NCBI GenBank assembly: GCA_001783525.1
Contig: MFMS01000002.1
Span: forward strand, 208,135-244,959
Length of the DNA: 36,825 bases
Source: Candidatus Kaiserbacteria bacterium RIFOXYB1_FULL_46_14
GTDB taxonomy: Bacteria; Patescibacteriota; Minisyncoccia; Phycocordibacterales; UBA918
Direction: 5' to 3'
The translations under genes and the position numbers were made by a program. A model generated the notes under the pieces. That model saw only the letters and a program-made list of their open reading frames with translations, was not told where the DNA came from and searched no databases. How positions within the stretch are numbered: the stretch's first letter is position 1; every line of letters starts with the position of its first letter. Below are positions 1-36,825 of the stretch, one piece after another.

Positions 1-108
1 CGACCAAAAACGCCAGGCGGCGGCATGAGTCCGCCACCCAAATTCCCCTGGCCCGTGCATTGCGCGCGGACCAGGGGTTTATTCATAATTAAATTCCTTA
101 CTAAACAT

Positions 109-1788
109 ATGCCATCTTTCACTTCGATCCGTACGCTAGTTGCCCAAAATTGGCAGGCTGGTTTGACCGTCGCTCTTATCTCAGTACCACTTTCAATCGC
201 ACTTTCGATCGCTTCTGGTGCCGGCCCACTACCAGGCTTGGTGACCGGTGTGGTCGCCACCTTAATCGCCGGCTTCTTTGGCGGTAGTCATTTCAACATC
301 ATCGGTGCGGCTGGAGCACTCGCCACTGTACTTTTTGCCGCCACCTTGGCCGCACCGGCGGGTCTCGGTGCCGCTGTACTACCTTTTATCGCCATCACCA
401 CCGGTCTCATTATTCTTTTGGTGTGGTTTTTTGAATTTGATCGCTATCTTTATTACATCCCTTCTTCGGTGATGTACGGTTTTGCCGCCGGCGTAGCTAT
501 ACTGATCGCCGCTTCACAACTATTTGACGCTTCTGGTCTTTCGGCACTATCTCGCACAGGCCACCTAACTGGAGACCTAGAGAAATTTGTGGAGCATTGG
601 GGTGATGTGCACTTGCCTTCTTTGGCTGTCTTCTCCGCTTTCTTGGTTGGTATCTTGGTCTTCAAGCGTTTTGTTAAGCGCGTACCGGCCGTAATTCCTG
701 CTGCTGTGATCGGCATTTTGGTTGGTTACTTCGCAGATTCTGCACTCGGACTCACCACGCTAGCTGATAAGTTTGGTGACTTTGAAGCAACACTCATCTT
801 GCCAGTTTCTTGGGCAGCATTAGACATCTTTCGAGAGTCAGCCGCCCTTATGTGGATCCTAAAAGTGTCGGGTATAGTGGCACTGATCGCCATTCTCGAA
901 ACCCTTATCACTGCCAAACTTGGCGACAAGCTCACCCGTACTGAGTCATCTTCAAGCCGTGAATTGCTTGGTTTGGCTCTTGCCAATATCGGCTCTGGTG
1001 CCGCCGGCGGCTTACCTGCAACCGGTGTATTCATCCGCACTGGTGCCAATATCAAAGCCGGTGCTACCCATCGCACTAGTGGAATCTTGACCGCCCTCTT
1101 TTCCGCATTGATCGCACTCCTAGTATTACCTTTCTTCTCTTACCTACCAATGCCAGTGATCGCCGCCGTCCTCACTAACACTGCCCTTGGACTACTTGAA
1201 CTTCATAAGTTTAAGGAATTTTATCAGCGTGAAATGGAGAGCTTCGGCATTGCCATACTGGTTGCTCTTATCACTATCTTCCACGATGCTGGACTAGGCG
1301 TAACAATTGGTGCGGTAACCGCTCTAGTTCTCTTTGCTCGCAAGATTGCTCGTGGCCGCTTCGATGTGGTCTGGAATTATAGCGATGGCACCAAAGAAGA
1401 TGTACGCAGTGAACGTCACATCTTGCTACCAAAAAACGATAAGTCAGTCAGAGCGGCCACTTATTCGATTGCTGGTAACCTCGGCTACATTGATGCTGAA
1501 CGACACCGACTCAATTTCAAGCGTTTGGCAGAAGCGAGCAACATCGACAACATTATCATCCGCTTGCGTGACCTCTTTTCTATCGACATCGAAGGCGTTG
1601 ATGCATTATCTGAGAGCGTAAGTGAACTACAACGACGCGGCAAAGGCGTGTACTTTGCTTCCGTATCTCCGACCATTCTCGATGAGTTGTTGGTAATACC
1701 TGCCTTTGCAGAACTAAGTAAGACTCATCACTTCAACCGCAAAACTTCAGACATCCTAAAGGAACTCGGTGTCGCCAACGATCATTAA
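109..1788 (+). CDS. SulP-family inorganic anion transporter (with C-terminal STAS-like region)
   Basis: Long hydrophobic ORF with SulP-like N-terminus (NWQAGLTVALISVPLSIALSIASGAGPLPGLVTGVVATLIAGFFGGS). In-frame ATG at 109 (MPSFTSIRTL) fits the family start better than the ATG at 25. Confidence 0.9.
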   Translation: MPSFTSIRTLVAQNWQAGLTVALISVPLSIALSIASGAGPLPGLVTGVVATLIAGFFGGSHFNIIGAAGALATVLFAATLAAPAGLGAAVLPFIAITTGLIILLVWFFEFDRYLYYIPSSVMYGFAAGVAILIAASQLFDASGLSALSRTGHLTGDLEKFVEHWGDVHLPSLAVFSAFLVGILVFKRFVKRVPAVIPAAVIGILVGYFADSALGLTTLADKFGDFEATLILPVSWAALDIFRESAALMWILKVSGIVALIAILETLITAKLGDKLTRTESSSSRELLGLALANIGSGAAGGLPATGVFIRTGANIKAGATHRTSGILTALFSALIALLVLPFFSYLPMPVIAAVLTNTALGLLELHKFKEFYQREMESFGIAILVALITIFHDAGLGVTIGAVTALVLFARKIARGRFDVVWNYSDGTKEDVRSERHILLPKNDKSVRAATYSIAGNLGYIDAERHRLNFKRLAEASNIDNIIIRLRDLFSIDIEGVDALSESVSELQRRGKGVYFASVSPTILDELLVIPAFAELSKTHHFNRKTSDILKELGVANDH

Positions 1789-2126
1789 TAAAACCGTCGT
1801 ACTAAACCGACGACCACACCCCACAATGACACCTCTTCTGAAGAGGTGTTTTTTGTAGAAAAATTCTCTACCTTCATCTGACCGTCTTCAATCAAAACAA
1901 CAACGTCGCCACCTTTTGCATTCACGGCCTTATCAACCACCAAAACATCCCCTTCCTCTATACCACTACCCTCTGGCCCACTCCCTTCCATTGTCATAAA
2001 AAATGTGGACGCTGGGTGTTTTACCAAATAGTCATGTATATCAAGCGGTCTGTCTTCCGTCCGCTCTTTCATCACATCAAAAACTTTTCCCATATAAATA
2101 AGGTTGATATTTGGACAAAATTCCAT
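1785..2126 (-). CDS. UmuD/LexA-like S24 peptidase-fold protein, probably catalytically inactive
   Basis: Gapless eye alignment to recalled E. coli UmuD: IHDYLVKHPASTFFMTMEGSGPEGSGIEEGDVLVVDKAV vs [39 protein letters not shown]. Confidence 0.8.
   Translation of the reverse strand: MEFCPNINLIYMGKVFDVMKERTEDRPLDIHDYLVKHPASTFFMTMEGSGPEGSGIEEGDVLVVDKAVNAKGGDVVVLIEDGQMKVENFSTKNTSSEEVSLWGVVVGLVRRFY
1829..1854 (+). terminator. Intrinsic terminator of the SulP gene, inside the convergent S24-like CDS
   Basis: ACACCTCT-tctga-AGAGGTGT followed by TTTTTT on the + strand, ~40 nt after the SulP stop. Confidence 0.75.
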
Positions 2127-2146
2127 GTAGTCTAACTACGTGAAAC

Positions 2147-3127
2147 TTAGGCGATTACGACTGAACCAGAGAGTACCAAATGTATCTGGAAAAGCATTAT
2201 CATCACCGCGAGCAAAGCCGCACTGTATGCAATCTGAACTGGGTGGTGACGGCGCCATTCGAGAAGCATCGCTATGAGTAGCGCACCCATCACAAACAGA
2301 CCGATCATTGAATAAATAATCTGCAGCACTAGCCGTGGCGATGTCGCCAGCTTCATAACGCCGGATGGTGTGACCACGGCGGCGACGGCCATTTCGTTTG
2401 AGGTCGTCGCAAAGCTTTCGATCACTACCGTGCCAGACTCGGTCATATCTATGTTTTCTACACCTGCAACTGTCGGTGAGCCGGCGGCGGCCACGTCGTC
2501 CGAACTCGAAGCTTCTGCCGTAAAGCCTAGGATATCGACTGGCTCCTCGACCGGTATGGCCACCGCTGGCGCACCGAACAATTGCACTACAAACACTGTG
2601 TCGTAACCTTCAAATTTTCCTGCTGCTGTACCAATTCCCATTTCCGTATAATGTTCATTCAAGATATTCGCGCGGTGAGAAGGTGAATTGAGCCAAGCCT
2701 CCACAACGGCCGTTGAATCAGTGAAGTGCACGGCGAGGTTTTCTCCCGCATGGGTGTAATTGTAGCCAACTTCCTCAAACCAGTGCCAAGGCGACACTCC
2801 TTCTGGACTCCAGTGCGAGAAATACCCTTCTGCCGCCATATTCTCTGCCTTCAGGCGCGCCGCTTCATCAAGCTCGGCACTTCTGCCAAGTGTCGGGAGT
2901 TGCTCGCGGGCGCGCGAGGCGTTAGTTTCTTCTATTACTACCGCCGGCAATACTGCTGCGACTAGATATTCTGAGGCAAGCCACAGAATCGACTGCAAAT
3001 TGACTAGCGAGAAGGTAATTAGCGTCAAAATCAACATTCCAACCATTGCTGCTTTCTGCAGACTATGAGGCTGGAAGTCGTTTTCCTGATCCGGCACTAA
3101 ATATTTTTTCCAAGTTGTTTTGATCAT
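2147..3127 (-). CDS. CAP/SCP-domain membrane protein
   Basis: CAP-like core LDEAARLKAENMAAEGYFSHWSPEGVSPWHWFEEVGYNYTHAGENLAVHF...VEAWLNSPSHRANILNEHYTEMGIG; N-terminal TM and C-terminal TM segments. Confidence 0.9.
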   Translation of the reverse strand: MIKTTWKKYLVPDQENDFQPHSLQKAAMVGMLILTLITFSLVNLQSILWLASEYLVAAVLPAVVIEETNASRAREQLPTLGRSAELDEAARLKAENMAAEGYFSHWSPEGVSPWHWFEEVGYNYTHAGENLAVHFTDSTAVVEAWLNSPSHRANILNEHYTEMGIGTAAGKFEGYDTVFVVQLFGAPAVAIPVEEPVDILGFTAEASSSDDVAAAGSPTVAGVENIDMTESGTVVIESFATTSNEMAVAAVVTPSGVMKLATSPRLVLQIIYSMIGLFVMGALLIAMLLEWRRHHPVQIAYSAALLAVMIMLFQIHLVLSGSVVIA

Positions 3128-3153
3128 GTGTTATAAAAATCATAACATGCGGC

Positions 3154-3780
3154 CTAGCCCTGATCGCTCTCCTTCTGGTCCCAGTGGAGAAACTTCGCAT
3201 AAACCACTAGATTGTGACTATAACTCCGATCACTATGGTCGAAGACGCCACCACAGGTGATTAAGCGAAGTTCTGAGCCGTCAACGTCTCCAAAGACCTT
3301 CTCAAATGGAAAACGCTTTTTTGAGTGGTAGCTCAGCCGATAGACCTCAAATACAGCGGTACTTCCATCTTCGCGACCTATCTCTATTAAGTCTCCATCC
3401 TTAATGTCTTTAAGTGGCTGAAAGACCTCTGGTCCTGTCTCCGAATCGACATGCCCAACAATCACTGACGGTCCAATCTCACCAGGTGTCGGACTATGTT
3501 TGTACCAAGCGACGGTATCAAAACCCTTTGGGACCTCCATTAAGCCTGTCGAGTCCAAATCAAGTGGTGTCTCAAATTCGGCCTCAATGCCGACCGCCAA
3601 GACTCGGATAAACACCGGCAAAGATGGCTCGACTGATCGAGATGTTTCTTCTGGATAATCGGTGCGACCAAACGCAAGACCTACCTGATCCAACCAGAAG
3701 TACGTACTCGAACCACCCATCAATACACCAAGTAGTAAAACAGCGATTGGTTTTCTGATCGGTCGCAGAAAACTGAACAT
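3154..3780 (-). CDS. Sortase (class E/F-like)
   Basis: His in VIVGHVDS, Cys in LRLITCGG and Arg in DRSYSHNLVVYA; N-terminal TM. ATG at 3780-3778 overlaps the upstream stop (TAATG). Confidence 0.88.
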   Translation of the reverse strand: MFSFLRPIRKPIAVLLLGVLMGGSSTYFWLDQVGLAFGRTDYPEETSRSVEPSLPVFIRVLAVGIEAEFETPLDLDSTGLMEVPKGFDTVAWYKHSPTPGEIGPSVIVGHVDSETGPEVFQPLKDIKDGDLIEIGREDGSTAVFEVYRLSYHSKKRFPFEKVFGDVDGSELRLITCGGVFDHSDRSYSHNLVVYAKFLHWDQKESDQG

Positions 3781-5162
3781 TAGAAGCCTAACCAGGCGAA
3801 GATTGGCCATAACCATGACAGAGCGCTAGATAACCGTGGTGCAGCCCCTCCTCTACCAGCCTCGAGTGCTCCGGTAGGAACCGCAGTTATTTGCTCTCCC
3901 AAGATCTTAGGAGTACCACCACCATTACTACTTCCACCGCTACCACCTCCACTACTTCCACCTCCACTACCACCACCATCTCCGTTACCCCCGTTACCTC
4001 CACCATTCCCACCGCCGCCGAAGAAATTACCGAAATTGAACCCTGAATATGTTTCTACAATGGCTGCGTACGCGGTCGGTATGAACCAATTTTTGAGATT
4101 GCCGAGCCAAGTAACTGTTTCGTTACCTTCTTCATTCCTTGGTACAGTGACGGTATAGCTCTGCGGTGAGCTCGGAAAAGATTGTAACCAGTTGCTCCAG
4201 ACACTCTCTGACAAGACCCAAGTTCCCGCTTCTACGACGAACGAGTAATATCCGGTAGCATCGGTCGAAGTGGTGGCAGTCGTAACACCATCAGTAATCG
4301 TCACTATCCATCCTTCTAGTGGATCTTCGCCCTCTGGCCATAAACCGTCTTGATTAGCATCGTGCCATACGTAACCTTCGATGCGGTACTCTCTGGTACT
4401 GGTGCCGTTTCCGCCACCATTACCATCATTGAATGTGTTGGTTATGGTACAAGTTTCAGTTTCATCCTTGATTAGGACAATGTCAGTGCAGTTATCATAA
4501 CTGACGGCAAAGTCGCTCGGTACACTATCCTCTACGACGTTATATGTTCCAACTTCCACCGTCATGTCGTTGGTTCCATCCGATTCGAACGCCGTTGTGC
4601 TGGCACCATTTACATTAAAGGAGAACGAATCTGGAGCTGTGCTAGTACCAACAACAAGCTTCACGACCTTGAGAGTCGCCATATCTACACCACCGCCGCC
4701 TCCTGCTTCGGGACGATATTGATTATCTGCTTCACATGGGAGCGGGGAGTTAAATTGGCCAAGATCGCTTTCTTGGATCTCGATCATGGCTAGGTATTCA
4801 TTATTAGGATCAGGATTACAACCAGAACCATACCAACCTACTCGCCAATCCGATTTCACGAGTCCGTCTGGAACTATCTCCTCGACAGTATAAGTACCTG
4901 GCTCGAGCGCTACGACACTGTCGTGAGGCACGGTCTCGTTAAAATTAACGCCAATGATCTTAAAACTAAAATCGCTTTCTGTGTAACCTTGACTGTCGCC
5001 GCTGAATTTTTTATAGACATGAACATCGACAGTGGTCGGCGTATCTCCAATCGTCTGAGCTGATACCGTAGGCAATGGGATCGGAAGTAAAAATACGCAA
5101 ATTGCTAACGTTAGCAATAAAGTGGTCGGCCAAAAGATACTTGGGCGAAATAGTGCTTTCAT
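3780..5162 (-). CDS. Secreted surface protein with SpaA/prealbumin-like and SdrD-B-like domains, Gly-rich linker and hydrophobic C-terminus (sortase substrate candidate)
   Basis: Signal peptide; EYRIEGYVWHDANQDGLWPEGEDPLEGWIVTIT...TDATGYYSFVVEAG (SdrD-B-like); Gly/Ser linker; PKILGEQITAVPTGALEAGRGGAAPRLSSALSWLWPIFAWLGF at the C-terminus. Confidence 0.8.
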   Translation of the reverse strand: MKALFRPSIFWPTTLLLTLAICVFLLPIPLPTVSAQTIGDTPTTVDVHVYKKFSGDSQGYTESDFSFKIIGVNFNETVPHDSVVALEPGTYTVEEIVPDGLVKSDWRVGWYGSGCNPDPNNEYLAMIEIQESDLGQFNSPLPCEADNQYRPEAGGGGGVDMATLKVVKLVVGTSTAPDSFSFNVNGASTTAFESDGTNDMTVEVGTYNVVEDSVPSDFAVSYDNCTDIVLIKDETETCTITNTFNDGNGGGNGTSTREYRIEGYVWHDANQDGLWPEGEDPLEGWIVTITDGVTTATTSTDATGYYSFVVEAGTWVLSESVWSNWLQSFPSSPQSYTVTVPRNEEGNETVTWLGNLKNWFIPTAYAAIVETYSGFNFGNFFGGGGNGGGNGGNGDGGGSGGGSSGGGSGGSSNGGGTPKILGEQITAVPTGALEAGRGGAAPRLSSALSWLWPIFAWLGF

Positions 5163-5297
5163 AGCTTGGTGGATTATCGTTGCAATAACAAACTCGTTCG
5201 GATTTATCCCACTGACTTTACGTTGATTCTAAAGTCTTATGCTTCTACCTGAATTTTACCTCTCGACCTAACAGATTTCAACAAACCCGTTTCTGAC

Positions 5298-8200
5298 CTA
5301 ATGGAACCATCCAAATACTTTTTTTACAACGGAACCAACACCACTCTGGGCTGCTGGGGCTGGCTGTTGAGCGGTCTCGGTCTTCGGCTCCGATACCGGA
5401 GTCGGTGTAGGAGCCACCGGCTGCTTCGGTACAGGCGGAGCAATAGACTTCACGACGACTGGTGTGGTTGGAGTGATCGGCTTGGCGACGATTGGCGTAG
5501 CGACGACGGATGCACTAGCTTTCGAGACAAAACCCGGAGTAGCAAAAGTATAATCACCACCCGTAGAAGTATTGCCCGAACCTGAGGAACGAATCCTGTA
5601 AGTGTACTCTGTCGCTGGCTTGAGATCGAGCAGGAACATATAGTGTTTGGTCTTCAAAAATGGCATATGAGCACTGGCTCGGTCGTAACCCAAGTTTTTT
5701 GCTAGTTGATCGTAAGGAGAAACTCCATTGTTTTCACTGAAGAAGATCTGGCCATCGGTCGGCTTGCTTGTCTCCCAAGTCAATACGGCAACATATAGAC
5801 CGTTCGTATGTTGATAAGTACCCAAGAGACCAACGTTCCGTATTCCTATATCCACTCCCTTTATTTCCAAGGTGTGCTTTGCAACCGGTATACGAAGTTC
5901 TTTGGTTTTCTTCCCAACAGTTGAACTCGCTGCGTTGTATGCGATCACCTTTGCTTGATTGGTGTAAGAACCAGTCGGAGTATCGGCCTTGTAATTGATC
6001 GTATAAGTAAGTGTAATGACCTCGCCAGGCAAAACATTGCCCAAATTCCAGCTTTGTTCACTCACGACCGTACCTATCGGATTAAGCAGGGTATCTATTA
6101 CTTGAGCATCGTAGGCAGTACCGCCGCGATTCTTAACAGTAAGAACATAATCGACAGAGTCACCGGCATTTACCGTCTTACTGATCGGTAGCACAGTGTT
6201 TTTGTAGATTCGAATGTCCGGTGCAGCATCTGCTTTAACTTTACTCGTCTCTCGCTCGATACTGGCGCCAAGCACTTTGCCAGCATTTTTGTTATTACTC
6301 GAAGAACTTCCCCCACCGCCCCCACCTCCACCCCCACCTCCACCTCCACCGCCAGTATTAGTACCACCATTGTCAGTGCCGTTTCCTTGCTCATCTCCGG
6401 AACCACTATTGCCACCATTACCAGTACCGGAATCAGTACCACCATTGTCGGTTGGAGCCGCGCGATAAATCGAAATACTTAAACGCTCGGTATTATCAGC
6501 TCGATTGCCATCCGACTGCGTACTGCGCACGTTAGCCCTAGCAGTTATCGTCGTCGTACCAATCGGCACAATCTCCTCTACGATACCCTCAAAGACGATT
6601 GTCTTACTTCCTCCAGCTGGAATATCGCCAATTGAAGCGGTTTCCAAATTATTTGCGGCCAATCCACCGACAAGGTGATACATATATTCCGAGTCGAACT
6701 CATGATCAAATTGAACATTGCGCGCCTCTAGATCGCCGTTGTTCTTGATCGTGTAAGTATAGATGACCTTACTACCAGGACTGATCGTATCGCTATCAGC
6801 CTGCAACTGACCACCAACCCAAAGATCAGGTGCTCCAAAAGAAATGTCACCATTAAAATCACCGAAGATATTCAGTACTGCCATCACCCAGTTGCGTCCA
6901 ACCACGTTCGTGTTGGCGATATTCATGACGTTTGCGCCAGCATAAGCATCGCCTGTCTCGATCACACCAAGCTCGGCGTCGATCAAGTTTTCACCAGTGA
7001 GTGAGACAATATCGACTTTGTTATTGATCGTACTGGTTGACTGATTATTGAAATTGGCCTCGTAGGAATCGACATCACAATATCTACTACCGCACATCAA
7101 AAGCTCTGATGGCGTCACTTCAGCATCACTATTGTAGATAACCACCCCTTCTGGAGTGACTTCCCACGATAGTCCCTGAGGTAGTCCATAGACGTTTCCG
7201 TTCCAGTTGCCGTGTACTTTTATTAACATGTACATCGAATCGCCGCCGAAGAAATTTTGATTGACCTTATTGAGAACATTTGAGGCGGCTTCCGCGATAC
7301 CAGTGGAAGTGTAGGACTCCACTATATCGGTGAAAGCTTCATTGTTTCCAGACTCGGCGACAGTATCTAGTTCGTTGTTAATATCCGCATAGTTGACGTT
7401 ATTGTCGACCAATGAAGCGTCTTCAATATCTTCAAGTTGAACTAGAGCGTTTGGTTTGCCGAAGAAGGCGTACCAAAGATCTGCCGTAGGCAAGACAAGG
7501 TCTCCGTTTAGGGTACCCATACCGTTCACCGCCATGAGAATATAGTTTGAATCAATGATATTGGTATTGGCGACATTGATTATATTGGCCGCGCCGTAAG
7601 CATTACCGGTTTCGATGGCAGCAATCTCTCCTTCCGCTGAGTTGCCGCCGGTGATAGCGTATATATCGACATCATTGTCGATCACAGCCTCGTTCTGTTG
7701 CAAAAGATTGTAGATGACATCCTCTGCTGCACACGACAACAGAGAACACTGATTAGAAGCACTGACTAATGCATCTGGATTATTGAAAAAAAGTTCCCGT
7801 AGATCAAAGATACCTTCGTCTCCCAACATCTGATTGAGCAGTCTCATAAAACCGCTGGAGTTGATAACATTGGTATTCAACACGTTGGCGATATTGAGGA
7901 CTGACACTGCGTCGCCGGTCTCGATCGTGGCAGTATCGCTAGAAGATGCCAAGTTATCGCCAGTAATGGCGGTTGTAGTCCCCATATTGGTGATGATGCC
8001 GCTGTTGGTACCAGTAGCGTTGAGTTCGTAGGTGTCGAGATCATTCAAAGACGAAGTGGCAGTACTTTGAATATTATTCGAGTTAGCAGTAGTTGAGATG
8101 TCACCGGTCGCAGTAGCGTCGCCAGTCTTAATCGCGGTCGTAGTGCCGGATTCCACTTGTTGCCCGGTCACGTCTTCACCTTCGCTCTCACCACCCTCTT

Positions 8201-8435
8201 CGCCAGGAGTACCTGAAACACCCCCTTCTCCTCCTGTGCCTGGGTCGCCTTCGGTCGGCACGTTGTTTTCACTAATGACCTCTATGGCCTCGACTGGCGC
8301 TTCCGTTCCCTCGCCCTCTACTGGTTCTTCTGCATAGGTAAATAATGGGACTAAACTAAACAAGAGTGCCACGAGAGTCAACGCCGCGGCCAAATTTCGT
8401 GTCTTTTTGAGATCGTTAGAAAATAGCGAGAACAT
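5298..8435 (-). CDS. Large secreted repeat surface protein (N-rich repeats, DUF11-like domains, poly-Gly linker, Fn3-like domain)
   Basis: Signal peptide; repeats ETGDAVSVLNIANVLNTNVI / ETGNAYGAANIINVANTNII / ETGDAYAGANVMNIANTNVV; DUF11-like PGSKVIYTYTIKNNGDLEARNV and NAGDSVDYVLTVKNRGGTAYDAQV; ~15-residue Gly run. Confidence 0.8.
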   Translation of the reverse strand: MFSLFSNDLKKTRNLAAALTLVALLFSLVPLFTYAEEPVEGEGTEAPVEAIEVISENNVPTEGDPGTGGEGGVSGTPGEEGGESEGEDVTGQQVESGTTTAIKTGDATATGDISTTANSNNIQSTATSSLNDLDTYELNATGTNSGIITNMGTTTAITGDNLASSSDTATIETGDAVSVLNIANVLNTNVINSSGFMRLLNQMLGDEGIFDLRELFFNNPDALVSASNQCSLLSCAAEDVIYNLLQQNEAVIDNDVDIYAITGGNSAEGEIAAIETGNAYGAANIINVANTNIIDSNYILMAVNGMGTLNGDLVLPTADLWYAFFGKPNALVQLEDIEDASLVDNNVNYADINNELDTVAESGNNEAFTDIVESYTSTGIAEAASNVLNKVNQNFFGGDSMYMLIKVHGNWNGNVYGLPQGLSWEVTPEGVVIYNSDAEVTPSELLMCGSRYCDVDSYEANFNNQSTSTINNKVDIVSLTGENLIDAELGVIETGDAYAGANVMNIANTNVVGRNWVMAVLNIFGDFNGDISFGAPDLWVGGQLQADSDTISPGSKVIYTYTIKNNGDLEARNVQFDHEFDSEYMYHLVGGLAANNLETASIGDIPAGGSKTIVFEGIVEEIVPIGTTTITARANVRSTQSDGNRADNTERLSISIYRAAPTDNGGTDSGTGNGGNSGSGDEQGNGTDNGGTNTGGGGGGGGGGGGGGGSSSSNNKNAGKVLGASIERETSKVKADAAPDIRIYKNTVLPISKTVNAGDSVDYVLTVKNRGGTAYDAQVIDTLLNPIGTVVSEQSWNLGNVLPGEVITLTYTINYKADTPTGSYTNQAKVIAYNAASSTVGKKTKELRIPVAKHTLEIKGVDIGIRNVGLLGTYQHTNGLYVAVLTWETSKPTDGQIFFSENNGVSPYDQLAKNLGYDRASAHMPFLKTKHYMFLLDLKPATEYTYRIRSSGSGNTSTGGDYTFATPGFVSKASASVVATPIVAKPITPTTPVVVKSIAPPVPKQPVAPTPTPVSEPKTETAQQPAPAAQSGVGSVVKKVFGWFH

Positions 8436-8880
8436 AATTTAGGAAAATTAAACGTATCTTATCCAACAACGCTACTAATGTTTGTTGATCATCGAACGGA
8501 AGAGATGTACTCCCTACTTCCATTTTCGATTCGACCCAAGTGTCAGACTCGCTAGTGCCTGAAGCATGCCTGACAATATCCACCACAGTCTTACCGTCGA
8601 CACTGGCCTCTATCTTGACCGTCGAATCACTGTCTCCAGAAATATAAGACCTTCCATCTGCCCCATTCTTGCCAGACAAGCCATCTTGGCCGTCTTGGCC
8701 AGGTAGACCATCCTGACCGTCCTGGCCATCTTGACCACTAGACATAACACCCCCAGTGCTCGAGTGGGCGCTGACATAGTTTTCGATCCGCACCGTTTCG
8801 GCCCTTGCTTGGGTCAAAAGACCAAAAGATGCGACGAATACAATTGCGACGAAAAATAATATATGTTGAAAGCGTGACAT
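8416..8880 (-). CDS. Small secreted collagen-like (GXY) protein
   Basis: In-frame ATG at 8880 (MSRFQHILFFVAIVFVASFGLLTQARA, signal peptide); GQDGQDGQDGLPGQDGQDGLSGKNGADGRS. 3' end overlaps the start of the 1045-aa CDS by 20 bp. Confidence 0.75.
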   Translation of the reverse strand: MSRFQHILFFVAIVFVASFGLLTQARAETVRIENYVSAHSSTGGVMSSGQDGQDGQDGLPGQDGQDGLSGKNGADGRSYISGDSDSTVKIEASVDGKTVVDIVRHASGTSESDTWVESKMEVGSTSLPFDDQQTLVALLDKIRLIFLNYVLAIF

Positions 8881-8958
8881 AGATTTCCCTCCATAAAGCC
8901 AGGAGAATCCCGGCCTTAAGGGAGGGGTTCTCCGAGGAGAACTCCCAACCCTCAACCT

Positions 8959-10056
8959 TTATCGACGAACGACTCGGGTCATATTGCGATTCACTACATT
9001 AGTGATCTCGCTCCAAGAATCTGAACGTCCAGTAGAGACCGTACCACCATTGCCGCCGTCGCCAGCGTCACCGCCGTGCCCGCCAGCGCCAGTGGTGCCG
9101 CCAGTGCCGCCGTGTCCGGAGGCACCTCCGTCGCCACCAGGACCAGTGGTGCCGCCAGTGCCACCAGTACCGCCGGTGCCACCAGACTGACTACCATCTA
9201 CTTCGTCTCCTCCAAGGGAGTTAGCGTCGCCGCCAGCGCCGCCATTGCCGCCGTCGCCAGCACCCTGAGTGTCACCACCAGGAGCGATATCTAAGCTAGT
9301 ACCGCCGTTGCCAGCGCCATTGCCGCCGTCGCCAGCGTTACCGCCTCTACCGCCATCCTCTCCATCTGAAGAGTTATTGCCGGTATCGGAAGCAGAGATA
9401 GCTGCATTTCCGAGTTCAACTTCATTCTCGTTTACAACCACAGCTGCGGTCTCATCAAGATCCGCATTACTGTTAGCATCACGGACGACATCAGTATCGT
9501 TATTGTTGATGTCATTATTGATTTCGGAGGTTGACACAGCTTCACCAGTGGTGATATTGCCACCAGCACCACCGTTACCACCCTCGCCACCGGAACCACC
9601 AGCGCCAGTAGAGCCGCCATTGCCGCCATTGCCAGAGTCGCCACCGTCGCCGCCAGCGCCAGTGTTGCCACCAACTCCAGCTGCGCCGCCATTGCCGCCG
9701 GTCTGAGTGCCATTATTACCGTCAACGTCGCCGGTAGCGTCGCCGCCAGCGCCGCCGTTGCCGCCGTCGCCAGCACCCTGAGTGTCACCACCAGGAGCGA
9801 TGTTGATACTGCTTCCGCCATCGCCGGCATTACTGCCGCCATCACCGGCATTACCACCGCGACCGCCACGACCTCCACGAGAAGCGTTGCCACCAGTCGA
9901 AGCGGAAGATACGGCCACATTCATAATACTGGCCGAATTACTGTTAGCTACTACCACCGTGTCGTTCTCATAAGCATTAGCTGGCATAGCAAACATGCCA
10001 AAGGCCAAAGCTGGAAGAACGAGTACAGCGGCTGTCCTGTTGATTATTGCTGTCAT
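8959..10056 (-). CDS. Secreted Gly-rich PE_PGRS-like repeat protein
   Basis: In-frame ATG at 10056 begins a signal peptide (MTAIINRTAAVLVLPALAFGMFAMPANA); two tandem units each containing DIAPGGDTQGAGDGGNGGAGGDA or NIAPGGDTQGAGDGGNGGAGGDA. Confidence 0.75.
   Translation of the reverse strand: MTAIINRTAAVLVLPALAFGMFAMPANAYENDTVVVANSNSASIMNVAVSSASTGGNASRGGRGGRGGNAGDGGSNAGDGGSSINIAPGGDTQGAGDGGNGGAGGDATGDVDGNNGTQTGGNGGAAGVGGNTGAGGDGGDSGNGGNGGSTGAGGSGGEGGNGGAGGNITTGEAVSTSEINNDINNNDTDVVRDANSNADLDETAAVVVNENEVELGNAAISASDTGNNSSDGEDGGRGGNAGDGGNGAGNGGTSLDIAPGGDTQGAGDGGNGGAGGDANSLGGDEVDGSQSGGTGGTGGTGGTTGPGGDGGASGHGGTGGTTGAGGHGGDAGDGGNGGTVSTGRSDSWSEITNVVNRNMTRVVRR
9222..9288. repeat. Direct repeat copy 1 (67 bp)
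   Basis: TAGCGTCGCCGCCAGCGCCGCCATTGCCGCCGTCGCCAGCACCCTGAGTGTCACCACCAGGAGCGAT; one mismatch to 9735-9801. Confidence 0.9.
9735..9801. repeat. Direct repeat copy 2 (67 bp)
   Basis: Same 67 bp as 9222-9288 with one mismatch; 513-bp offset keeps the reading frame. Confidence 0.9.
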
Positions 10057-10260
10057 AATGTTTGTTTTAGTTTTATTAAAACTTTTAACTCTGATAATAA
10101 TGCGGCGAACTGACTTGCAGTTTCCGCCGGTGAACCCGGAGTCTTCACCTGAATGCCAAACGGCGCGCAAATGAAGCTGAAGGAGCTCACGGAATTAAAT
10201 TCAACGTCGTTGAACTCAAGTCTGCGACTTCCTTCCTGTCTCTTAAGATTGTAAAATTAC

Positions 10261-10298
10261 AAAAAAAACTGCTTTCGTGCGAATACGCACGAAAGCAG
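10261..10298 (-). terminator. Intrinsic terminator (minus strand)
   Basis: Perfect 13-bp stem CTGCTTTCGTGCG-AATA-CGCACGAAAGCAG; minus strand continues TTTTTTTT. Confidence 0.85.
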
Positions 10299-10572
10299 CT
10301 CTCACCCAAAACAAATATTCAAAACTGATGCGAGTAACATTCATAATACAAATGTCCTTCACTCGCTGGCCTCCAATTTATTTAATAATACACCCCACCA
10401 AAAAGGGTGCAATGAAAAATACGAAAAAATCTCACTGCGATACAAGAAGATCACCTGTCAATATATCAACTGGGGACATCGGCTTATTGTCCTTTGTCGA
10501 TAAACTGCTATACACTGTATTGATAAGCTCTTTAGCTCAAACCTCGATAGACCCTGTTAAAACCCGCCGTAC

Positions 10573-10655
10573 CAAAACTATTTTATTTGGTCGCGGAACG
10601 TCCAGTGTAAAAGCTGGTCTCCAATTTATTTCCGCGACCAAATAAAATAATTTTG
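10573..10655. repeat. Long inverted repeat, 26-bp arms
   Basis: CAAAACTATTTTATTTGGTCGCGGAA (10573-10598) and TTCCGCGACCAAATAAAATAATTTTG (10630-10655): 25/26 complementary, 31-nt loop. Confidence 0.9.
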
Positions 10656-10989
10656 AGTTCATGAACATGGTTGGTAGATAGATGATGACACTGTCTAATT
10701 TCATCTAGTAGCAAGTGTGACTAAAAACCAACGAAAGCAACACACATCAACAACCCCTCGCCGTCGCTAGTGTCAGCGGCAAGAATTCATACTTTGTAAT
10801 CACTTTCTGTAACTCTTGTTCTCGTCTGTAGATCTCGCCCATTTCAAGTGAGCAATGTTTTAAATGTCTAACAAGCGCCGCGTCATGTAGCCCTCGAATT
10901 TTTGCAGCGGTACTAGATCCTAATTTGCGTATGACGTTCGGTCAAGATATTCACACGACAAAAAGATGAATCAAGCTAAGTCTATACGA

Positions 10990-11017
10990 CGATCGCCGGC
11001 CATAAAGCCGGCGATCG
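10990..11017. repeat. Perfect inverted repeat
   Basis: CGATCGCCGGC-CATAAA-GCCGGCGATCG; no flanking T-tract. Confidence 0.85.
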
Positions 11018-11090
11018 GATATTCTTGAGGTAAGACACGGGGACAAATGCCGAGAATAATCCTCAACAATGGAAGCTGAAATTTCCCAAA

Positions 11091-14000
11091 TTACAGTACC
11101 GGCTTGGTTGGAGGAACCTCAAGACTATTGATGTAGTAGAGCAGGGCGGCACCGATGGTAGTGATCAGTGATGGCCAAAGTGCACACTCTGTACCTAGTA
11201 CGAAGTAGAAGATCAACCCGAGCAATCCTAGAATGCCGAAGATAAACGACACACTCATTACAGATACTGCTTCAGTGCTCCAACCCTTCCAGTAGTAAAC
11301 AGCGCCGCTTGCAATGATCCAAGTCAAGACCATAAGCCACCAGTACCAACACTCATCAATCCAATCTACCAGTGCAGCTACTGCTTTGGACGAAGAAGCG
11401 GTTTCTTCGGTCGAATCATCAACATCATTATCAGTCGAGGTGCTTTCACCTAATACCTTGCCGTCTGGACCAGTATCACCATCACCTTCTCCCGATCCAA
11501 AGTTGCCAGTTGATGCGCCAGCGACCTGTGGAGTAGCGCCAGTGCCGTCGATAGTTGTATCTCCGCCACCTACACCATCACCTCCTCCGTCACCACCGTT
11601 GTTGCCGTCACCGCCATTACCATCGCCATCTCCTCCGTTGTTGTCATTAGTGTTTCTTGAAGAAGAATTGTCTTCAGCAGTACCGAAGTCATAAGGGCCA
11701 GTATCGGATGATACAACACTTACGCTGTGGGAATGACCGATGTTGTCAGGATAAGTATAGTCCCAGTCGCTACCGATGTCGGCAATAACAGTCCAGCTAC
11801 CAGCTTCTACCTCGAAGGAGTAACGTCCGCTGGCGTCGGTAGTCGTAGCTACCGTTGTGGTTCCATTAGTAATCGAGATACTTACTCCAGCCCGATAATT
11901 TTCATCCTCATTTTTTACAGTGTCCTCATTTTCATCGCGCCAGACGAAGCCAAATACTTCGTAAGTCTCAGCATCAGGAATGTCCTCTTCACACATTACT
12001 CCATCACGAAGTGTTAGGGTTGCTCCATCATTACCAGTATCTGCACGCATATCAAACACTAGGCTTGAGGTGCTTGTGGTCTGGAAGACATCAACGAATC
12101 CTTGACCTGGGTTTTCCAACTTGAATCCAGTACCGTTGATCTCGCGTACAACATCGTCGTTTACAATGCTATCAAAACCCTGGAATGCGAGGTTGCCCTT
12201 TATGTAGTCAATCTGACCACTAGGATTTTCTCCCCTCCAGGCAAATTTCATCTTTGCGCCGTCGAAGTCGAGGGCTAGACCCTTGAAGCCAGCAGAAGCT
12301 AGGCTAACGGCTGAAGCCTCACCGATTTCATCGACACTGAACCAGTAACCATTCGGAGCGATCTTGTTGGAGTCTCCCAAGTAAACCTTGCCATTCCAAC
12401 TACCAGAAGCCTCGATGGTGTCATCAAGTGTAATCTTGACGAGCTTGTCTTCGTGACACTGGTTGGCAAGCTGACAAGAGGTGTTACAACCTTCGTCGCC
12501 AAGTTCACACTGTTCGTAACCATTTACCTCTTCGTCACCACAGTAGTTGATTGTTCCAGTATCAGGGTTACAGGTCAGAGATACGTTGTCGAGAAGAGCG
12601 CCGTAGCCATCAGAAGGAGTGGCGTCAGCAAACGTCACCTCTACATCATTTCCATCTCCAACGAAGCTGTATGTATGAGTCTCCCAATCAGTGTTGGTGT
12701 TGGCAGTACCATCTGCTTGATTTGAGGCCACTTCATCACCGTCAATGAAGACCTCCATCTGGTTGTTTCCTGTACTTAAACCTGGTCGTGGTGAGAAAGC
12801 CCAACTCAAAGTGTATTCTTTGTCTTCAATAGTAGGAATGGTCTGGATGAGACGAGTTGATTCATCACTATCGAGTTCTGCAAACTGTTCGCCATCAGCC
12901 GCAAGCCATCCGGAGTAACCTCGGATGATTTCCATCAACGCAGTGCCAGTATCGCCTGCTTTTTTAACTACCCAGTCAACCGGGTCAGAGATGTGTTCCC
13001 ACTGACCATCAATTGCTGGTTCTTCGAAGCTAGCGTTCGCAAGGAGGTTTGTCTCAGCGATACAAGATACGACAACTGGATTTTCTAGAGTGAACCAGCG
13101 AGACTCACGGAAATTTTCACCACCATCTTCAGTCGGATTGACCACTAAACAGTAGTCGCCGTCGCTCCAAGCACTCATGTCAATCGTTGTCGAGAAGTCA
13201 GCTCCATTCCAAGAGAAAGGAGTACTGAAGCCATCGACGTTACCTGCCACAGTATTGGTGTTGGCGCTACAAGTACCCGCGCGGATCGCCCATTGAACAG
13301 GGTCTAGGCTTACATCTGCATCAATATACTCAGCCAAGAAGGTATGTGATTCAGACAAGACTTCATAATCGGTGGCTGGATTGGTGATTACAAGACCAGG
13401 ATCTACTGGTTCTTCATCGGTATTGAAGATAGAGAAGTTCTCATTTTCTTCATTAACACTCACAACACCTTGTCCGTCTAGATGCCACCAACCGGCCTGC
13501 ATTACTTCGTCAGCCTCGTATTCACCATAAGGCACTCCTTCAAAAGTGACACAACCTTCTCCTGTTACTCCAGCATAACCTTCGTAAATAGAAACGTTGA
13601 GTGAACCAGAGTTGTCGTTGTACCAGCTAGGGATTGGGTCTGTGCCTGTACCGTCAAAGATTCTGAAGTTTACTGTGCCGTCAGCATCCGGAGTGAATGA
13701 AGTGGCATAAGTATGGTTGCTATTGTAAGAGCCCCATTCTACAAAGTCTTCAGCCACTTGAAGATCAAGAATATCTTCTCCGTAGCCAGTGAAGCCATCC
13801 ATCTGTGTAAGCCAATTGTCCTCAGTGGAGTACTCGGCATCTACATGATTATCAGGATTGCGATCGTTTAGCCAAACACCTGTCGCTACCGCGATATATG
13901 ATTTACCAGCTTCTAGTGAAGTCACTGTTGTAGTGCCCATTGCAGTATTTGCAGGGACAACCAGGTCTTCCACGTGCTCACCCTTCAACATCAAAGTCCA

Positions 14001-15995
14001 ACCGCCCATGGCAACTTCACTTTGATCGTACTTACACATTGTCACGTTCGAAGTAGGTTCAGGCTCGAAGTCGTAAGTGGTTGTGTGAATGTTGGAACCC
14101 TGATCGATACCAATTACAAATTTGTCCACACTACCATCAAAGCCAGCCCAAGAACCACCAGCCTTAAATATCATTGCCCCTTGAGTATCGACATCTTCCA
14201 AAGATTTTGCGCTGATACGCAAATCTGGATAATTATCATTTAATTCTTCCCATGTACACGGGTCTGACATGGTACACATTGATCCACCATTAGGACCTGC
14301 TATCCACCAGTTGCCTGTTCCTGATCCGGCGGAATCATTTAGTGCATCCCATTCCTGCCAAGTATCATCTTGAGTGGTCTGAGTGTAGTATGGTTCATAA
14401 ACAATACGTCCGTCAGCTTTTGCTGGATTAACGGGCGTGCCGTCCATATCTACATCGAACTGAAGCGCCAAAGCAAGCACTCCACCAGTAGGTTCCGTTC
14501 TGTATGTAGAATATTTGAGTTCAACTATATCACTTATGTTGAGTCCAGCTTCCAAATAGTGTCGAAGTTTTGTTCTTTCGTTTGAGGTCGGAGTGGTAAT
14601 GCGGGCGCTACCTTTGCCTAGCGGAGGAGTTGCCGGTCCAGCGACAATCTCACCTACTCCAGTCGTCCAAGTAGTGCGATCACTATTAAACTCCCAACCT
14701 TGCATAACACCAGGTGTTACTACAACTGTCTCCGAAGTCTCAGGATCTGATACATTCGACACAGATAGCGACATGTTGTCAAATAAGAAGCCCTTGTTGT
14801 CATTTGCTGGAACAGCTGAGCCACCGGCACGGAAAATAAGAGTATCTACTGGGAACAAAGCATTTCCATTACCACTCTGTTCTGCGTCATAGCGGTAATA
14901 ATCCTCCCAACTGGTGCCTGTGTGTGCAAGGGAGCCATCAATGTAAATCTTTACAATATCGTTGGCCGGACCATCTACAAAGTCCATTACAAACTTTATC
15001 GTGTGTGATTCATCACGATCGAGGGTGGCTATTTCTTGATCATTCCAAGAGGTTGTACCTGGTAGAGGACCAGCATTGGTCACGTCGTAAAAGACTACGT
15101 CGATACCATCTGAAGTGTCCGTAAAGCTTAAATAGCTCATTCGTGAACCATTGCCGTCATCGGGAGATACGGAAAGCGCAAGCCCTGACTGCAAGCCAGG
15201 CATAGTTGAGGCAATATCAAACTGCGCCTCAAAATGATTATTGGCGGCAACACTCGATTCGCCGGCTGTCGTCACAGTTGGAGCAGCGAATGTTTGATCT
15301 CCAAAAGCACCATTCGTAACGGCATTCGAGATGCGGAGTGACTTACAACCGAACTCAGTAAAACCATAGGTGTTCGGAACAACTTCCTGATCATAAGGGC
15401 CGGTTGCACTCCATGAGTTTTGGGCATTCACTGTACCGGTAGCGAAAGTGTCGAAGGTGGTCAACGACACATCATCTGTAGAGCTACACTCTGGTACCGA
15501 ACCATCTTCATACTGAAATGTATTGGTGAATATTTGTTCATCCGCAGGATTCACATAAGAGAATGAAGTAACCTCTGCGGATGAAGCGTCTGACAGAATA
15601 AATGTGTCGCCGCCAGCGCCATTGTTCCAGCCACCGGCGCCCCATTCATCGTCACAGTCCACCCCACCATTTAAGGTAGTGCTAGCGTTCGCGCATACCA
15701 CATAGGATTCACTGGGTGACAGCGTCGTAGATCCAAAAATATAAGAAAGGGATTGTCCATCATTTACTTCCCAACCCGTCAGATCAAGATTACCGACGCC
15801 AGTGTTTTGAATTTTGAACCACTCACCATTTCCGTCCCCAACGCCATTATCAGGATTTGGCATCAAACTGATCTCTCCAGTAAAAGTAGCGGCGTTGGCG
15901 ATTTGTGGCCAGACCGGAACCATGACCAAAACCAGAGCGATTATGGTCATAAATGAAAGAACACGGTTGAAGAAGTGAGCAGTGTGGGAATTCAT
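11091..15995 (-). CDS. Giant secreted surface protein: lamin-tail-like domain, SdrB-like domain, Gly-rich linker, C-terminal multi-TM anchor
   Basis: Signal peptide; LTD-like GEWFKIQNTGVGNLDLTGWEVNDG; SdrB-like YEVFGFVWRDENEDTVKNEDENYRAGVSISITNGTTTVATTTDASGRYSFEVEAG; PDGKVLGEST motif; about three hydrophobic helices at the C-terminus. Confidence 0.8.
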   Translation of the reverse strand: MNSHTAHFFNRVLSFMTIIALVLVMVPVWPQIANAATFTGEISLMPNPDNGVGDGNGEWFKIQNTGVGNLDLTGWEVNDGQSLSYIFGSTTLSPSESYVVCANASTTLNGGVDCDDEWGAGGWNNGAGGDTFILSDASSAEVTSFSYVNPADEQIFTNTFQYEDGSVPECSSTDDVSLTTFDTFATGTVNAQNSWSATGPYDQEVVPNTYGFTEFGCKSLRISNAVTNGAFGDQTFAAPTVTTAGESSVAANNHFEAQFDIASTMPGLQSGLALSVSPDDGNGSRMSYLSFTDTSDGIDVVFYDVTNAGPLPGTTSWNDQEIATLDRDESHTIKFVMDFVDGPANDIVKIYIDGSLAHTGTSWEDYYRYDAEQSGNGNALFPVDTLIFRAGGSAVPANDNKGFLFDNMSLSVSNVSDPETSETVVVTPGVMQGWEFNSDRTTWTTGVGEIVAGPATPPLGKGSARITTPTSNERTKLRHYLEAGLNISDIVELKYSTYRTEPTGGVLALALQFDVDMDGTPVNPAKADGRIVYEPYYTQTTQDDTWQEWDALNDSAGSGTGNWWIAGPNGGSMCTMSDPCTWEELNDNYPDLRISAKSLEDVDTQGAMIFKAGGSWAGFDGSVDKFVIGIDQGSNIHTTTYDFEPEPTSNVTMCKYDQSEVAMGGWTLMLKGEHVEDLVVPANTAMGTTTVTSLEAGKSYIAVATGVWLNDRNPDNHVDAEYSTEDNWLTQMDGFTGYGEDILDLQVAEDFVEWGSYNSNHTYATSFTPDADGTVNFRIFDGTGTDPIPSWYNDNSGSLNVSIYEGYAGVTGEGCVTFEGVPYGEYEADEVMQAGWWHLDGQGVVSVNEENENFSIFNTDEEPVDPGLVITNPATDYEVLSESHTFLAEYIDADVSLDPVQWAIRAGTCSANTNTVAGNVDGFSTPFSWNGADFSTTIDMSAWSDGDYCLVVNPTEDGGENFRESRWFTLENPVVVSCIAETNLLANASFEEPAIDGQWEHISDPVDWVVKKAGDTGTALMEIIRGYSGWLAADGEQFAELDSDESTRLIQTIPTIEDKEYTLSWAFSPRPGLSTGNNQMEVFIDGDEVASNQADGTANTNTDWETHTYSFVGDGNDVEVTFADATPSDGYGALLDNVSLTCNPDTGTINYCGDEEVNGYEQCELGDEGCNTSCQLANQCHEDKLVKITLDDTIEASGSWNGKVYLGDSNKIAPNGYWFSVDEIGEASAVSLASAGFKGLALDFDGAKMKFAWRGENPSGQIDYIKGNLAFQGFDSIVNDDVVREINGTGFKLENPGQGFVDVFQTTSTSSLVFDMRADTGNDGATLTLRDGVMCEEDIPDAETYEVFGFVWRDENEDTVKNEDENYRAGVSISITNGTTTVATTTDASGRYSFEVEAGSWTVIADIGSDWDYTYPDNIGHSHSVSVVSSDTGPYDFGTAEDNSSSRNTNDNNGGDGDGNGGDGNNGGDGGGDGVGGGDTTIDGTGATPQVAGASTGNFGSGEGDGDTGPDGKVLGESTSTDNDVDDSTEETASSSKAVAALVDWIDECWYWWLMVLTWIIASGAVYYWKGWSTEAVSVMSVSFIFGILGLLGLIFYFVLGTECALWPSLITTIGAALLYYINSLEVPPTKPVL

Positions 15996-16028
15996 AAATA
16001 TAAATTTTTAATTTGAATACTAAAACGC

Positions 16029-16061
16029 AAAAAGCATCTGGCACATAAAATGCCTAGATGC
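16029..16061 (-). terminator. Intrinsic terminator / possible attenuator upstream of the 1634-aa gene
   Basis: Minus strand GCATCTaGGCA-TTTTATG-TGCCAGATGC followed by TTTTT. Confidence 0.75.
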
Positions 16062-16187
16062 TCTCGTCAAACAGACCCATGGATGGGACTATGTCTGCGT
16101 TCATAATGTTTTCATTCTAGCAAGCCCCCACTCCTTGGTAAGCTTGACAGCGGTCGATAACAGAGTCGTGGCTAAGTTTGAACTTCG

Positions 16188-17141
16188 CTACTCCTCTACA
16201 TCCGGTCTGGCTTTTTTGAAAACTGATAAGTTGTAGCAGACAGAAGATGTTTTTGAATTCTCGGTTGCTATCGCAATAGGTGGCAAAGCACGGTCTTGTT
16301 CATCGTCCTCCCTCTCTAGACGAGCTTCTCGAAACCTCTCCCTAGGCATTTTGACGTTTTCTATAAACTCGGCTCGGTCTTCACGCCATTCGCGGAGCCC
16401 TGGTGCATGGTCGAGGATCCATGGAAAGACAGCGCAGACGTAAAGTGCGTCTTCAGACAATTCGCTTGAAGTGGCGGCCAAAATGCGTACTTTTTCGCCG
16501 CTTTTTAGCAGTTTAATGTCGTGTTCACGCAGTTCTTCTGTATTGAGATGCCAAGACTCTCCGTCGGCGTCGATGAAGTCTAGAAAATCTTCTTTTTCAT
16601 TTATCTCCTCTACTACCTGCCCGACCAACCTTCCGGCAAGTGGCTTTTGCCACATTTCCTCTTCGAATTTTGCCCGTGACTGATAAGCCGGAACTGCTTT
16701 CCCTAACATTTGGTCCAAATACCAACCCGCACCGAGCCAGTGCAGTAAACCGCCTCCCAAAACGCTAAAACCAATACTACTACCGACCACCAACACTATT
16801 GGATAGCGATAACCGCGCTTAGTATGTCGTAAATTGAAGTAGGCGGCCGCTACCAGCAAGAAAAAGGTTACCAGCCAGAGGTATGGCAAGGCATCAAACA
16901 AGAAGGTTAGGAAATTGTCGTGCGCGGCTTCATATAGAGCGTATCCGATATGCAAAGATGCAAAAGAAGCCACTGAAAGAGCTAAAGCACCGCACAAAAC
17001 AGTAGCCCCCCAAGCTCCCCAAAGGGCATATTCGTGAGAAAGCCAATATAGGCGTGAGCGTGGCTCGATACCCTCCTTCTCCAGACGTGAAAGAATGGAC
17101 TCCTTCAGGTCATTATGTGGTTGTTTTTGTGTATCACTCAT
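16188..17141 (-). CDS. Multi-TM membrane protein, possible anti-sigma-like partner of the adjacent sigma factor
   Basis: Several hydrophobic segments between charged termini; start overlaps the sigma-factor 3' end by 8 bp. Confidence 0.5.
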   Translation of the reverse strand: MSDTQKQPHNDLKESILSRLEKEGIEPRSRLYWLSHEYALWGAWGATVLCGALALSVASFASLHIGYALYEAAHDNFLTFLFDALPYLWLVTFFLLVAAAYFNLRHTKRGYRYPIVLVVGSSIGFSVLGGGLLHWLGAGWYLDQMLGKAVPAYQSRAKFEEEMWQKPLAGRLVGQVVEEINEKEDFLDFIDADGESWHLNTEELREHDIKLLKSGEKVRILAATSSELSEDALYVCAVFPWILDHAPGLREWREDRAEFIENVKMPRERFREARLEREDDEQDRALPPIAIATENSKTSSVCYNLSVFKKARPDVEE

Positions 17142-17706
17142 ATTTTTTTAAAAGTTCACGGAGCTGTTTCTTAGCACGGTGAATAAAAGTCCCGACTGTT
17201 CCTAGCGGCAATTTAAGAACGTCGGAAATCTCTTCGTATTCTAAATGCTCAAAGTATCGAAGGATCAAGATGTCTCGGTATTTAGGATCAAGTTCTGCCA
17301 TTGCCCTTTGCAGATATTCAGCATTTATCTTTTGATCTAGACGTACCGAAGCATCTTCTTCGTCATTATTTAAAAAAGCCAACACCTCCTCACTATCTGC
17401 CACCAGATTGCCCTCTGGTCTTACTTTTTTCTTACGATACCAAGAAATCGCTTCGTTGTGCGCAATGCGATAAATCCAAGCTGAGAAGGAATAACTATCG
17501 TCGTAATCGTTTAGATTGCGATAGACCTTGATAAAAACCTCCTGTAACACATCATCGCGATCATCAGGGTCTCTGACCCCAAGACGAGTGACGTAGCGAG
17601 ACAACTTGCTTTGATAACGCTCGACGATATGGCCAAATAGCGCCCGCTCTTTGAGCGCTAGTTTTACCACCTCCTTATCCCCTAGCGATGTTATCTCTGC
17701 GACCAT
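17134..17706 (-). CDS. RNA polymerase sigma-70 factor, ECF-type
   Basis: Region 2 DDVLQEVFIKVYRNLNDYDDSYSFSAWIYRIAHNEAISWYRKK; region 4 ELDPKYRDILILRYFEHLEYEEISDVLKLPLGTVGTFIHRAKKQLRELL. Confidence 0.92.
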   Translation of the reverse strand: MVAEITSLGDKEVVKLALKERALFGHIVERYQSKLSRYVTRLGVRDPDDRDDVLQEVFIKVYRNLNDYDDSYSFSAWIYRIAHNEAISWYRKKKVRPEGNLVADSEEVLAFLNNDEEDASVRLDQKINAEYLQRAMAELDPKYRDILILRYFEHLEYEEISDVLKLPLGTVGTFIHRAKKQLRELLKKYE

Positions 17707-17766
17707 CTTAGAATTATACGCTCTATGCGGTCAAATATTTCAGACCATTAATGGTAGAATGGTGAG

Positions 17767-18468
17767 ATGAGCGTTCGTTTGAACAAATATCTAGCCGATA
17801 AAAAGCTTGCTTCTAGGCGCGAGGCAGACCGACTGATCTCCGAAGGTAAGGTGCTGGTTAATGGCAAAAAGGCCGTCCTTGGACAACAAATTACCGAGGA
17901 TGACATCGTCCGCCTCGCGCCAGATGCTACTAAGCCCCGCACCTATCTCGCCTACTACAAAGGTGTTGGTATTATTACTCACTCTCCAAGCAGTGGCGAA
18001 ACCGACATTGTGACGCGTCTAAAGAAGGATTATGGCCTTACAGGGCTCTTTCCGGTCGGTCGGTTGGACAAGGCCTCTGAAGGCCTTCTGATCATCACTG
18101 ACGACGGTCTGATCACTGGCCCACTCCTCGATACAGGCAACGACAACGAAAAGGAGTACGAGGTAACAGTAGATAAGCCGGTGACCATCGGTCTTTTGAA
18201 GCAACTAGCGCGCGGTGTAAATATCGAAGGCTACAAGACCAAACCAGCCCTCGCTGTGCCAAAGGGCAGAAATGTCTTTCGACTCGTCCTCACTGAGGGT
18301 AAGAAGCACCAAATCAGACGTATGTGTGCCGCTCTCGGCTGGCAGGTAGAAAACTTGAAGCGTGTGCGTATTGTAAACATCGAACTTGGCAAATTGAAAC
18401 CAAATCAATATCGCAAAATCGCCGGAAAAGAGCTTAAAGACTTTTTGAAAGCTCTGGGGATGGTTTAA
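17767..18468 (+). CDS. Pseudouridine synthase (RsuA/RluB family)
   Basis: S4-like N-terminus VRLNKYLADKKLASRREADRLISEGKVLVNG; GLFPVGRLDKASEGLLIITDDG; LTEGKKHQIRRMCAALGW. Confidence 0.92.
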   Translation: MSVRLNKYLADKKLASRREADRLISEGKVLVNGKKAVLGQQITEDDIVRLAPDATKPRTYLAYYKGVGIITHSPSSGETDIVTRLKKDYGLTGLFPVGRLDKASEGLLIITDDGLITGPLLDTGNDNEKEYEVTVDKPVTIGLLKQLARGVNIEGYKTKPALAVPKGRNVFRLVLTEGKKHQIRRMCAALGWQVENLKRVRIVNIELGKLKPNQYRKIAGKELKDFLKALGMV

Positions 18469-18470
18469 AC

Positions 18471-18515
18471 AATAATAAAACAGCCGCCGGCTTCGCCGGC
18501 GGCTGTTTTATTATT
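18471..18515. terminator. Bidirectional intrinsic terminator
   Basis: Perfect 21-bp stem AATAATAAAACAGCCGCCGGC-TTC-GCCGGCGGCTGTTTTATTATT between convergent genes. Confidence 0.9.
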
Positions 18516-20298
18516 ATTTACCCTTCTTACGCTCACTCTCTTTCAAAAGAGCCTTTCGCAAACGCACGCTTTGCGGAGTCACCTCCAAAAATTCATCGTC
18601 TGCCATTGTTTCCAAGCCGATTTCAATACTAAGGATTCGCGGTGGAGTAAGGTTGATTGCCTCATCCGCTCCAGAAGAGCGCATGTTGGTAAGTTGCTTA
18701 CCCTTGGTCGGGTTAACCATCATCTCCTCACCCTTAGAAGTGTTACCAATAACCATACCCTCATATACCTCTGTGGCAGGGCTAATGTAAAGCTGACCAC
18801 GATCCTGCAAGTTCCACAAAGAAAATCCAAGTGCTTTACCTGCCGCCATCGAGATCATACTACCAGCCTGACGCTTCTTAATCTCGCCAGCGTATGGTCG
18901 GAAGCCAACGAACTGAGAAGCCAAAATGCCTTCTCCTCTAGTATCAATAATAAACTGGCCCTTATACCCAAGAAGGCCACGAGTTGGGCCAACAAAAATC
19001 AAACGAACCTGATTTTCGTGAGTAATCATATTCTGCATCACGAAACCGCGGTTGGACAACTTCTCAATTACTGAGCCTTGGAATTCAGACGGAATATCAG
19101 CTACCACTTCCTCAAACGGCTCAGTCTTATGGCCATTTTCTTCTTTGATGATTACTTGTGGTTGTGACACGGCCATTTCGTAACCTTCACGTCGCATGTT
19201 CTCAAGCAAGATCGAAATGTGCATTTCACCACGTCCATACACCTCAAAGAAATCTCCCTTTGAAAAGTCCACCTTTAGACCGACGTTAATTTCCAATTCT
19301 TTTTCAAGACGCTCTCTAATCTGGCGACCAGTAACAAACTTACCTTCTCTACCAGCGAAAGGAGAAGCGTTTGGCATAAAGCGGAGGCCGATAGTTGGTT
19401 CATCAACGTGGATGGCAGTGAGAGGTTCAGTCGCCTCATTGTCAACGAGTGTTTCGCCGATATCGATCTTAGAAAAACCAGCGATCAGTGCAATATCACC
19501 AGCATAAACAGTCTCAGCCTCTACCTGGCTAGTGCCTTTGAAGGTAGAAATTTTTACCACTTTGCTACTCCATTTCTCCTTTCCGTCCGCTGTCACAAAT
19601 AGGTTCTGACCTTTGCTTAACTTTCCGCTATATACACGCGCTACGGCTAAGCGACCGAGGAAGTTGTCATAACCAAGATTGAAAACCTGCGCTGTTAGAG
19701 GTTCACCCTCCGTATAACCCTTAGCGGCTGGCACTTGCTCCAAGATCACATCAAGAAGCGGGGAAAGATCCTTTGAATCATCCTCTAGTGCACGCTTGGC
19801 AATACCTTCACGGCCGATCGCAAAAACAGTAGTGAAATTGGATTGTTCATCGTTGGCACCAAGCTCTAGGAAAAGTTCCAACACCTGCTCTTCAGCATGG
19901 TGTGGATTAGCGGCCGGCTTGTCGATCTTGTTGATGACCACAATCGGCTTAAGGCCGAGTTCAAGTGACTTCTTCAGTACGAAGCGTGTCTGAGGCATCG
20001 GACCCTCCTGTGCGTCAACTACGAGCAGAACGGAGTCGATAGAACGCAAAACACGCTCCACTTCACTACCGAAGTCGGCGTGGCCTGGAGTGTCAACGAT
20101 GTTGATCTTGGTGCCCTTATATTCGATCGAGGTGTTTTTGGCATAAATAGTAATGCCACGCTCCTTTTCGAGAGCGTTTGAGTCCATAGACTGACCCTCG
20201 AGTTTGGAACCAGTCTGCTCCATCAGGGCATCAGTAAGGGTTGTCTTACCATGGTCCACGTGAGCGATAATTGCGATATTTCGTATTTCCATAATCAA
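18514..20298 (-). CDS. typA: Translational GTPase TypA/BipA
   Basis: [62 protein letters not shown]; full length. Confidence 0.95.
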
Positions 20299-20378
20299 AA
20301 AAGAAAAAGTGCCCTTGGGGGCGGCTATAAGTGCACGAAATCCTACATCAAAATCGACAGATTGTCCAATAGAATTGG

Positions 20379-20442
20379 AAAAAGCCGGCGGCTTGCGGGG
20401 TAGATTCGCAGAAGTCTCTACCTCGCAAGTCGCCGGCTTTTT
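20379..20442. terminator. Long bidirectional terminator-like hairpin
   Basis: 26-nt arms AAAAAGCCGGCGGCTTGCGGGGTAGA / TCTACCTCGCAAGTCGCCGGCTTTTT (24/26 paired), 12-nt loop. Confidence 0.8.
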
Positions 20443-20460
20443 GCCGAAGACTATAGACTA

Positions 20461-21123
20461 TTAATCCTGATCGTCGTCTTCCCTATCCATTCCTCGACCA
20501 AAACCAAAGCCACGACCCTCTGCCTTCTCTGGCAATTCAATGCCGTAAGAGGTGAGTAATTCCTTTACTTTGTCATGATTGCGCGCTTCAAAAGCGGCTT
20601 TTATCTCTGTCTTTTGGGCATCGGTTAGTTGCGACAAGAATGGCGGTTCCTTACCGTCACCCATCCTGCCACCATGTTCGCCATCACGAGGGCCCTTGAT
20701 ACCAAGTTCATCAAAAATCTCCTTGGCGGCTTCACGATCACCATTCTTCATCAGATTGTGCGCCTCAACGAAGCTAGCGAATTCCTCTTTAGTATTAATG
20801 ATGTCAGCAAGTGGTGAACCTTCGATTGCTTTCAGAAAAGCATCGTAATCGTTATTCTCCACTGCCGTCTTTACTGCCTCATGTTCGCCATGCATCGTAT
20901 CGCGAAGGCGCTCCATTACGTCTCCATCAATACCGGCTTCTTCGAGTACATCACGGGCGGCATCACTATCGCCTGCTTCACGGAGTTTTTTAGCTTCTTC
21001 AAAAGCGCTGATTTGCTCGTCTTTAAGACCAGCCTTCTGAAGTAGGTCACTATTAAAGGCACTGGCGCCGGTCACAGTCACAGCAAACGCAGCTACTGGT
21101 ATTAACACTGATCTTAAATTCAT
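20461..21123 (-). CDS. Secreted acidic helical-repeat protein, unknown function
   Basis: In-frame ATG at 21123 (MNLRSVLIPVAAFAVTVTGASA, signal peptide); three degenerate repeats ending in GI. Confidence 0.7.
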   Translation of the reverse strand: MNLRSVLIPVAAFAVTVTGASAFNSDLLQKAGLKDEQISAFEEAKKLREAGDSDAARDVLEEAGIDGDVMERLRDTMHGEHEAVKTAVENNDYDAFLKAIEGSPLADIINTKEEFASFVEAHNLMKNGDREAAKEIFDELGIKGPRDGEHGGRMGDGKEPPFLSQLTDAQKTEIKAAFEARNHDKVKELLTSYGIELPEKAEGRGFGFGRGMDREDDDQD

Positions 21124-21221
21124 AGATGAAAAATAATTAGCTCTGCGTTGTTTAATAGCGACTAATCTGCATTTGTCTGATCGCTTCACTTATTGCTACG
21201 CAGAAAAGTAGTTTGTATTTC

Positions 21222-21255
21222 AAACGGCCGGACAGCTACGCTGTCCGGCCGTTTT
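21222..21255. terminator. Intrinsic terminator
   Basis: AAACGGCCGGACAG-CTACG-CTGTCCGGCCGTTTT. Confidence 0.8.
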
Positions 21256-21267
21256 AAACCCTCCTCC

Positions 21268-21837
21268 TTAATCCTTATTCTCTACCCCTATATTTTCATT
21301 GAGCCATTTTTGGAGCCATTTGGATGGAGTCATACTTTCGCTACCATCTCCTTCATCAATACTTTGCCACACCTTCTGAAGTGAAATAGCCAACTCGGTG
21401 TCATGTCCGAGCTCGGTCTCGCAAGTATCAAGCAGATAGGTATAGCCATCGACAGTGAAGCGATATTCATATTCGACATCTTCTGATATTTCACATTCCT
21501 TATCCTCTTTGTATGGAAGAATCTCGTCTTCTGTAAGCATCAACTTTTTAACCAAAGAACCGCTGACTGACCCCTTTTTACTGACCACTGATTCACCCGT
21601 CTCTTCGTCAATAGTCATAAGAGTGTAAGTGCCGTCTGACAATAGTCGAAAAGAAGCATCATTTATATAACCCTGTCGTCTTTCGCCAACAATGCTCCAA
21701 TCAGAAGCGGCGGCCTCTTCACTTCCTAGATCTTCCGGTAAATACACCGGTTTCCATACAGCAACATACATATACATCCCGAGCGCCGCACCGGTAAAAA
21801 AAGTCAGCGTGAAGAGCATCCAATCGTCGCGTTTCAT
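21268..21837 (-). CDS. Membrane-anchored protein, unknown function
   Basis: N-terminal TM (WMLFTLTFFTGAALGMYMYVAVW) plus extracytoplasmic region; terminator immediately downstream. Confidence 0.6.
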   Translation of the reverse strand: MKRDDWMLFTLTFFTGAALGMYMYVAVWKPVYLPEDLGSEEAAASDWSIVGERRQGYINDASFRLLSDGTYTLMTIDEETGESVVSKKGSVSGSLVKKLMLTEDEILPYKEDKECEISEDVEYEYRFTVDGYTYLLDTCETELGHDTELAISLQKVWQSIDEGDGSESMTPSKWLQKWLNENIGVENKD

Positions 21838-21929
21838 TGTCTAAATTATACACGGTGGCGCGGCGAAGCCGCACCACCGTCGGTTGGTAAACCGACACAC
21901 TTTAGGCTATGATAACCCCGCAATATTTT

Positions 21930-22016
21930 GGAGGGTTCGCATAGTGGTCTAGTGCGCCGCCTTGGAAAGGCGGTAAGGGGGAAACTCCTTCGAGGGTTCA
22001 AATCCCTCACCCTCCG
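21930..22016 (+). tRNA. tRNA-Ser (anticodon GGA)
   Basis: Acceptor GGAGGGT/ACCCTCC; anticodon arm CCGCC-TTGGAAA-GGCGG; long variable arm; T-arm GAGGGTTCAAATCCCTC; discriminator G. Confidence 0.95.
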
Positions 22017-22148
22017 CAAAATAATGAACGCAAAACGAACACTTGGAGTTTTGTGTGATTATATTTTGAGAGAGGTGGGAGGGATTTGAAAATCCTTTTG
22101 AGCTGAAATTAATTTAAAGAAAATTTTAGCCAAAAGGTATACTGCTCT

Positions 22149-22177
22149 GTAAGAGAAAAACTCCCTCACCCTCCGCC
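22149..22177 (+). pseudogene. Degenerate partial copy of tRNA-Ser (variable arm plus 3' acceptor, T-arm missing)
   Basis: GTAAGAGAAAAACTCCCTCACCCTCCGCC vs tRNA GTAAGGGGGAAACTCC...TCCCTCACCCTCCGC; identical 15-mer at 22003-22017 and 22162-22176. Confidence 0.6.
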
Positions 22178-22201
22178 AAGATTCATAATCAAAGATGGTA
22201 C

Positions 22202-22232
22202 AAAAAAACAGCGACTCAGGTCGCTGTTTTTT
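22202..22232. terminator. Bidirectional intrinsic terminator
   Basis: AAAAAAACAGCGAC-TCAG-GTCGCTGTTTTTT. Confidence 0.85.
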
Positions 22233-22250
22233 GTTAGATAGTCTGCGGAG

Positions 22251-22619
22251 TTATTGATTGAACCACTCCTTACGCCAATCTCTCATCATCTGTATCTCCC
22301 CTGTCTGAGCAGAGATGATGTCATTACCAAGCTTGGTCAGTTCTGGGCGGTTGGTACCTCGGATAAGTGTTTGTGCCATCTGTACCGCACCCTCGTGATG
22401 AATAATCATTTCATCAAGGAATGCTCGATCAAGGGCGTCGCCTGTTTTCCCCTCAAGACCCATCATCATGCCGCCCATTGCTCCATGCATGCCTGATGAG
22501 GTAAAGGTTGGTGTGGGATTAATTACTGGACGATTCGTGCCAACAAAATAACCGACGACTAAACCAAGGATGAGGGTTAATAGACCAACGACGAGGACAT
22601 TGTTCTTTGCATTTTCCAT
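22251..22619 (-). CDS. DUF305-family protein
   Basis: In-frame ATG at 22619; TM segment; DRAFLDEMIIHHEGAVQMAQTLIRGTNRPELTKLGNDIISAQTGEIQMMRDWRKEW. Confidence 0.85.
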   Translation of the reverse strand: MENAKNNVLVVGLLTLILGLVVGYFVGTNRPVINPTPTFTSSGMHGAMGGMMMGLEGKTGDALDRAFLDEMIIHHEGAVQMAQTLIRGTNRPELTKLGNDIISAQTGEIQMMRDWRKEWFNQ

Positions 22620-22746
22620 ATAATTTAATTGTACCAAATTCTTCATAAGAAGCTTGTTTTCCCTAAGCACCCATATTTCTCTATGAATGGTGAGTTATAC
22701 ACAATCTGCGTCTTGATCGGTCAAACGGACTCTGCATAGGAGTAAA

Positions 22747-23172
22747 ATGTATGTAAGGGCTTTAAAAGCTAAATTTTTATCACGTATGGAAATGACGATG
22801 TTCCTGGCAGGTCTATGGGGTCCAGCGATGTTGGCTATCGGCATAGGGATGTTTATCAATCGTGGCCACTACATAAAGATCTACCGCGATCTCGCACGCG
22901 AACCATTCGCCGTAATGATTTTCGGGATGGCTGCAGTCGTTGTAGGTATGGCGCAGGTCAATGCACACAATATATGGGAGACATTGCCAGAGATGTTGGT
23001 GAGCCTACTTGGTTGGCTCCTTCTTCTTAAAGGTCTTGCCTGTGTGATTATGCCAAACTGGGTCGAGCGCTCGGGTCACTGGATGGATAATAATTTACAA
23101 ATGCTCACAACAAGTAGCGCGGTGCTGGTAATAATCGGCGTCTATCTTACTTGGAGCGTGTACTTTACTTAA
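22747..23172 (+). CDS. Small integral membrane protein, unknown function
   Basis: Hydrophobic ORF with AGGAG a few nt before the ATG; terminator downstream. Confidence 0.65.
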   Translation: MYVRALKAKFLSRMEMTMFLAGLWGPAMLAIGIGMFINRGHYIKIYRDLAREPFAVMIFGMAAVVVGMAQVNAHNIWETLPEMLVSLLGWLLLLKGLACVIMPNWVERSGHWMDNNLQMLTTSSAVLVIIGVYLTWSVYFT

Positions 23173-23180
23173 TCGGTGTT

Positions 23181-23219
23181 ACAAAAAGGCCGCCGCGTCA
23201 GACGCGGCGGCCTTTTTGT
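23181..23219. terminator. Bidirectional intrinsic terminator
   Basis: 19-nt arms ACAAAAAGGCCGCCGCGTC-A-GACGCGGCGGCCTTTTTGT between convergent genes. Confidence 0.9.
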
Positions 23220-23224
23220 TTATC

Positions 23225-23581
23225 TCAATGCTTACAATTTCCTCGTACAGTGATCTCAATCGATTTTGTTTCGAAGTCCGGCAGCTTAAGTAACTCTTTA
23301 AGCATATCGGTTGGCACGGAGAAATGTAGCACTCGGTTGCAGTCATCGCAGATAGCGTGATGATGTGGCTCACTTGCGTATTCATACTGTGCCTCATCAC
23401 CACCGAGGTTTAATTTCTTGATTGTCCCCTCCTTTACAAATAGCTCAAGATTTCGATAAACGGTAGTAATATCCATATCTCGTAACTTGAGATGGATTTC
23501 AGCCGCCGAAAGGGCGCCGTGATGTCGTTGTAAAACATCTAAAACTTTCTCTCTTTTTTTGCTATGACGACGAGTTGCCAT
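23225..23581 (-). CDS. Fur-family transcriptional regulator
   Basis: KKREKVLDVLQRHHGALSAAEIHLKLRDMDITTVYRNLELFVKEGTIKKLNLGGDEAQYEYASEPHHHAICDDCNRVLHF. Confidence 0.9.
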   Translation of the reverse strand: MATRRHSKKREKVLDVLQRHHGALSAAEIHLKLRDMDITTVYRNLELFVKEGTIKKLNLGGDEAQYEYASEPHHHAICDDCNRVLHFSVPTDMLKELLKLPDFETKSIEITVRGNCKH

Positions 23582-23588
23582 GTTGATA

Positions 23589-24494
23589 TCAATGATTCAT
23601 TTCACGCAAAATACGAATGCGTTCGCCGGCCGGTGGATGAGTTTGAAAAAGGTTGGAAATCTTTTGTCCAAAAGTGTTTTTTTCTGGACCAAATGGGTCG
23701 GCGATAAAAAGATGGGCAGTGGCGTTGTTGGCACGAGCCATCGGTCGTCCATAGGCACTGATCTTTTCCAAAGCAGAAGCCAAGCCCTCCGGATAACGTG
23801 TAAGGAGTGCGCCTGTGGCATCGGCCAGATATTCACGCTTTCGTGAAATTGCCATCTGAATGAGTTGAGCGGCGATAGGCGCGAGGATGATACCGACGAT
23901 GCCAAGTACGAGCATAATCGCTCCGGCTTTGCTGTCACGATCACCCTTATCTCCACCCCACATCATCGATCTCATCAACATATCAGCTACAATCGCCACA
24001 AAACCAGCCAACACCACTGCCACTGTGGAGACCAACATATCGCGGTTGCCAACATGTGAAAGCTCGTGCGCCATCACCCCCTCCAACTCTGTACGGTCGA
24101 GGATGGTGAGCAAACCAGTGGTAGTGGCCACTACTGCGTGTTTAGGATCGCGACCGGTAGCGAAGGCATTAGGTGCAGGATCTTCTACCACATACACCTT
24201 AGGCATTGGCAGGCCAGCAGTGATAGAAAGATTTTCTACCACCTTGATGAGATCATAATGTGCTCGTGGATCAGCCTCTTTTGCACCTGTCATCGCTATG
24301 ACAAGTTTGTCACTCCACCAATAACTCGCGACGTTCATAAAAAGTGCAAAGCCAATCGCCACATACATTATGGCCGGATTGCCGTAGTACCAGTTGAGGA
24401 AATAGCCGATTGCTATCACAATCGCAAAAAACATCGCCATCAAGAACCATGTCTTGCGAACGTTTGCTGATTGATGAGTATAAAGAGTTGCCAT
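23589..24494 (-). CDS. htpX: M48 metalloprotease HtpX
   Basis: GVMAHELSHVGNRDMLVSTVA (HExxH); multi-TM; ISRKREYLADATGALLTRYPEGLASALEKI. Confidence 0.95.
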   Translation of the reverse strand: MATLYTHQSANVRKTWFLMAMFFAIVIAIGYFLNWYYGNPAIMYVAIGFALFMNVASYWWSDKLVIAMTGAKEADPRAHYDLIKVVENLSITAGLPMPKVYVVEDPAPNAFATGRDPKHAVVATTTGLLTILDRTELEGVMAHELSHVGNRDMLVSTVAVVLAGFVAIVADMLMRSMMWGGDKGDRDSKAGAIMLVLGIVGIILAPIAAQLIQMAISRKREYLADATGALLTRYPEGLASALEKISAYGRPMARANNATAHLFIADPFGPEKNTFGQKISNLFQTHPPAGERIRILREMNH

Positions 24495-24496
24495 AG

Positions 24497-24835
24497 TTAA
24501 TTTTTACTTTCAGCCCAGACAAGGAAGTGCTTTGAATTATAAACTCCTTTCTTTGTGAGATTTTCTTCAATCGCCACTTTTATATCAGCTTCAGTTAGCT
24601 CCATCATTTTGGTAAGAGCGTCTAGCACTACCATCAGATCAGCATATTCAGAAAGAAAGTCTTCACGTCCTTCTGCAGAAGCTAATTCGCCAGCCTCCTC
24701 AACGATTTTTTTGCGCAGTTCCTCTGCTAATTCTAACGGGTCAGTAACGATTCTCACTTCACACGTGTCGCCGGCACCTTCGATCTTTTCCTTCACTCGG
24801 TCACGGATTAGTTTGTTGTATTCTATGCGAGCCAT
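24497..24835 (-). CDS. MazG-like / phosphoribosyl-ATP pyrophosphohydrolase-like protein
   Basis: YNKLIRDRVKEKIEGAGDTCEVRIV...ELRKKIVEEAGELASAEGREDFLSEYADLMVVLDALTK. Confidence 0.85.
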   Translation of the reverse strand: MARIEYNKLIRDRVKEKIEGAGDTCEVRIVTDPLELAEELRKKIVEEAGELASAEGREDFLSEYADLMVVLDALTKMMELTEADIKVAIEENLTKKGVYNSKHFLVWAESKN

Positions 24836-24841
24836 AGATTT

Positions 24842-24860
24842 ATACTAGTCTGACTAGTAT
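24842..24860. promoter_or_regulatory. Perfect 19-bp palindrome, operator candidate
   Basis: ATACTAGTC-T-GACTAGTAT; fills most of the gap between the lemA stop and the MazG-like start. Confidence 0.5.
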
Positions 24861-25448
24861 TTAGAAACTGACCTTCACTGGTTCACGAGCCGCTTCTTCG
24901 TTTTCACCTAGTTCGAAGTATTCTCGGCTCTTGAAGTTGAACATATTGCCGATGATGTTGCTTGGGAAAGACTGGAGTGCAATGCCAAGATCGCGTACGT
25001 TGCCGTTGTAGAAGCGACGAGCGGCTTGAATCTTGTTTTCAGTATCGGTGAGTTCGCGTTGCAACTCAACGAAATTCTGACTAGCTTTGAGATCAGGATA
25101 ATTTTCGGCAATTGCCAATAATTTTCCGAGAGAATCAGAAAGTGCCCCCTCTGCGGCGGCCATGGCCTTTATTTGCTCTGGAGTAATATTGCTCGGGTCA
25201 ACGTGTACTTGAGTAGCCTTGGCACGAGCCTCGGTAACAGCCTCTAAAGTACCGCGTTCGTGTGACACATACCCTTTTACTGATTCGATCAAGTTCGGGA
25301 TAAGGTCGTAACGACGCTTGAGCTGTACATCAATATCAGCCCACGCTTCGCTAGTATGCTGAACTAGGCGAACGAAACGGTTGTAGGTGAACATCACAAA
25401 AACACCAACGACAGCGACGACAACTAGAGTAATAATTATTGGATCCAT
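24861..25448 (-). CDS. lemA: LemA family protein
   Basis: YNRFVRLVQHTSEAWADIDVQLKRRYDLIPNLIESVKGYVSHERGTLEAVTEARAKA; YPDLKASQNFVELQRELTDTENKIQAARRFYNGNVRDLG. Confidence 0.95.
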   Translation of the reverse strand: MDPIIITLVVVAVVGVFVMFTYNRFVRLVQHTSEAWADIDVQLKRRYDLIPNLIESVKGYVSHERGTLEAVTEARAKATQVHVDPSNITPEQIKAMAAAEGALSDSLGKLLAIAENYPDLKASQNFVELQRELTDTENKIQAARRFYNGNVRDLGIALQSFPSNIIGNMFNFKSREYFELGENEEAAREPVKVSF

Positions 25449-25557
25449 AGAGAATGGTTATGAAATTATTCTAATATCCTTATTTTAGCATATTTGACAC
25501 AAATGCAAGTTATTGTACGATACGGCCGATTCGTTAACGAGCAAAGGAGGCGAAGTC

Positions 25558-25935
25558 GTGTTGAAAGTATTATGCATCGGTGAATCGATTGAGGCTACCC
25601 GAGAAGTGCTGAAATTACGGGATATCGGATGTAGCATTATTATTAGCCCTTCCAGTGAAGTGGTTAGCGAACTGCTTGGGGTTAACGAATTCAAGCAGTT
25701 CAACGATTTCAAGCTGATCATCGTAGTTGATGGCGTCGGCGACCGAGAAGTCGGCATGAGAGACATCCAGCACATCCGCCAATCGAGATGGCAAGATGGA
25801 CCGATAATCTTCCTGTCGCCAGAAGATCGCGAGTCATTCAACTTTAACTTCAACGAAGGGAGGGTTGAATTTATAAAGACTCCGATCAGCGTCAGGGATA
25901 TGGCCGAAGTAATCGCAAGAATTGCCGACGAATGA
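25558..25935 (+). CDS. Receiver-like (CheY-fold-like) single-domain protein, degenerate
   Basis: SD AAAGGAGG at 25543-25550, 7 nt before an in-frame GTG at 25558; LIIVVDGVGD, PIIFLSPED and VEFIKTPIS resemble REC beta3-Asp, beta4-Ser and beta5-Lys-Pro positions. Confidence 0.55.
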   Translation: MLKVLCIGESIEATREVLKLRDIGCSIIISPSSEVVSELLGVNEFKQFNDFKLIIVVDGVGDREVGMRDIQHIRQSRWQDGPIIFLSPEDRESFNFNFNEGRVEFIKTPISVRDMAEVIARIADE

Positions 25936-25939
25936 ACAC

Positions 25940-25974
25940 AAACGGGGCGAAACTCACTTGAGTCCGCCCCGTTT
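25940..25974. terminator. Intrinsic terminator
   Basis: AAACGGGGCG...CGCCCCGTTT with inner ACTC/GAGT pairing. Confidence 0.8.
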
Positions 25975-25993
25975 AAATTTTTATACTCTAACT

Positions 25994-27649
<1,656 letters not shown>

Positions 27650-27658
27650 TCAAATCCA

Positions 27659-27970
27659 CTAACTAATAATAATTGCGAGCATGTCGCTTTCTGCGAGTAT
27701 CCAATATTCACTGTCGCCAATTTTTGTTGGCTCACCCCAAGTTCTAAACACCACACGATCGCCAACCTTTACTTCCAAAGGCAATCGCTTCTCACCATCC
27801 TCATCCCATTTGCCAGCTCCTATCGCAACCACAATTCCTTGTTCCGGCTTTTCTTGCTTGGCAGTATCAGGAATGATGATTCCAGAGGCTGATACTTTCC
27901 CCGCTTCTTCATTGGTCAGTGGACGTACCACGACGCGATCGGCGAGGGGCTTGATGTTTATTTCTGACAT
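27659..27970 (-). CDS. groS: Co-chaperonin GroES
   Basis: In-frame ATG at 27970 (MSEINIKPLADRVVVRPL); GIIIPDTAKQEKPEQGIVVAIG; VKVGDRVVFRTWG. Confidence 0.95.
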   Translation of the reverse strand: MSEINIKPLADRVVVRPLTNEEAGKVSASGIIIPDTAKQEKPEQGIVVAIGAGKWDEDGEKRLPLEVKVGDRVVFRTWGEPTKIGDSEYWILAESDMLAIIIS

Positions 27971-28019
27971 AGATAAAAAAGCTTTATAAATTAATGGGTG
28001 CTCGGGTTTGGGGTTTGGT

Positions 28020-28128
28020 ATGGGCGGCACATTCCTTTAAAAAGCCTTGCACAGCCAGAGTGGCGAGCAGAGCGAATTTTTTCCTCAGAAAAAATTACGC
28101 GTGCTTTTCAAAGGATTGTGCCGCCCAT
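28020..28128. other. Structured inverted-repeat element upstream of groES (ncRNA / leader / palindromic-element candidate)
   Basis: ATGGGCGGCACATTCCTTTAAAAAG (28020-28044) vs CTTTTCAAAGGATTGTGCCGCCCAT (28104-28128): 23/25 complementary; inner hairpins GCCA-GAG-TGGC and GCGaATTTTTT...AAAAAATTaCGC. Confidence 0.7.
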
Positions 28129-28255
28129 TAATACCTCCATACCTTTGCGCCTTGATTATAGTTGAAACCGTCCAAACTCTCAACGCAACCAACTTTTGCG
28201 CTAGCAATTTCACAGTTTGCCGTTTTTAAGTCGCTATGATATTCTTGTCAACGTC

Positions 28256-28498
28256 ATGGAATTCGTCCGTACAGTCGTACTTCCGATACTACCTCACATC
28301 CAGATCGCTCTATCCGTCTTGCTGGTTGCAGCTATTCTATTGCAACAGCGCGGATCGAGCTTGGGCGGAGCCTTCGGAGGTGACAATTTTTCAGCGGCCT
28401 TTCACAAGCGTCGCGGTAGTGAACTCTTTCTTTTCCGTCTTACCATTGTCTTGGCGGTCTTGTTTGTGCTTTCTGCACTTGTCGCTATTGCTGCCTAG
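28256..28498 (+). CDS. secG: Preprotein translocase subunit SecG
   Basis: In-frame ATG at 28256; IALSVLLVAAILLQQRGSSLGGAFGGDNFSAAFHKRRGSELFLFRLTIVLAVLFVLSAL. Confidence 0.9.
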   Translation: MEFVRTVVLPILPHIQIALSVLLVAAILLQQRGSSLGGAFGGDNFSAAFHKRRGSELFLFRLTIVLAVLFVLSALVAIAA

Positions 28499-28590
28499 GT
28501 CTCATTAGACTATTACGATAGACGCTCGGATTTCCTTGGAATGTATTACGCTGACCCAAAAGGGTCTCTTTAACAACTTCGCTTACTTAA

Positions 28591-30342
28591 ATGAGCCTGT
28601 CCTTACCCCCACATTCAAGCTGGTTGGACCGCTGGTTCTCCTACCTTGACCAACTTCGTCCCTTCGACCGACTAGTCTTCGGTGTATTATTCTTGGTCTT
28701 TGTTTTTTCGTTGATTGTAAATTCAATCATTCTCAATCAATCTTTCTTAGTTAGCGTGCCTGAAGGCGGCGGCAAACTTATCGAAGGCGCTATCGGTAGC
28801 CCACGCTTCATCAATCCAGTACTCGCAATCACACGGGCAGATCATGACTTAGTGGCCCTCACATACAGTGGTATTTTACGACTTTCACCATCAGGTGAAT
28901 TTGAAAACGACTTAGCCGAGTCAGTGACTATTTCTGACGACGGCCGAGTCTATAACGTCATCCTGCGACAGGATCGCAAGTGGCACGACGGTACACCAGT
29001 CACAGCAGAAGATATTGCTTACACGATAGCCTTAATCCAAAACCCCGACCTTAAGTCACCACTCCGCGGCAACTGGAGCGGCGTCACTGTCGAATTGATT
29101 GGCCGGTACGAAATAAACTTTGTATTGGAAAATCCATATGCACCTTTCGTAGAAAATATGACCGTCGGTATTTTACCAAAACATATTTGGGAGACTCTCT
29201 CTGATGAAGAGTTGCCTTTTAGCCAACATAATATCGAACCAATCGGTAGCGGCCCATACGAAGTAGCGGAGATTAAGCGCAACCCTGCCGGCTTAGTGTC
29301 TGAATATCACCTGCGTGTATCTCCACACTACAATGAACAAACCAATCTCAATCAGATAACCATTCGCTTTTATCAAAACGAAGAAGCTATTTTAAACGCT
29401 CTTAAGGAAGGTAAGATAAATGCCACCGGCGCTTTGAGTGAACGCTGGCTTAATGACATCTCTCGCGACGATTTCAACTTCATTAGCGAGCCCTTGCCTC
29501 GTGTCTTCTCTGTTTTTTATAACCAAAATAAAAATCCTGCTTTGCGAGACAAGGCCGTGCGTGAAGCACTGTCTGTTGTTGTGGACCGTGATGAATTACT
29601 TAAACTAGCCGTCAACGGCTACGGACGTGCTGCCTACTCACCACTTCCACCAGGTTTTACTGACGTCCCAGAAACCACCTCTAATTATGGAACCAAAGAA
29701 GAGCGGCTGAAGGCCGCCCGACAAATTCTCGAAGCAGGCGGTTGGGCAATCGGTGCAAACGGCCGTTATGAGAAAAAAATCGACGGCATCGACTCCCCTC
29801 TAACAATCACGATGCGCTCAGGCAACAGCCTACTCTTCGAAACCATCAGCAGCTATCTGACCGGTATCTGGCAAGAAATGGGTGCCGACGTATCAGTAGA
29901 ACTTTACGAACAAAGCGACTTAGTACAGACGATCATTCGCCCACGTGATTATCAGATCTTGATCTTCGGAGCCGACATCGGCCGTTCACTCGATCTTTAT
30001 CCATTTTGGCACTCTTCACAACGTGAAGATCCAGGGCTAAACGTTTCTCTTTACGCCAACATTGCTGTCGATCAGCTAGTGTCCGAACTTCGCACCGCGA
30101 CATCGAGTGAGCTACGCACCGACCTACTACGCCAATTTTCAAATGAAATAGCCAACGAACAACCGGCCACATTCCTATTTGCTCCGTCCTTCGAATACGT
30201 CATAGATTCACACATCAGCACAGCCGAGATGAAACGTATCCAAAGACCGAGTGAACGATTTTCCAACGTAACAGACTGGTACATGAACGAGAGCGGAGTC
30301 TGGTCATTCTTTGCTGACAGGAACTGGGATATTTGGAACTGA
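28591..30342 (+). CDS. Extracellular solute-binding protein family 5 (peptide-type), N-terminal TM anchored
   Basis: INPVLAITRADHDLVALTYSGILRLSPSGEFENDLAESVTISDDGRVYNVILRQDRKWHDGTPVTAEDIAYTIALIQNPD; VREALSVVVDRDELL. Confidence 0.9.
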   Translation: MSLSLPPHSSWLDRWFSYLDQLRPFDRLVFGVLFLVFVFSLIVNSIILNQSFLVSVPEGGGKLIEGAIGSPRFINPVLAITRADHDLVALTYSGILRLSPSGEFENDLAESVTISDDGRVYNVILRQDRKWHDGTPVTAEDIAYTIALIQNPDLKSPLRGNWSGVTVELIGRYEINFVLENPYAPFVENMTVGILPKHIWETLSDEELPFSQHNIEPIGSGPYEVAEIKRNPAGLVSEYHLRVSPHYNEQTNLNQITIRFYQNEEAILNALKEGKINATGALSERWLNDISRDDFNFISEPLPRVFSVFYNQNKNPALRDKAVREALSVVVDRDELLKLAVNGYGRAAYSPLPPGFTDVPETTSNYGTKEERLKAARQILEAGGWAIGANGRYEKKIDGIDSPLTITMRSGNSLLFETISSYLTGIWQEMGADVSVELYEQSDLVQTIIRPRDYQILIFGADIGRSLDLYPFWHSSQREDPGLNVSLYANIAVDQLVSELRTATSSELRTDLLRQFSNEIANEQPATFLFAPSFEYVIDSHISTAEMKRIQRPSERFSNVTDWYMNESGVWSFFADRNWDIWN

Positions 30343-30369
30343 TTTAACTAAAAACTTAATTAACTAACT

Positions 30370-32391
30370 ATGGACAATCAAAACAATCAACAAAAGCCTA
30401 GCACTGGCGGCCCTCGACGTTCCTTTGGACAAGGTGGTTCAAACCGCCCTCGCTTTGGTGCTCGCGCCAACTACCGCGGAGCCCCTGCGCGTAGCAAGGA
30501 AGCACCGGCCGCTGGTGCAACCCCAGCTGGACCACGATCTGCTACACCATCTGCACCAAAACGCGCGAATGGAGGTGGTCGTGCTCCCGAAGGAGAACGC
30601 CGCGGTTCACGCCGCCCTTCACGCTTCAACAATAAGCGTCGCTCCAACAAAGCACCGGCGCTTCAGCACCGTATCTCTATCACTGACGAAAAGAATCCAC
30701 GTCTGCCAGAGGTTCTCGATGACGACACTGTGCGCGTTATACCAATGAGTGGTGTGGAAGAGATCGGACGAAACATGACAATCGTAGAGACCAAAGACGA
30801 TATCATCATTTTTGATATTGGTTTTCAGTTTGTCACCGAAGAGTCCAACGCCCCAGGTATCAACTACATCTTGCCAAATACGCAGTACGTTGAAGAACGG
30901 AAGCACAAAATCCGAGCACTCGTCGTGACCCACGGCCACCTCGACCACATCGGCGGTATTCCTTTTGTAATGGAGCGAATCGGTAATCCTCCTGTTTATA
31001 CTCAATACCTCACTTCATTGATGATCAAGAAGCGCCAAGAAGAATTCCCTCATCTTGATCCAATCGATATGCACGTTATCAAAGAAGGTGATTCTTTCAC
31101 TGTCGGTAAAGTCAAAATCAAAACCTTCCCTGTTACTCACTCTATTCCAGACGCGATGGGTGTATCGGTAGAGACCCCTCAAGGCGACATCGTTATCACA
31201 GGCGACATCCGCCTTTCTCACGAAGACGGAGAAGTTGTTCTCGATGAACGGGAGAGCTGGGAGAAAGTTGGAAAGAACAACAACCTCGTTTTAATCTGCG
31301 ATTCGACCAACGCCGACCGCGAAGGCTTTTCTGCACCAGAAGGACAGGTGCTGGCCAACCTCGATACCATCATCAAAAACGCCACTGGCCGTATGATTAT
31401 TGGTACCTTCGCTTCTCAGTTTGAACGACTAACAGCGATCATTAAGTCCTGCGAAAAGTACGGCAAGAAAGTCGTGCTCGAAGGACGCAGCATCAAGACC
31501 AACATCGACATTGCTCGCACAGCCAAGCTGCTAGAAGTTGAAGACAAAATCTTCATCAACGCTGGCGACATGAGTGACTACCCGTCAGATCGAATCGTTA
31601 TTCTCTCAACCGGTGCACAAGGAGAGGAATTTGCCGCCTTGATGCGTATCGCGACCGATAAGCACAAGTCCATCACCCTAAACGAACGTGACACTATCGT
31701 GTTGTCATCTTCGGTGATTCCTGGCAATGAAATTGCCGTACAGAAGTTGAAAGACAATATTTACCGCAAAAACGTAAAGGTCATCAACTACCGCAGTGCC
31801 GCAGTGCACTCCTCTGGTCACGGCAACGCTGGCGAGCTCAACTGGGTACGCCAAGCGGTACGACCTAAGTTTTTGATTCCAGTACACGGACATCACTTCC
31901 ACTTGAAGAGTCATATGTACACGGCGATTGAAAACGGTTTCCCTCGCGACAATATCGTCGTGCCAGACAACGGATTTTTGATTGATTTCAAAAATGGCGA
32001 GATGATCGTGCGAAAGGAAAAGGCACCAACAGAGCTTGTTATGGTTGACGGCTTCACTGTCGGTACCAAGCAAGAAGTGGTACTGCGTGATCGTCAGACA
32101 TTGGCAGAGGACGGCATGTTCGTCATCATTGCCACCGTCAACACCAAGAACGGCAAATTGCGCAAATCACCCGACATCATTTCTCGTGGTTTCGTATATC
32201 TAAGAGAAAACCAGCAACTGCTTGGCGAAGCTCGCACGCTTATTAAGAAGACGGTCGAGAAGCATACTGAAAATATGCATCCTTTGGATCTTGATTACGT
32301 TAAGGATGAGCTTACCAACACCGTCTCTGGATTCTTGATGCAAAAAACCAACAAGACACCGATGGTGATACCGGTATTGATTGGAATCTAA
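30370..32391 (+). CDS. rnj: Ribonuclease J
   Basis: MSGVEEIGRNM; VVTHGHLDHIGGIPFV; TGDIRLSHEDGEVV; SSGHGNAGELNWVRQAVRPKFLIPVHGHHFHL; basic Gly/Arg-rich N-terminal extension. Confidence 0.95.
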   Translation: MDNQNNQQKPSTGGPRRSFGQGGSNRPRFGARANYRGAPARSKEAPAAGATPAGPRSATPSAPKRANGGGRAPEGERRGSRRPSRFNNKRRSNKAPALQHRISITDEKNPRLPEVLDDDTVRVIPMSGVEEIGRNMTIVETKDDIIIFDIGFQFVTEESNAPGINYILPNTQYVEERKHKIRALVVTHGHLDHIGGIPFVMERIGNPPVYTQYLTSLMIKKRQEEFPHLDPIDMHVIKEGDSFTVGKVKIKTFPVTHSIPDAMGVSVETPQGDIVITGDIRLSHEDGEVVLDERESWEKVGKNNNLVLICDSTNADREGFSAPEGQVLANLDTIIKNATGRMIIGTFASQFERLTAIIKSCEKYGKKVVLEGRSIKTNIDIARTAKLLEVEDKIFINAGDMSDYPSDRIVILSTGAQGEEFAALMRIATDKHKSITLNERDTIVLSSSVIPGNEIAVQKLKDNIYRKNVKVINYRSAAVHSSGHGNAGELNWVRQAVRPKFLIPVHGHHFHLKSHMYTAIENGFPRDNIVVPDNGFLIDFKNGEMIVRKEKAPTELVMVDGFTVGTKQEVVLRDRQTLAEDGMFVIIATVNTKNGKLRKSPDIISRGFVYLRENQQLLGEARTLIKKTVEKHTENMHPLDLDYVKDELTNTVSGFLMQKTNKTPMVIPVLIGI

Positions 32392-32413
32392 TCAACGTTA
32401 TACCTAGGATATT

Positions 32414-32445
32414 AAAACGGCCGGAGCTTCGCTCCGGCCGTTTTT
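32414..32445. terminator. Bidirectional intrinsic terminator
   Basis: AAAACGGCCGGAGC-TTC-GCTCCGGCCGTTTT between convergent genes. Confidence 0.9.
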
Positions 32446-32464
32446 GTACGCCATACATTTTCCA

Positions 32465-33094
32465 CTACTTTCTAAAATATCCTCTAATCAAAATCGGCAA
32501 AACACTACCAAAGACCATAAACAATCCACCGAGCATCAATACCTCATCGTAGCCAAACTCTTCACCAACAAAGCCACCGATGACCATAAACAAACCTATC
32601 CCAAGCGAGTAAAGTGTTTGGTACATCCCTACGGTTTGTCCGAACTGCTCGCTGTTGATATTGCTGTAAAAAAGAATGCGCCAAGAAGCCAGATTGATTA
32701 CGGAAAAAATTCCCATAAAAAACATCGCTACATAGAGCTGCCAGATAGCCGTAGAAAAACTGAGCAGAATATAAGTAAAACCACCCAGCATACAAGCAAT
32801 AGAAAGACCCCAAACCTCATCCAGATACCCCTTATTCTTATCAAACCAGCGTCCAATTGGAATAGCCGCAAATGCTCCGACGACTCTATGTATCATTAGT
32901 GCCACTCCGACATTAAGTACGCTCGCACCGTCAATGTAAGTCACCACAAACAGCGCCAGGGCCACAGATACGAAAGCATCAGCTCCCCAAAAGGTAACGT
33001 CGTTAGCAGTCAGTGTTCTGATGATGTAAGTACGCGCAGAAACTGATTTTACACCAGCCTTAGAACTATGTTTTTGATGACGATCAATTTCCAT
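32465..33094 (-). CDS. Short MFS-like membrane protein (about half a canonical MFS)
   Basis: ~6 predicted hydrophobic helices; AIPIGRWFDKNKG resembles the MFS loop 2-3 motif; only 209 aa. Confidence 0.65.
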   Translation of the reverse strand: MEIDRHQKHSSKAGVKSVSARTYIIRTLTANDVTFWGADAFVSVALALFVVTYIDGASVLNVGVALMIHRVVGAFAAIPIGRWFDKNKGYLDEVWGLSIACMLGGFTYILLSFSTAIWQLYVAMFFMGIFSVINLASWRILFYSNINSEQFGQTVGMYQTLYSLGIGLFMVIGGFVGEEFGYDEVLMLGGLFMVFGSVLPILIRGYFRK

Positions 33095-33114
33095 ACGATC
33101 AATTGTAATACTAC

Positions 33115-33798
33115 TTATTCGTAAATAACATCCTTTCTTTCCACCACCACTTTCCAGCGGCGACGTTTGGCGTGTGTTAGGAGTGCCTGATTAGGATTGA
33201 AACAAATCGGATGCTCTACCGCTTCAAGAAGTGAGATGTCGCCTTCAGTGTCACCGACACCGATAGAGCCTTTGTCAGTAAGACCTTCTTCCTTTAAAAC
33301 ACGAGCCACGATGTTGGCTTTGTTTCCGATCAGATGCTCTCCTTCGACAACGCCAGTGAAACGGTCTTGTGAGCCTATCTCGTAGATACGCCCATAGACT
33401 TTATCAAAGCCATACTGACGACAAAATTCATCCAACACTGTCTTTGGTGATTGTGAGATGGCGACTAGGTAATAACCTTCTTTCTTAAGTGAGGCTATTA
33501 AGTCGCGAGTGTATCGATAAACGCGTTTACTATGAAGCGACACCACCTCGCGGCCAATGTCGGCCAGATCGCCATAAAAAACGCCCTTGATGTGATGGCG
33601 AAAAGAATCCACCACGGCGTCTATATATTCTTCGTAGTTACCCTCACGATCAATCCATTTCTGTTTGGCTTCCAAATAATATTCCTCTGCCTCGGCAGGA
33701 AAAATCTTACGCTCAACCAATTTCTCTACCAACTCAATCAACAAACTTGAGCGAAATACCGTCCCGTCAATATCAAAAAAAGCCACCGGTTTCTGCAT
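33115..33798 (-). CDS. HAD-superfamily (HAD-IB/SerB-like) phosphatase
   Basis: VAFFDIDGTVFRSSLLIELVEKL; YYLVAISQSPKTVLDEFCRQYGFDKVYG; NKANIVARVLKEEG...GSIGVGDTEGDISLLEAVEHPICFNPN. Confidence 0.92.
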   Translation of the reverse strand: MQKPVAFFDIDGTVFRSSLLIELVEKLVERKIFPAEAEEYYLEAKQKWIDREGNYEEYIDAVVDSFRHHIKGVFYGDLADIGREVVSLHSKRVYRYTRDLIASLKKEGYYLVAISQSPKTVLDEFCRQYGFDKVYGRIYEIGSQDRFTGVVEGEHLIGNKANIVARVLKEEGLTDKGSIGVGDTEGDISLLEAVEHPICFNPNQALLTHAKRRRWKVVVERKDVIYE

Positions 33799-33827
33799 AC
33801 AATAATTGTAGCAGAAACCGGTGGCTT
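33775..33827 (-). terminator. Perfect intrinsic terminator overlapping the HAD start codon
   Basis: Minus strand AAGCCACCGGTTTCTGC-(TACAATTATTGTAT)-GCAGAAACCGGTGGCTT, 17-bp arms, continuing TTTTTTT. The ATG is at 33798-33796. Confidence 0.8.
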
Positions 33828-33848
33828 GTACGTAAAGGATCGGTAGTA

Positions 33849-34031
33849 TCAGCGCGGCGTGTTGTTGACGACTTCTGACTCCTGTCTGGAAAGGGTACGC
33901 GGGTTGCCGATCTTGCGGCCGGACTTGTCCACAACGTATCCGGTGTAATCACCGGAGCTGCCGAGGCCGTTGACATAAAGCCCGCCCTTGGAATGTGGAA
34001 TTGTGATGCCAACCTTACTCATATCCGCCAT
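33849..34031 (-). CDS. Small protein (60 aa), unknown function
   Basis: In-frame ATG at 34031 with GGAGA upstream; consensus-like promoter (34075-34103) and downstream terminator define a compact transcription unit. Confidence 0.65.
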   Translation of the reverse strand: MADMSKVGITIPHSKGGLYVNGLGSSGDYTGYVVDKSGRKIGNPRTLSRQESEVVNNTPR

Positions 34032-34047
34032 CGGGATTCTCCTTTTT

Positions 34048-34071
34048 TCTCTCACCGGAATTAGTGAGAGA
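34048..34071 (-). other. 5'-UTR hairpin of the 60-aa gene
   Basis: TCTCTCAC-TAATTCCG-GTGAGAGA on the minus strand, just before AAAAAAGGAGA and the ATG. Confidence 0.6.
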
Positions 34072-34074
34072 TAC

Positions 34075-34103
34075 ATTGTACCTTATTATTTGTTAAATGT
34101 CAA
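34075..34103 (-). promoter_or_regulatory. Sigma70-type promoter
   Basis: Minus strand TTGACA (34103-34098), 17-bp spacer, TACAAT (34080-34075). Confidence 0.75.
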
Positions 34104-35227
34104 ACAAGATTCCTTACGCTCAAATAAACACTATATGCAATGGCGCCTACCGTCATTACTAAAGCAATGAAGATAAACAGGCCGCCAAACCACGGAAGTG
34201 AACAAAGAAGAGTAGTCGCAACAAATCCTACCAACACTGTGACAAAATTCATCTTGTCCCATTTCGGGAAGAATGAAACAACTAATCGCCCGATAATGAT
34301 CGGTAGCAAAAGCATACTGGTTAGTACAAGCAAGACTGAAGTCAGAAGAGTCAAGAAGCCGATCCAAACTCCGAGCACAGTGACCAACAAGATAAAGGAG
34401 AGAACCGGACCAGCAATAATCGCTGTCAGTCCAAAGAGACCACTCTTGGCAGGCTCACGGCGTAGCAAGTGCCAAAGATGCTCGATCCGTCCACGAAATA
34501 GGAAAAACAAACAGAGTGTAGTGAAGAACCATGCCACCATCGCAAATAAACTGAAGTTCCCTTCTTTACTATCAGAGATAGCGACATCCGCGCGAGCAAC
34601 ATCGCCGGCGACAGTCGCGCCTTGTGAGCGAGTAACATCCTGCTCACTTTGATACCGAACATCACCCTTGACCACAGCACTGTCTTGCAACTCCAAAGTG
34701 CCGATCACATCAACACCACCAACTGCCGAGTTGACAGTAAAGCGATCGGCCTGACCCATCACAGTACCCAATACATTACCTTCGATCACCGCTTCACCGC
34801 CGTAGAAATAGACATTACCGCCGATCTTGGCAGTAGATAAAATGTGCAATTGTCCACCTAGGACAAACACATCATCTTTCACCTCTCCCGCTATCACTAC
34901 CTCACCACCAATGACACGCAAGTCATCACCTACCGTATTGTGGACATTAGTAGTACCGCCCATCACTGTAAGATCCTCGCCAATCTGTCCATTTACCGTG
35001 ACCGAGCCAGCAATCACATACATGTCACCCCGCACTTCGCCGGAATGAGTCACACCACCGGCAGCCGCATAAAAATCATTTTCTACAATCTGACTAGCAC
35101 TTACCGAAACATTACTACCAGTACGCACGACTGTTTCCGCAGAAGCAAAGAGTGGGAAGATCGCCAAGACGAGGATAGCAAACAAGCCACTACTTGCTGT
35201 TATGGACTTTAAGTTTAGGTTTTTCAT
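34100..35227 (-). CDS. Secreted bactofilin-like beta-helix protein with C-terminal TM domain
   Basis: Signal peptide; GEVRGDMYVIAGSVTVNGQIGEDLTVMGGTTNVHNTVGDDLRVIGGEVVIAGEVKDDVFVLGG; several C-terminal hydrophobic helices. Confidence 0.75.
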   Translation of the reverse strand: MKNLNLKSITASSGLFAILVLAIFPLFASAETVVRTGSNVSVSASQIVENDFYAAAGGVTHSGEVRGDMYVIAGSVTVNGQIGEDLTVMGGTTNVHNTVGDDLRVIGGEVVIAGEVKDDVFVLGGQLHILSTAKIGGNVYFYGGEAVIEGNVLGTVMGQADRFTVNSAVGGVDVIGTLELQDSAVVKGDVRYQSEQDVTRSQGATVAGDVARADVAISDSKEGNFSLFAMVAWFFTTLCLFFLFRGRIEHLWHLLRREPAKSGLFGLTAIIAGPVLSFILLVTVLGVWIGFLTLLTSVLLVLTSMLLLPIIIGRLVVSFFPKWDKMNFVTVLVGFVATTLLCSLPWFGGLFIFIALVMTVGAIAYSVYLSVRNLV

Positions 35228-35244
35228 TTTAATGATTTAGATTT

Positions 35245-36264
35245 TCAATTTTTGAAAAGTTCTCTTCCTCTGTCCCAGATCTCATTGTGTCCTTGTTTTT
35301 TGAGCCAGTACCACCACTCGGCTCCCCATAGGTATTGCTTATCGTAACGGGTTTCGACCGCATAATCAATAATTTCGTTGATCTTCTGAAGATCCATTCG
35401 TTCATATTGTGTCTTCAAATCAACGGAGGTGACCGGTTCTACCAACCACGGTTCAGCAGATAACTCGATCAAGAAAGTCGGTTTATTACCATAAAACAAC
35501 TTAATAAAATTTTCTTTCGCTCGATAAAACCACGGTGGCAAAATTGTCCTAAACTGCCCTAGCTCTGGATTCCAAAAATAAACATATACACTCGTACCAA
35601 AAGCATCACCGTGCTTGTATGCATGTGCCCACAGACCTAGATTGCCGCTGTCTGTTACCAAAATCGGCCTGGTTGGATCAAGTGAACGAACCAGCTCTAT
35701 TTCCTCTATCAAAAATTCTTCATCTAACTCATTACAATAATCCTTGGCAAACACCTCCAGATAAGGTTCGTTTTCAACTTGCCAATATATGATGGCGGGA
35801 TTGTTTTTGTAGCGCTCCACCACAACGCGCAGATATTCTCGTATTTCCTCTTTTTGTTTTTCCCACGGCAAACTAGCGCCCCATTCTGGAACATGACACT
35901 CAGGCCATCTTGGCAAACGCCGGCCAACCGCAAAGATCACATCGGCATTCACTTCTTCCGCGCGCTCCATCTGATAATCTAACTCTGTCCAGTTGTACAC
36001 GCCCTTTTCTGGCTCAACCATCGGCCAATGAGCCGCCAATCGCAAGTGACGTACACCGAGGTCGTCGAGAATGGCATCGTAAACTTCTTTCCAATCAAGA
36101 CCGAGTTCATTTGCATACAACGTATTAAAAGACATCCCGTAAACTATCTTCGAAGGAACGGGCTTTTCAGTCAGCCACCATGCAAAAGCCGCGACAATGC
36201 CAATGAGCAACAGCGCCACTAGTAGCCAGCGTGACCATTTGTTAGTTTTTTTGTTTTTCTTCAT
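35245..36264 (-). CDS. Membrane-anchored glycoside-hydrolase-like TIM-barrel protein
   Basis: N-terminal TM; GVRHLRLAAHWPMVEPEKGVYNWTELD; NPAIIYWQVENEPYLE (NEP acid/base-like); PTFLIELSAEPW (second Glu). Confidence 0.8.
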   Translation of the reverse strand: MKKNKKTNKWSRWLLVALLLIGIVAAFAWWLTEKPVPSKIVYGMSFNTLYANELGLDWKEVYDAILDDLGVRHLRLAAHWPMVEPEKGVYNWTELDYQMERAEEVNADVIFAVGRRLPRWPECHVPEWGASLPWEKQKEEIREYLRVVVERYKNNPAIIYWQVENEPYLEVFAKDYCNELDEEFLIEEIELVRSLDPTRPILVTDSGNLGLWAHAYKHGDAFGTSVYVYFWNPELGQFRTILPPWFYRAKENFIKLFYGNKPTFLIELSAEPWLVEPVTSVDLKTQYERMDLQKINEIIDYAVETRYDKQYLWGAEWWYWLKKQGHNEIWDRGRELFKN

Positions 36265-36267
36265 CGC

Positions 36268-36825
36268 TTATAAGAATAGGAGAGTAAAGCCGAGACAGAT
36301 AATAGTGATATAAACAAACTTTTGCACCAACGTCTTTGAATCACCGTCGTGTTCACGAACAGACTCTGGTAGCCACCGGCCAAGAAATAGTGTGACCAAA
36401 AGTATGAATACGAATTTCACTCCGTCGAGCGCTTGTACCACTGCCACGTCGCCCCAATCGGTTGCCTTTAGAATCATAAAAGCGGCAACACCGGCTAAGA
36501 TCTTATTACCAAACACCAACAACCCAGTACGTCGGCTGGTCTTTTTGCTTTGCTCTCTGATAAGCTCCAAGTAATTAGGTACCAGGAGCCATGAGAGCGC
36601 AAAAAGTATTAGCGCGATGCGAGACCAAAAGAAACCATCATCAAAGTTGGTCATCTGAAACAACCCTTTCATCGCGAGGTAATGAAGCGCAAAGAATAAG
36701 CCACTGTGTATGGCGGCTAATGCGATATTGGTAGAAAATCGCATGCTAGATACCGCAAAAGTACCAGTTGCTAATAGCAATATGCCCCAAATAAAGTTGT
36801 GCGAATAACTAATATCCCAGAAGAA
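36268..36825 (-). CDS. EamA/DMT-like membrane protein, 5' end cut by the window edge
   Basis: Reading frame stays open to the right edge (FFWDISYSHNFIWGILLLATGTFAVSS...); multiple hydrophobic helices. Confidence 0.6.
   Translation of the reverse strand, partial: FFWDISYSHNFIWGILLLATGTFAVSSMRFSTNIALAAIHSGLFFALHYLAMKGLFQMTNFDDGFFWSRIALILFALSWLLVPNYLELIREQSKKTSRRTGLLVFGNKILAGVAAFMILKATDWGDVAVVQALDGVKFVFILLVTLFLGRWLPESVREHDGDSKTLVQKFVYITIICLGFTLLFL

Follow-up and report, generated by a model that had tools for sequence, protein, structure and literature searches.

The start codon of a HAD-IB family hydrolase gene in Candidatus Kaiserbacteria bacterium RIFOXYB1_FULL_46_14 lies inside a perfect 17-bp hairpin. 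Judging from its bases, this hairpin is probably an intrinsic terminator that ends transcription of an orphan ORF upstream, and the HAD gene would be transcribed leaderless from inside the same hairpin. Both components, the intrinsic terminator and the leaderless -10 box, are well known. The manner of their fusion is unusual. Positions refer to the window, which is the whole 36,825-nt stretch of DNA that we analyzed. The junction contains the following features.

33115..33798, minus strand: HAD-IB family hydrolase gene (227 aa), starting at ATG 33798; it has profile matches, and the ATG position is kept in relatives.
33775..33781, minus strand: T7 tract, made of the end of an Ala codon and the Phe-Phe codons; it covers the last two stem bases and five further Ts.
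33780..33796, minus strand: 3' arm GCAGAAACCGGTGGCTT, made of the G of the ATG, codons 2-6 and the first base of codon 7.
33797..33810, minus strand: loop TACAATTATTGTAT; five of its bases (33810-33806) pair with 33802-33798 in an inner helix, and the T at 33797 is bulged.
33805..33813, minus strand: putative extended -10 box of the HAD gene, TGC-TACAAT (hexamer 33810-33805, TGn 33813-33811), 6 nt before the ATG.
33811..33827, minus strand: 5' arm AAGCCACCGGTTTCTGC of the hairpin, read directly from the sequence; the homology with the relative G018 upstream of HAD starts here.
33849..34031, minus strand: orphan small ORF of 60 aa (MADMSKVG...NNTPR), the presumed gene of the terminated transcript.
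34075..34103, minus strand: putative promoter of the orphan ORF, TTGACA-17-TACAAT, with 11 of 12 consensus bases.

The source genome measures 0.63 Mb (632 kb) and is 98% complete. Among named relatives, the closest is G018 (93% identical HAD); its contig matches Candidatus Kaiserbacteria RIFCSPHIGHO2_01_FULL_46_22. The order of genes around HAD is a 339-aa gene, a bactofilin-like gene of 375 aa, a variable gap, HAD, an MFS-like gene of 209 aa and a convergent RNase J. It is common to the source genome, G018, G020 and G001. The MFS-like gene (32465-33094, minus strand) has about half the usual length of a transporter, and it is comparably short in the other three genomes.

The HAD protein scores 110.2 bits against TIGR01490 (HAD-IB), above the curated cut-off of 98.3, and also matches the Pfam HAD family PF12710. 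The ORF listing holds no in-frame ATG, GTG or TTG upstream of ATG 33798, which rules out an alternative upstream start. The GTG at codon 5 is a possible start, but the position conserved in relatives is the ATG. Two observations concern other homologues of this gene. In G030 (Parcubacteria bacterium OLB19; loci L018 and L090), a T8 run replaces T7 in the Phe-Phe codons and puts the ATG out of frame; this is either a genuine frameshift or a sequencing error in the homopolymer. Homologues with 56-57% identity occur at L102 (PNBO01000069.1) and L104 (JADGRD010000333.1), on contigs labelled Myxococcales and Proteobacteria, through horizontal transfer or mis-binning.

Read on the minus strand, AAGCCACCGGTTTCTGC (33827-33811) is followed by TACAATTATTGTAT (33810-33797), GCAGAAACCGGTGGCTT (33796-33780), TTTTT (33779-33775) and GATA. 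The first-pass annotation had described here a perfect 17-bp hairpin followed by Ts. The sequence directly confirms it: the 17 pairs between 33827-33811 and 33796-33780 are all Watson-Crick, and the run of Ts is seven long. The hairpin encloses the TGCTACAAT and the ATG of HAD. As had also been claimed, the ATG (33798-33796) sits at the junction of loop and stem, with its A and T in the loop and its G as the first base of the 3' arm. Likewise, HAD codons 2-8 (QKPVAFF) supply the 3' arm and the T-tract. The loop folds further through a 5-bp TACAA/TTGTA helix with one bulged T, so that the real loop is 3 nt.

The RNA of the hairpin has a predicted minimum free energy of -36 kcal/mol. Shuffled sequences average -11.75 (sd 2.77; z -8.75), and none of 200 was as good. 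In the window, the 17-mer with up to three mismatches is found solely as the two arms (chance expectation 0.07). The stem-loop is stable and contains G+C, and the U-tract comes directly after the stem, as in an intrinsic terminator. An assembly artefact is ruled out, since the independent assembly of the sister species G018 carries the same hairpin with substitutions. So is a dispersed repeat or mobile element, as neither BLAST of the genome nor the 17-mer search of the window found a second copy. Matches to Rfam stay at chance level, which rules out a known RNA family.

The 245-kb contig holds 73 T-tailed hairpins with perfect stems of 10-24 bp, many of them about 15-25 nt after a stop codon. 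The HAD hairpin fits these terminators in stem length, in its T-tail and in its distance of 21 nt from the upstream stop. Its apparent loop of 14 nt is larger than the 3-4 nt usual in this genome, though it folds further. A simple terminator scan, which allowed loops of up to 8 nt and no bulge, did not list it because the apparent loop and the bulge exceed these limits. Among the 73, it is the sole one over a start codon.

We extended the survey to 1.4 Mb from five species (the 245-kb contig of the source genome and stretches of about 1.2 Mb from four relatives). With a threshold of 9 bp, six other candidates overlap a start: one in G018, one in G001 and four in G002. None is convincing. They involve doubtful small ORFs, starts called too far upstream, or an unconfirmed start, as in the perfect hairpin at G002 330058 before a 7,532-aa ORF. 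The HAD hairpin is the only convincing start-overlapping case in these 1.4 Mb. Terminators that end 0-30 nt before a called start are commoner (27 in the five sets), and several are then followed by a -10-like box. The HAD junction is therefore the extreme of a trend toward compact terminator-start junctions in the genus.

The TACAAT in the loop had been proposed as a candidate -10 box for leaderless transcription. It lies where it was placed, 6 nt before the ATG (33810-33805), and the proposal is supported by the genome-wide pattern of gaps, by four other species and by conservation at HAD. The -10 motif of bacterial leaderless (TA-led) genes, TANNNT, lies some 12 bp before the start codon (Zheng et al. 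2011, PMC3160421; for Deinococcus-Thermus, PMC12340547). The first base of TACAAT is 12 bp before the HAD ATG. The ATG is preceded by TTTCTGCTACAATTATTGT, with no Shine-Dalgarno, and no convincing -35 element was seen for the box.

We counted -10-like hexamers (TAnnnT, 5/6 or better) before the 235 starts of the 245-kb contig. They occur at gaps of 6, 7, 8 and 9 nt before 19, 9, 7 and 9 starts, and at most other gaps before about 1-2 starts each. The gene calls are a simple hexamer-based set, and individual starts are uncertain, but the peak at gaps 6-9 is clear. The peak recurs in four other species of the genus, and Shine-Dalgarno-like motifs give a separate one. These boxes imply leaderless mRNAs from many starts of the source genome. 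At HAD, TGCTACAAT-6 nt-ATG and the extended -10 recur in G018 and G020. Across HAD loci, TAnnnT stands at gap 6 in 20 of 54 (background about 1-2 per position) and at gaps 5-9 in 35 of 54, against 4-11 in control windows. The spacing and conservation of the HAD box thus match the published sequence signature of leaderless genes (PMC3160421, PMC12340547).

We propose the following mechanism. A transcript from the TTGACA/TACAAT promoter at 34103 would carry the 60-aa orphan ORF and end at the hairpin, whose 3' arm and U-tract would be the first HAD codons. RNA arriving from upstream would fold the full hairpin and stop within the Phe-Phe codons. In any read-through RNA, the ATG would be locked at the junction of loop and stem. 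The HAD mRNA itself would be leaderless and start at or next to the ATG, from the extended -10 in the loop. Such an RNA has no 5' arm, so it would not form the hairpin and would be freely elongated and translated; its first 60 nt are predicted to fold weakly (-8.1 kcal/mol). In this way, leaderless initiation would resolve the conflict between the two roles. A single stretch of bases would thus end the upstream unit and supply promoter, start and coding sequence to the following one. The sequences themselves show the structure, its rarity, the -10 spacing with its conservation, the distribution over lineages and the constraint on the arm; from this arrangement we infer termination, the transcription start, insulation and the expression of the orphan ORF. 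In its full form, the junction would insulate itself: incoming transcripts would be stopped and be untranslatable as HAD, the polymerase started at the ATG would escape, and the T-tract of the Phe-Phe codons would have been recruited as a U-tract. For this fuller scheme, we consider the chances about even.

The hairpin could instead be kept mainly for translation, hiding the HAD start in read-through RNA, with termination incidental. The position of the ATG, with 17 bp of stem immediately after it, speaks for this, as does the weak structure of a leaderless RNA without the arm. However, with T7 following the stem at once, the hairpin has all the parts of an intrinsic terminator, and it stands as far from the upstream stop as terminators of this genome typically do. 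In G020, moreover, the gene order is the same and an ordinary terminator, GGCCGATGC-GCGA-GCATCGGCC-TTTTT, lies directly before TGCTACAAT-6 nt-ATG; this classic terminator leaves the start unhidden. A role mainly in translation is thus unlikely. The G020 case also means that the junction has a terminator by other means when the arm is absent.

We compared the 5' arm across relatives. Upstream of HAD, detectable homology with G018 begins exactly at the arm (BLAST query position 74, 33827). The remainder of the gap is unalignable between the two genomes and holds an unrelated ORF in G018. At the fourfold-degenerate sites of HAD, the source genome and G018 are identical in 36 of 88 (41%), and neutral sites are therefore near saturation. 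Nevertheless, G018 keeps 15 of the 17 arm bases, with one bulged base, and its loop is identical in 14 of 14. The probability for the arm alone at the fourfold rate is about 8e-5. Both substitutions in the arm are C to T opposite G; they keep the RNA pairing (G-U) and break the DNA symmetry. The stem energy is -25.1 kcal/mol in G018 versus -33.2 in the source genome. This comparison indicates that the 5' arm is under constraint in this pair.

G001 keeps 7+7 bp of the stem, with AAGCCAC...TTTCTGC pairing with GCAGAAA...GTGGCTT around an interrupted middle. Its loop carries an inserted nested hairpin of about 80 nt. Within some 84 nt before the HAD ATG (locus L070), this inverted repeat, CCCCCACACC...GGTGTGGGGG, stands between TACA and AAAAT. 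It splits the presumed ancestral -10 and leaves a TAAAAT at a gap of 6 nt from the ATG. The 371 kb of its contig contain no clear further copy of the nested hairpin. The hairpin element may be decaying in G001.

When 55 loci were scanned for complementarity, the source genome (L001), G018 (L002) and G001 (L004) stood out, with z of -7.3, -4.5 and -3.3; the next value is -2.1. The remaining 52 lack the complementary arm. In a tree built from six concatenated proteins, G020 groups with G001 (92% support) beside the source genome with G018. On this tree, the common ancestor of the four would have had the arm, and G020 would have lost it. This history is tentative, as it rests on six genes and one moderately supported node.

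These comparisons bear on two checks named in the first-pass annotation. The complementary arm does not belong to the gene in general, since relatives keep the N-terminal codons without it; codons 1-7 of G020 are identical to those of the source genome. This is the outcome that the annotation had named as refuting, and it counts against a conserved system. True covariation of the arm with the HAD N-terminus did not appear either, as the coding side hardly varies; the two G-U-compatible changes in the 5' arm are the sole evidence in that direction, and there are no compensatory double changes. Since genomes with and without the arm have almost the same coding side, it was probably the arm that was fitted to the coding sequence and not the reverse. 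The idea that terminator, promoter and start share the same bases is supported in part, for this lineage, by the terminator-like hairpin, the spacing of the -10 and the arm kept in G018; it does not extend to the gene in general.

The arm could also be a functionless neutral by-product, such as a template-switch copy of the coding strand. Its presence in three species only would fit, and so would its complementarity to a coding sequence that exists without it in G020. However, a neutral copy would hardly stay identical at 15 of 17 bases with fourfold sites at 41% and the flanking intergenic DNA unalignable, and we regard this origin as improbable.

The hairpin follows the stop codon of the orphan ORF at a distance of 21 nt. 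The ORF has a sigma-70-type promoter with 11 of 12 consensus bases, from which we infer its transcription. It is also listed with an earlier start, as 33849..34076, and GGAG precedes it at 34042-34039. It matches no Pfam or NCBIfam family, and none of the other 37 genomes of the genus has a homologue. It may not be a protein gene. In its presumed 5' leader, a short stem-loop, CTCTCAC...GTGAGAG (34070-34045, minus strand), stands directly before the AAAAAAGGAG motif. Between the bactofilin-like gene and HAD, the source genome, G018 (L068, between 8366 and 8933) and G001 (L070) each have a small ORF of their own. All three ORFs carry a strong GGAG motif; many genes of the genus, by comparison, look leaderless. 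In the G020 gap, no small ORF is obvious.

A strong upstream promoter, a short ORF and a terminator just before HAD also resemble the layout of an attenuator. HAD would then be transcribed from the upstream promoter, with formation of the terminator under the control of, say, a ligand or the translation of the small ORF. However, Rfam offers no known riboswitch at this site, the small ORFs differ from species to species, and the upstream sequence is unconserved even in G018, with neither a sensor nor a conserved leader. The private -10 box of HAD by its ATG is conserved. A regulated leader is accordingly a poor candidate. Poorer still is the idea that the inverted repeat acts at the DNA level, for instance as an operator dyad spanning the -10 box, with RNA folding irrelevant: the dyad centre is close to that box, but the arms are 17 bp long, the T-tail is on one strand only, the G018 substitutions spare only the RNA pairing, and the arm has no second copy in the window or, by BLAST, in the genome.

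We return to the hairpin as a terminator with a leaderless start inside it. Like the intrinsic (Rho-independent) terminators of a Term-seq atlas (PMC12207403), it has a GC-containing stem with an immediate U-tract about 20 nt after a stop. In contrast, the following gene's first codons, not intergenic DNA, provide its 3' arm and U-tract; its stem is longer and its apparent loop larger than usual. With bacterial TA-led leaderless genes, HAD shares the TACAAT 12 bp before the ATG, the lack of a Shine-Dalgarno and a spacing common to many genes. Unlike theirs, its putative -10 box, predicted from sequence, lies within the loop of a strong hairpin. The compact junctions of the genus (HAD in G020, G000 contig C2 137566 and G002 370947) also have a terminator ending about 0-30 nt from a leaderless start, and T-tail, spacer and -10 adjoin or share bases. 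However, those terminators end before the start codon, whereas the HAD hairpin reaches 19 nt into the gene. Attenuators of 5' leaders likewise place a terminator between an upstream promoter and a gene; HAD differs in having its own -10 inside the hairpin, and no sensor was found.

In the open-access literature, we found nothing specific on a terminator overlapping a downstream start codon. The same literature did not yield the fusion seen here, in which the loop contains a -10 box and the Phe-Phe codons of the HAD motif form the U-tract, or published transcript-start evidence for Patescibacteria. Our literature search also found no papers reporting leaderless promoters in this lineage.

If termination and start are confirmed, this junction would illustrate the degree to which the boundary between two genes can shrink in a streamlined genome. 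About 50 bases would serve at once as terminator, promoter, start codon and coding sequence, which would be possible because the leaderless mRNA of HAD cannot form the hairpin. Beyond this gene, the gap survey points to frequent leaderless starts in this Kaiserbacteria genus, with the -10 box 6-9 nt ahead of the start codon. Such starts, if common, bear on the annotation of gene starts in Patescibacteria.
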